Shown piece by piece: positions 1-54,602 of a DNA stretch of 54,602 nucleotides. This DNA is from an uncultured Alphaproteobacteria bacterium. Lineage in GTDB: Bacteria > Pseudomonadota > Alphaproteobacteria > HIMB59 > GCA-002718135. The notes under the pieces are model-generated. The model searched no databases, had not been told where the DNA came from, and was given only the letters and a program-made list of their open reading frames with translations. Position numbers and translations under genes: made by a program. Position 1 is the stretch's first letter; each line of letters opens with the position of its first letter. The stretch is taken from the NCBI GenBank assembly GCA_902600225.1, contig CACKIH010000008.1:1-54602 (forward strand), given 5' to 3'.

Positions 1-2
1 AA

Positions 3-19
3 GGAGTTTTGAAAACTCC
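3..19 (-). terminator. Hairpin directly after mreC
   Basis: GGAGTTTT and AAAACTCC are perfect inverted arms around a single G, beginning two bases after the mreC stop codon on the minus strand. This looks like the stem of an intrinsic terminator. The U-tract that would complete it lies beyond the window edge, so the terminator call is partly inferred. Confidence 0.4.
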
Positions 20-20
20 A

Positions 21-842
21 TTATTTTGAAGTAACTATTTGAAGATAATCAATATTTTCAAAATCAACAAACGGTAGAACAAAAAATCTATTTTTCTCAA
101 CTTTAGTAACTTTGCCCACCAATAAATCTACAGGAAAGATTTGCGCAGTACCACTTGTAACTACAATATCTCCTAATCTTGGCATTTTGTTTTCTTTCAC
201 AAAAGAACTTACTAAATATTTTCCATCTCCATTTCCAGTGAGTAATGAAAAAATACCATCAGATATCGATTTTACTGAAATGGATAAATTAGGATCAGTT
301 AAAAGAATTACTCTAGAATTTTTAGCGGTTGTGTCAATAATCTTGCCAACTAATCCACGTTCATTGATAGCTGACATATTTTTCTTAATGTTATCTTCAT
401 ATCCAGCATTTAAATTTATTAATTTACTATAAATTGTATCATTTCTATTAATTAGAGATGCTGTCTTTACTAAAGTTAAGTTATTATCAGTTGCATTTAA
501 TAATTTTTTTAAGACTTTATTCTCTCTTGAATTTTGTATTGCTAATGTTTGCCATTTTTTTAAACGTATTATTTCTTCTTGAAGGAGTTTGTTTTCGAAT
601 TTTAAACTTCTAAACTGATTGTATTCATCAACTAAATTTGAAACAGCATTTACTGGTGCTGAAATTACTCTTGTAATTGGAATAATTACTGATGTAGATA
701 TATTTTTTATCCCATTAATAACATACAAATCAGATTTTGAAAAAAAGACTAAAAGGAATGAAAGTGTAACAATGGAAATTATTGTCAAATTTTTTACAAA
801 AGTTGAAATTTGAAAAACTTTTATTTGGAACTTAGGTGCCAT
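21..842 (-). CDS. mreC: Rod shape-determining protein MreC
   Basis: 273-residue protein with a cytoplasmic N-terminus, one membrane segment at about residues 19-36, a coiled-coil stretch (about 70-115) and a C-terminal periplasmic beta-domain containing LINRNDTIYSKLINLNAG and ERGLVGKI, both typical of MreC. It scaffolds the elongasome, linking MreB filaments inside the cell to PBP2/RodA in the periplasm. It lies 9 bases after mreB, in the usual mreB-mreC order. mreD, which normally follows, is not seen before the window end, and a hairpin comes right after the stop. The ATG start agrees with family length. Confidence 0.93.
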   Translation of the reverse strand: MAPKFQIKVFQISTFVKNLTIISIVTLSFLLVFFSKSDLYVINGIKNISTSVIIPITRVISAPVNAVSNLVDEYNQFRSLKFENKLLQEEIIRLKKWQTLAIQNSRENKVLKKLLNATDNNLTLVKTASLINRNDTIYSKLINLNAGYEDNIKKNMSAINERGLVGKIIDTTAKNSRVILLTDPNLSISVKSISDGIFSLLTGNGDGKYLVSSFVKENKMPRLGDIVVTSGTAQIFPVDLLVGKVTKVEKNRFFVLPFVDFENIDYLQIVTSK

Positions 843-851
843 TTCAATTTT

Positions 852-1895
<1,044 letters not shown>

Positions 1896-3452
1896 CTAAA
1901 CTCCTTCTATTTTTAAACTTGCTGCATTTTCTTTAATAGATTTAGTCTTTTTAAAGATCAATCTGTTTAATGCATTAATGTAAGCTTTTGCAGACGCAAC
2001 AATTATATCAGGATCACTTCCTTTTGCTTGTGATGATAGATTATCATCTTCAAGTCTTACAGTAACTTCTCCTTGAGCATCAGTACCTGCAGTGATTGCA
2101 TTTACTTGGTAAAGTTTAAGTTTAAATTCAGTGTTAGTAAGTTTTTTAATAGCGTTAAATGTTGCATCAACAGGACCATTACCATCAATATTAATATTTT
2201 CCACTTTATCGTTAATTTGTATCTTTAATTTAGCCTTAGCCTTTTCAACAGATCCAGCATTTACTTCTAATGATACAAATTTAATGTGTTCATCGTATGA
2301 CGAAGTTCTATCTTCTGCTAAAGCAATTAAATCTTCTTCAAAAATTTCTTTTTTCTTATCAGCTAAATCTTTAAATCTTCCAAATAATTCCATTAAAGCA
2401 TTATCACCTACTTCATAACCAAGTTCTTTTAACTTTTCTGAAAAAGCATGTTTGCCTGAATGTTTTCCTAGAACTAGTGAAGATTTGTTGAGGCCTACAG
2501 ACTCCGGCGTCATAATTTCATATGTTCCGGCATGTTTAAGCATACCATCTTGATGTATTCCAGCTTCATGAGCAAAAGCATTTGCGCCAACTATCGCTTT
2601 ATTTGGCTGAACTGGAAAACCCGTTATTGATGATACTAATCTAGAAGCTTTCATAATAGACTCAGTTTTAATGTCTGTATGAAAAGGCATTAAATCTTTT
2701 TTGACTTTTAAAGTCATAACTATTTCTTCTAATGATGAATTTCCAGCCCTTTCACCCATACCATTAATAGTACACTCAACTTGCCTTGCACCTTCTTTAA
2801 TAGCAGCAACATTATTTGCTGTTGCTAAACCTAAATCATTATGTGTGTGTGTTGAAAGAATTGCTTTATCAATATTTGGAACATTATTTTTTACATTTTT
2901 AAAAATTTTACCAAACTCTTCTGGCAATGTATAACCAACAGTATCAGGTATATTAATAGTTGAAGCACCGGAATTAATAGCAAGCTCGATACATTGATAT
3001 AAAAATTCTAACTCTGATCTTCCACCATCTTCACAACTCCACTCAATATTATCACAAAGATTTCTTGCGTGAGAAACTGTCTTGTGAATAGCTTCTAAAA
3101 CTTCGTCTTCAGTTTTCTTTAATTTATATTTCATATGTAGAGGACTGGTTGCAATAAAAGTATGAATTCTTGGAGACTTAGCATGTTGTACAGCTTCCCA
3201 AGCACGGTCAATATCTTTAAAGCTTGCTCTTGCTAAACCTGCTATCGATGAATTTTTTACATGTTTACTAACTTCAGAAACTGCTTCAAAATCTCCATTA
3301 GAAGCGATTGGAAAACCTGCTTCAATAATATCAACTTTCATTGAATCAAGAACTTCAGCAATTTGAAGTTTTTCATCTAAATTCATTGATGCACCAGGAG
3401 ATTGTTCTCCATCTCGAAGAGTTGTATCAAAAATATAAATTTTTTCAGTCAT
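1896..3452 (-). CDS. leuA: 2-isopropylmalate synthase
   Basis: 518-residue enzyme condensing acetyl-CoA with 2-oxoisovalerate in the first committed step of leucine synthesis. The HMGL-like TIM barrel starts with DTTLRDGEQSPGASMN (residues 9-24) and contains the metal-binding STHTHNDLGLATANN motif. The GxGERAGN loop (NGMGERAGNSSLEE) is present. The C-terminal third (about 390-518) is the LeuA allosteric domain that binds leucine, so feedback inhibition is likely. It is downstream of ilvC, giving the order ilvB-ilvN-ilvC-leuA. The 42-base gap to ilvC contains a TATAAT-like box and could hold a secondary promoter. Confidence 0.96.
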   Translation of the reverse strand: MTEKIYIFDTTLRDGEQSPGASMNLDEKLQIAEVLDSMKVDIIEAGFPIASNGDFEAVSEVSKHVKNSSIAGLARASFKDIDRAWEAVQHAKSPRIHTFIATSPLHMKYKLKKTEDEVLEAIHKTVSHARNLCDNIEWSCEDGGRSELEFLYQCIELAINSGASTINIPDTVGYTLPEEFGKIFKNVKNNVPNIDKAILSTHTHNDLGLATANNVAAIKEGARQVECTINGMGERAGNSSLEEIVMTLKVKKDLMPFHTDIKTESIMKASRLVSSITGFPVQPNKAIVGANAFAHEAGIHQDGMLKHAGTYEIMTPESVGLNKSSLVLGKHSGKHAFSEKLKELGYEVGDNALMELFGRFKDLADKKKEIFEEDLIALAEDRTSSYDEHIKFVSLEVNAGSVEKAKAKLKIQINDKVENINIDGNGPVDATFNAIKKLTNTEFKLKLYQVNAITAGTDAQGEVTVRLEDDNLSSQAKGSDPDIIVASAKAYINALNRLIFKKTKSIKENAASLKIEGV

Positions 3453-3494
3453 TTATTTAATTATACACTAATCAAAATTTTATTAAACTTTCAT

Positions 3495-5058
<1,564 letters not shown>

Positions 5059-5059
<1 letters not shown>

Positions 5060-6825
5060 TAAACTAAAATTTTTCCTTTTTCGGCTGATTTTTTATCTTG
5101 TTTTTGATCTTTACTTAACATCATTTCATTATGAGCAGAGCCACTTTGAATCATTGGGAAACAATTCTCTTCTTTAGTAACCCAGATATCAGCAATAACT
5201 GTATTTTTTGTTTTAATCATTTCAGTTATAACATCATCAAGTTCATCAGTTGTTTTTGCTCTTAATCCAACAGCTTTATAACTCTCAGCTAACTTTACAA
5301 AATCAGGTAAACTATCAGTATAACTCTCAGAATATCTTCCACCATGTAAAAGTTCTTGCCATTGCCTCACCATTCCCATGTATTCATTATTTAAAATAAA
5401 TATTTTTACAGGCAGTCTATATTGAACTGCTGTGCTCATTTCTTGAATATTCATAAGGATTGAAGCGTCTCCTGCTATATCGACTACTAAAGCATCAGGA
5501 TGTCCAACCTGAGCTCCAATAGCAGCAGGAAAACCGTATCCCATAGTTCCTAAACCACCTGAAGTTAGCCATCTATTTGGTTCTTCAAATTTATAAAATT
5601 GAGCAGCCCACATTTGATGTTGACCTACTTCGGTTGTAATAAATGTTTTTGTATTTTTTGTTAACTCATAAAGTCTTTGAACCGCATACTGTGGTTTAAT
5701 CTGCTTGCCTTCATTATTGTAGTTTAAACAATCTACTTCTTTCCATTTATTTATTTTATCCCACCACAATTTTAATGAATCAGTATCTATTTTATATTTT
5801 TTATCTTTCCAGACTGAAATCATTTTTTCGACAACTTGTTTAACATCACCTATAATTGGAACATCAACGTTTATTGTTTTGTTGATATTACTTTCATCAA
5901 TATCAATATGAATTTTCTTTGAGTTAGGTGAGAAAGCATCAAGTCTTCCTGTAACTCGATCATCAAATCTTGCACCGATATTAATCATGACATCACATTC
6001 ATGCATTGCCATATTTGCTTCATACATTCCGTGCATACCAAGCATACCAAGTGAGTTTTTATCTGATGAGCCTACTACACCAAGACCCATTAATGTCATT
6101 GTAACTGGTGACCCAACCATATTTATGAACTGTCTAACTAATTTTGAGGCCTTTGGACCAGAGTTAATACATCCACCTCCAATATAAAAAATTGGTTTTT
6201 TAGCTTTTGAAATTAGTTCTACTGCTTCTTCAATTTTATTTTTTTCAAAATCAGGACTTGGTTCAAACAATCTATGAGAGGGAATAATAATTTTATTTTT
6301 TTCTTCATAAGTTCCTGAAGCAAATTGAACATCTTTAGGTATATCAATTAATACAGGACCCGGTCTTCCATTTTGAGCAATGGTAAATGCTTCATGAAAT
6401 ACAGAAGATAATTTATTAACATCCTTAACTAAGTAATTATGTTTAGTACAAGGTCTCGTTATGCCTGTCGTGTCACATTCTTGAAATGCATCACTGCCAA
6501 TTAAGTGTTGAGGTACCTGTCCAGTTATACATACAATAGGTACACTATCCATCATTGCGTCAGTTAAACCGGTTACAACATTTGTTGCACCAGGTCCTGA
6601 TGTAACAAGAAGTACACCAGTTTTACCAGTCGACCTAGCATAACCCTCAGCTGCATGTATGGCACCACCCTCTTGTCTTACTAAAACGTGCTTAATTGAA
6701 TTCTGTTTAAATAAAGTATCGTATATAGGTAATACCGCGCCACCAGGATATCCAAATACAACTTCTACACCTTGTTCAGCTAAGCTTTTTAAGACAATTT
6801 CAGCACCTGTTATTTCATTATTCAT
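5059..6825 (-). CDS. ilvB: Acetolactate synthase large (catalytic) subunit
   Basis: 588-residue thiamine-diphosphate enzyme making acetolactate from two pyruvates, or acetohydroxybutyrate. The N-terminal PYR domain carries the catalytic Glu52 in RQEGGAIHAAEGYAR. A central FAD/Rossmann domain and a C-terminal PP domain follow, the latter with the ThDP/Mg motif GDASILMNIQEM ending in NN. Full length for the family. The ATG at 6825 is 47 bases downstream of miaA. No leader peptide or obvious attenuator is visible in that gap, so the classical enteric attenuation seems absent. ilvI is an alternative name. Confidence 0.96.
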
Positions 6826-6872
6826 TGATTTTAGCTCATAGGCTGTGGATAAAATAAAATCAATAAATTAGT

Positions 6873-7796
6873 TCAATTTTGCTCTAAATTAATGGATTTT
6901 AAGTCAATTTCGTCTGGAAATTGATTAAATTTTTTAAAAATATTAAGATTTGAAGATCTCCACCAAGTATGTTGTCTTTTTACATAGTTTCTTGTCACTT
7001 GCTGTATTTTAGAAATACATTCCTCAATTGATACTTCGTTATTAAGATAAGATTGAATTTCAGGAACTCCGTGAGCCTTCATTATTGGTAAACTATTATT
7101 ATAATTTAGTTTTAGCAAATTTTTGACTTCCTCTATCGCACCATCTTCCATCATTAAGTGTGTTCTATGATCTACTCTTCTATAGTTTTCTTTTCTATCT
7201 GGAAGAAATAATAATATTTTGTAATTTTTTAAATTAATAAAATTTTTATTTTTACTTTTTTTCCAGTCACTAAATTTTTTCTTTGTAAAAAAATTTACTT
7301 CCCATATTCTTCTTATTCTTTGAAAATCGTTAGGCGCAATATTAATGATTGCATCACTGTCAAGCTCTTTAACTAAATTATAAAAATTTTCCTTACCAAT
7401 TTTTAAAATCATTTTTTCTGATTCTATTTTTACTTTTTCTGGAATAGATGGAATTGAAACTATTCCATTAATTAAAGATTCTATGTAAAGACCTGTACCA
7501 CCAACTAAAATAGGTGTTATATTTTGATTAACTAAATAATTAATTTTTTTTGATGCTTCCTCACACCATTTTTGAACATTAAATCTAACATCACCTTTAA
7601 CAAAACCATAAAGATGATGATTGATTTTTTTTTGATCATTTATAGTTGGTCTAGCAGTTAAGATACTTAACTCATGATAAATCTGCATACTATCAGCATT
7701 TATAATTTCACCATTTAGTTTGTTCGCTAGGCTTAAAGCAAATTTTGATTTTCCTGATGCAGTTGGGCCTAATACAAAATAGATTTGTGTTTTCAA
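6873..7796 (-). CDS. miaA: tRNA dimethylallyltransferase
   Basis: 307-residue enzyme that adds a dimethylallyl group to A37 of tRNAs reading UNN codons. The P-loop GPTASGKS is at residues 10-17. The DSMQIY switch, the GGTGLY motif, the tRNA-contacting RTHLMMEDGAIEEV region and the C-terminal TRNYVKRQHTWWR are present. The start codon is TTG, lying inside the degP stop (aaTTGAaa), so the two genes overlap by 4 bases and miaA is probably translated by coupling. Reading from this TTG gives the expected N-terminus right before the P-loop. Confidence 0.94.
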   Translation of the reverse strand: MKTQIYFVLGPTASGKSKFALSLANKLNGEIINADSMQIYHELSILTARPTINDQKKINHHLYGFVKGDVRFNVQKWCEEASKKINYLVNQNITPILVGGTGLYIESLINGIVSIPSIPEKVKIESEKMILKIGKENFYNLVKELDSDAIINIAPNDFQRIRRIWEVNFFTKKKFSDWKKSKNKNFINLKNYKILLFLPDRKENYRRVDHRTHLMMEDGAIEEVKNLLKLNYNNSLPIMKAHGVPEIQSYLNNEVSIEECISKIQQVTRNYVKRQHTWWRSSNLNIFKKFNQFPDEIDLKSINLEQN

Positions 7797-9166
7797 TTAT
7801 TCTTAAATTTAATTGTTACCCAATTTTGCTCATCATCTCTAATTATTTTTAGTAATAATGAGGATCTGCCTGTTTTTTCTAAAGAATTTACTAATTCTTC
7901 AAATGCATTCATATTGTTAATAACCTCTCTATTAACTTCTGTAATTATGTCTCCATTTTGCAAACTACTATCATCATCCTCAATTGAAATTACTTTAACT
8001 CCACTGTCATGATCTTCAATAGTAATTCCTAAAGATTCTATTTTTAAATTTCTTTCAATATTTGAAGTTGTTTTTCTTTCCGTAACTACCTCTCCAGGTA
8101 ATTCACCTAATATTACCTCAATATAAATCTTTTTATTTTTTCTCCAAACTTCTAATATTGCAGTAGAACCTACATCTGACTCTGCAACAACTCTTGGTAA
8201 ATCAGGCATCTTTTTAATTTCTATATCATTAAATTTTAAGATTACATCGCCAGGTTCTAACCCAGCAGTTTTTGAGGGACCATTAGGATTGACATTGGAT
8301 ATGAATGCACCTTTTTGATCAGGCAATCCAAGACTTTCCGCAAAATCCTTAGTTACAGGTTGAATTTGTACACCTAACCAACCTCTTTTAGTTTTTCCAA
8401 AATCTTTTAATTGTTGTACTATTTTTTTGGCACTGTTCGCAGGTATTGCAAATCCTAAACCAATACTTCCACCTGTTTGCGAAACAATTGCTGTATTAAT
8501 TCCTATTACTTCTCCATCTAAATTAAATAATGGTCCACCAGAATTACCACGGTTAATAGATGCATCTGTTTGTAAAAATTTAACATATGGTCCACTACCT
8601 AAATCTCTTGAGATTGCAGATATTATTCCTGCTGTCACAGTTCCTCCCAAACCAAGAGGGTTTCCAATTGCAATTGACCAATCTCCAACTCTCATATTAT
8701 CCGAGTCTCCCCAACCAACATATGTAAGTTTTTTGTTTTTTGGATCAATTTTCAATACAGCTATGTCTGCTTTTGGATCTCTTCCAAGTAATTCAGCTGT
8801 AAACTCTGTTTCATCATTTAGAATAACAGTTATTTCATCAGCTCCTTCAATTACATGATTATTTGTAACAACTATACCGTCTTCACTTATTATAAAACCT
8901 GACCCAAGTCCTGTCATTGGTCGTTGTGACCTTCTTTGATCACGATCAAAATATTCTTTAAAAAAATCATCAAACGGAGATCCCTCCGGAAATTGTGGTA
9001 TTTGATTTTGGTTATTATTTTCAACAATAGTAGTTGAAGCAATACTAACTACTGCAGGAGATAATTGCTCTACTAAATCAGCAAAACTCTCAGGTACAGC
9101 AAGTAATGGTTTTGAAAATAAAATAGAAATTAAAAATATAAATTTAATTCTCATATTATTTGTCAT
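7793..9166 (-). CDS. degP: Periplasmic serine protease Do/DegP-like (HtrA)
   Basis: 457-residue HtrA protease for envelope protein quality control. It has a signal peptide (about residues 5-23, cleavage near LLAVPES), a trypsin-like domain with catalytic triad His104 (NNHVIEGAD), Asp134 (KADIAVLKI) and Ser209 (NRGNSGGPL), then two PDZ domains (about 260-350 and 365-455). The ATG at 9166 overlaps the upstream gene. A second ATG at 9154 would also give a good signal peptide. It follows hflK-hflC, the common hflKC-DUF2065-degP order of alphaproteobacteria. Confidence 0.94.
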   Translation of the reverse strand: MTNNMRIKFIFLISILFSKPLLAVPESFADLVEQLSPAVVSIASTTIVENNNQNQIPQFPEGSPFDDFFKEYFDRDQRRSQRPMTGLGSGFIISEDGIVVTNNHVIEGADEITVILNDETEFTAELLGRDPKADIAVLKIDPKNKKLTYVGWGDSDNMRVGDWSIAIGNPLGLGGTVTAGIISAISRDLGSGPYVKFLQTDASINRGNSGGPLFNLDGEVIGINTAIVSQTGGSIGLGFAIPANSAKKIVQQLKDFGKTKRGWLGVQIQPVTKDFAESLGLPDQKGAFISNVNPNGPSKTAGLEPGDVILKFNDIEIKKMPDLPRVVAESDVGSTAILEVWRKNKKIYIEVILGELPGEVVTERKTTSNIERNLKIESLGITIEDHDSGVKVISIEDDDSSLQNGDIITEVNREVINNMNAFEELVNSLEKTGRSSLLLKIIRDDEQNWVTIKFKNN

Positions 9167-9356
9167 AGTATTTGAAGGTGAAATAAATAAGGCACAGTCC
9201 TAAAAGAGCAAAAAATAAACTAATATTTTTTATAGTTTGTGGACTAATAAGGGAAACCATATCGAGATATTTCTTTAAGTTGTTCGCTAAGAAAAAATAG
9301 ATTGTGCCTTCGATGATCAGCACTAGACCTATGCTTATTAGTAATATTTCAAACAT
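9156..9356 (-). CDS. DUF2065 small membrane protein
   Basis: 66-residue protein with two hydrophobic segments (about residues 3-22 and 43-62) separated by a short basic loop, matching in length and position the DUF2065 (YjeT-like) family found after hflC. The function is not known. A role close to the HflKC/FtsH or DegP machinery is suggested only by the conserved neighbourhood. Its ATG overlaps the hflC stop (TAATG), and its end overlaps the degP start by 11 bases. Confidence 0.8.
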   Translation of the reverse strand: MFEILLISIGLVLIIEGTIYFFLANNLKKYLDMVSLISPQTIKNISLFFALLGLCLIYFTFKYYDK

Positions 9357-10231
9357 TAATTTTGGATATCTATTTCACCAAAAAATTTTTCACAAACTTC
9401 CCCAGGAGCGATTACCATGGACATCTCTGTGTCACCAAAAGTATCTTTACAAGCTTGCATTGTTCTTAAGAAATCAAAAAATTCTTCATCTAGGCTATAA
9501 GCATCACCTAATATTCTATTTTTAGCAGCATCTCCTTCACCTCTTAGTATTGATGAAGTTCTTTCAGCTTCGGCTAAAATTACTGTTTGTTGTCTATCTG
9601 CTGATGCAACAATTTCTTTAGAAAGTTCTTCACCTTCTGCTCTTAATAAATTTGCTTCTTTTTCACGTTCAGAACGCATTCTTTGATAAACGTTATTAGA
9701 TACTTGTTCTGTTAAATCTGTTCTACCAATTCTGATGTCTACAATTTTAACGCCAAAAGAATTCTCATTAACTTTAATTTGTTTTTCAATTTCATTCATA
9801 ATATTAATACGTTCATCACTCAGTAGTGATGTTAAAGAGTATTGTGCAATTACACCTCTAACTGCCGCATTTATAATTCTTCCAAATCTATCTGAAAAAG
9901 TAGTTTCATTTCTAACTGTCTGATAAAACTTTAGAGGATCAACAATGTTGTATCTAGCGAATGAGTCAACAATAATTCTTTTTTGATCTGAAAGTATCAT
10001 TTCTTCAGGCTGGGGATCGAGATTAAGTAATCTAGAATCTAAAAAAACAGCATCTTGAATAAATGGAATTTTAAATTGAAGGCCAGGTTTTGTAACAACT
10101 TTTCTTGGGTCACCAAATTGAAGCACTAAAGCTTGCTTAGTTTCATTTACAATAAAAAAAGCTCCCGTGAAAGTAAGGAAAAGAATAAATAGAACTAAAA
10201 CTATAAGTAAATTTCTTGCACTAAATCTCAT
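9356..10231 (-). CDS. hflC: FtsH-modulating SPFH protein HflC
   Basis: 291 residues from the ATG at 10231, which follows the hflK stop by one base. An upstream in-frame start at 10261 would overlap hflK and is not preferred. One N-terminal membrane segment (about residues 8-27) is followed by the SPFH/band 7 domain (KQALVLQFGDPRKVVTKPGLQFKIPF begins near residue 34) and a long charged coiled-coil ending the protein. With HflK it forms the periplasmic cage around the FtsH protease and modulates membrane protein degradation. Confidence 0.95.
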   Translation of the reverse strand: MRFSARNLLIVLVLFILFLTFTGAFFIVNETKQALVLQFGDPRKVVTKPGLQFKIPFIQDAVFLDSRLLNLDPQPEEMILSDQKRIIVDSFARYNIVDPLKFYQTVRNETTFSDRFGRIINAAVRGVIAQYSLTSLLSDERINIMNEIEKQIKVNENSFGVKIVDIRIGRTDLTEQVSNNVYQRMRSEREKEANLLRAEGEELSKEIVASADRQQTVILAEAERTSSILRGEGDAAKNRILGDAYSLDEEFFDFLRTMQACKDTFGDTEMSMVIAPGEVCEKFFGEIDIQN

Positions 10232-10232
10232 T

Positions 10233-11339
10233 TTAATTATTTCCTGACTTTTTAAGCTCATTCAATGGAAGGTAAGGAACTACACCCTGTCCATTTCCAG
10301 TATCATCTAAAATTATTTTATTCTTACCTTCTAAAACTTCTCTTAAAGTTTCTAAATAAATTCTTCTTTTAGTTACTTCTTTCGCATCTTTATAACTATT
10401 GTAAACATCAATAAAGTTTTGTGCCACACCTTCTGCTTGTTTAACCACCTGCTCTTTATATGCTGTAGCAGCTTCAACTAGCTTAGCAGCTTCACCACGA
10501 GCGTTTGGAACAATTCTATTTAAATAAGTGTTTGCTTCGTTAACTAATCTCTCTTTATCCTGTCTTGCTCTTTGAACTTCATCAAAAGCATCAATAACTT
10601 GATCTGGCGGATCAACACTTTGAAGCTGTACTGATTGAATTAAAACACCACTTTCATAGGAATCTAAAACAAGTTGTAATTCATTTCTTACAACTTGTTC
10701 AACCTCTTGACGACCTTCTGTGAGTAAGAATTGAAGATCTCTTTGACCAACAACTTCACGTACAACACTTTCAGACATATCTTTAACGGTAAGTTCTGGA
10801 TTTCTAAGCTTAAATAGAAAGTTTCCAGCGTCCTTTATTTTGAATAGTACTGTGAACGCAACATCTGCTATGTTTTGATCACCCGTAAGCATTAAACTTT
10901 CTTCAATTACTTTTCGCTCTGCATTTGAATTTGAGCCAAAACCAAGATCACTTGCACTTCTAAATCCAACGTTGATTTTTCTTATTACTTCAACTTTAGG
11001 TGTAACAGTTTGACCGATTGGAGTGGGGAAAAAATAATGTAACCCAGGTTCAGTTGTTTGGCCATTCCATCTTCCAAATAAAAGCTCTACACCTTGTTCA
11101 TCAGGCTCAACTCTATAAAAACCAGTAGCTAACCATAGTAAAATAGCTACTATTATAAAAATTGAAAGGTTACGTCTGCCACCAAATTTAAAATTGCCAA
11201 ATCTATCTTTTGCTTTTCTAATGGAATCTTCAAAATCTCTTCTGTTTGGACCGTCTCCAGACCCACCTGAGCCCCAAGGGTTGTTATTTCCTCCTGAACC
11301 CCAAGGATTATTGTCGTTGTTATTTTTATTCCAGTTCAT
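10233..11339 (-). CDS. hflK: FtsH-modulating SPFH protein HflK
   Basis: 368 residues. The cytoplasmic N-terminus is Asn/Gly-rich and contains two copies of NNPWGSGG, typical of HflK. One membrane segment (about 58-72) follows, then an SPFH domain beginning near VEPDEQGVELLFGRW, and a long helical region. It is the partner of HflC in the FtsH holoenzyme. It is the first gene of the minus-strand run. The 86-base gap to the divergent mrp gene should hold its promoter. Confidence 0.95.
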   Translation of the reverse strand: MNWNKNNNDNNPWGSGGNNNPWGSGGSGDGPNRRDFEDSIRKAKDRFGNFKFGGRRNLSIFIIVAILLWLATGFYRVEPDEQGVELLFGRWNGQTTEPGLHYFFPTPIGQTVTPKVEVIRKINVGFRSASDLGFGSNSNAERKVIEESLMLTGDQNIADVAFTVLFKIKDAGNFLFKLRNPELTVKDMSESVVREVVGQRDLQFLLTEGRQEVEQVVRNELQLVLDSYESGVLIQSVQLQSVDPPDQVIDAFDEVQRARQDKERLVNEANTYLNRIVPNARGEAAKLVEAATAYKEQVVKQAEGVAQNFIDVYNSYKDAKEVTKRRIYLETLREVLEGKNKIILDDTGNGQGVVPYLPLNELKKSGNN

Positions 11340-11425
11340 ATATTATTGATAATATTGGCTCTATCTACTAACACTAATTATATTAATTAATAACTAATAT
11401 TTGAGTAAATCTGGAAAAATCAAGT
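11340..11425. promoter_or_regulatory. Divergent hflK/mrp intergenic region
   Basis: This 86-base, very AT-rich gap separates divergent hflK (minus) and mrp (plus), so it must carry promoters for both. Several TATAAT-like boxes are possible on both strands, but none has a convincing -35 partner, and no operator-like palindrome stands out. mrp has no recognisable Shine-Dalgarno before its ATG. Confidence 0.35.
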
Positions 11426-12469
11426 ATGTCTGATGAAATTTTATCTTTAATTTATACATTTTCGAAGAAATTTAGTGATCCTGAAACAAATCTTACTTTT
11501 GATCCAAAAAATCAAAACATTTCTGCAGTTATAAAGGAGGGTAATGTAAACATTTCCTTACTTGTTAAAGGTCAAAAAGAAGACTTATATATAAACATAG
11601 CAAGATTACTTAAAAATAATGTTGAACAAATTTCTGGCGTTGTTTCAGTAAACGTAATTATCAACTCAGATAGAAATAGTAATAAAACAAATATTTCTGA
11701 TAAGAAAAGATTTAAAATTGATGCAAAAAATATTGTAGCAATTGCAAGTGGTAAGGGTGGAGTTGGCAAATCAACATTTTCAGTAAATCTTGCCACTGCA
11801 TTAAGCTTACTTGATCTCAAAGTTGGATTACTTGATGCAGACATTTATGGTCCTAGTGTTCCTAGAATGATGGGTATTTCTAAAAAACCAATAATGAATG
11901 AGAACAAAAAACTTATACCCTTAGAAAATTATGGAATAAAATTAATGTCTATAGGTTTTATTCTAGACTCAGAGGCTCCAACAATTTGGAGAGGGCCTAT
12001 GGTAATGAAAGCTTTAGAGCAAATGTTCAATGGTGTTGAGTGGGGTGAATTAGATTATCTTATAATTGATCTCCCACCTGGGACCGGAGATGCTCAACTT
12101 ACTTTAGCTCAAAGTTCAAATCTTTCTGGATCAATTGTAATTTCTACTCCTCAAGAAATAGCTCTTACTGATGCTAGAAAAGGAATAAATATGTTTAAAA
12201 AAGTTAATGTTGATATTCTAGGTATTGTGGAAAATATGAGTTATTTCATATGTGATAATTGCAATCAAAAACATTATATATTTTCAAAAAATGGTGTGAA
12301 AAAAGAAGCCGAAGAATTTAAAATACCTTTTTTAGGAGAAATTCCTATTGATACAAATTTACGAATTCAATCAGATAATGGGATACCTGCTTTGATAGAT
12401 AATCCAGATGGTGAAATTTCAAAAAAATTTATATCAATTGCTAAGAACTTAAAAAAATCTCTAAATTAA
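11426..12469 (+). CDS. mrp: Mrp/ApbC family iron-sulfur cluster carrier ATPase
   Basis: 347 residues: an N-terminal DUF59/MIP18-like domain (about 1-85) followed by a deviant-Walker P-loop ATPase with GKGGVGKST at residues 109-117, the DADIYGPSVPRM switch and DLPPGTGDAQLT. The CxxC pair Cys276/Cys279 that bridges the Fe-S cluster between subunits is present (FICDNCNQ). It assembles or delivers [4Fe-4S] clusters in the cytoplasm. The gene stands alone on the plus strand and its stop overlaps the convergent thyA stop by 4 bases. Confidence 0.95.
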   Translation: MSDEILSLIYTFSKKFSDPETNLTFDPKNQNISAVIKEGNVNISLLVKGQKEDLYINIARLLKNNVEQISGVVSVNVIINSDRNSNKTNISDKKRFKIDAKNIVAIASGKGGVGKSTFSVNLATALSLLDLKVGLLDADIYGPSVPRMMGISKKPIMNENKKLIPLENYGIKLMSIGFILDSEAPTIWRGPMVMKALEQMFNGVEWGELDYLIIDLPPGTGDAQLTLAQSSNLSGSIVISTPQEIALTDARKGINMFKKVNVDILGIVENMSYFICDNCNQKHYIFSKNGVKKEAEEFKIPFLGEIPIDTNLRIQSDNGIPALIDNPDGEISKKFISIAKNLKKSLN

Positions 12470-13296
12470 ACATTCATTAAAGCATCAATTTTTTCATGAT
12501 GCTGATAATTAACTAGTTTAAAATCATTAACGTTGTATTTAAAAAAGTTTTTTGTTTCAAACTGAAGCTCAGGTAATTTTTTGGGCTCTCTTTGTAATTG
12601 TATTTTAACCTGCTCAAAATGTTCTTTATAAATATGAAAATCGCCTAAAGAATGAATAAATGTTCCTACTTCTAATTTACACTCTCTAGCCAACATATGA
12701 GTCAAAAGACTATAACTAGCTATGTTAAATGGAACTCCCAAAAACATATCGCATGATCTTTGATATAATTGGCAGCTTAGTTTGTTATTTGAAATAAAAA
12801 ATTGTGAGAATGCATGACATGCTGGCAATGACATATTTTTTATCTCAGGTGGATTCCAAGCTGAAATTATATGTCGTCTGCCATTTGGATCTTCTTTGAG
12901 TCCTTTTATTAAATTTACAATTTGGTCTTCTCCATTAAAATTTCTCCATTGAACACCATAAATTTTACCGACATCACCATCAAATCGAGCTTTTGGCTTC
13001 CAATAATCTGCTACAGCATTTTGTGTCCAAATAGTTTTTTTATCTTTTAAGTTTTTTCTTGAATCATTGTATAAAATTTCTGCTAACCTTCTCTCATCAT
13101 CAGAACCTTCAATAAACCATAGTAACTCTGAAATTACAGATTTCCATGCTAGTTTTTTAGTTGTTATAGCAGGAAAGCCTTTTGATAAATCATAATGCAT
13201 TTGAAACCCAAATGATTTTCTAACGCTACCTGCTCTGCTTTGAACATCAGTTCCGTTATCATAACAATATCTTAATGCATCTAGGTATTGTTTCAT
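12466..13296 (-). CDS. thyA: Thymidylate synthase
   Basis: 276-residue folate-dependent enzyme converting dUMP to dTMP. The active-site cysteine is in MSLPACHAFSQF (Cys160 counted from this start), and the RRHIISAWNP and HSLGDFHIY motifs are intact. The ATG at 13296 overlaps the folA stop as ATGA. A TTG three codons upstream (13305) is possible but less likely. It forms an operon with dihydrofolate reductase, which regenerates the folate oxidised by ThyA, so this genome uses the ThyA route here rather than ThyX. Confidence 0.95.
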   Translation of the reverse strand: MKQYLDALRYCYDNGTDVQSRAGSVRKSFGFQMHYDLSKGFPAITTKKLAWKSVISELLWFIEGSDDERRLAEILYNDSRKNLKDKKTIWTQNAVADYWKPKARFDGDVGKIYGVQWRNFNGEDQIVNLIKGLKEDPNGRRHIISAWNPPEIKNMSLPACHAFSQFFISNNKLSCQLYQRSCDMFLGVPFNIASYSLLTHMLARECKLEVGTFIHSLGDFHIYKEHFEQVKIQLQREPKKLPELQFETKNFFKYNVNDFKLVNYQHHEKIDALMNV

Positions 13297-13781
13297 TTTT
13301 CCCAAATTTCAAAATGACATGTTGAATCGCCATCAATTTTTTTAATCATATTCAAATTATTTTCTATTAAAGAAACATTTATAAATTTTTCACAATTATA
13401 ATTACCGTAGATTCTGGTTAGGTAAAATTGTTCTATTAAATTAAATGTTAAATTTATTATTTCTGAGCCACCAATTATGAAAATATCCTTATTTATATGT
13501 TCAGATTGAATATTTTTAATTTCATTATTCACATTTCCACTTAAATAATAATCTGCTCCTTCAAATAATTCTTTATTTTTATTTGTAATTAGAACATTTA
13601 TTCTTGATTTTAGAGGTGTAGGCATAAAAGGATCTTCCCAGGTCTTTCTTCCCATTACTACAATATTATTAATTGTATTTTCTTTGAACCATTTCAAATC
13701 AATTGAATTTTTAGGCCAAGGCATACTTTGCCCCTTACTTATGCCACCTTTTTCATCTACTGCCATTATCGCTTTAATCAT
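13293..13781 (-). CDS. folA: Dihydrofolate reductase
   Basis: 162 residues of the DHFR fold: the N-terminal AIMAVDEKGGISKGQSMPWP holds the substrate and Met20-loop region, NNIVVMGRKTWED is the NADPH-binding segment, and KDIFIIGGSEI is the second cofactor loop. It reduces dihydrofolate to tetrahydrofolate. It is cotranscribed with thyA, overlapping by 4 bases, and is divergent from the ssrA gene across about 100 AT-rich bases. Confidence 0.94.
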   Translation of the reverse strand: MIKAIMAVDEKGGISKGQSMPWPKNSIDLKWFKENTINNIVVMGRKTWEDPFMPTPLKSRINVLITNKNKELFEGADYYLSGNVNNEIKNIQSEHINKDIFIIGGSEIINLTFNLIEQFYLTRIYGNYNCEKFINVSLIENNLNMIKKIDGDSTCHFEIWEK

Positions 13782-13848
13782 GTTTATTTATTTTATTCCT
13801 TAATTAGTAACAATTTTTTTTTTTAATTACTAGATTTCAAGACAAATC

Positions 13849-13877
13849 TTTCAAGAATAATTACTTTCAGGTATAAT
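13849..13877 (+). promoter_or_regulatory. Likely ssrA promoter
   Basis: A perfect TATAAT at 13872-13877 lies 6-7 bases before the presumed start of the tmRNA transcript. The -35 at 17-base spacing (TTTCAA) is poor. A stable RNA gene is expected to have a strong -10, which is what is seen. The assignment is by position and box match only. Confidence 0.45.
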
Positions 13878-13883
13878 AATAAT

Positions 13884-14127
13884 GTTGCCTTGCAACTAAG
13901 ATAATAAATGCTTTGTGCAATAAGTTATTCGGACCCGGGGGCGGTACCCGGCGTCTCCACCAATATGGGGACGAAATAGGTTTGACGGTAATTCAAAGAC
14001 AAAGACTTTATCCGGTATTGTACCACCGTTATCGGGCTATTTTATAAACGCTAACGATAATAGATTAGCACTTGCTGCCTAGATACTAGGTGAGCGCGGT
14101 CAGGGGCACCGAGCAACAGAACGCCCC
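13884..14127 (+). ncRNA. ssrA: Two-piece, circularly permuted tmRNA (alpha type)
   Basis: The acceptor piece comes first and ends in ACCA at 13962. Only four bases (ATAT) then separate it from the coding piece, which starts GGGGACG at 13967. GGGGACG pairs with CGTCTCC of the acceptor piece to give the seven-base acceptor stem, with G-U at the third pair, the alanyl-tRNA synthetase identity element. CTTTGT in the acceptor piece can pair with ACAAAG (13999-14004) as P2. The tag reading frame is 14050-14082, encoding ANDNRLALAA then TAG. The gene ends with a pseudoknot: CGGT/ACCG (14097-14100 with 14108-14111) interleaved with GGGGC/GCCCC (14103-14107 with 14123-14127). The T-loop lacks a standard TTC. 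It rescues stalled ribosomes and tags proteins for ClpXP. The 5' boundary is approximate. Confidence 0.93.
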
Positions 14128-14137
14128 ACTACATTCT
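14101..14137 (+). repeat. ssrA tail repeat, copy 1 (functional tail, attL-like)
   Basis: The core GGCACCGAGCAACAGAACGC plus CCCA (14105-14128) is the 3' pseudoknot of the tmRNA and recurs three more times within 3.3 kb. The flank after the core, CTACATT, is shared with copy 3 but not with copies 2 and 4. In a permuted ssrA this is the 3' end of the gene, the position where tmRNA-targeting integrases normally recombine. Confidence 0.8.
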
Positions 14138-14183
14138 TGTTTTTCTAAGCTTTAAAAAGAATATTTATAAATTGCCCTTTGGG

Positions 14184-14202
14184 TGTGCCGTCTATGTGCC
14201 GT
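14184..14202 (+). repeat. Paired TGTGCCGT direct repeats (left arm)
   Basis: Two copies of TGTGCCGT at 14184-14191 and 14195-14202, 11 bases start to start, about 60 bases inside the copy 1 tail. An equal pair with the same 11-base phase and orientation occurs at 15269-15287. The geometry resembles arm-type binding sites of a tyrosine recombinase flanking an att core. That role is inferred. Confidence 0.6.
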
Positions 14203-14221
14203 TTTAAATTAAATTTTTAAT

Positions 14222-14947
14222 CTAACTAATTAAAGTAATTTTATCACTATCGTAAGAATTTTTAGGTTGCTTATTTAAAATAATTTTTTTTACAAATCCT
14301 AAATCTTTTTCTTTTGCAGTTTTATAAGATTTGATTATTTTTGCACCAGTGAACTTTGAAAAAATATTTAAAAGATTATCTTCCGACTTATTTTTTTTTG
14401 TTTTTAAAATATTAACCCAAACGGGTATTATCTTTATTTTACCAATTTTATAGTCAGGAATAACTTGGTCATAATAGTGTCTAAACCAATCACTTTTATC
14501 TAATAATTTTGATCGTTCGTTTGGTGTTTTATCATAAAAATTTAATCTCAATTGGAAAACTAAATTCCAAATACTACCGCTATTAAAACTTTTTAGAATA
14601 TCCCCATAAAAATAGTCATCTTTGTTTTTGTTTCTTTTTGGAAATTTTTTGAGCATTTTTTTTATTTCATTTAAATTTTTTTTGAATATTTGAGAAATAT
14701 TTTTTAATCCTAGTTCGGGTATATCTCCCGGCAACATTGTATAGTCCCATGATTGTAATTTTGGCCTAATTAATAATAAAACTTTGTTTTTTTTAGCAGC
14801 TATAATTAATAAATTTTTTAATTGGCTAAAAGAAGTAAATTTTTTATCATCTATAATTGCAATACATACATTTTTATACTCCGTATTTTTATCAACACGA
14901 AATACAAGAGTTGTATACTCATCTATTATTAATTTTTTATTACTCAT
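14222..14947 (-). CDS. Hypothetical protein in ssrA-associated cassette
   Basis: 241 residues, Lys-rich, no signal peptide or membrane segment, and no family I recognise. Visible pieces are an N-terminal alpha/beta-like stretch (KKLIIDEYTTLVFRVD, then NVCIAIIDDKKF), a central basic segment (FPKRNKNKDDYFYGDI) and DWFRHYYDQVIPDYKIGKI near residue 155. It overlaps the downstream end of the 95-residue membrane gene by 8 bases, so the two form one transcription unit, with the membrane gene first. Both lie between ssrA tail copies 1 and 2 and are probably cargo of a small integrated element. Confidence 0.6.
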   Translation of the reverse strand: MSNKKLIIDEYTTLVFRVDKNTEYKNVCIAIIDDKKFTSFSQLKNLLIIAAKKNKVLLLIRPKLQSWDYTMLPGDIPELGLKNISQIFKKNLNEIKKMLKKFPKRNKNKDDYFYGDILKSFNSGSIWNLVFQLRLNFYDKTPNERSKLLDKSDWFRHYYDQVIPDYKIGKIKIIPVWVNILKTKKNKSEDNLLNIFSKFTGAKIIKSYKTAKEKDLGFVKKIILNKQPKNSYDSDKITLIS

Positions 14948-15227
14948 ATTGCTTAAAATCTTCTAATCTCTCTTTTCTTTTAATTAAATAATCGTCATCA
15001 ACTAGTAGTTTTTTTGTATCTTTTATATCCGAAATTATAGTTCTAGAATTATGATCTATTTTATCTAATTTTTCATCAAGTGTTTTATAATTATGGTTAT
15101 GCGCCTTCATTGACTCTTTTAAATTTCTATCAATATTTTTTACGAGTTGATAGATATTGTATCCAAAAATCATCATTCCAAATAATAAAATTAAAATTAA
15201 AAATGTAATTATTTCAATATTCATCAC
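14940..15227 (-). CDS. Small membrane-anchored coiled-coil protein
   Basis: 95 residues. A single N-terminal membrane segment (about residues 4-26, MNIEIITFLILILLFGMMIF region) is followed by a highly charged helix (about 30-90), probably a coiled coil facing the cytoplasm. No enzyme motif is visible. It is the first gene of a two-gene unit with the 241-residue protein. The layout would fit a membrane tether for its partner, which is inference only. No homology is recognised. Confidence 0.55.
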   Translation of the reverse strand: MMNIEIITFLILILLFGMMIFGYNIYQLVKNIDRNLKESMKAHNHNYKTLDEKLDKIDHNSRTIISDIKDTKKLLVDDDYLIKRKERLEDFKQYE

Positions 15228-15268
15228 TTTATCCTACCATGTTATTCTATTAATTTTGAGATAAAATT

Positions 15269-15287
15269 TGTGCCGTTTATGTGCCGT
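15269..15287 (+). repeat. Paired TGTGCCGT direct repeats (right arm)
   Basis: TGTGCCGT at 15269-15276 and 15280-15287, with the same 11-base phase and orientation as the pair at 14184-14202. A third single copy is at 15391-15398, 20 bases before tail copy 2. Together with the left pair they bracket the two-gene cassette. Confidence 0.6.
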
Positions 15288-15332
15288 TTCAACATTAAAA
15301 ATTTAGTATTTTATAAAATTAATGATATGATG

Positions 15333-15362
15333 TTTTTAAGAAAGGATTAGCGAATTTATTAG
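15333..15362 (+). repeat. 30-base flank repeat, copy A
   Basis: It starts TTTTTAAGAAAGGATTAGCG and ends AATTTATTAG. It matches 16624-16653 at 28 of 30 positions and has a diverged relative near 17235-17275. Each copy lies upstream of a displaced ssrA tail (copies 2, 3 and 4), so it belongs to a longer att-like end rather than to a gene. Confidence 0.65.
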
Positions 15363-15418
15363 AGTTTGCTTAAACTTTTGGGCAAAGTTTTGTGCCGTTC
15401 TACATGAGCCCCGTTTAA

Positions 15419-15442
15419 GGCACCGAGCAACAGAACGCCCCA
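15419..15442 (+). repeat. ssrA tail repeat, copy 2
   Basis: All 24 bases of the core (GGCACCGAGCAACAGAACGC followed by CCCA) are identical to the tmRNA tail, but the preceding CGGTCAGG needed to form the pseudoknot is missing, so it is not a second tmRNA. The right flank ATTAAAG resembles copy 4 (ATTTAAG), not copy 1. Confidence 0.8.
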
Positions 15443-15473
15443 TTAAAGTATTAAATTTTAATTTTTTTGATAT

Positions 15474-16340
15474 TTACAAATTAGGAGTAAAGTGTTTATT
15501 TTGATAATATATTTCATCAACACCAATGTTATCAAAATAAGTGAAATTTTTTTTTGTAAGAAATTTATTTATGCTAAAATCCTCAGGATGATTATTTTCT
15601 ACACTTATTACTTTTATATTAAATTTATCAAAATCTATAGATTGTAAAATGTCTAATTCATTTCCTTCAGTATCTATAGATAAGTAGTTTATTTCTTTAA
15701 TTTCTATTATATTATTAAATAAAGTAGTTTTAATTTTTTGATTTTTAGTTTTTGTTCTATGATCTTTTTTTAAAACCTCTTCTGCATTATTATAAATCTT
15801 ATTTTGTATATAACTCATTTGAGTATAACCTTCTAAAACTTCAATAAACTCAATATCTCTTTCATATTTATCAATAGCTTTATTTATAACTTTGCAGCTC
15901 CTATTTTTAGTTAATTTTTGAAATTGAAGGAATGATGGTTCAATTGCAACACCGTCCCAATTACAAAATTTTTCAAAGTGAAAACAATTGCTACCTGTTA
16001 CTCCATCATATGCTCCAATTTCAACAAAATAACCTGAGGATGTTGATTGATCAAAATCTCTAAAAAAAAATTCTTTTATAATTTTATCTTGACCAGATTG
16101 AGAAAAAAATTGTTCATTCCAATGAAAAAATTTTTCACAATTCCATATTTTTTGTCTTAAAACTCCTCTTAATTTCGAAAAAGGAAGTTTATATAATTTT
16201 GGTAATTGATTTAACACAGTTAAATACACTTTATGAGCGTGTATTTTATTTTCTAAATTTGAATTAAAAAGTTGATCACCATATTTTATTAGTTCGCCAA
16301 GATCTTTATTATTGAAGCTGGTTAAATCTATGTTTTTCAT
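15474..16340 (-). CDS. FkbM family methyltransferase
   Basis: 288 residues. The SAM-binding motif I is GYFVEIGAYDGVTGSN (about 103-118), followed by WDGVAIEPS and, near the C-terminus, INYLSIDTEGNELDILQSIDF, the FkbM signature. The N-terminal 75 residues are a helical extension seen in some FkbM proteins. Such enzymes O-methylate sugars or other small acceptors, often in surface glycan loci, but the substrate cannot be read from sequence. It lies between ssrA tail copies 2 and 3, is transcribed alone, and has no polysaccharide genes beside it, so it is probably accessory cargo. Confidence 0.8.
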   Translation of the reverse strand: MKNIDLTSFNNKDLGELIKYGDQLFNSNLENKIHAHKVYLTVLNQLPKLYKLPFSKLRGVLRQKIWNCEKFFHWNEQFFSQSGQDKIIKEFFFRDFDQSTSSGYFVEIGAYDGVTGSNCFHFEKFCNWDGVAIEPSFLQFQKLTKNRSCKVINKAIDKYERDIEFIEVLEGYTQMSYIQNKIYNNAEEVLKKDHRTKTKNQKIKTTLFNNIIEIKEINYLSIDTEGNELDILQSIDFDKFNIKVISVENNHPEDFSINKFLTKKNFTYFDNIGVDEIYYQNKHFTPNL

Positions 16341-16360
16341 TTGATAGAATTTCTTTAGAT

Positions 16361-16409
16361 TTTATTTAACAGAAGGTAGAACTTAAGAAAATAAATTTTT
16401 CAAAGAAAA
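16361..16409 (+). pseudogene. Relic of a rhodanese-like gene
   Basis: These 49 bases match 17547-17595, inside the intact rhodanese gene, at 44 positions, including an exact run of 23. The similarity fades outward to roughly 16345-16425. In the reading frame of the intact gene the relic meets a stop (TAA at about 16383), so it is a decayed fragment. It shows that a second copy of the gene beyond the ssrA tail once existed, consistent with repeated integration or exchange at this site. Confidence 0.7.
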
Positions 16410-16423
16410 ATAGATTATGATAT

Positions 16424-16564
16424 GTGAAAAATATTAAATTTAAATTAAAATCAGTTTTTAGACTAGTGAAGAAATTATTATCCTTAATTAAAAATAAAAA
16501 AAGACTTCGAAGAACCCAAACAAGAAATCAGATAAATAAGGAAAAGTCACTACAAAGTTTCTAA
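16424..16564 (+). CDS. Possible 46-residue basic peptide
   Basis: A GTG-initiated frame encodes a Lys/Arg-rich peptide with no Asp and one Glu, containing FKLKSVFRLVKKLLSLIKNK, an amphipathic cationic helix by eye. There is no clear Shine-Dalgarno and AT-rich spacer can produce such frames by chance. It lies between the rhodanese relic and tail copy 3. Probably not a gene; listed because nothing else occupies this stretch. Confidence 0.15.
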   Translation: MKNIKFKLKSVFRLVKKLLSLIKNKKRLRRTQTRNQINKEKSLQSF

Positions 16565-16623
16565 GAAGAAGTTTTCCAAAGCCTTATTTTCTATTAACTA
16601 TGATTTATAATATGGTAATAAGT

Positions 16624-16653
16624 TTTTTAAGAAAAGATTAACGAATTTATTAG
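16624..16653 (+). repeat. 30-base flank repeat, copy B
   Basis: It starts TTTTTAAGAAAAGATTAACG and ends AATTTATTAG, 28/30 identical to 15333-15362. It is only 17 bases upstream of tail copy 3, against 56 bases for copy 2, so about 39 bases have been lost between repeat and core here. Confidence 0.65.
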
Positions 16654-16670
16654 TTTGGTTCACGTACATG

Positions 16671-16695
16671 GCAACAGAACACCCCACTACATTTT
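16671..16695 (+). repeat. ssrA tail repeat, copy 3 (degenerate)
   Basis: GCAACAGAACACCCCACTAC then ATTTT. It lacks the GGCACCGA part of the core and has one substitution (A for G before CCCC). Its right flank CACTACATT is the same as that of copy 1, marking it as the element-side junction. Confidence 0.7.
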
Positions 16696-16765
16696 TAAAT
16701 TTTGATTCTTTTCTTTTGTTTGTTTAAGTTGCTCTAAATTTGTGCAAAAATAAATTAAAATTTTT

Positions 16766-17122
16766 CTAATTTTCACCAAACCATTCCCAAATAACTTCGG
16801 CAATAATATCACAGCTTGTTTGACCTGATTCAATTACTAAAGCTGCACCTTCTGCACCATTTTCCCAAGCCAATTCTTGGCTTTCAGTTAAATGATCTAA
16901 CTCTGATGAGTATCTTTCAAATCTAGGACTTTCTTGTAATCTTTCTGTTATTAAAGTGTAATATTGATTATCTATACAATTTTCTTCATAAACAAAGATT
17001 TGAACCCATAATCCCCCTAAAGTAGCTATATCCTCATTAGAAACTTCTACATCATGAAAGGCTAGAGCAGAATTAAAAAAAAATAAGAAGACTATGATTT
17101 TTTTTATTAATTTTAGAAACAT
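16766..17122 (-). CDS. Small secreted hypothetical protein
   Basis: 118 residues. An N-terminal signal peptide (basic MFLKLIKK, hydrophobic IVFLFFFNSALA, cleavage near residue 21) leads an acidic mature domain of about 97 residues with two cysteines (ENCIDN and QTSCDI), which could form a disulfide. No family is recognised. It is flanked by ssrA tail copies 3 and 4 and so is probably accessory. Confidence 0.6.
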   Translation of the reverse strand: MFLKLIKKIIVFLFFFNSALAFHDVEVSNEDIATLGGLWVQIFVYEENCIDNQYYTLITERLQESPRFERYSSELDHLTESQELAWENGAEGAALVIESGQTSCDIIAEVIWEWFGEN

Positions 17123-17368
17123 AATTTAAACATACAATAAATTTTAAATAATTTAACTAAATTTTTATATATTGTGTGTAATATTTGCGTAATACAATTA
17201 AAAATTCTCTCTCCTAAAAAATAAATATGATATAAAAATTTTTAAAAAAGAATGAGTGAATTAGCTTTAATTTGCTTTTGATTTTAGGTGTTTAAGTGTA
17301 CGTAATGGAATGAGGACTTGTTCCTGCACCAAGCAACAGGAAACCCCATTTAAGGAGGTAAAGAAAAT
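17123..17368. other. Spacer with diverged flank repeat and tail copy 4
   Basis: 246 bases without a gene. The segment 17225-17275 is a diverged relative of the 30-base flank repeat. Tail copy 4 is at 17326-17353. The region ends in the strong ribosome site AAGGAGG of the rhodanese gene, 13 bases before its ATG. The rhodanese promoter should lie here. Likely boxes are not distinctive in this AT-rich background. Confidence 0.45.
17326..17353 (+). repeat. ssrA tail repeat, copy 4 (outer, attR-like)
   Basis: GCACCAAGCAACAGGAAACC then CCATTTAA, a diverged version of the tmRNA tail (18 of 22 core bases match copy 1). Its right flank matches copy 2. It immediately precedes the rhodanese ribosome site and marks the border between accessory patch and core genome. 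It can also form TTCCTG/CAGGAA pairing with its own upstream bases. Confidence 0.65.
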
Positions 17369-17734
17369 ATGAAAAAATTTGAAGATTTGATGAATGTAAA
17401 AAATGAAATTGAAAATATTTCTGCATCACAAGCAAAAGAAAAACTAAATGATCCAAATGTACAATTTATTGATGTTAGGGATAAAACAAGTTTTGAGAAA
17501 GGAACAATAGGAAATGCAATTCATTTAGATAGAGCTTTTCTTGAATTTTATTTAGCAGAAGGTAGTCCCTTAGAAAATAAATTTTTCAAAGAAAATCCTG
17601 ATAAAGAATATGTTGTATTTTGTGGTGTTGGTGGACAAGGAACTTTATCAACTAAAACAATGAAAGACATGGGCATTAAGAATGTAAAGAATATTACTGG
17701 AGGTATGACTGAATGGGAAAAATTAAAAGAATAA
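17369..17734 (+). CDS. Single-domain rhodanese-like protein
   Basis: 121 residues with one rhodanese domain: DPNVQFIDVRDKTSFEKGTI, then the active-site loop YVVFCGVGGQGTLST with the catalytic cysteine at about residue 89, and NITGGMTEWEKL at the end. The loop CGVGGQ lacks the usual final Arg, as in several environmental homologues, so the sulfur acceptor is uncertain. It probably carries a persulfide in the cytoplasm. It has a strong Shine-Dalgarno (AAGGAGG), rare in this window. A 49-base relic of the same gene lies 1.2 kb upstream. Confidence 0.85.
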   Translation: MKKFEDLMNVKNEIENISASQAKEKLNDPNVQFIDVRDKTSFEKGTIGNAIHLDRAFLEFYLAEGSPLENKFFKENPDKEYVVFCGVGGQGTLSTKTMKDMGIKNVKNITGGMTEWEKLKE

Positions 17735-17807
17735 TTTTATTTAATTAAATTGATAAGTTTTGAATTAAAAAGTTTAAAGCAGAAAAGAACTAAATAACTT
17801 TTTTGAT

Positions 17808-18215
17808 ATGATAAAAAAATTATTTATTTTTATATTTTTATTTATTTATTCATCTTCATCTATTGCTCTTACAAAAAATGATTTTTCAAATAATCAACTA
17901 TTATGTCCAACATTATTATGGGGATTTGAATTTATTTCGCCAAATAAAGTCAAAGTCATTAATACAGACCTTAATAACGTAACATCAATAGATGAATATT
18001 ATTATGAGGTAGATTTAAAACTTTCCTACATTAACATATTTTCGAATAAAAATAATATTAGAGATAGAGTTTATTCTATTGAACTTAATTCATTAAGAGT
18101 TGATGTTTGGGCTATGACTGGTGGGGGATTTACAACAAGAGAAATGTTTCCAATTGGATTATGTAAGTTTGTAGAAATTAATAATTTTTTATCTTACATT
18201 GAAAGTTTAAAATGA
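17808..18215 (+). CDS. Hypothetical exported protein upstream of sspB
   Basis: 135 residues with a clear signal peptide (MIKKLFIFIFLFIYSSSSIA, cleavage near residue 20). The mature part is beta-rich by eye and has two cysteines (LLCPTLLWGFE and GLCKFVEI) that could pair. No family is recognised. It overlaps sspB by 4 bases (ATGA), so the two are translationally coupled, although one product is exported and the other is cytoplasmic. Confidence 0.65.
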   Translation: MIKKLFIFIFLFIYSSSSIALTKNDFSNNQLLCPTLLWGFEFISPNKVKVINTDLNNVTSIDEYYYEVDLKLSYINIFSNKNNIRDRVYSIELNSLRVDVWAMTGGGFTTREMFPIGLCKFVEINNFLSYIESLK

Positions 18216-18643
18216 TTGAATATCAAAATATATTAGATAAAAATATGTTAAACGTACTTAAAGATATTTTGATTAATATCAGAGATAAAGGACTCTCAAA
18301 TAACAATCACCTCTATATTACATTTTCTACTAATCATCAAAATGTTGAACTACCAAATTGGTTAAGACAAAAATATCCAGAAGAAATGACTATAGTAATT
18401 CAATACGAATATTATGATCTTGAAATAAATAAAAATAATTTTTCTATTTCACTTTCATTTAATGATATAAAAACAAATTTAAAAATAGATTATAATTCTA
18501 TCATTTCCTTTGCAGATCCTTCAGCTAATTTTGGATTAATTTTGCAGAAAAATAAAGTGCAAAATAAAGTAAATAAAAAAATCGAAAAGAAAAAATCAAA
18601 CAAAAATAATGTAATTAATTTTTCTAGTTATAAAAAAAATTAA
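18212..18643 (+). CDS. sspB: ClpXP adaptor SspB (alphaproteobacterial type)
   Basis: 143 residues. The peptide-binding fold is recognisable from HLYITFSTNHQNVELPNWLR, KYPEEMTIVIQYEYYDLEI, FSISLSFNDIKTNLKIDY and FADPSANFGLIL, the alphaproteobacterial SspB pattern. A Lys/Asn-rich linker (about 112-130) leads to a short C-terminal tail (NVINFSSYKKN) that in the family contacts ClpX. It delivers ssrA-tagged proteins to ClpXP. The ssrA gene itself is 4 kb upstream, separated by the accessory patch. It ends convergently with gpmA, overlapping by 4 bases. Confidence 0.9.
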   Translation: MIEYQNILDKNMLNVLKDILINIRDKGLSNNNHLYITFSTNHQNVELPNWLRQKYPEEMTIVIQYEYYDLEINKNNFSISLSFNDIKTNLKIDYNSIISFADPSANFGLILQKNKVQNKVNKKIEKKKSNKNNVINFSSYKKN

Positions 18644-19269
18644 TCTAAATAATAATGTTTTTGTAATTGCCCATTAGCATAATCTAAGCAAAGCGGGCTT
18701 CCAGTAGGAAGTTCTATCGATGATATTTCTTCAGGCTTATACATGCCAACTTTAATCATTATTGCTCTTAGAGAGTTACCATGTGCTGCAATTAGAACAT
18801 TTTTCTTATCTAATATAAATGGTTGAATTGATTCAGTAAAATATGGTGAAACTCTGTCTACGACATCCTTAAGACTTTCACCGTTAGGTGGTGGCGTGTC
18901 ATATGATCTTCTCCAAATATGCACTTGTTCTTTTCCAAATTTTTCAGCAGTTTCAGCTTTATTTAATCCTACTAAATCTCCATAATCTCTCTCATTTAAT
19001 CTTTTATCTTTTTCATAAATTAGGATTCCATTTTTATGTAAATTTTCTATTTCTGATGCGATGATTGCAATTTCTGCTGTTTTATTTGCTCTTTCTAAAA
19101 CACTACTAAAAATTTTATCAATTTTTATATTATTTTTTTTTAATAAAAGACCTGCATTATTTGCTTCATTTATACCTTTTTCAGTTAATGGAACGTCTTT
19201 CCACCCAGTAAATTTATTTTCTAGATTCCACTGGCTTTGGCCGTGCCTAAGTAAAACAAGTTTGTTCAT
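18640..19269 (-). CDS. gpmA: 2,3-bisphosphoglycerate-dependent phosphoglycerate mutase
   Basis: 209 residues from ATG 19269. The catalytic phosphohistidine is in LVLLRHGQSQWN, the second site is the KRLNERDYGDLVGLNK region, and the C-terminal His is in VLIAAHGNSLRAI. It interconverts 3- and 2-phosphoglycerate in glycolysis and gluconeogenesis. A much longer in-frame start (19401) would add a hydrophobic extension read inside fumC, and is rejected. ATG 19278, three codons further up, is an alternative. It is divergent from fumC across about 40 bases that must hold both promoters. Confidence 0.93.
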   Translation of the reverse strand: MNKLVLLRHGQSQWNLENKFTGWKDVPLTEKGINEANNAGLLLKKNNIKIDKIFSSVLERANKTAEIAIIASEIENLHKNGILIYEKDKRLNERDYGDLVGLNKAETAEKFGKEQVHIWRRSYDTPPPNGESLKDVVDRVSPYFTESIQPFILDKKNVLIAAHGNSLRAIMIKVGMYKPEEISSIELPTGSPLCLDYANGQLQKHYYLD

Positions 19270-19310
19270 ATGTTTCATATAATATGTTATAATAAATTTG
19301 TTAATAATTA

Positions 19311-20696
19311 ATGAAAAATAAAAAAAGAATAGAATTTGATAGCCTAGGTTCAAAGAAAATTGATAAAAATAAACTATGGGGCGCTCAAACTCAAAGATCA
19401 CTAGAGAATTTTAAAATTGGTAGTGAGAAAATACCAGTTGAATTAATAATTGCTTTAGGACAACAAAAAAAAGCTGCTGCAGAAGCTAATATTGAACTTG
19501 GTGTGTTGAACAGAAAATTAGGAACATTAATTATAAATGCATGCAATGATATAATTAATTTAAAACTTATTGAAGAGTTTCCTTTAGTAGTATGGCAAAC
19601 TGGATCTGGTACTCAGACAAATATGAACGCTAATGAAGTAATTAGTAATTATATAATAAAAAAATTAAGAGGAAAAATTGGAAGTAAAAAACCGATACAT
19701 CCAAATGATCACGTGAATTTATCTCAATCATCAAATGATACCTTTCCAACAATAATGCATATTTCAATTAATGAGTTGACTACAAAAGATTTAATTCCAA
19801 ATCTAAAAATTTTAGTAAAAGAATTTCAAAAAAAGAAAAAGATTTTTCAAAATATAATCAAAATAGGAAGAACTCATACACAAGATGCAACTCCAATTAC
19901 TTTAGGTGATGAATTCTCAGCTTTTTGTTCTCAATTAGACAGTTGTTTAAAAAGAATAGAAATAGCAAAATCAGAATTAAAATATCTTGCACAAGGTGGA
20001 ACTGCTGTAGGCTCAGGCATTAATGCTCCAAAAAAATTTGATAAAGTATTTTGTAAATATTTGAATAAACTGACTAAGGATAACTACAAACCTTCACCAA
20101 ATAAATTTGAGTCATTAGCTTCTCATGATGCATTAATTAATTTTTCAAATTCTTTAAAAACTTTATCACTTTCATTATTAAAAATAATAAATGATATTAG
20201 ATTTTTGGCATCTGGACCTAGATCTGGATTGGGAGAGTTAACCTTACCTGCTAATGAACCTGGATCATCAATTATGCCTGGAAAGGTAAATCCAACACAA
20301 ATTGAAGCATTAAGTATGGTATGCGTTCAAGTAATTGGTAATAGTACAACTGTAGATCTTGCAGGATCTAATGGTCATTTTCAATTAAATGCCTATAAAC
20401 CAGTTATTGCTTTTAACATTATTCAGTCAGTAAACCTTCTAAGTGATGGGATTAAAAGTTTTTGTAATAATTGCTTAAAGGGATTAAAAGCAAATAAAGA
20501 AATTATTGATAATCATTTAAATAATTCTTTAATGCTTGTTACTGCTTTAAACAACAGTATTGGATATGATAATGCTGCAAAAATTGCAAAAAAAGCCTTC
20601 AATGAGAACTTAACCCTTAAGGAAGCTGCTTTAAAATTGAAATTAATTTCAGAAAAAGATTTTGATAAAATAGTTGATCCAAAAAAAATGATTTAA
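19311..20696 (+). CDS. fumC: Class II fumarate hydratase
   Basis: 461-residue iron-independent fumarase of the TCA cycle, fumarate to malate. The superfamily signature GSSIMPGKVNPTQ is at about residues 320-332. The substrate-binding GSGTQTNMNANEV and NDHVNLSQSSNDTFPT segments and the catalytic-region GRTHTQDATP are intact. Full length for class II. It ends exactly next to the convergent lpxC stop. Confidence 0.96.
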   Translation: MKNKKRIEFDSLGSKKIDKNKLWGAQTQRSLENFKIGSEKIPVELIIALGQQKKAAAEANIELGVLNRKLGTLIINACNDIINLKLIEEFPLVVWQTGSGTQTNMNANEVISNYIIKKLRGKIGSKKPIHPNDHVNLSQSSNDTFPTIMHISINELTTKDLIPNLKILVKEFQKKKKIFQNIIKIGRTHTQDATPITLGDEFSAFCSQLDSCLKRIEIAKSELKYLAQGGTAVGSGINAPKKFDKVFCKYLNKLTKDNYKPSPNKFESLASHDALINFSNSLKTLSLSLLKIINDIRFLASGPRSGLGELTLPANEPGSSIMPGKVNPTQIEALSMVCVQVIGNSTTVDLAGSNGHFQLNAYKPVIAFNIIQSVNLLSDGIKSFCNNCLKGLKANKEIIDNHLNNSLMLVTALNNSIGYDNAAKIAKKAFNENLTLKEAALKLKLISEKDFDKIVDPKKMI

Positions 20697-21572
20697 CTAA
20701 ATATATTCGTAATTATTTTTATCAGCAAACAGAGACCTTAATAGTAAGTTATTTAGATGATGGCCTGATTTGTTACCTAAAAAATAACCTTGAATTGGGG
20801 CACCTGCTAAATACAAATCTCCGATAGAATCAAGAATTTTATGTCTTACAAACTCATCCTTAAAACGCAAACCATCTAAATTTAGTATTTTACTTTCTCC
20901 AACAACAACAGCATTATCTAAAGAGCCACCAAGTGCTAAGCCATTTGATCTCAACATATCAACATCTCTTTCAAATCCAAAAGTACGAGCTGAGGCAATA
21001 TCAGTTTTATAATTCCCATTTATTAATTGTAAATGACAGCTTTGTTTACTAACTAGCTTACTAGGAAAATCAATTTCAAAATCAATCGAAAACTGGTCAT
21101 TAGGTTTTAATTCAACGGATGAATCGTTATTTTCTATTTTAATATTTTTTTTAACTTTTAAGATTTTTCTTCTTTTATTTAAATTTTGAGTAGAAGTTTT
21201 ATCAATAAGATCAACAAACTTTATTGAACTACCATCCATAATTGGTACCTCTGGTCCATCAATCTCAATTTTAACATTATCTATATGCAATCCTGATAAA
21301 GCACTCATTAAATGCTCTATAGTTGATACACTAGTACCAGTTTGATTGCTTATAGTTGTACTTAGTTTTGTGTTGCTTACATTTGACCATAAAGCCTCAA
21401 TCACATTATTATCTTTTATATCTTTTCGAATAAACTTAATTCCGTAATCAGCTTCAGCTGGAAATAATTTCATTCTTACATCTTTTCCAGTATGAAGTCC
21501 TATGCCCCTTATTGATATTGGTTTGGCAATTGTCTGTTGCTGGTGGCTAGATGTTTTAGATATGTCTATCAT
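20697..21572 (-). CDS. lpxC: UDP-3-O-acyl-N-acetylglucosamine deacetylase
   Basis: 291 residues, the committed step of lipid A synthesis. Zn-binding motifs are STIEHLMSALSGL and FVRHKILDSIGDLYLAG, and the catalytic His is in KSGHHLNNLL. The N-terminal ISIRGIGLHTGKDVRMKL is typical. The ATG at 21572 is chosen because the upstream in-frame start (21599) would be read through the terminator hairpin that closes ftsZ. Its presence shows the cell makes lipid A. It sits downstream of ftsZ, as in many proteobacteria. Confidence 0.94.
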   Translation of the reverse strand: MIDISKTSSHQQQTIAKPISIRGIGLHTGKDVRMKLFPAEADYGIKFIRKDIKDNNVIEALWSNVSNTKLSTTISNQTGTSVSTIEHLMSALSGLHIDNVKIEIDGPEVPIMDGSSIKFVDLIDKTSTQNLNKRRKILKVKKNIKIENNDSSVELKPNDQFSIDFEIDFPSKLVSKQSCHLQLINGNYKTDIASARTFGFERDVDMLRSNGLALGGSLDNAVVVGESKILNLDGLRFKDEFVRHKILDSIGDLYLAGAPIQGYFLGNKSGHHLNNLLLRSLFADKNNYEYI

Positions 21573-21575
21573 TTT

Positions 21576-21606
21576 AAAAAAAAGTGCTGATTTCAGCACT
21601 TTTTTT
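21576..21606 (-). terminator. Intrinsic terminator between ftsZ and lpxC
   Basis: GTGCTGA/TCAGCAC stem (21584-21590 with 21593-21599), flanked by eight A on one side and seven T on the other, so it can act in either direction. It lies 69 bases after the ftsZ stop and 3 bases before the lpxC ATG, so readthrough transcripts would place the lpxC start in the base of the hairpin. Confidence 0.8.
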
Positions 21607-21675
21607 AATATATATTTTTGGCGATCTTAACAACTAACCTAATATTTCAAAATATTGCAAATAATACCCTAAATA

Positions 21676-23325
21676 TCAGTTAGCTTGTCTTCTAAGGAAG
21701 GTGGGTATATCCAGAAGTTCTTCCTCTGTCTCCTGATTAAATTCTTCATCAATTTCTGAAGATTCCGTCTCTTCAGCACTAAACTCCTCTTTTTCATCAA
21801 CATTTAAGTTATTATCTTCAGAGTTTTTATATTCTGAGTCATTTTCATCAATTTTTTCATCTGAAGATGCAAAAACAGGTTCAGTCTTCTGTAGAACCTC
21901 ATTTTCTGAAGTAATATCTTCAGATTTATTTTCAGTAGAAAGAGTATCAAATAAGCTCAACCTTCTTACACTTGTTTCATTTGGTTTTTCAATATGTGAA
22001 GATGAGTCTAAAATTTCCTCAGAAATATTATCAGTTTCATTTTGATCTGCAGCTTCTAAAGCTACATTTTGTTCAAATACTTTGTCATCAATATTTTCTT
22101 CTAAACTTGCAGTCTCTATTTGATTAATATTTATTTGCTCATCTAGATCAATATTTTCAGAATTTTGATTATTGAGAATTTCCTCTTTTGAGCCCTCATT
22201 AATCTCATCATCTAAAATGCTTCCATTTTGCAAAGAATGATCCTGCGATACTGAGCTTTCAGTCAATGACTCAGACTTTTCTATATCTTGTTTATATATA
22301 TCATTATTTATATTTATTGGAGCAAAGTTTTCTATCGGTTTAGCTAATATATTATTGTTTGCATCAATACCTGTTGCAACAATACTAACTCTTACAACAC
22401 CTTCAAGTCTATCATCACATGTTGTTCCATAAATAATGTTTGCTTCTTCATCAACTTCTTGTTTGATTCTATTTGCAGCTTCATCTACTTCATATAATGT
22501 GATGTCTTTGCCCCCAGTAATATTAATAATTAGACCTTTTGCGCCTTTAAGAGACACATCATCAATCAATGGATTTGCAATAGCTGCTTCAGCAGCTGCA
22601 ATTGCTCTGCCTTCACCTTGTGCTTCACCAGTACCCATCATAGCTTTACCCATTTCTGACATAACAGTTTTGATATCTGAGAAATCTAAATTTATCATTC
22701 CAGGCTGAACCATAAGATCAGTTACGCCTCTGACACCTGCATACAGGACATCATCTGCCATCTTAAAAGCATCAGAGAAAGTGGTTTTTTCATTGGCGAT
22801 CCTAAACAAATTTTGGTTTGGTATTGTGAGCAATGTATCAACATACTGTTGCAGTTCTTCAATCCCTTTCTCAGCTAACTTCATCCTTTGAGAGCCCTCA
22901 AAATGAAAAGGTTTAGTTACTACACCAACAGTAAGTATTCCTTTTTCTCTAGCTAATTTAGCAATAACTGGCGCAGCTCCTGTGCCAGTACCACCACCCA
23001 TACCAGCAGCTATAAAAAGCATATGACTACCATCAAACTTTTCACTTAAATCTTGAATTGCTTCTTCTGCAGCCTGTCTTCCAATGTCAGGCCTCATTCC
23101 AGCACCTAAACCTTTTGTGCTGTTTAATCCTAGTTGAATTTTATTTGGACAACTTGAAATTTGTAAAGCTTGTGCATCTGTATTAGCTATTAAAAAGTCT
23201 ACGCCTTCTAAATTAGCATTAATCATGTTGTTAACTGCATTTCCACCAGATCCACCTACTCCTAAAACTGTAATTTTAGGATGTAAGTTTTGCGCTACAT
23301 CTTGTATTGAAATATTGATAGTCAT
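21676..23325 (-). CDS. ftsZ: Cell division GTPase FtsZ
   Basis: 549 residues. The tubulin-fold GTPase core (about 10-320) contains [13 protein letters not shown] and the signature [15 protein letters not shown] very acidic, Asn/Ser-rich linker of about 200 residues follows (about 330-535), then the conserved C-terminal peptide [13 protein letters not shown] that binds FtsA and other Z-ring partners. It polymerises at mid-cell to build the division ring. It has the strongest ribosome site of the cluster (GGCGGAG, 6 bases before ATG). An 80-base gap from ftsA contains its probable own promoter. Confidence 0.97.
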
Positions 23326-23351
23326 TGTAATCTCCGCCGTTTTTATATAGT

Positions 23352-23380
23352 TTTTAACGATTTATGTTCGAAATCGTCAA
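23352..23380 (-). promoter_or_regulatory. Probable ftsZ promoter with inverted repeat
   Basis: On the minus strand, TTGACG (23380-23375) and TTAAAA (23357-23352) are spaced by exactly 17 bases. A perfect inverted repeat, ACGATTT and AAATCGT separated by 7 bases (23357-23377), fills the spacer. This would give ftsZ independent transcription and a candidate operator. The regulator is unknown. No CtrA-type TTAA-N7-TTAA or GANTC site is visible. Confidence 0.5.
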
Positions 23381-23405
23381 TATATTTTACTAGATATAGT
23401 ATTAT

Positions 23406-24626
23406 CTAAATATATTGATCAAGCCAAGTAAAAAAGCTTAAAATTCCTTGTTTTTTTGAATTTTTTGATTGTTTTGCTAGAAAATCAATTTTAAATAAAT
23501 CTCGGTCATACAATATAGATCCGATAATGTCGCAAAAATTTGGTTTTTTAAAATTATTTTCCAAATTTAATTGATCTAATGGACTTGATACTCTTACTCC
23601 ACTTGCAAAAATTGTTTCTACATATTTTGTAATATTATCCATCATTGCGCCACCACCAGTTAAAACTACATTATTTAATTTTTTACTTCTTAAATTATTG
23701 TCTCTAATTTTTTGCCAAATCATTTCTAAAGTTTCTTCAATTCGAGGTCTAATAATTGCATTTATACTTGATCTTGTTATCTGTTTGAATGTATTTTTTT
23801 CACCTGAAACGACTGGGATTTCTATTATTTCATGATCATCGCTTGGTGATGAAACTAAAGAGCCATATAAAGTTTTTAACCTTTCAGCGCTTGAAATAGT
23901 AGTTGATAATCCTCTAGCAATATCTAATGTAACATTATTACTACCAACACCTATTGCATCTCCATACACAAATTTATTATTTTCAAAAACTGATATAGAT
24001 GACGTTGAATGACCTAAATCTATGCAAATAGTTCCAAGTTCTTTTTCATCTTTTGTAAGTGAAGATAAAGATGATGATAATGGAGATGGTATATAATTAT
24101 CAATATTAAGTTTTAATTTTTTGATAACACTGGAAATATTATCTAAATATTTTTTTAGAATATATATTTTATAAAAGTTAATTTTAATATTATCTGAATA
24201 ATTTCCAATCGGGGCATTGAAATACAGATTATTATCGATATCATATGAGGTTATATTATTAAATATTTCAAATTTTTCACTAGGATTATTAAAATATTCT
24301 GATTGATTAATTATTTTTTTCAGATGTAGTTCAGAAATTCTCTCATTTTTTAATTCTATTTCTGAGCTGTAATAATGAGAATTAGAATTCAACAAAGATA
24401 AATTAAGATTAATAGAATTTAATTTGGTTTGAGATTGTTTTTCTGCCTCTATAACTAAAGATTTAATCTGATCATGTAAATTTTCAAAATTTAAAATAAT
24501 ATTTTTTTTAATATTATTATTAGGGACTGTAGCAATTGATAAGATATTAATATTCTCAGTATTTTTATAATCAGCAATAACAAACGATATTTTTGAATTA
24601 CCAATATCTAATCCAGCTTTAATCAT
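23406..24626 (-). CDS. ftsA: Cell division actin homologue FtsA
   Basis: 406-residue actin-fold ATPase that tethers FtsZ to the membrane. The N-terminal phosphate loop is AGLDIGNSKISFVIAD (residues 4-19), the second phosphate loop is TICIDLGHSTSSISVFE, and the adenosine motif is NVVLTGGGAMMDN. The C-terminal amphipathic helix (GILSFFTWLDQYI) is the membrane-targeting sequence. It overlaps ftsQ by 8 bases. Sequence between the motifs is more divergent than in most alphaproteobacteria, in line with the AT-rich composition. Confidence 0.94.
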   Translation of the reverse strand: MIKAGLDIGNSKISFVIADYKNTENINILSIATVPNNNIKKNIILNFENLHDQIKSLVIEAEKQSQTKLNSINLNLSLLNSNSHYYSSEIELKNERISELHLKKIINQSEYFNNPSEKFEIFNNITSYDIDNNLYFNAPIGNYSDNIKINFYKIYILKKYLDNISSVIKKLKLNIDNYIPSPLSSSLSSLTKDEKELGTICIDLGHSTSSISVFENNKFVYGDAIGVGSNNVTLDIARGLSTTISSAERLKTLYGSLVSSPSDDHEIIEIPVVSGEKNTFKQITRSSINAIIRPRIEETLEMIWQKIRDNNLRSKKLNNVVLTGGGAMMDNITKYVETIFASGVRVSSPLDQLNLENNFKKPNFCDIIGSILYDRDLFKIDFLAKQSKNSKKQGILSFFTWLDQYI

Positions 24627-25392
24627 TTAAATTAATTAAGATTGTTTTCTTTAAATTTCTTAAATCATATGTTCTTATATTATTAATATCCGTTTCGCTA
24701 AGTTTATTTTGTATCATAATGAAATTCTGAATTGATGTATTTGGATCTTCTTCTGAAAGCATTAATTTCACATCACCGTATAAATTTATATCCCATCTTC
24801 TTTTATTCAGGAATTCCAAACTCTCTATTTGATATTTTTTTTCAAAATCATTATTTTTTAAAATGTTGATTAATGAATTAGCTTTTAAGTTAGAAGAATT
24901 ACCCTTAAAGATTAATAATGACTGATTAGTTAAATCTTTAATATAAATTTGATCTATAATTTTTCCATTTTCATCGAAAAAAAAGTATTTCTCGTTAAAA
25001 AAATATATCCCTATTGGATTATATTCTTCAATTCTAATAAATAAAGTATCTTTATAATTTGTATTCAAATATATTTTTTTAACCCAATTATTTTCTTTTA
25101 TAGAATCATTAATTTGATCCAATGGTAACAAAAAAATTGATGATTCTATATAATTTTGCAATTTATCTTCTATAAATTTTGATTCAATTTTCTCTAAACC
25201 TGAAATATCAAACTTTGTAAATTGATATTGGAAGTTTTCTGAAAAACTCTGAATTATATTTTTTGAAATCTCAATTATATTATTTTTATAAGAATATAGT
25301 AAAAAAGAAAAAAAAATAAAAAATAAGAAAATACAAAAATATGTAAATGATCTGAAACTTAATACATATCTTCTTCTATTAATATTGTTCAT
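24619..25392 (-). CDS. ftsQ: Cell division protein FtsQ
   Basis: 257 residues: a short basic cytoplasmic tail, one membrane segment (about 13-31), a POTRA domain starting FDISGLEKIESKFIEDKL (about 59-76) and the FtsQ/DivIB beta-domain. It links the FtsEX/FtsA side of the divisome with FtsB/FtsL and FtsWI. Recognition rests on architecture and position between ddl and ftsA, since primary sequence is poorly conserved. Confidence 0.88.
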   Translation of the reverse strand: MNNINRRRYVLSFRSFTYFCIFLFFIFFSFLLYSYKNNIIEISKNIIQSFSENFQYQFTKFDISGLEKIESKFIEDKLQNYIESSIFLLPLDQINDSIKENNWVKKIYLNTNYKDTLFIRIEEYNPIGIYFFNEKYFFFDENGKIIDQIYIKDLTNQSLLIFKGNSSNLKANSLINILKNNDFEKKYQIESLEFLNKRRWDINLYGDVKLMLSEEDPNTSIQNFIMIQNKLSETDINNIRTYDLRNLKKTILINLND

Positions 25393-25393
25393 A

Positions 25394-26344
25394 CTAATAA
25401 TTTAAATTTTTGATCAAAATAAAAATGATTTCTGAAAAAGGTAAACCCTTATAATTAGCTTGCTCAGGTAATAGAGATATAGGAGTAAGCCCAGGTTGAG
25501 TATTTGTTTCTAAAAAGAAAATTTTATTTTTTTTTGTATCAAAAATAAAATCAGTTCTTGCAAGTGAATTACAACCTAAGAGTTTATGAACTTTAGTAGC
25601 AAATTTAAGACATTTATCATAATTTATTTTATTTAACTTAGCTGGCAAAATATGTTTGGCATAACCTTTTGAATATTTTGCTTTATAATCGAAGAAATTA
25701 TTTTTTGATTTTATCTCTGTAACAGCGAGTGCGTGAATTTTTTTATTTAATTTAATAGTTGAAACTGTAAGCTCCCTTCCAGATATATACTCTTCTATTA
25801 AAATTTCTTTGTGATTATTAAGTTCCTTTTTAAATTCTTCTAAATTAGAAATTAAAATATCAAATTCTTTTTGATTTTTTATTATTTTTATACCAAAACT
25901 TGAACCACTTCTATTTGGTTTAATAACAAATTTTTTTAACTTACTTTTGATAGTAATTAATTTCTTTTCATTTAAATCATTTATATTTAAAAGATAATAT
26001 TCTGGTGAGATTAGTTTATTTTTAATAATTACTTTCTTAGAGGCAGATTTATTAAAACATAGATTAGATGATTTTATATTTGAATGAGAAAAGGGAATCT
26101 TATTTTTTTTTAAAATTTTTTGAGTTTGTCCATCTTCACCAAAGGGACCATGTAAAGCATTAATACAAATAAAATTTTTATAATTAATTATTTTTTTATG
26201 AAAGTTTTTTGGATTAACTCTTAATGTTTTAAACTTCAATTTATTTTGATTAAGAATTTTTTGAATTTCTCTAGAGGTTACTAAAGATACATCATGCTCT
26301 TCATTATTACCTCCTTCTAAAATTAAAATTTTTTTATTACTCAC
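25394..26344 (-). CDS. ddl: D-alanine-D-alanine ligase
   Basis: 316-residue ATP-grasp enzyme making the D-Ala-D-Ala dipeptide of the peptidoglycan stem. Motifs: ILILEGGNNEEHDVSLVTSR at the start (substrate Glu and Ser region), INALHGPFGEDGQTQ, the ATP-binding KFVIKPNRSGSSFGIKI, and the metal/D-Ala site FFLETNTQPGLTPISLLPEQ. EGGNNEEHDVS replaces the more usual GGxSxEHEVS, a mild departure. Overlaps murB by 8 bases. Confidence 0.93.
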   Translation of the reverse strand: MSNKKILILEGGNNEEHDVSLVTSREIQKILNQNKLKFKTLRVNPKNFHKKIINYKNFICINALHGPFGEDGQTQKILKKNKIPFSHSNIKSSNLCFNKSASKKVIIKNKLISPEYYLLNINDLNEKKLITIKSKLKKFVIKPNRSGSSFGIKIIKNQKEFDILISNLEEFKKELNNHKEILIEEYISGRELTVSTIKLNKKIHALAVTEIKSKNNFFDYKAKYSKGYAKHILPAKLNKINYDKCLKFATKVHKLLGCNSLARTDFIFDTKKNKIFFLETNTQPGLTPISLLPEQANYKGLPFSEIIFILIKNLNY

Positions 26345-27230
26345 CTATTATTTTTACCTCCCATTCTAATGTTACATTGAATTTGGCATATACTTTCTCA
26401 ACAATACTTTTACCTAAGTTTTCTATATCTCTTGCTGATGCACTTCCCCTATTAATTAAAAAATTTGCATGTTTATCACTCACATATGCATCTCCAAAAT
26501 TGATACCTTTACATCCTGCTTCCTCAATTAGTTTTGCCGCATGGAGATTTTCAGGATTTTTAAAAGTACTACCAGAAGTTTTATTTTTTATTGGCTGAGA
26601 TTCTAAACGTTTATTCTTTATTTCATTAATCTTATCTTTTATTAAATTTTGATCTCCATAATTAAAATTAAATATAGCTTTTGTAACTATATCTGTATTT
26701 TTTATTTTTGAAGATCTATATTTTAGATTTAGTTTATCTTTTGTAATTATTTTTCTTTGGCCAAAATTATCACAAATCTCAATGCTATTTATAACATCTA
26801 CAGTTTCCGAACCATAACAGCCAGCATTCATTTTCACTGCTCCACCTATTGATCCTGGAATACCACTATAAAATTCAAAACCCTCTATATTTTGTCTCAA
26901 TGCATAATTTGATAAATTAATATCTAAAATACTAGCGCCAACTTCAAGTTTGTTATCATTAATTTTAATAGTATTAAAACCTTTGCCTAATTTTATAAGA
27001 GTTCCATTATAACCATTATCTCTGATTAAAAGATTTGAACCTGAACCTATTATATAAAAATTTTCATTATTTATTTCATTTAATATAATTTCTAACTCTA
27101 AATTATCTTCAACTATTGCAAATATTTTTGCATTACCTCCTGTTCTAAACCAAGTATGTTTACCAGCATTATAATCTGAGTAAATTTTACTTTTAAGTTT
27201 ATCGGCTAATTCTATAATTTTTTTCGACAT
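26337..27230 (-). CDS. murB: UDP-N-acetylenolpyruvoylglucosamine reductase
   Basis: 297-residue FAD enzyme that reduces the enolpyruvyl group to give UDP-MurNAc. The FAD domain includes NTWF-equivalent HTWFRTGGNAK, YIIGSGSNLLIRD and EFYSGIPGSIGGAVKMNAGCYG. The proton-donor serine is in KTSGSTFKNP, and the C-terminal AGCKGINFGDAYVSDKHANFL is the MurB_C motif. Overlaps ddl and abuts murC by one base. Confidence 0.95.
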   Translation of the reverse strand: MSKKIIELADKLKSKIYSDYNAGKHTWFRTGGNAKIFAIVEDNLELEIILNEINNENFYIIGSGSNLLIRDNGYNGTLIKLGKGFNTIKINDNKLEVGASILDINLSNYALRQNIEGFEFYSGIPGSIGGAVKMNAGCYGSETVDVINSIEICDNFGQRKIITKDKLNLKYRSSKIKNTDIVTKAIFNFNYGDQNLIKDKINEIKNKRLESQPIKNKTSGSTFKNPENLHAAKLIEEAGCKGINFGDAYVSDKHANFLINRGSASARDIENLGKSIVEKVYAKFNVTLEWEVKIIGE

Positions 27231-28600
27231 TAGTTATTCAAATATTTTTTTGCAATACTTGATATTGAACCCGCGCCCATAAAAACAATTGTATTTTGAT
27301 GCAATGTATAAGGTTTCATTAATTTATTTAAATCACCTATATTTTTTAAATATATAGTATTTTTATTTTTTTTTAATATTTTAGAATATATGTCTTTTGA
27401 AGTTGCACCCTTGATAATCTTTTCTCCAGCTGAATAAGTTTCTAATAAAAATAAATAATCAACTTTAGATAAAACTTTTATAAATTCTCTAATTAGTATT
27501 TTAGTTCTAGTGTATCTGTGTGGCTGAAAAACAACTATTACTTTATTTTTTAGACTTTTAGCTGCACTTAATGTAGCTGCAATTTCTGTTGGATGATGTG
27601 CATAATCATCATACACAAAGGACTTATTTTTTTTTCCAATAAATGAGAACCTTCTTTTTACACCTACATAATTAATCAAAGCATTATTAATATCTTTATT
27701 TTTAATGCCATTTAGTTTGGCTGCAATAATACTTGCAGTTGCATTTAAAATATTATGATTGCCAATTGCATTAATAGTAAATTTATAATTAGAAGAATGA
27801 ATAATTTTATTGTTAATTTTTAATTTAAAAGAAGTTTTTAGTTTGTTTTGTATAATATCAAAGATTAATACATCTGCTTTTTTATTTTTTATTGAATAAG
27901 TTAAAATATTTCTAGTTTTTATTTTGTTAATTAATAATTTAAGATTCTTATCATCATAACACATTATTGTGGTTCCATAAAATGGAAGCAGATTTATAAA
28001 TTTTTCAAATGCATTAATTAAATTTTTTTTTGATTTATAAAAATCCATGTGTTCTATATCTAAATTAGTAATAATTGATATTTGATGTGGAAGCTTTAAA
28101 AAGGTACCATCACTCTCGTCTGCTTCAACAATCATCCATTCACCTTTTCCATAACGATTATTATTAGAAAAAGAATTTATAATACCGCCATTTACAATAG
28201 TAGGATCTAAACCTGCTTCATTAAAAATATTTCCTACCAAACTAGTAGTAGTAGTTTTTCCGTGAGATCCAGCTATGGCAATAGATTTTTTATTTTTCAT
28301 TAATTCAGAAAGCATATCAGCTCGAGAAAGAACTGGTATTTTTTTAATATATGCCTCTCTTATTTCAGGATTATTTTTTTTAATAGCTGATGAATAAACA
28401 ATAGCATGAGCATTTTTAATATTTTTTTTATTATGTCCTAAAAAAAATTTTATACCTTTTTTCTTTAATCTTTTGGTATTGTCATTTACTGATATATCAC
28501 TACCCTGGATCGAATATCCTTTATCTAGCATCAATTCTGCAATACCAGACATTCCTATACCTGAAATACCTATAAAATGAATTTTACTGTTAATTTGCAT
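27230..28600 (-). CDS. murC: UDP-N-acetylmuramate-L-alanine ligase
   Basis: 456-residue Mur ligase adding L-Ala to UDP-MurNAc. The N-terminal domain begins IHFIGISGIGMSGIAELM. The ATP-binding P-loop is AGSHGKTTTTS (110-120). NLDIEHMDFY, the Mg-binding region, and the C-terminal domain with DDYAHHPTEIAATL and VVFQPHRYTRTK are complete. It overlaps murG by 11 bases. Confidence 0.96.
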   Translation of the reverse strand: MQINSKIHFIGISGIGMSGIAELMLDKGYSIQGSDISVNDNTKRLKKKGIKFFLGHNKKNIKNAHAIVYSSAIKKNNPEIREAYIKKIPVLSRADMLSELMKNKKSIAIAGSHGKTTTTSLVGNIFNEAGLDPTIVNGGIINSFSNNNRYGKGEWMIVEADESDGTFLKLPHQISIITNLDIEHMDFYKSKKNLINAFEKFINLLPFYGTTIMCYDDKNLKLLINKIKTRNILTYSIKNKKADVLIFDIIQNKLKTSFKLKINNKIIHSSNYKFTINAIGNHNILNATASIIAAKLNGIKNKDINNALINYVGVKRRFSFIGKKNKSFVYDDYAHHPTEIAATLSAAKSLKNKVIVVFQPHRYTRTKILIREFIKVLSKVDYLFLLETYSAGEKIIKGATSKDIYSKILKKNKNTIYLKNIGDLNKLMKPYTLHQNTIVFMGAGSISSIAKKYLNN

Positions 28601-29675
28601 TTAGTATTAATTTATAAATTAAAGTATTAGAGTTTTTAACTTTAATCATATCAAATTTTTTATTCATTGATTCTAATTTACTTTCATTACTATATGTTTC
28701 ATAAATATGTCTTTTTGCTCTGTCTAAATCATCATTATTTTGATCAAAAATTATGGCTAAGTCATGTTTAGCTAATATTTCAGCATTAAAAAATTGATGA
28801 TTATCTTTTGAAGAAGGTAAAGGAATTAATATCGAGGGAAGTTTAAATCTAATTAAATCAACAATTGTTCCCGCTCCAGCTCTGCATATTGCTAAATTAG
28901 AATTAGCTAGTATTTCATCTATATTTATAAAAAAATCTTTCAAAATTATTGGTGATTTAATATTTTGTAATTCAGCTTCATATTTTTTTATCAAATGTTT
29001 AGAACACTGAAATATAAATTTAGCTTTTATAATTTTTTCGTCATCTATAATTTTAATTAAATTTTTTGTAAAATTTGATACAAATTCTGATCCTTGACTG
29101 CCACCAGAAATAAAAATTGTAAAGTTACTCTTAGAATTTTTATTGCTTATGTTATTATTTTTTTGGAAAATATTTTCTGGAGAACCAACTACAAATATTT
29201 TATCTTTAAATTTTGAATTAATTTTAGATTTAATATCAAAATTTAAAAATAATTTATTTGAAAAATTCAAAAAAAATTTATTCGTTCTTCCTATTATTGA
29301 ATTTTGTTCATGTATATAAAGTTTAACTTTATATATTGGTTTAAATAACATACATGTTAACATTGGAGAAAACGAAGCATAACTCCCAAAAGAAATAGAA
29401 TGGGATGGTTTTAATAAAAATATAATAATGAATGATTGAATTAATCCTAATAAAATTTGAAATATGCCAAAAATTTTAAATATTAGGTTTCCATTCAAAT
29501 TTGACGAGCTAATTATATAAATTTTTCCATTATAATTATCAAAGTATTTATAGCCTCTTTTGTCAGTTATAATTGTGCAATTTATATTTTTATTAGATAA
29601 ATAATTAGCAAAATTTTTTGCTGGTATAACATGTCCACCTGTTCCTCCTGTAATTAGTAAAAAATTTTCTTTCAT
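28590..29675 (-). CDS. murG: Undecaprenyl-PP-MurNAc-pentapeptide GlcNAc transferase
   Basis: 361-residue GT-B (GT28) glycosyltransferase at the inner face of the cytoplasmic membrane, converting lipid I to lipid II. G-loop 1 is TGGTGGHVIPA (9-19). G-loop 3 is FISGGSQGSEF. The donor-binding ICRAGAGTIVDLIRFKLPSI is present, as is the HEQN motif. ATG overlaps the ftsW stop as ATGA. Confidence 0.94.
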   Translation of the reverse strand: MKENFLLITGGTGGHVIPAKNFANYLSNKNINCTIITDKRGYKYFDNYNGKIYIISSSNLNGNLIFKIFGIFQILLGLIQSFIIIFLLKPSHSISFGSYASFSPMLTCMLFKPIYKVKLYIHEQNSIIGRTNKFFLNFSNKLFLNFDIKSKINSKFKDKIFVVGSPENIFQKNNNISNKNSKSNFTIFISGGSQGSEFVSNFTKNLIKIIDDEKIIKAKFIFQCSKHLIKKYEAELQNIKSPIILKDFFINIDEILANSNLAICRAGAGTIVDLIRFKLPSILIPLPSSKDNHQFFNAEILAKHDLAIIFDQNNDDLDRAKRHIYETYSNESKLESMNKKFDMIKVKNSNTLIYKLILNAN

Positions 29676-30733
29676 AATTCTTCATTTTTTTTGTTTGTAA
29701 GAGATAATAAAAAACCAAATAAAATTGCTATTGATATCATGGAAGAACCTCCATAACTTACAAATGGCAGTGTCATACCCTTTGTTGGTATTAGGCCCAG
29801 TGAGCTAAAGATATTAATTAAGCATTGTAATCCAAATGAGCAAATTAAACCACTAATTGCTATTATTTTATATGGATCTTCAAGTTGTAGAACTTTTAAT
29901 AAGGTTCTTATTATAATAGATAGAATTATAAAAATAATTATTAAACAAAAAATAAATCCTAATTCTTCTCCAGCAACAGCAAAAATAAAATCAGTGTTAG
30001 CATCAGGAATTTTTTCTTTTAAAATACCTTGCCCTGGGCCCTTTCCAAGTAGCCCGCCATTTTTGAAAGCTTGAATACTTAAATCTATTTGGTATGTATC
30101 AGTACCGCCTAATCCGCCAAGAAATGAATTAATTCTTGATTGAACATGATCAAAAATAAAATAAGAAAAAACTGAAATTCCTAATATAAATAAAAATGCA
30201 ACTATAACTAAAAAAATTGATAAACCAGCAACGAATAACTGGCAAAAAAAAGTTGCTGACAGTAAAACTGTCATTCCTAAATCAGGCTGCATAAGTATTA
30301 AAGATAAAAGCAAGAAGAAAAAAACAAACAGTAAAGGTAAATAAAATTTTTTATCTTCTATAGATTTACTTATACACCATGCAGTCAATATGACAAAAAT
30401 AGGCTTAATTATCTCTGAAGGTTGAAGTGTAAAGTTAAATATTTGAAACCATCTCTTAGCGCCTTTAACTTCGAAATCTAAAAAAAGTATTAGCAGTATT
30501 ATTATTAATAAAACAATAAATAAAAATAATGAAATTCTTCTTATATTTTTACTATCTAAGTCTGATAACGCAATAAGTAAGAAAACTGAAAAAAGAAAAA
30601 AAATAGAGTGTCTATTTATGGATAAATTTTCATCTATGGAAAATGAAAGTATTAATCCCGTAAAACCCAATGATAATATTAATATAATATTAATTCTATC
30701 AATTGAACTCCACCAATTCTTTAAATATTCCAT
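29672..30733 (-). CDS. ftsW: SEDS peptidoglycan glycosyltransferase FtsW
   Basis: 353-residue polytopic protein of the SEDS family with about ten membrane segments. FNFTLQPSEIIKP contains the conserved QPSE region, LMQPDLGMT holds the catalytic Asp region, and GLIPTKGMTLPFVSYGGSSM is the family signature near the C-terminus. With FtsI it polymerises septal peptidoglycan. It lies between murD and murG as usual, with a 2-base gap from murD. Confidence 0.95.
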   Translation of the reverse strand: MEYLKNWWSSIDRINIILILSLGFTGLILSFSIDENLSINRHSIFFLFSVFLLIALSDLDSKNIRRISLFLFIVLLIIILLILFLDFEVKGAKRWFQIFNFTLQPSEIIKPIFVILTAWCISKSIEDKKFYLPLLFVFFFLLLSLILMQPDLGMTVLLSATFFCQLFVAGLSIFLVIVAFLFILGISVFSYFIFDHVQSRINSFLGGLGGTDTYQIDLSIQAFKNGGLLGKGPGQGILKEKIPDANTDFIFAVAGEELGFIFCLIIIFIILSIIIRTLLKVLQLEDPYKIIAISGLICSFGLQCLINIFSSLGLIPTKGMTLPFVSYGGSSMISIAILFGFLLSLTNKKNEEL

Positions 30734-30735
30734 GG

Positions 30736-32052
30736 TTAATTTATATAATTTTTAATTAATTTATTAAAATGTATGCCTCTTTCTTCAAAATTTTTGTATT
30801 GATCATAAGAGGCACATGCAGGAGCGAATAGTATAGTTGATTGATTTGAATTTTTTTTAATATCCTTGAAGGTTTCTTTGATAACTGATTTTAAATTTGC
30901 CAATTTTTTTACAACCAATTCTTTTTTTAATTTTTTTTCAATGAAATTTCCAGATTTTCCGTAAGTATACACACAGCTAATTTTATTTTTATATTTTAGA
31001 AGAATTTCAAAATTTTTTTCTTTAGCTATGCCTCCTAAGATTAGGTAAATATTATTATAATTTACAACTGAATTTATTGTTGAATTTAAATTAGTAGATT
31101 TACTATTATTTACTATTTTTAATTTATTATTTGTAAAAATTGTAGATGATCTAAATGGCAGACCCTTAAATGTTTTAATAACCTTAAGAAAATTAGATTC
31201 TGGAATTTTTAATATTTTGCTACATATGTATGCTATTAAAATATTTTGAATATTAAAATTACCTTCTAAATCTTTTGAGATTTTTTTTATAAATAATTTT
31301 TTGTTTTTTTTGAAGTAATTATCTAGAATATAATCATTGTTAGCGAAACAATCAGCTGATTTATCGACTAAAGAAAAACTAATTTTATTTTTAATTTTTT
31401 TTTGATTAAATATCTTTCTTGAATAAATATCATCAATTGATAACAAATTAATTCCATTTTTAGTAAGAATATTTTTCTTCTGACTAACATAATCACTAAT
31501 ACCTTTGTACCTATCTAAATGATCACCAGATAAATTTGTTATTACTGATATTCTACTATCTAGTGACTTAACGGTTTCTAATTGAAAAGAACTTAATTCG
31601 ATAACATGAACTTTATATTTTTTTTTAAGAAGAAAAGCATTGCATAATGATTCTCCAATATTGCCCCCAACAAATGTTTTAATATTATTTTTTTTTAAAA
31701 TGTCTCCTATTAATTTAGTTGTTGTTGATTTCCCATTTGTGCCAGTAATAGCTACAATCTTTTGATTTGTTAAATTCGAAATATATAAATTTAAATCTCT
31801 ATTTACTTTTTTTGATATATTTTTTCTTTTAAATTTTTTTTGTCTTAAAGATATTCCTGGACTAACAAAAATTTTTTTAAAATCATTCAAATTATCTTTT
31901 TTTGTATTAAAAAAATAATTTTTATTGTAATTTTTTTTTATAGCCTTTCTTACTATTGGATTATCATCCCACATCTTAAATTTTATTTTTTTATTTTCAA
32001 AATAATTTACAATAGACAGTCCTGATTTTTGAATTCCGTAAATTAAATACAT
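30736..32052 (-). CDS. murD: UDP-MurNAc-L-alanine-D-glutamate ligase
   Basis: 438 residues from ATG 32052, which overlaps the mraY stop (TAATG). A longer in-frame start inside mraY is rejected. P-loop AITGTNGKSTTTKL at 101-114, the catalytic LSSFQLE and NLSGDHLDRY motifs, and the C-terminal domain with YLILGGIAKEKNF are intact. It adds D-Glu to the peptidoglycan precursor. The protein is very Lys/Asn/Ile-rich, as expected from base composition. Confidence 0.93.
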   Translation of the reverse strand: MYLIYGIQKSGLSIVNYFENKKIKFKMWDDNPIVRKAIKKNYNKNYFFNTKKDNLNDFKKIFVSPGISLRQKKFKRKNISKKVNRDLNLYISNLTNQKIVAITGTNGKSTTTKLIGDILKKNNIKTFVGGNIGESLCNAFLLKKKYKVHVIELSSFQLETVKSLDSRISVITNLSGDHLDRYKGISDYVSQKKNILTKNGINLLSIDDIYSRKIFNQKKIKNKISFSLVDKSADCFANNDYILDNYFKKNKKLFIKKISKDLEGNFNIQNILIAYICSKILKIPESNFLKVIKTFKGLPFRSSTIFTNNKLKIVNNSKSTNLNSTINSVVNYNNIYLILGGIAKEKNFEILLKYKNKISCVYTYGKSGNFIEKKLKKELVVKKLANLKSVIKETFKDIKKNSNQSTILFAPACASYDQYKNFEERGIHFNKLIKNYIN

Positions 32053-33140
32053 TATCTTATTCTTAAAGTTGCAAGACCTATCAAAGCTAATACAATAGTA
32101 ATTATCCAAAAACGAATAACAATTGTTGACTCATGCCATCCTTTTTTTTCAAAATGATGATGTAGTGGAGCCATTAAAAAAACCCTTTTTCCTGTCATTT
32201 TAAAAATGAATACTTGGATTACTACAGACAAGGTTTCTAGAACAAATAAACCTCCTATTATTGCAAGAAGAATTTCATGTTTGCATATTATTGCTACCGA
32301 TCCTAAAGAGCCGCCTAATGCTAAAGATCCTGTATCACCCATAAAAACTTTAGCAGGTGGAGCGTTAAACCATAGAAAACCTAAAGCAGCTCCAATTAAA
32401 GAACCACAAAAAACTGCTAATTCACCAGTTCCAGGAATATATTGGATAAGTAAATAATTAGAAAAAACTATATTACCTGAAACATAAGCTATGAAAGCAA
32501 AAGACATAGCAACTATCATTACAGGGACAATTGCTAAACCATCAAGTCCATCAGTTAGGTTTACTGCATTAGCTGATCCAATAATTATAAATATGGAAAT
32601 TAGAAAATAAAATATTCCAAAATCTATAATTAAATTTTTAAAGAAAGGAAATGTCATAGATTTGCTGATACTTGGATCTAAATTGGTAAGAATTAAATAT
32701 GTAATGAAAAATGAAAAAATAATTTGAAATATAATTCTTATTTTTGATGAAATACCCTCAGTTGTATTTAATTTTATTTTTTTGTAATCATCTGCAAAAC
32801 CAATAAATCCAAAAATGAAAATAGTTAAAAGTAAAATCCATATAAAAATATTTTGTAAATCAGCCCAAATAATTGTGGAAATAAAAACACTTAAAATAAT
32901 CAATAATCCACCCATTGTAGGGGTGCCTTTTTTTGCAATTATATGTGACTCCGGACCATCATCTCTTATTGGCTGACCAGTTGGTTGAATATTTGATAAT
33001 TTATTAATAATATAATTTCCAAATATGAGAGAAAAAAATAATCCAGTAAGAATAGAGGCTCCAGCTCTAAATGTTATATAACTAAAAATATTTAGAAAAC
33101 TAAATAAAGATTGGTATTCAAAAGCCAAATATTTAATCAA
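32052..33140 (-). CDS. mraY: Phospho-N-acetylmuramoyl-pentapeptide transferase
   Basis: 362-residue, about ten-segment membrane enzyme that moves phospho-MurNAc-pentapeptide to undecaprenyl phosphate, forming lipid I. Motifs: DDGPESHIIAKKGTPTMGGL, FIGFADDYKKI (catalytic Asp pair), NAVNLTDGLDGLAI, FMGDTGSLALGG and MAPLHHHFEKKGW. The start is TTG, inside the murF stop (aTTGA), giving an N-terminus that aligns well with the family (FNIFSYITFRAG region). No closer ATG fits. Confidence 0.95.
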   Translation of the reverse strand: MIKYLAFEYQSLFSFLNIFSYITFRAGASILTGLFFSLIFGNYIINKLSNIQPTGQPIRDDGPESHIIAKKGTPTMGGLLIILSVFISTIIWADLQNIFIWILLLTIFIFGFIGFADDYKKIKLNTTEGISSKIRIIFQIIFSFFITYLILTNLDPSISKSMTFPFFKNLIIDFGIFYFLISIFIIIGSANAVNLTDGLDGLAIVPVMIVAMSFAFIAYVSGNIVFSNYLLIQYIPGTGELAVFCGSLIGAALGFLWFNAPPAKVFMGDTGSLALGGSLGSVAIICKHEILLAIIGGLFVLETLSVVIQVFIFKMTGKRVFLMAPLHHHFEKKGWHESTIVIRFWIITIVLALIGLATLRIR

Positions 33141-34502
33141 ATCGATACCTGCTTTAATAATGTTTTTGCAAATTTATTTATTTTTGTTGAATTAGAACAT
33201 TTAATTAAAATAATGTCATTATTATGCACTTTCTCTTCTAGAAATTGCATGATTTTATTTGTATTTTTAAAATGGATAAATTCATTATTTGGATTTAAAT
33301 TTTTTACAGATAATTCAAAGAATTCGCCACATAAAATTACAAATTTAAAAATAGTGGCATCTAATTGTTGTAGTAATTTATAATGAATTGTATAAGAATT
33401 ATTTCCTAATTCATTCATTGTCCCTAGAATTATTATTTTTTTATTATTTTTTACTTTGATATTTTCTAAGTTTTTTATGCTTTGCAGCATTGTATCAGGA
33501 TTAGCATTATAAGATTCATCAATAATATTTATTTTTTTTTTATTTAAAGAAATTTTATGAACTAATCCCCTACCTTCCACTGGTTTTAAAAACTTGAAAC
33601 GATTTAGAACTGATTTAATGTTCAGAGAATTTTCATTATAAAATGCAAGACAAAATAATAAGTTATTTAATCTATGCATTACTATTGCATCAGTAACAAT
33701 ATTAACCTTTTTTTTATTAATTGATAAAGTTACTTTATGAAATTTTTTATATGGAGATATTTTTTTAATAAAATATTTTTTTGAAGAATTATCAATACGA
33801 ATTATTTTAAGATTTTTTTCTTTTTTTGCTTTTGTGATTAAAATATTTTCAGATTTAGAAGAAACATTGAGATATAGCTTTTTCCTATTATTATTATATT
33901 TAGAAATAAATATATCAGCTTTTTCTCTGGCAATATTATTTTTAGTTTGGAAATTTTCAAGATGAGTAGATTGTATATTTGTAATAAATACCTCTGATGG
34001 TTTGACTAAATTACTAAGAAATTTTATCTCACCAAAATTATTTGTTCCAATTTCAAAAATTGCATAATTTGATTTTAAATTTAAATTTAGTAAAGAAATT
34101 AATACACCTAACTGATTATTATAACTTTTCTTTGAGTAAGAAATAGTATGATCTTTTTTTAAGAAAAATGCTAAAGTTTCTTTTAAAGTAGTTTTACCAG
34201 CACTGCCAGTAATGCCTATTACTTTACCTTTGTATAAATCTCGTTTCTTTTTTGCTATTTTTGAAAGATATTTATAAATATTATTTACATATAAAATTTT
34301 TTTATTTTTTTTTGAAATTTTTATTATCAGTTACACAAAATTTTGCACCTTTATCTATTGCTTCATTTAAAAACTTGTTTCCATGAAACCTTTTACCTTT
34401 TAAAGCAAGAAATATATCGCCACTTTTAATATCTTTACTTGATATTTGAATTTTATCTTTTTTAGATATTATATATTTCTCTAATTGATTTAATTCGATC
34501 AT
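33137..34502 (-). CDS. murF: UDP-MurNAc-tripeptide-D-Ala-D-Ala ligase, frameshifted
   Basis: The full murF is present but in two frames. The N-terminal 66 residues (34502 to 34302: KISSKDIKSGDIFLALKG-type Mur domain, HGNKFLNEAIDKGAKFCVTD) end at a TAA in the tract TTC-A9-T-A7. Reading one base later in the tract restores a frame open to 33137: P-loop VIGITGSAGKTTLKETL, AIFEIGTNNFGEI, THLENFQTK, RLNNLLFCLAF, and the C-terminal DESYNANPDTM and ILGTMNELG. No other defect is visible in about 390 codons. MurF adds D-Ala-D-Ala to complete the pentapeptide and is normally essential. Options: slippage on the A-tract, a sequencing indel, or a true mutation. Overlaps murE and mraY. Confidence 0.88.
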
Positions 34503-35920
34503 TAATTTAATAATTGTTTAACAACTGTAAAATCATCAAACTTAATTGTTTTATTTTTTAAAACTTGAAATTTTTCGTGCCCTTTACCTGCTACTATTAA
34601 AATTTCATTCATTTTTAATTCTTTAATAGCTAATTTAATTGCTTTTCTTCTATCAGATACTTCCATAGCTCTAGAACAATACTTTAGAATATTTTTCCTT
34701 ATTTTAGATGGATTTTCGTTTCTAGGATTGTCATCCGTTATATAAATTTTATCAGCATATTTATTTGCAATTAATGCCATAGATTTTCGCTTACTTTTAT
34801 CTCTATCACCACCACAACCAAATAAAATTGATGGTTTCATTTTTTTGATTTTATAAGCAAGTAGAATTTTTTTCAAAGCATCTGGTGTATGTGCATAATC
34901 AATAATAATTTTTGATTTTTTTTTCTTATACTCAATTGTTTGCAAACGACCTGATGGATTTGTAACTTTTGATAATACTCTTATAATTTTACTTTGACTA
35001 ATATTAAGTGCTAAGCAACAAGTAATCGCACATTCTAAATTTTCTAATTCTATATTTGTTTTAAGTTTTAGATTTTCTAGTTTATATTTTGTATTGTTAA
35101 TATTCAAATATACAAAATCATTGATTTTTATTAATTTTATATTTTTATTTCCGAAATATTTAAATTTTACGTTTTTTTTTATCAATGTTTTTTTTAATTC
35201 AGATAAGATTTTTAATCTTGAATTAATTATAGCAAATCCAGAATTTACTAAATGATTAGAGAAAAGTCTAATTTTAGATTTTTTATAATTTGAGAATGTT
35301 TTATGGTAATCAAGATGATCTTTTGAAATATTTGTAATAGCTGCAATATTTATTGGATAATTTCTTAACCTGTTTTGTTCTAAAGCGTGACTTGAAGCTT
35401 CAAAAATAAAAATATTTTTTTCTTTTTTATTCGAAGATCCATATCTAAATAATTCTTCATAAGCAGGTGTTGTTAAATTTATATCATTTATTTTTTTTCC
35501 GTTTACAAAATGTCCTAAAGTACCAACCATTGTATTATTATATTTTAGTGAATTAAGAATTTTTGAAATATACCAAACAACTGATGTCTTTCCATTGGTA
35601 CCTGTAACTGCTAGTGTTTTAAAAGGAAGATTTCTATGAAGCTTAGTTAATAAATAATGTATCTCAAAATTAATATTAGATACAACAAATTGAGGAATTT
35701 TTAAGTTTTTAATATATTTATTTGAAATTATAGCAGGAGTTTTATTCTTAAGTACTTCATCTAAATAAATCTTTTTTACCTTTGTATTTTTGTCATAAAC
35801 AAACAACGTTTTGTTATTAGTAAATTTTGAGTTAGAGGTAATTGCAGAGAAATATTTATTTTTATTAAAGTTGTACGTTTTATTTACTCTTATAACTTTT
35901 GATAAATTAGACAGTAGCAT
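34502..35920 (-). CDS. murE: UDP-MurNAc-tripeptide synthetase (meso-DAP adding)
   Basis: 472-residue Mur ligase. P-loop AVTGTNGKTSVVWY at 104-117. The diaminopimelate-recognition motif DNPR is present in ITDDNPRNENPSKIR, so the cell wall is of the meso-DAP type. IDYAHTPDALKKIL and the final VAGKGHEKFQ are also diagnostic. The ATG lies within the last codons of ftsI (14-base overlap). The stop overlaps murF as TAATG. Confidence 0.95.
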   Translation of the reverse strand: MLLSNLSKVIRVNKTYNFNKNKYFSAITSNSKFTNNKTLFVYDKNTKVKKIYLDEVLKNKTPAIISNKYIKNLKIPQFVVSNINFEIHYLLTKLHRNLPFKTLAVTGTNGKTSVVWYISKILNSLKYNNTMVGTLGHFVNGKKINDINLTTPAYEELFRYGSSNKKEKNIFIFEASSHALEQNRLRNYPINIAAITNISKDHLDYHKTFSNYKKSKIRLFSNHLVNSGFAIINSRLKILSELKKTLIKKNVKFKYFGNKNIKLIKINDFVYLNINNTKYKLENLKLKTNIELENLECAITCCLALNISQSKIIRVLSKVTNPSGRLQTIEYKKKKSKIIIDYAHTPDALKKILLAYKIKKMKPSILFGCGGDRDKSKRKSMALIANKYADKIYITDDNPRNENPSKIRKNILKYCSRAMEVSDRRKAIKLAIKELKMNEILIVAGKGHEKFQVLKNKTIKFDDFTVVKQLLN

Positions 35921-37556
35921 TTAATTTTTTATATAAAAAATTTGTGTCTACTTTTAGAAGATCATCATTTTTATCTTTTGAAATATTAAAGAGGCTTATA
36001 ATATTAATAATAATATCTTTTACCAAGGGTGCATTTACTCTTGCTCCAGTCATTCTTTTTTTAGTGCCTGTTTCCTTTTTTGGATACTCAATAGCAGTGT
36101 AAACTACATATTTTGGATTATTTGTTGGGAATATCCCAATAAAGGACGTTAAGTTTCTATCCTTATAATATCCACCATTTGGATTTAGTAATTCTGATGT
36201 TCCCGTTTTACCTCCTACAGAATAACCATCTACTTTTACTCTAGGACCAGTGTATTCGGTCTTGAGAACAACAGAATTTAATAAATTGATAAAGAATTTA
36301 GATGATTCTTTATTATTAAAAATTTGATTTTGTTCAAATTGTTTGTTTAATTGAAGTGTAGGAAAAACCTCATTCCCATTATTCGCTAATGAAGCATAAG
36401 CTTTAACTAAATGAAGAGGTGTAATTGCAAATCCATGACCAAATCCTATCGTTGCTGTTTCTAGCTTACCCCAATTATATTTATTTCCTAAAGGAGCTGA
36501 GCTTTCTTTATTTTCTATATTTATTTTTTTATTGAAACCTATTTTTTCAAAAAATTCTATTTGGTTTTTTTTTCCAATCAAAGTAGCAATCTGAGCTGTA
36601 CCAATATTGGATGATTCAACAATTATTTTTTCAACATCATAAATACCATTGTCTTTGTATTTATCATGATCACTTATATTTAAATATTTTTTTGTAACAT
36701 CAAAAGTCATTTGAGGATTTATGATATCTAAATCAAATCCAATAGTGGCAGTTATTGGTTTGAAAGTTGATCCCATTTCATAATTAGACTGAAAAACTCT
36801 ATTCATTAAATTATTGTTATTATATGAGGATTTGTCCTCAGGATTATAATCAGGTAAGCTTACTGATGATAAGATTTGACCGTTAGTAATATCCATAACT
36901 ATAGCTAAACCGGATTCAGCTTTATAATTATTTATTGTTTTTAAGAGATTTTCTCTAACCAACTGCTGTAAATTAATATCAATACTAATAATTATATCTT
37001 GTGATTTTGCGAGATCATTTTCAAAATACCTCTCAATTCCACTTTGACCAATTTGATCAATATCTACATATCCAAGAATATGTGACAACGTATTCTTATA
37101 AGGATATATTCTTTTAAATTCCTTATGAGCTTTGATGTTTATTTCACCAAGATTAATTATTTCTTGATATTCAACTGGAGATATATTTCTTTTTATCCAA
37201 ATAAATTTACTTGTTGATAATAATTTTTTTTCTATTTTTTTTATATCTAAATCAAGTATTAATCCCAATTTATTGGCTAGTTCTTTTTTATTTTTTATCT
37301 TATTAGGATTAATTGATAAAGAGATACTTTCAATTGAAGTAGCAATTATATTTCCGTTCCTATCATAAATACTACCCCTAATATCTTTTTTTATATAATT
37401 AGTGATATCATCATTCAGATCAGGAAAAAGCATAATTGACGAGATTCTATAAATAGAAATAAAATAGACAAAGATAAAAATTGTAATTGAAAAAAAAACT
37501 CTTCTATGAAGTAATTTTAAAGAATCACTATCAAATAATTTTAGTTTACTTAACAT
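35907..37556 (-). CDS. ftsI: Septal transpeptidase FtsI (PBP3)
   Basis: 549 residues: one N-terminal membrane segment (about 18-38), a pedestal domain beginning RGSIYDRNGNIIATSI, and a class B PBP transpeptidase domain with SxxK (GSTFKPIT, the active Ser near residue 263), SSN (VESSNIGTAQIA) and KTG (VGGKTGTSELL). It crosslinks septal peptidoglycan with FtsW. It directly follows ftsL with 3 bases between. Confidence 0.95.
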   Translation of the reverse strand: MLSKLKLFDSDSLKLLHRRVFFSITIFIFVYFISIYRISSIMLFPDLNDDITNYIKKDIRGSIYDRNGNIIATSIESISLSINPNKIKNKKELANKLGLILDLDIKKIEKKLLSTSKFIWIKRNISPVEYQEIINLGEINIKAHKEFKRIYPYKNTLSHILGYVDIDQIGQSGIERYFENDLAKSQDIIISIDINLQQLVRENLLKTINNYKAESGLAIVMDITNGQILSSVSLPDYNPEDKSSYNNNNLMNRVFQSNYEMGSTFKPITATIGFDLDIINPQMTFDVTKKYLNISDHDKYKDNGIYDVEKIIVESSNIGTAQIATLIGKKNQIEFFEKIGFNKKINIENKESSAPLGNKYNWGKLETATIGFGHGFAITPLHLVKAYASLANNGNEVFPTLQLNKQFEQNQIFNNKESSKFFINLLNSVVLKTEYTGPRVKVDGYSVGGKTGTSELLNPNGGYYKDRNLTSFIGIFPTNNPKYVVYTAIEYPKKETGTKKRMTGARVNAPLVKDIIINIISLFNISKDKNDDLLKVDTNFLYKKLNATV

Positions 37557-37559
37557 TAA

Positions 37560-37874
37560 TTAATTATTTGAACTAACAAGCTTAATATTTTTATCTTGAT
37601 TTGAAAGTTCTTTCATTTTTACAATAATAGGAACATTATTGTTTTGAGTTTTATAAAAATACAATTCATATAGTGTTTTTAAATATGAGCTATTTTGATG
37701 AGCAGCTAGTTCAATCTTATTGATTTTTAAGTTTTCTGAAATCTTAGAAATATTCATTTTCAGATTAAGATTATTTTTTTCGATTTCTCTTGTATTGTTA
37801 GCAATAAAAATCATTGAAAAAACCAGTATTAAATTAAGAATTAAAAAGAATATAATTGATTTAGTATACTTCAT
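37560..37874 (-). CDS. ftsL: Cell division protein FtsL (by architecture and position)
   Basis: 104 residues: short basic start, one membrane segment (about 6-25) and a helical periplasmic domain likely to form a coiled coil. Sequence similarity in FtsL is too weak to recognise by eye. The call rests on length, topology and its place between rsmH and ftsI, where ftsL occurs in proteobacteria. It would recruit and activate FtsWI. Confidence 0.75.
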   Translation of the reverse strand: MKYTKSIIFFLILNLILVFSMIFIANNTREIEKNNLNLKMNISKISENLKINKIELAAHQNSSYLKTLYELYFYKTQNNNVPIIVKMKELSNQDKNIKLVSSNN

Positions 37875-37876
37875 TA

Positions 37877-38815
37877 TTAAATTTTCTGAGCTACCCGAAG
37901 TTTTGCTGATCTAGATCTGGGATTTTCTAAAATCTCAGAAGCTGATGGCAATATTGGTTTTTTGGTGATTATTTTAAGTTGAGTTGCCAGTTTATCAGGT
38001 AACTCCGGGTAGTGGCGGGAGGAACGCCATCGTTTACCACTATTGTGGTTAAAAAAATCTTTCACAATTCTATCTTCTAGACTTTGGAAAGAAACTACTA
38101 AAATTAAACCATCTTTATTTAAAATCTTTAAAGTTTTTTCTAGACTCGTCTTTAGTTCATTTAGCTCATCATTTACATAAATTCTAATTGCCTGAAATGT
38201 TTTTGTAGCTGGATGAATCTTATTTTTTAATTGATTCTTTTTTGGTAAACATTTTTTTATAATGTTTGATAATTCTATCGTGTCATTAATAAATTTTATT
38301 TTTCTGTTTTTTACTATTTCCTTTGCAATAACTCTTGAATAACGTTCTTCTCCATATTGATAAATTATGTCAGCTAAATTTTTTTCTTCATAATTATTAA
38401 TTATATCATAAGCATTTTTATCTGAAGCACCCATTCGCATATCAAGTGGTCCAGATTTATTGAATGAAAAACCTCTTTGCGCATTATCTATTTGATTTGA
38501 GCTTGTACCTATATCAAAAAGAATTATGTCAAATTTTTTATCTTTAAACTTTGTATTATTTACTATTTCATCAATTTTACTAAATTTATCGTTTATTAGA
38601 ATAAAATTTGAAAATTTAGATTTTATTTCTTTTGCAAATATTTTTGAAATTGGATCTCTATCTATTGCTAACAAAAGATTTACATTAAATTTTTCAAGAA
38701 TAGTTTTTGAATAACCGCCACCACCAAAAGTTGCATCTATTACATTTATTGATTTTTTTAATGGTAGAAATGATATTATTTCATTAACCATTACTGAATT
38801 ATGTAAATTTTCCAT
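37877..38815 (-). CDS. rsmH: 16S rRNA m4C1402 methyltransferase RsmH
   Basis: 312-residue SAM-dependent methyltransferase (formerly MraW). Motifs: HNSVMVNEIISFLP at the start, INVIDATFGGGGYSKTIL (SAM loop), DIGTSSNQIDNAQRGFSF, GPLDMRMG, RIYVNDELNEL and VVSFQSLEDRIVK. It N4-methylates C1402 in the ribosomal P site. The gene is second in the dcw cluster, 1 base after mraZ. Confidence 0.95.
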   Translation of the reverse strand: MENLHNSVMVNEIISFLPLKKSINVIDATFGGGGYSKTILEKFNVNLLLAIDRDPISKIFAKEIKSKFSNFILINDKFSKIDEIVNNTKFKDKKFDIILFDIGTSSNQIDNAQRGFSFNKSGPLDMRMGASDKNAYDIINNYEEKNLADIIYQYGEERYSRVIAKEIVKNRKIKFINDTIELSNIIKKCLPKKNQLKNKIHPATKTFQAIRIYVNDELNELKTSLEKTLKILNKDGLILVVSFQSLEDRIVKDFFNHNSGKRWRSSRHYPELPDKLATQLKIITKKPILPSASEILENPRSRSAKLRVAQKI

Positions 38816-38816
38816 A

Positions 38817-39278
38817 TTATTTTTGCTGTGTTAACATCATACGTAATGATTTTTTTTCTTTTAAAAGACGTCTTCTTGAATCTTCAGTATTTTTTAAACC
38901 TTGTTTAGGTTCCCATATCTGAAAAAAATGTCCTTGACCGAAAAAAGCTGCCTCTGTTTTTATACCTGCATATAATTTTAATTCTTCTGGAATTAAAAAT
39001 CTTCCTTCTTTATCAACATTAGTTGTAATTATCTCAGAAAATATTGATGTGGAGAAATCATCATAATCTTCCGAAAAAAAATCTAGGTTGTTAATCCTTT
39101 TTGCGATTTCTTTTAGTCGTCCAACACCACATCCTTCAATGGATGATGATTTAATAGATTTGTATAAAATAATTTCATTTCTGTTAGTTTTAGGAAGAGC
39201 ATTTCTAAAACTAGATGGGAGAGAAATCCTTCCCTTTTTATCTATTTTATTAAAATATTTAGATACAAATAAATCCAT
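38817..39278 (-). CDS. mraZ: Transcriptional regulator MraZ
   Basis: 153 residues with two MraZ/AbrB-like half-domains (about 5-50 and 80-125), each with a D-K-G-R-x-x-L/I-P motif: KIDKKGRISLPSSFRN and NVDKEGRFLIPEELK. MraZ forms ring-shaped oligomers and in studied species represses or activates the dcw cluster through TGGGN-type repeats. Four such repeats lie immediately upstream, so autoregulation of the whole cluster is likely. First gene of the cluster. Confidence 0.93.
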   Translation of the reverse strand: MDLFVSKYFNKIDKKGRISLPSSFRNALPKTNRNEIILYKSIKSSSIEGCGVGRLKEIAKRINNLDFFSEDYDDFSTSIFSEIITTNVDKEGRFLIPEELKLYAGIKTEAAFFGQGHFFQIWEPKQGLKNTEDSRRRLLKEKKSLRMMLTQQK

Positions 39279-39284
39279 CTTAAA

Positions 39285-39319
39285 TGGGTTATCATGGGAT
39301 TATTTGGGCGTCAATGGGT
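39285..39319 (+). promoter_or_regulatory. MraZ operator: four TGGG boxes at 10-base spacing
   Basis: TGGGT, TGGGA, TGGGC and TGGGT start at 39285, 39295, 39305 and 39315, exactly one helical turn apart, 6-40 bases before the mraZ ATG. This matches the TGGGN-N5 repeats bound by MraZ in other bacteria. The boxes read on the strand opposite to mraZ. A weak promoter (TTGAGA at 39357-39352, TATGAA at 39335-39330, 16-base spacer) would start transcription just before them, placing the operator in the 5' leader. Confidence 0.8.
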
Positions 39320-39365
39320 ATATGAATTATTCATAAATGTTCTTTGTATGTTCTCAATTAATTCA

Positions 39366-39700
39366 AAGATGGTGCATAAGCCGGGTTCTGTAATTTAATA
39401 AAATTGATGATCATTAATCTAGAACAAATGTCACCATTTGTTTCAAGCAGTCTACCCGAATAGCTCAGCTGGAACTGATTGCCATTCCTATTTGACCTTG
39501 CTCCAAAAAGGGTTTGCAAAGCCTTTTTTGTTACCAAAAAAGCGGTAAGCTCTTACCTTACCTTTTCACCCTTACCTTTTCAGGCGGTATATTTTCTGTT
39601 GCACTTTCCCTAAGCTTTCACTTGCCAGGTGTTACCTGGTTTTTGTTCCAGTGGAGCCCGGACTTTCCTCTTGATTTCTCAAGCGATCATCGCACCATCA
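39366..39700 (-). ncRNA. rnpB: RNase P RNA (bacterial type A)
   Basis: On the minus strand the transcript begins GATGGTGCG and ends ...GCACCATC, which pair as helix P1. Universally conserved elements are present: GAGGAAAGTCCGGGCTCC (39671-39654), GGGAAAGTGCAACAGAAA, and at the 3' end ACAGAACCCGGCTTA. The length is about 335 bases. It is the catalytic RNA that matures tRNA 5' ends. It is followed 87 bases later by mraZ with no clear terminator between, so some transcripts may enter the dcw cluster. Ends are accurate to a few bases. Confidence 0.95.
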
Positions 39701-39706
39701 AATAGC

Positions 39707-39734
39707 CTAATAAATCTATTTAATTTTTCGTCAA
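39707..39734 (-). promoter_or_regulatory. Likely rnpB promoter
   Basis: TTGACG (39734-39729) and TATTAG (39712-39707) with a 16-base spacer predict a start at about 39700, which is where the RNase P P1 helix begins. The -35 lies in the last codons of the amidase gene. Confidence 0.5.
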
Positions 39735-40466
39735 TAAATTTTTAAACAAATGATTGATTATATTAGTATAAATAGTTTCTTGATTTACATAAGTTAATTC
39801 ACTTACATATCTACTTTTATAAGCGGAAATTAATCTATTATATTGTTTAAAACTTTTATAAACTTGACGGGTATCATATCCAATTAGTGAGAGTGCAAAA
39901 ATTATAATTCTTTTTTTAGATCTAATATTGTATTTACTAAACCAACCTTCAATTATTTTTCTATCTTTTTTTGTTATATTTTGAAAGTTTAAGATAATTT
40001 TTTCATTCCTTAATAATTTCCAAGGAAAATATTTGCCAGGATCCTTTTTTCTAAATGGCGCTATATCAGAATGTGCTAAAATATTTTTTTTATTAATCTT
40101 ATATTTATCTTTTATTTTTAGGATTAACTTTTTTAATGAAAATATCATTTTAGGTGAAAATTTGTTATTTTTTCCAAACGGATTATAATCAAGTTCAATT
40201 CCTATTGAAAAAGAGTTTATATCAACAGTATCTTGCCAGTATGATTCGCCTGCATGCCATGCTCTGAATTTTTCATCTACTAAACAATAAATTACGCCAT
40301 CTTGAGAGATTAAATAATGTGCGCTTACTTTTTTCTCCTTTGTGCATAAATATGTAATAGCTTCTTTAGTATTTCTTAATGCGGTATAATGAATTATTAT
40401 AAGCCGTATTTTAGATTTATTTCTTGAATTGTAATTAGGAGATTTATATTTCGTTATATATTTCAT
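39720..40466 (-). CDS. N-acetylmuramoyl-L-alanine amidase, AmiD/AmpD family
   Basis: 248 residues: Amidase_2 domain (about 15-160) with Zn ligands His26 (LIIIHYTAL) and the AHSDIAPFRKKDPGKYFPW motif, SAHYLI and RAWHAGES in between, then a C-terminal helical domain (about 165-225) resembling a peptidoglycan-binding fold. It cleaves the MurNAc-L-Ala bond. No signal peptide is visible, which favours a cytoplasmic AmpD-like recycling role, although the extra C-terminal domain is more like AmiD. It is divergent from bamD across 33 bases. Confidence 0.87.
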   Translation of the reverse strand: MKYITKYKSPNYNSRNKSKIRLIIIHYTALRNTKEAITYLCTKEKKVSAHYLISQDGVIYCLVDEKFRAWHAGESYWQDTVDINSFSIGIELDYNPFGKNNKFSPKMIFSLKKLILKIKDKYKINKKNILAHSDIAPFRKKDPGKYFPWKLLRNEKIILNFQNITKKDRKIIEGWFSKYNIRSKKRIIIFALSLIGYDTRQVYKSFKQYNRLISAYKSRYVSELTYVNQETIYTNIINHLFKNLLTKN

Positions 40467-40499
40467 TCAAATTTCTAAATTAAAATATATAAATAAGTT

Positions 40500-45529
<5,030 letters not shown>

Positions 45530-45608
45530 TTTTTTGCTATAATAGAGATATATATAATGTAATTTATAAACTATATTAAATAATAGTTTAGATATTAGTG
45601 ATTAGTCT

Positions 45609-46394
45609 ATGAGTAAAAAAATTATAATTCTATTTTTTCTATTTTTCAGTTTATTATCCTATAAAGTAGTTGCTAGTGAGGCTGATCAGGTAAATACTGA
45701 TTCTGAGGATTTTGAAACAACCACCATAGAAGATGAAATATATGATCCTTTTGAACCAGTAAATAGAGCTATATTTAGTTTTAATAATGTAGCTGATAGA
45801 ATTGTTTTAGAACCAATTGCAAAAGGTTACAAAAAATTACCTTCTCCAATACAAAGTGGATTTAATAATTTTTTAAGTAATTTAAGAACTCCATTAGTTG
45901 TTGTTAATCAATTATTACAAGGTCAAGCTGAAAATGCTTTTCAATCTTCAGGAAGATTTGTTGTTAACAGTACCGTAGGTGTATTTGGATTATTTGATGT
46001 TGCTGAAAAGATTGGACTTGAAGAAAAAGAAGAAGATTATGGACAAACACTTGCAACTTGGGGTGTTGGAGATGGTTTTTATATAGTACTTCCATTATTT
46101 GGACCTTCAAATCTAAGAGACACATCAGGCATGGTATTAACAATGTTAACAGATCCAATTAATGCATATGCAGTAAGTGAAGGAGAAGCTTGGCTAGTGC
46201 CAATGAGAACTGCAGTTAATGCAGTTGATACAAGGTCACAAATAATTGATGAAGTTAATGCATTAAGAGATAATTCAGTAGATTATTATGCAGCAGTAAG
46301 AAGTTCTTATTATCAAAACCGAAAGGCAGCAATAAATAATGTGGATGACTCAGAGTTAACACCCCTACCTCTTATTAGCATTGAATTCGAATAA
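45609..46394 (+). CDS. mlaA: MlaA/VacJ family outer-membrane phospholipid protein
   Basis: 261 residues. A signal peptide (about 1-23) is followed by the VacJ domain: IYDPFEPVNRAIFSFNNVAD, NFLSNLRTPLVVVNQLLQG, RFVVNSTVGVFGLFDVA, and DYGQTLATWGVG with YIVLPLFGPSNLRDT. It removes misplaced phospholipids from the outer leaflet of the outer membrane. The signal lacks the lipobox cysteine usual for MlaA. Directly followed by mlaC (one-base overlap). The promoter region before it (45530-45608) has a TATAAT at about 45539. Confidence 0.92.
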   Translation: MSKKIIILFFLFFSLLSYKVVASEADQVNTDSEDFETTTIEDEIYDPFEPVNRAIFSFNNVADRIVLEPIAKGYKKLPSPIQSGFNNFLSNLRTPLVVVNQLLQGQAENAFQSSGRFVVNSTVGVFGLFDVAEKIGLEEKEEDYGQTLATWGVGDGFYIVLPLFGPSNLRDTSGMVLTMLTDPINAYAVSEGEAWLVPMRTAVNAVDTRSQIIDEVNALRDNSVDYYAAVRSSYYQNRKAAINNVDDSELTPLPLISIEFE

Positions 46395-46996
46395 TGAAGT
46401 TAAAGTTAATTGTAATTTTTTTTATAATCTTTTTTTCAAAAAATTTATATTCTGGTGAAACTTCAGAATGGCTTAAAAGAGAAATAGATATTATTCTAGA
46501 AGCTTATAAAAATCAAAATCTCTCGAATGAAACGAGATTTCTTCTAATTGAAAAAACAATAAACAATAATTTTGCAGGTACAGGTATTGCTAAATTTGTT
46601 GCAGGAGAAGCTTGGAAAAAATCAGATAAAAATACAAAAAAGATCTACATCGATAATTTTAAAAGACATTTAGCTTTAAATATCGCTTCAATGATGCAAG
46701 GATATTCAGACCAAACCTATGAATTAACAAAATCAAAATACGATCAAAAAAATCAAGTTACTCTAATTGATATGGAAATCTTTTCAGATACTGGTTCAGT
46801 TGTTGTAACATGGCGTGTAAAAGAATCAAAAGATAGATTTTTTGTTATTGATTTAATCGTTGCTGATATTTCATTAGTAGTAACAAAAAGATCAGAGTTC
46901 AACTCAATGTTAAAAAAAGTCGATAATGATCTTTCAAAATTTAATGAAGTTTTATTTGATCAAAATCAAATAAGTTATGAAAAAATTACAGAGTAA
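46394..46996 (+). CDS. mlaC: Periplasmic phospholipid-shuttle protein MlaC
   Basis: 200 residues: signal peptide (about 1-20), then the MlaC/Ttg2D fold (ETRFLLIEKTINNNFAGTGIAKFVAG, WKKSDKNTKKIYIDNFKRHL, and VTWRVKESKDRFFVIDLIVADISLV). It ferries phospholipids across the periplasm between MlaA and the inner-membrane MlaFEDB transporter. It forms a two-gene unit with mlaA. The transporter genes are not in this window. Confidence 0.9.
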   Translation: MKLKLIVIFFIIFFSKNLYSGETSEWLKREIDIILEAYKNQNLSNETRFLLIEKTINNNFAGTGIAKFVAGEAWKKSDKNTKKIYIDNFKRHLALNIASMMQGYSDQTYELTKSKYDQKNQVTLIDMEIFSDTGSVVVTWRVKESKDRFFVIDLIVADISLVVTKRSEFNSMLKKVDNDLSKFNEVLFDQNQISYEKITE

Positions 46997-47032
46997 AATC
47001 ATATAAATTTCTTATTTGTAATTATGATTTTA
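46994..47032. terminator. Possible bidirectional terminator between mlaC and the dehydrogenase gene
   Basis: TAAAATCAT (46994-47002) and ATGATTTTA (47024-47032) are perfect inverted arms separated by 21 bases, spanning the stop codons of the convergent genes. The stem is AT-only apart from one pair and the loop is long, so it is weak as a terminator. Confidence 0.3.
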
Positions 47033-48146
47033 GATTTGTTATTTCTTCTTCAGTTAAAATTTCAGGCTGATCGGGAGTAGTAGATAGTTGATAAGATCTA
47101 TTTTCTTCAGCGGATTTTATAATTCCATCCATAATCTCGAGAACATGAAGAGATAATTCAAGAGAACATCTTGCTTTTCGTTTATGAGATATAGAATCAA
47201 TCATTTCTGAAAGACCTATTCCCCTGTAATTTGCTTTTTTATTACCATCCCCATCACTTTTATTTGGAATACCTAACAACATACTATCATTATTTATAGT
47301 TTCCCAATCACTATCTTTTTTTGAAATTAATAAATCACCACTAAAAAAATTTGGATCAGGAACTATCATTGAGCCATCAAGTCCATAGAGTTCAATTGTA
47401 GAGTGATTATTTTTCCAAACATCCCAAGTGCAAAAAAACTGAACTTTTGCTTTGTTTTGAAACTCTAAAGAGCCCATAAGAGTTGTTGGTGTTTCAACTT
47501 TAATTTTATCACCGTATCTTGGTTGACTAGTTATTGTTCTTTCATTTGTAGCAGTGCCACTAATTGCATTTATTTGCTTTACTGGTCCAATTAGGTTTAC
47601 TAATTGAGTAATATAATAAACACCAACATCAAAAACAGGTCCAGCTCCAGGTTTAAAGAAAAAATCTGGATTGGGGTGCCAATGCTCCATTCCATGAGAC
47701 ATTAAATTAAAAGTTCCTAGAACAATTTTACCTATTTTATTTTCTTCAATTAATTTTCTAGCTCTTTGCCCTGCTGCTCCTAAAAATGTATCTGGTGCAC
47801 AACCAACATATAAACCTTTTTCATTTGCTAGTTTTTGTATTTCTAGACCTTCTCGGAAATTCATTGCCAATGGTTTTTCACTAAAACAATGTTTTCCACT
47901 AAGAAGTGATTTTGTAATAATTTCTTTATGGGCTGCAGGAATTGTTAAATTAATTACTAAATCAATTTCATTATTTTCTACAATTTCTTCAACAGATAAA
48001 GCTTTAACATTATATTTAGATGCAGCATTAGATGCGGCTTTTTTATTAATATCAGCACAAGCAACTATCTTAAAATTGTTGAATATTTTTTGACATTCAA
48101 AATATGTCTCAGAAATATTTCCACAACCTACAATTCCAATATTCAT
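47022..48146 (-). CDS. Gfo/Idh/MocA family sugar dehydrogenase
   Basis: 374 residues. The N-terminal Rossmann fold starts NIGIVGCGNISETYFEC (2-18), followed by the cofactor-side SEKPLAMN (EKP motif, about residue 92). The C-terminal alpha/beta domain contains GAGPVFDVGVYYITQLVNL, with the catalytic Asp and Tyr/His-type pattern GxxxDxGxY. It oxidises or reduces a sugar, sugar acid or inositol-like ring with NAD(P). The exact substrate cannot be read. It overlaps the isomerase gene by one base, at the end of the sugar operon. Confidence 0.88.
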   Translation of the reverse strand: MNIGIVGCGNISETYFECQKIFNNFKIVACADINKKAASNAASKYNVKALSVEEIVENNEIDLVINLTIPAAHKEIITKSLLSGKHCFSEKPLAMNFREGLEIQKLANEKGLYVGCAPDTFLGAAGQRARKLIEENKIGKIVLGTFNLMSHGMEHWHPNPDFFFKPGAGPVFDVGVYYITQLVNLIGPVKQINAISGTATNERTITSQPRYGDKIKVETPTTLMGSLEFQNKAKVQFFCTWDVWKNNHSTIELYGLDGSMIVPDPNFFSGDLLISKKDSDWETINNDSMLLGIPNKSDGDGNKKANYRGIGLSEMIDSISHKRKARCSLELSLHVLEIMDGIIKSAEENRSYQLSTTPDQPEILTEEEITNLKS

Positions 48147-48919
48147 TAAATTGATTCTAAATATTCTAAAGATTTAGTTGTGTATTCTTTATAATCTTTT
48201 GGATCATCATGTTCTAAAATAAATACCTCACATGGTGTTTTTTTAACCTCTGAAATTAGTGTTGGCCAATCAATGAAACCTTCTCCTACTGCAGATTGCT
48301 GATCATGTTCTAATAAATTTTTAGTTTGATCATAGAAATCTTTCAAGTGACAACCTATAATTTTATTTTTATATTTTTGTATCCAGGGAACAGGATTTAC
48401 ACCACCTGCAATTGTCCACCCTAAGTCAATTTCTAGTTTTAAATTTTCATTGTGATCCATCATACATTCTATAGGTAACTTCCCACTTGGCAGCGCCTTA
48501 AATTCATAAGAGTGATTATGATAACCAAGTGTTAATCCTGCATCTTCAAAAATACTAACACTTGAAGATAATTTTCTTCCAAAATCCATCCATTCTTCCT
48601 CATTCATATCAAATGTGTTTTTAAACTCAGCATCTTTTCTTGCTGGAGGAGCTGGTACAATAATATGTTTGATATTCATTTTTTTTGCACGATCAATGAT
48701 ATCACTTGTATCACTTAGAGATTCAAAACCAACATGAGTTGACTTAGATGTAATATTTGATTGATCCATCATCAATTTAAATTCATCAATATTCATTGAT
48801 TCTAAACCAAAAAGTTCAATATTAACAATACCTGAGTCTGATAAAAATTTCAGTATTGGTTCATATGGTTGAAAGTGTCTAGTAGTATATAGTTGCATTG
48901 AAACATCTTGTGTATTCAT
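48146..48919 (-). CDS. Sugar phosphate isomerase/epimerase-like TIM barrel
   Basis: 257 residues from ATG 48919 (one base after the ATPase gene stop; a longer start inside that gene is rejected). AP-endonuclease-2-like TIM barrel: LTLGYHNHSYEF, KLEIDLGWTIAGGVNPVPWI, IIGCHLKDFYD and EVFILEHDDP supply the Glu/Asp/His metal ligands typical of xylose-isomerase-like epimerases and of inositol or keto-sugar isomerases. Pairing with a Gfo/Idh dehydrogenase is common in pathways that act on keto-sugars or 3-keto-glycosides. Confidence 0.85.
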   Translation of the reverse strand: MNTQDVSMQLYTTRHFQPYEPILKFLSDSGIVNIELFGLESMNIDEFKLMMDQSNITSKSTHVGFESLSDTSDIIDRAKKMNIKHIIVPAPPARKDAEFKNTFDMNEEEWMDFGRKLSSSVSIFEDAGLTLGYHNHSYEFKALPSGKLPIECMMDHNENLKLEIDLGWTIAGGVNPVPWIQKYKNKIIGCHLKDFYDQTKNLLEHDQQSAVGEGFIDWPTLISEVKKTPCEVFILEHDDPKDYKEYTTKSLEYLESI

Positions 48920-48920
48920 A

Positions 48921-49994
48921 TTAAATTCTCTCCTCAGAATTGCTATCAAATATTGAAGATTTATTTATATCAAAGGAGATAATGATTTCATCATTTAAAT
49001 TAAAATTTGAGCTTCCTTCAAGTCTAATAGATATTGGATTACCCTCAATACTAGTCCAAACAAGAGTATCTGCACCCATAGGCTCAACTAATTCAACTTT
49101 ACAACTAATAGAATTTTCATTTTTTTCTATGTTTATATTTTCAGGTCTTATTCCAAATATGACCTCTTGATCATTCATCAAATTATTTATATTTTCATAT
49201 TTAGAAATATCAATTTGCTTTTTACCAACAATTATTTTTTGACTTGATTTATCAAAATTAGCTTTTAGAAAATTCATACTAGGAGATCCAATAAAACCAG
49301 CAACAAATAAATTGGCAGGCTTATTATAAATTTGCTTTGGAGTATCTAATTGTTGTATTAATCCATCTTTCATAACTGATATTCGGTCTGCAAGAGTCAT
49401 AGCTTCTATTTGATCATGAGTAACATAAATCATAGTATTTGATAGGTCTCTATGAAGTTTTTTAATTTCATAACGTAGTTCAGCTCTTAATTTTGCGTCA
49501 AGATTACTTAAAGGTTCGTCAAATAAAAAAACTTTTGCATCTCTAACCAGAGCTCTACCAATAGCAACACGCTGCCTTTGACCACCAGAAAGTTGAGAAG
49601 GTTTTCTTTTAAGTAATTCATTGATTTGTAGAAGATTTGCAGCTTTTTTAATTTTTTCATTGATTAAATCTTTTGCTGTACCCATCATTCTTAAGCCAAA
49701 TGATAAATTTTTTTCAACAGTCATACTTGGGTACAATGCATATGATTGGAATACCATTCCTATGTGTCTATCTTTTGGCTCTTTCCATGTTACGTTATCA
49801 TCTTCAATCCAAATCTGTCCATCAGTCAAATCTAAAAGACCAGCTATACAATTTAATAAAGTGGTCTTTCCACAGCCTGAAGGACCAAGCAAAACCATGA
49901 ATTCACCTTCTTTAATATCTAGACTTAAATCATTTAATATTTCAGTTTTTCCATAACTGAAGGATATATTTTTTACTTCAACACTATTTTTCAT
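48921..49994 (-). CDS. Sugar ABC transporter ATPase (UgpC/MsmK family)
   Basis: 357 residues from ATG 49994, which follows the upstream permease stop by 2 bases. Walker A LLGPSGCGKTT (35-45), Q-loop MVFQSYALYPSM, signature LSGGQRQRVAIGRAL, Walker B VFLFDEPLSNLDAKL, and the H-loop VTHDQIEAMTL. A C-terminal regulatory TOBE/OB region (about 240-357) is typical of CUT1 transporter ATPases that can serve several sugar systems. Powers the importer encoded by the next genes. Confidence 0.95.
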   Translation of the reverse strand: MKNSVEVKNISFSYGKTEILNDLSLDIKEGEFMVLLGPSGCGKTTLLNCIAGLLDLTDGQIWIEDDNVTWKEPKDRHIGMVFQSYALYPSMTVEKNLSFGLRMMGTAKDLINEKIKKAANLLQINELLKRKPSQLSGGQRQRVAIGRALVRDAKVFLFDEPLSNLDAKLRAELRYEIKKLHRDLSNTMIYVTHDQIEAMTLADRISVMKDGLIQQLDTPKQIYNKPANLFVAGFIGSPSMNFLKANFDKSSQKIIVGKKQIDISKYENINNLMNDQEVIFGIRPENINIEKNENSISCKVELVEPMGADTLVWTSIEGNPISIRLEGSSNFNLNDEIIISFDINKSSIFDSNSEERI

Positions 49995-49996
49995 AC

Positions 49997-50878
49997 TCAC
50001 CCTTTTATTGCCCCAGCTGCTATTCCACGCACAAACCATCTTCCAGAAATAAAGTATACAAAAAGAGGCACTAGAGAAGTTAAAATCGTTGCTGACATAT
50101 CTACGTTATACTCGGCAACACCATAATCTACTTGCACAATATTATTTAATTGAACTGTCATTGGTTGGTTGTCTCTTCCTGCAAAAACTAATCCTAGAAG
50201 AAAATCATTCCAAATTCCTGTAACTTGAAGAATGACAGCTACGATAGTTATAGGAGTAGACATTGGAATAATTACGTAGAAAAATATTTTTATAAAATTA
50301 CCACCATCTATTCTGGCAGCCTTAAATAGATCTATTGGAAGACTTGCGTAAAAATTTCTGAAGATAAGTGTTAGAATTGGCATGCCAAAAATAGTATGCA
50401 CAAGAATAATACCTGGTAGTGAAGAATAAATACCTAAAAAATCTTCTATTTTTAACAGTGGGTACACCATTACTTGATAAGGAATGAAGGCACCAAACAT
50501 GCAAAGCCCAAAAAAGAAATATGCTCCCTTAAAACGCCAAAAAGCTAATGCATATCCATTTAATGCACTTAAAGCTACGGATACAATTACACTGGGCACA
50601 GTTATCTTTATGGAATTAAAAAAACCTGGTTTCAATCCCTCACATACAAATCCTGTACAGGCTTGAGACCAAGCTTTTGGCCAAGCATAAAAACTAAGTT
50701 CTTTTGGTAGATTTAAAATATTAGCAGCTCTTATTTCATCCATATCTTTAAGAGAAGTAATGATCATTACATAAAGAGGCATTAAAAAAAATAATGCACA
50801 CATAATTATAAAACAATACAAACCTATTCTTCCAACTGTAAGGTGTTTTGGTCGAGGACCTTTAGGGATAGCAGACAT
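49997..50878 (-). CDS. Sugar ABC transporter permease (MalG type)
   Basis: 293 residues, six membrane segments. The EAA loop FKAARIDGGNFIKIFFYVIIP (ending in IIPMSTP) is the contact with the ATPase. The family-typical start (FIIMCALFFLMPLYVMIITSL) and end (YFISGRWFVRGIAAGAIKG) are present. It forms the inner-membrane channel with the MalF-type partner, whose stop overlaps this start (TAATG). Confidence 0.94.
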   Translation of the reverse strand: MSAIPKGPRPKHLTVGRIGLYCFIIMCALFFLMPLYVMIITSLKDMDEIRAANILNLPKELSFYAWPKAWSQACTGFVCEGLKPGFFNSIKITVPSVIVSVALSALNGYALAFWRFKGAYFFFGLCMFGAFIPYQVMVYPLLKIEDFLGIYSSLPGIILVHTIFGMPILTLIFRNFYASLPIDLFKAARIDGGNFIKIFFYVIIPMSTPITIVAVILQVTGIWNDFLLGLVFAGRDNQPMTVQLNNIVQVDYGVAEYNVDMSATILTSLVPLFVYFISGRWFVRGIAAGAIKG

Positions 50879-51759
50879 TAGTTATTTGCGTATTTGTTTC
50901 TTAGATAAAATTCATAAAAAGCCCAAGGAGCAAGAATACATACTACTGAAATAAACATTATTATTGAAGCTGCAAAAGCTTGTCCTAAATTTGCTCGACT
51001 AAAAAAATTCTCCATTACATACATTGCTGGTGTTGTAGTTGCATATCCTGGTCCACCAGATGTGAGAGCTAAAATTAAATCATAGACTTTTACTACACCT
51101 GCTGCAATCAAGACAATGGCAGTTACTACCATTGGTCTTAACATCGGCAGAATAACAAAAATATAAGATTTCCATTTAGCTACACCTTCAATACTAAGTG
51201 ATTTCCAAATATCTTCATCAATTCCTCTAAGCCCTGCTAACATTAATACCATTACAAAGCCTGCGCCTTGCCAAACAGCCGCAATACACACAGCATAGAT
51301 TGCAAGATCTCTATTTACTAACCAATCTAATTCAAACCATGTCATACCCCACATATGCATTGAATTCTCGAGACCAAATGTTGGGTTTAAAACCCATTTC
51401 CAAACCAAACCAGTAACAACGAAAGACATAGCATAAGGGTATAAAAAAATTGTTCTAAATAAACTCTCACCTCGTATTTTTTGATCAATTAAAACTGCTA
51501 ATAGAAAACCAATGATCAGACATCCAACTGTAAACACAAAACCATAAATAAAAATATTTTCTACAGCTACATCCCATTTTCTTTGTTTAAATAATCTATC
51601 GTATTGATCAAAACCAACATAGTTCATTACTGGGACTAATTTCGAATTTGTTAAAGAATAAACAAAGGAATAGATAATGCATCCGACAAAGACAGTTAAA
51701 GATATAACGATCATCGGTAGCAGTGCTATTTTTGCAGCTATATTTCTATAAAAAGGCAT
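50878..51759 (-). CDS. Sugar ABC transporter permease (MalF type)
   Basis: 293 residues with six membrane segments. The EAA motif is IWKSLSIEGVAKWKSYIFV followed by ILPMLRP. DLILALTSGGPGYATTT is the usual C-terminal loop of MalF-type CUT1 permeases. It follows the binding-protein gene after a 45-base gap filled by a strong hairpin. Confidence 0.94.
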   Translation of the reverse strand: MPFYRNIAAKIALLPMIVISLTVFVGCIIYSFVYSLTNSKLVPVMNYVGFDQYDRLFKQRKWDVAVENIFIYGFVFTVGCLIIGFLLAVLIDQKIRGESLFRTIFLYPYAMSFVVTGLVWKWVLNPTFGLENSMHMWGMTWFELDWLVNRDLAIYAVCIAAVWQGAGFVMVLMLAGLRGIDEDIWKSLSIEGVAKWKSYIFVILPMLRPMVVTAIVLIAAGVVKVYDLILALTSGGPGYATTTPAMYVMENFFSRANLGQAFAASIIMFISVVCILAPWAFYEFYLRNKYANN

Positions 51760-51767
51760 AAAATGTT

Positions 51768-51797
51768 AAATGGCAGGATAAATTAATCCTGCCATTT
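51768..51797 (-). promoter_or_regulatory. Intercistronic hairpin after the binding-protein gene
   Basis: AAATGGCAGGAT (51768-51779) and ATCCTGCCATTT (51786-51797) form a perfect 12-base-pair stem with a six-base loop, between the substrate-binding protein stop and the first permease start, with only 8 bases left before the permease ATG. In other ABC sugar operons such hairpins stabilise the upstream mRNA or terminate part of transcription, giving excess binding protein. There is no U-tract, so stabilisation is favoured. Confidence 0.7.
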
Positions 51798-51804
51798 CGT
51801 ATAT

Positions 51805-53049
51805 TTAAAGTCCGCTTGTTAAAACGCCTTCTAAGTCGTCCATTACTTGAGCAACAGTGTAATTAGGATCATTTCTAAATTCAGAAATAATATCACCCCA
51901 TGCTGCAGTAAATGCAGGAGTATTCCAATCATCACTTTCTCTCATAATTGCATCTGGATTTTGAATTAAATCTAAACCCATTTGCATACAAGCATCAGCT
52001 GCAGAAGTATCAACGTCAAGTCTCATAGGAAGAGAACCTTTAGCATTGTTAAATTTAGCTTGTACAGTTTGATTAACCATCATACTTGCCATTGCTAGCT
52101 GAGCATCTTTAACTTTTGGATCATCATTTTTAGGAAAAACAAATACATCACCACCAAGAGCAACATATTTTTCTTTACCAGGAATTACACAAGAATAATC
52201 AACCATTGCTTCTTTTCCAGCAACAGCAAATTCACCTCTTGCCCAGTCTCCCATAACTTGCATAGCAGCTTTTCCTTCGATAACCATAGCTGTAGTATCA
52301 TTCCATAATCTTCCAGGAGAACCTTCATCTGTAAATTGATTTAATTCTCTGTAAGTATTAAGAACTGATTCAAATCTTCCATCTCTAAATGCATCTAGAT
52401 CCTTATCTCTATAAATTGATTGCATTAGAGGAAAGCCCATTATTGAAGATGCAACAACATCAAACATACCAGACTCTTGCCATCCCTGACCACCTAGTGC
52501 CAATGGAATGATTCCAGCCTCTTGAATTTTTGGAGCACCAGCTAAAAATTCCTCAAAAGTTTGAGGCACTGGTAAACCAACTTTTTTGTAAACATCATTG
52601 TTGATCCACATCCATTGCCAACTGTGAATATTTACAGGTACACAATAAAATTCACCCTCAAATTCACAAGTTTCAATTAATTCAGGTGGATATATAAAAT
52701 CTCTCCAACCCTCAGCAGAAGCAACTTCTTCAAGCGATTGAAGTAAACCTTGTTCAACTAAATCTACAAATTGTTTTGATACATTAAACTGTGCTGCAGT
52801 TGGTGGGTTTCCACCAATAATTCTGTTTACAGTCGTTCCTCTTGCATTATCACCACCTGTAATTGCTGTGTCAATCCAAGTATTACCCATTTCTTCCCAA
52901 GCTTTCGCAAATTCTGAAATTGCAGCTTGCTCTCCACCAGAAGTCCACCAGTGAATAACTTCAGCTTCCATATGACTACCAGCTTTGGAAACATTAGTAA
53001 AAGATAGGGGTATAAAAATAGTTAATAATATCGAAAAAATTTTTTTCAT
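51805..53049 (-). CDS. Sugar ABC transporter substrate-binding protein (CUT1)
   Basis: 414 residues from ATG 53049, chosen because GGGAGGA lies 5 bases upstream and the signal peptide (MKKIFSILLTIFIPLSFTNV, cleavage near KAGS) then starts directly. An in-frame start 11 codons earlier has neither. The mature protein starts with EVIHWWTSGGEQAAISEFA and contains GGNPPTAAQFN, a pattern I associate with glucose/mannose-binding proteins of the GtsA type, followed by the SBP_bac family body with INNDVYKKVGLPVPQTFEEF and VIEGKAAMQVMGDWARGEF. Periplasmic receptor of the importer. The substrate is probably a hexose or glycoside, not certain. Confidence 0.93.
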   Translation of the reverse strand: MKKIFSILLTIFIPLSFTNVSKAGSHMEAEVIHWWTSGGEQAAISEFAKAWEEMGNTWIDTAITGGDNARGTTVNRIIGGNPPTAAQFNVSKQFVDLVEQGLLQSLEEVASAEGWRDFIYPPELIETCEFEGEFYCVPVNIHSWQWMWINNDVYKKVGLPVPQTFEEFLAGAPKIQEAGIIPLALGGQGWQESGMFDVVASSIMGFPLMQSIYRDKDLDAFRDGRFESVLNTYRELNQFTDEGSPGRLWNDTTAMVIEGKAAMQVMGDWARGEFAVAGKEAMVDYSCVIPGKEKYVALGGDVFVFPKNDDPKVKDAQLAMASMMVNQTVQAKFNNAKGSLPMRLDVDTSAADACMQMGLDLIQNPDAIMRESDDWNTPAFTAAWGDIISEFRNDPNYTVAQVMDDLEGVLTSGL

Positions 53050-53080
53050 TATTTTCCTCCCTTTTTTTAAATAAATTGAC

Positions 53081-53107
53081 ATTTTAGTAAAACGTTTTAC
53101 TTGTCAA
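53081..53107 (-). promoter_or_regulatory. Sugar operon promoter with LacI-type operator
   Basis: On the minus strand TTGACA (53107-53102) and TAAAAT (53086-53081) flank a 15-base spacer that is almost wholly the perfect palindrome GTAAAACGTTTTAC (53087-53100), with the central CG typical of LacI/GalR-family operators. Repressor bound here would cover both promoter boxes. The short spacer implies a weak or activator-helped promoter. Confidence 0.75.
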
Positions 53108-53149
53108 GCCAAATTATGTTATTTATTCAACAATCTAATTTTGCCTCAA

Positions 53150-54187
53150 ATGAATAAAAATAAGAGAATAAATATTGTTGGCCTGGCTCAAAAACTTGGT
53201 TTATCAGTGAGTTCTGTTTCTAGAGCATTAAATGGTTATGACAATATATCACAGAGTACTAAAGATAAAATCTTTAGAACTGCAAAAAAATATAATTACT
53301 TTCCAGATTTAAATGCAAAAAGATTAGCTTCTAAAAAAAATGACACAATTGCTTTCATATCAGCAATAGATCCTGATGCGCCAGATCATGTTGTATTACA
53401 GTTTCTTGCAGGAATAACTCTTGGGATCAAGAAAACTAACACTGAATTAATTACAAAATTTTGTTTAAATGAAGAAGAGGAAATGAATTATTTTAAAAAC
53501 CTTATTTCCACAGGTCAAGCAGATAAATTTATTTTTTATAGAATAAAAAAAAATGATGAAAGAGTAAATTATTTAAACCAAAGAGGTATTAAATTTGTCA
53601 CATGGGGTAGAACAAATAAACAAACAGAGCATGCCTGGATTGATCTAGATAATCGTAAAAGCATAGAGATTCTAATGAACAAACTTTCAACTAATGGACA
53701 TAAAAGAATTGCATTTATAAATGTACATCATAGTTTTAATTATGGAGCACAGAGGAAACGAGCATACGAGAGTTCTATAAATAAATTAAAACTTAAATCC
53801 TCTAAAGAATATTATCAAGATAGTTTAATTGAAACTGTTGAATCAGGATCAGCAATGACTGGTTATTTATTAAGTCTAAAAAATCCGCCTACTGCAATAA
53901 TTTGTTCTCATCTCCGTTTTTTTACAGGGTGCCTTTTAAGATGTCAGGAATTAAAACTAGAGATTGGAAAAGATATCTCTGTTGTAGGTTTTAATGATCA
54001 AGATAGTTATTTGAGTTCACAAAATCTGACATATATTTCTCATCCCTTAATGGAAATGGGTAAGCAATCGGTTAAGATATTGCAAGATCTTGATCAAGAT
54101 TTCTCTGTAAACAAAGTATCAACTTTAATTGAGCCTATATTGAATGAGGGCACAAGTGATAAAATTAAGAAATCTAAGTTAAGATAA
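53150..54187 (+). CDS. LacI-family transcriptional regulator
   Basis: 345 residues from ATG 53150. A TTG three codons upstream is in frame but less likely. The N-terminal LacI helix-turn-helix is NIVGLAQKLGLSVSSVSRAL followed by the hinge region FPDLNAKRLASKKNDTIAF. A periplasmic-binding-like effector domain (about 63-335) ends in VVGFNDQDSYLSSQNLTYISHP and the typical MEMGKQSVKIL. It is divergent from the transporter operon across 100 bases with one operator, so it probably represses transport until a sugar effector binds, and may regulate itself. Confidence 0.93.
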   Translation: MNKNKRINIVGLAQKLGLSVSSVSRALNGYDNISQSTKDKIFRTAKKYNYFPDLNAKRLASKKNDTIAFISAIDPDAPDHVVLQFLAGITLGIKKTNTELITKFCLNEEEEMNYFKNLISTGQADKFIFYRIKKNDERVNYLNQRGIKFVTWGRTNKQTEHAWIDLDNRKSIEILMNKLSTNGHKRIAFINVHHSFNYGAQRKRAYESSINKLKLKSSKEYYQDSLIETVESGSAMTGYLLSLKNPPTAIICSHLRFFTGCLLRCQELKLEIGKDISVVGFNDQDSYLSSQNLTYISHPLMEMGKQSVKILQDLDQDFSVNKVSTLIEPILNEGTSDKIKKSKLR

Positions 54188-54602
54188 ATTTAACCAACTC
54201 ATTTCTTCATTTGTTAAAATAATATCTAAACAAGGTAATGTAGTATCAAGCTCATTAATTGTTCTAGGTCCTATTAAGGCAAAAGATGGAAAAGATTGGT
54301 TTAATGTCCAGCTTGCTGCAATATTATTTGCAGAGCATCCTTTTTTTTCTGCTAATTCAATAGCTCTTTTTTTTCTCTCCCTATTATCGTCGCTATCATA
54401 ACAACTTATAGGTCCACTAGAATTTTCGCCAGGCTTTCTCCAAGATGACTCAGCATCTGTAATTTTTTTTTCTATTTCATTTGTTATTTTATCATCTAAA
54501 AAATAACCTCTTGCTTGGCTTGACCATGACATATGAGATTTTTGAGTAGTATTAAGATAATCTAAAATTTCATTATCATTTGATGATAAGCATCCATTCC
54601 AA
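54179..54602 (-). CDS. Aldo/keto reductase, N-terminus beyond window
   Basis: The frame is open to the window edge. About 140 C-terminal residues are seen. MSWSSQARGYFLDD matches the beta-strand/loop after the substrate barrel (the S-x-L-x-x-G region), and NNIAASWTLNQSFPSFALIGPRTINELD is the C-terminal cofactor-binding signature of the AKR family, with the NADPH-contacting GPRT. The gene is convergent with the LacI gene, overlapping by 9 bases. It probably serves the same sugar pathway as an NADPH-dependent sugar or keto-sugar reductase. Substrate unknown. Confidence 0.82.
   Translation of the reverse strand, partial: WNGCLSSNDNEILDYLNTTQKSHMSWSSQARGYFLDDKITNEIEKKITDAESSWRKPGENSSGPISCYDSDDNRERKKRAIELAEKKGCSANNIAASWTLNQSFPSFALIGPRTINELDTTLPCLDIILTNEEMSWLNLS

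Follow-up and report, generated by a model that had tools for sequence, protein, structure and literature searches.

The window, as the whole stretch of 54,602 nucleotides analysed here is called, raises the question of whether the DNA lodged behind its permuted ssrA (tmRNA) gene consists of remnants of lost elements or of small elements that can move without an integrase gene of their own, and which enzyme would move them. With a probability of roughly 85%, the interval between ssrA and the neighbouring rhodanese gene is an integration hotspot of minimal non-autonomous site-specific integrative elements, which would be moved by a tyrosine integrase supplied in trans.

Tail copies and cargo behind ssrA

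The integration target, the ssrA gene (13845-14130, plus strand), was identified by RF01849 (218 bits) and RF04321 (150 bits) and also by ARAGORN. Its native tail, GGCACCGAGCAACAGAACGCCCCA (14105-14128, plus strand), forms the 3' end of the gene and represents the att core. The first-pass annotation, which was made from the sequence alone, had claimed four copies of this tail, and all of them were confirmed on the plus strand at 14105, 15419, 16663 and 17325. Tail copy 2 (15419-15442), the right end of element 1, matches the native tail in 24/24 positions, while the copies formerly placed at 16671 (partial) and 17326 (diverged) fall within tail copy 3 (16663-16686, 6 mismatches in 24) and tail copy 4 (17325-17348, 5 mismatches in 24). 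Twenty nucleotides further on lies the rhodanese gene (17369-17734, plus strand; PF00581, 6.3e-21), the chromosomal neighbour of the empty site, followed by SspB. In the whole 1.25-Mb assembly, a search for the tail 21-mer with up to 3 mismatches found only copies 1 and 2, and the reversed control gave zero matches.

The left word pair of element 1, TGTGCCGTCTATGTGCCGT in 11-bp phase, lies at 14184-14202 (plus strand). Its two cargo genes, both on the minus strand and without a Pfam match above the cut-off, encode proteins of 241 aa (14222-14947) and 95 aa (14940-15227). A search of 162 genomes of the order yielded a single further copy of the former, 74% identical and located in an ssrA element whose word differs; the latter probably has an N-terminal membrane helix, judged by eye. 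The right end comprises the word pair TGTGCCGTTTATGTGCCGT (15269-15287), a type A scaffold, TTTTTAAGAAAGGATTAGCG..GCTTAAACTTTTGGG (15333-15389), and the single word TGTGCCGT (15391-15398) about 28 nt upstream of the core, all on the plus strand. Element 1 has two intact ends and no integrase. Decay has affected elements 2 and 3. Element 2 contains an FkbM-family methyltransferase gene (15474-16340, minus strand; PF05050, 3.5e-17), a rhodanese-gene fragment (16350-16409, plus strand; 85% identity to 17536-17595), which we infer to be the leftover of an earlier rearrangement, and a scaffold-like stretch at its right end (16624-16653, plus strand; 93% identity to 15333-15362). The cargo of element 3 (16766-17122, minus strand) is a protein of 118 aa that matches no Pfam family and, as far as can be judged by eye, is probably secreted; its homologues with 91-95% identity occur in ssrA segments of four further genomes. 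It is followed on the plus strand by a decayed right word pair in 11-bp phase, GTGTGTAAT..TTGCGTAAT (17174-17193), which was detected by eye and missed by the script, and by a decayed type A right end including tail copy 4 (17225-17348), which shows 71% identity (E 8.3e-11) to the right end in genome L082.

The elements of the window are 0.7-1.3 kb in size, bordered by ssrA tails and do not encode a recombinase. Their cargo comprises two genes without a Pfam match, the methyltransferase and the 118-aa protein, in line with the earlier statement that only accessory genes lie between the copies; no transfer gene is among the Pfam matches, and several cargo proteins are of unknown function. The absence of an integrase was likewise borne out, as the window's contig has no PF00589 match. 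The annotation had offered remnants or non-autonomous elements as alternatives, and both apply, the second to element 1 with its intact ends, the first to elements 2 and 3.

A comparison of this interval across related genomes had been suggested. Of 44 rhodanese-flanked ssrA loci, window included, seven were empty, with one tail and the rhodanese gene 17-19 nt further on, and 37 held variable DNA of 556-6358 nt between the ssrA tail and the rhodanese gene, in most cases with additional tail copies. This variation excludes a uniformly occupied site and supports the view of an ssrA-associated integration overall. At least two tails were present in 44/74 ssrA loci. The units between tails have a median length of 1046 nt and mostly one or two genes, and no recognised integrase apart from one broken copy. 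In the 23 loci with at least three tails, the distal tails diverged far more than the ssrA tails (0.65 mismatches in 24 for the ssrA tail, 4.05 for middle and 4.74 for last tails). Since middle and last tails hardly differ, an order of arrival in which the oldest element lies farthest from ssrA was not supported.

Matched end words and integrases

The end repeats, like the transfers between hosts described below, go beyond the earlier reading. Many units possess their own short word, which forms a repeat in 11- or 12-bp phase 3' of the left tail and is repeated 5' of the right tail. A word of 8 nt or more common to the two ends of the same segment was detected in a majority of segments (43/79), compared to 7.7% of cross pairs, and phased pairs followed tails in 78/156 cases versus 27/370 random pieces, with spacings of 11 (51), 12 (25) and 13 (2) bp. 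On the level of groups, 15/25 representatives had matched end words, the maximum in 10,000 permutations being 7, and 16/25 groups had at least one member with a matched word. In a test of type A words, whose loose scaffold match (21/78 elements) also admitted type B (L034, L041, L062) and mixed-end elements, the own-pair total was equalled in only 31/20,000 permutations. Such a match was absent from 36/79 segments, some of which are decayed; in L043_s0 and L046_s0, arms are not visible though a 134-aa frame is intact. Several of them have a left type C and a right type A end (L055, L066, L069, L087 and L091_s0) and are taken for fused elements that have lost the intervening tail.

The words look like integrase arm sites because similar pairs occur next to integrase genes. 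In the genus, 14 of 20 integrase loci read have a word pair with 11-bp spacing 30-55 nt upstream of the integrase start, and a called tRNA gene lies just upstream at 6 of the 20. A PF00589 match within approximately 2 kb of ssrA was found in only two genomes, and both proteins match tyrosine integrases (PF00589/phrog_1). The gene in L091 is broken; the one in L036 is intact and is preceded by an ssrA tail and then a GCCGAAGC pair, but its contig breaks off shortly thereafter. The window's TGTGCCGT word pair, searched as a 17-base pattern, gave a raw count of 10 IMG/VR contigs. On three of these a phrog_1 integrase overlaps the words or is at most 285 nt away; on the other seven no integrase was matched by profile. 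In 102 genomes, the window's word pair occurs at three sites, every one of them adjoining an ssrA tail.

An integrase bearing a cassette word was not found in the genomes searched. Compared by eye, none of the words at the 20 integrase loci of the genus equals a cassette word, the nearest ones being GGTCACA (L140) and TGTCACAA (L127, L128, L133) versus AGTCACA of the L038 cassette. In viral contigs, the CTACGAAG and TGCACACACT pairs of cassettes gave 0 matches each and the ACGCGT pair one (L169), without an integrase by profile. Two exact patterns of the core gave 0 matches each in IMG/VR contigs, matches in the phage collection were weak (best E ~1), and no viral relative of the L036 integrase was confirmed.

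In the arrangement we propose, each element combines a single att core, corresponding to the 3' tail of the permuted ssrA, with one or two cargo genes and a pair of end modules, in which a word specific to the element would be repeated several times at fixed distances from the core. As a whole it would resemble a complete lambda-like attP with core and arm sites, from which just the integrase gene is missing. A tyrosine integrase encoded by a phage or by an autonomous element that shares these arm words may act in trans and recombine the core of the element, presumably in an excised circular form, with the ssrA tail or with a tail copy already present. In each round ssrA would be rebuilt and the junction marked by a tail copy, so that elements could stack and decay. 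More tentatively, and at slightly less than even odds, the units, dozens in number, may constitute an addressed cassette pool with a single docking site, in which the matched arm words are the integrase address while modules and cargo are swapped independently, that is, an integron-type pool of phage attP parts served by the integrases of passing phages. An independent exchange of end modules and cargo is suggested by cargo genes that recur beside other words and also inverted (L046_s1 versus L045_s1).

Transfer between hosts

The segments L034_s0 and L062_s1 are 98.9% identical over 802/802 nt, the marker of their hosts only 74.7%. Similarly, L021_s0 and L088_s0 share 99.5% identity at a host marker identity of 81.1%, and the elements of L072, L078 and L079 are 100% identical in hosts of about 90%. 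Against transfer, the element was less alike than the host marker in 4/90 element pairs. Decay might by itself account for the units, which would then be scars of complete prophages or integrative elements that lost the integrase after arrival and are immobile without it. Decay is indeed seen in the window's elements 2 and 3 as well as in other segments, and the integrase in segment 1 of L091 is broken. On the other hand, integrase-less units of 745-802 nt are 96-100% identical in hosts differing by approximately 10-25% at flanking core genes. These units most likely already looked as they do now when they moved between hosts, which makes decay alone an improbable explanation.

Still less probable is a hotspot of homologous recombination, in which tails and flanks would provide the homology for foreign alleles and no site-specific recombinase would be involved. 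The rhodanese fragment as an extra rearrangement and the inverted cargo mentioned above would fit such exchanges. However, the identity of L034_s0 and L062_s1 ends at the core, though the two occupy different stack positions and have different neighbours, and many elements have matched end words. Moreover, ordinary homologous exchange requires more sequence than the ssrA-tail core offers. In the same pair, the left tail has the recipient's sequence, while the right tail has that of the element through GCAACAGAACG and then the recipient's; judged from this one pair, the exchange pattern shows a crossover within the core. It is very improbable that the tails are conserved structured RNAs, as the first-pass annotation had considered, or cargo-gene terminators instead of att cores: the sequence does come from the 3' part of a structured RNA, but cargo and copy number vary among relatives and copies 2-4 folded no better than shuffles (z 0.17, 0.82 and -0.75) in a test that is weak, pseudoknots being outside the model and the native tail itself reaching z -0.24.

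Known systems and cargo

The closest known systems to these putative trans-mobilised elements are tandem ssrA islands and cis-mobilizable elements. In Dehalococcoides, the relevant part of McMurdie 2011 (PMC3146451) reports 16 ssrA-specific genomic islands that have an integration module and 15 that lack one, these 15 being suggested to be cis-mobilizable. These islands too are arranged in tandem and bounded by repeats of the ssrA 3' end, yet they depend on a CcrB-like serine recombinase (DsiB), have lengths comparable to those of phage genomes and use a site in the T-loop, according to the same source. Here, the ends are of the tyrosine-integrase type, the units measure about 1 kb, and the target is the tail behind the tag-coding part of a permuted ssrA; the window cargo has no recombinase match and both ssrA-adjacent integrases are of the tyrosine type. 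CIMEs, as outlined in PMC5704250, possess attL and attR, lack integration and transfer genes and undergo tandem accretion. Similarly, attL and attR lie within the target gene here (tails 14105 and 15419), without a PF00589 match on the contig or a transfer gene among the Pfam matches of the window's cargo. That outline describes CIMEs as ICEs or IMEs that were stripped of those genes and are moved with a neighbour (PMC5704250), whereas the integrase-less units at ssrA appear to travel as such between hosts. No ICE or IME was seen at ssrA, the only integrases being the broken and the intact one in L091 and L036. 'Ca. Methylopumilus' belongs to a bacterial class other than that of the window. 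In its additive flexible island fGI-2, the final 20 nt of a tRNA gene recur as copies, and the cargo varies and ranges from 330 bp to 42 kb. Tail copies and variable cargo in streamlined aquatic bacteria are common to both cases, but the target there is tRNA-Lys and end words do not figure in the available account of fGI-2 (PMC10872708). Tycheposons, in the summary given there, are likewise cargo elements of streamlined aquatic bacteria, of 4-200 kb, with a tRNA at the border and a tyrosine recombinase of their own (PMC10872708). The elements of the window are smaller, ssrA-bordered and encode no recombinase. Integron gene cassettes form arrays of mostly single-gene units with diverse cargo and a recombination site each. 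The arrays at ssrA have a similar composition but, with no PF00589 match on the window's contig, no IntI was found at the array, the ends resemble phage attP arms, and the target is ssrA.

For HIMB59 islands, exchange by homologous recombination was argued from missing IS and tRNA marks, as the available part of that study states (PMC10734472). The marine alphaproteobacterial genus studied here has a site-specific, nearly gene-by-gene docking site, which is easily missed since its units are about 1 kb long and integrase-less. Should the words prove to be integrase addresses, they would be a label readable from sequence that predicts which phage or element moves which gene, and would offer a simple route to other tRNA and tmRNA genes at which non-autonomous cassettes reside. 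With regard to a defence role of the cargo, the PADLOC matches were single-member ones (25 of 26 families shown, PtuB-like, RT-associated protease and 2OG among them) and no complete system was recognised.

Tail copies of ssrA and occupation of the site

Integration at tmRNA genes has been described before. The genus probably belongs to HIMB59/AEGEAN-169, and several of its genomes are probably single-cell genomes. In the window, a permuted alphaproteobacterial ssrA gene is located at 13845-14130, on contig 8 of an assembly of 1.25 Mb in 48 contigs. The last 24 nt of the gene (the tail) recur at 15419 (24/24 identical), 16663 (18/24) and 17325 (19/24). The four tail copies claimed in the first-pass annotation were thus all recovered, and the genes found between them agree with its account. 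A search with a 21-nt tail piece, allowing up to three mismatches, detected just the first two tail places in the whole assembly and the reversed control pattern did not occur there. Folding of tail copies 2-4 revealed no structure beyond that of shuffled sequences, a weak test as the native tail gives none either. An integrase, already reported as absent, was not detected on the window's contig with PF00589. Elsewhere in the window's own genome, an integrase/Xer-like frame (G000:C20, 17152-17734) contains an internal TAG. A class A RNase P RNA is encoded on the minus strand of the window at 39361-39702.

An ssrA match was obtained in 74 of 102 genomes of the genus, the window's genome counted. 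Post-ssrA regions were taken from the 73 other genomes (from G001 twice, giving 74 loci) and the orientation of 73 of these was deduced from their resemblance to ssrA of the window; with L103 dropped and the window added, 74 sequences were compared. A recognised tail is present in 72 of them, and 44 of 74 loci possess at least two tails, the maximum being eight. The empty and occupied states that had been predicted for related genomes were both encountered at the 44 loci with a rhodanese start downstream on the same strand (L096, in which this gene is inverted, not counted). Seven are empty, with a single tail and the rhodanese gene 17-19 nt beyond, while in 37 the gene is 556-6358 nt distant (3238 nt in the window). 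Since several contigs stop shortly behind ssrA, these numbers are biased against large elements. Two full-length ssrA matches in the single bin G001 (C33 and C55), with 67% and 85% identity to the gene of the window in the aligned parts, suggest that this bin is mixed.

For Dehalococcoides, one study describes ssrA islands arranged in tandem, whose tail repeats are 20 bp long, an integration module being present in 16 and absent from 15 (PMC3146451). Att-flanked units without integrase are known as CIMEs (PMC5704250), and Methylopumilus carries additive islands with repeated tRNA tails (PMC10872708). In the open-licence PMC literature, no paper was found that deals with cassettes at ssrA of this lineage or with ends matched by words.

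Element ends and putative integrase arm sites

Inspection of the tail flanks revealed that many elements carry short repeated words at their ends. A direct repeat pair lies behind 78 of 156 tails, compared to 27 of 370 random pieces, with a spacing of 11 (n=51), 12 (n=25) or 13 (n=2). Segments longer than 300 nt were tested for a matched word, meaning a GC-containing word, 8 nt or longer, that occurs both in the initial 130 nt and in the final 110 nt. Such a word was detected in 43 of 79 segments versus 7.7% of cross pairs; 36 segments failed this test. Because related elements inflate the matched-end count, the segments were grouped by similarity. Single linkage resulted in 25 groups, the largest comprising 42 of the 79 segments. 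At least one matched-end member occurs in 16 groups, and 149 of 4396 cross-group pairs matched. With one representative per group, 15 of 25 were matched, compared to a maximum of seven in 10,000 permutations.

We grouped the word positions into three layouts. Layout A has a pair approximately 56 nt past the left core and, ahead of the right core, a pair at about 150/139 nt (some at 130-140) plus a single copy at about 27 nt; its words are TGTGCCGT, ACGCGTAAT, ACGCGTC, GTGCGTAAT and GCGACTT. In layout B (TGTGCAC, GTCGTA, AGTCACA), pairs are situated at about 55 and 81/70 nt, some elements having a single right copy. Layout C (CTACGAAG, TGCACACACT, GAGCACACAG) has words from about 45-49 nt and near 104, 59 and 47 nt. 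Among 14 type A elements hand-picked from the 79, the fraction of alignable pairs is 0.91 at 60-80 nt from the right end versus 0.03 in the interior. With at most eight candidates scored per genome, the matches in the genus that comprise this right-end scaffold are all situated behind ssrA except those in G064, whose two contigs have no ssrA match; one match in G091 is inverted and lacks the core. In the sister family, a TGCACACACT pair follows a tail match (G121), and a tail-flanked segment has a matched word at both ends (L156).

Of the window's three elements, the first (14105-15442) is intact at both ends and carries TGTGCCGT in each of the five places where the word is expected. The second (15419-16686) contains the methyltransferase gene and a fragment of the rhodanese gene, and its left end is not recognisable. 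The fragment (60 nt, 16350-16409), located behind the FkbM gene on the rhodanese strand, is 85% identical to 17536-17595 and probably stems from an earlier duplication or recombination at the site. The third (16663-17348) belongs to type A and is decayed; its word, similar to GTGCGTAAT, was seen by eye as a pair at 17174-17193 and a single copy at 17298-17306; the script for phased pairs detected none behind its left tail. Its 118-aa gene has copies of 91-95% identity in ssrA segments of four other genomes.

Elsewhere in the genus, an exactly 11-spaced word pair lies 30-55 nt before the integrase start at 14 of 20 loci, some of the 14 being closely related to each other. The 20 were selected from the PF00589 matches after removal of the two integrases at ssrA and of most of the Xer-like matches that recur in the genus (365 aa and the like). 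At six of the 20 loci, a called tRNA gene directly precedes the integrase. The same order exists at ssrA in L036, where the tail is followed by a GCCGAAGC pair at 57 nt and a 340-aa integrase (phrog_1, 7.7e-45); the ssrA integrase of L091 is broken. The window's word pair TGTGCCGTNNATGTGCCGT was found at three places in 102 genomes, all beside an ssrA tail, and in 10 IMG/VR contigs. In three of these (L171, L177, L178), a phrog_1 integrase overlaps the pair or lies within 285 nt of it, the pair adjoining the 3' end of the gene and not its start. The remaining seven revealed no integrase by profile, nor did the one or two frames scanned from each of six of them (in some cases other than the closest) match an integrase in PHROGs. 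Such a layout would be expected of the arm-type sites of lambda-like tyrosine integrases, and from these arrangements we infer that the words may be bound by the integrase as arm-type sites.

Exchange between hosts and cargo

Elements and hosts were compared for 90 element pairs overlapping by at least 50%; a single common element with a 175-aa gene supplies the majority of these pairs. The element was less similar than the host in four pairs. The segments L034_s0 and L062_s1, which differ in stack position, are 98.9% identical over the full 802 nt, compared to 74.7% for thyA-folA-ssrA of their hosts. Their identity starts just past the left core and stops within the right core, locating the crossover inside GCAACAGAACGCCCC or directly beside it. 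Similarly, L021_s0 and L088_s0 share 99.5% (host 81.1%), and the element of L072, L078 and L079 is 100% identical (hosts about 90%).

Segments of 200-5000 nt yielded 125 frames with a length of 60 aa or more, which form 73 groups; 83 of the frames are oriented towards ssrA. In a Pfam scan of 60 representatives, 38 families had some matching member, including FkbM methyltransferases (3), other methyltransferases, GNAT acetyltransferases (2), bactofilin, a trypsin-like protease, ArsP and an ArsR-type regulator. Across 162 genomes of the order, a single relative of the window's 241-aa gene was found; it is 74% identical and sits in a type A ssrA element with the word ACGCGTC instead of TGTGCCGT. 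The bactofilin cassette occurs in both orientations within different ends; this cargo of L046_s1 is 84-85% identical on the DNA level to that of L045_s1 and L050_s1, flipped between different end modules. Given the other word of the 241-aa relative and the bactofilin flip, ends and cargo seem to be exchanged independently.

A 135-aa gene beside sspB (window 17808-18215) forms in L043 and L046 a tail-flanked unit directly behind ssrA, in which arm words are not visible. In segments of L042, L045, L050 and L063 (mostly type C), differing cargo proteins possess similar signal peptides (e.g. MKTLLTLFVLLFSSSVFA), which gives the impression of one shared leader joined to varying secreted proteins. 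The very common type C element with CTACGAAG encodes an uncharacterised, near-identical 173-175-aa protein; it was found at 17 loci (including L021, L067-L070 and L091) and has probably spread recently.
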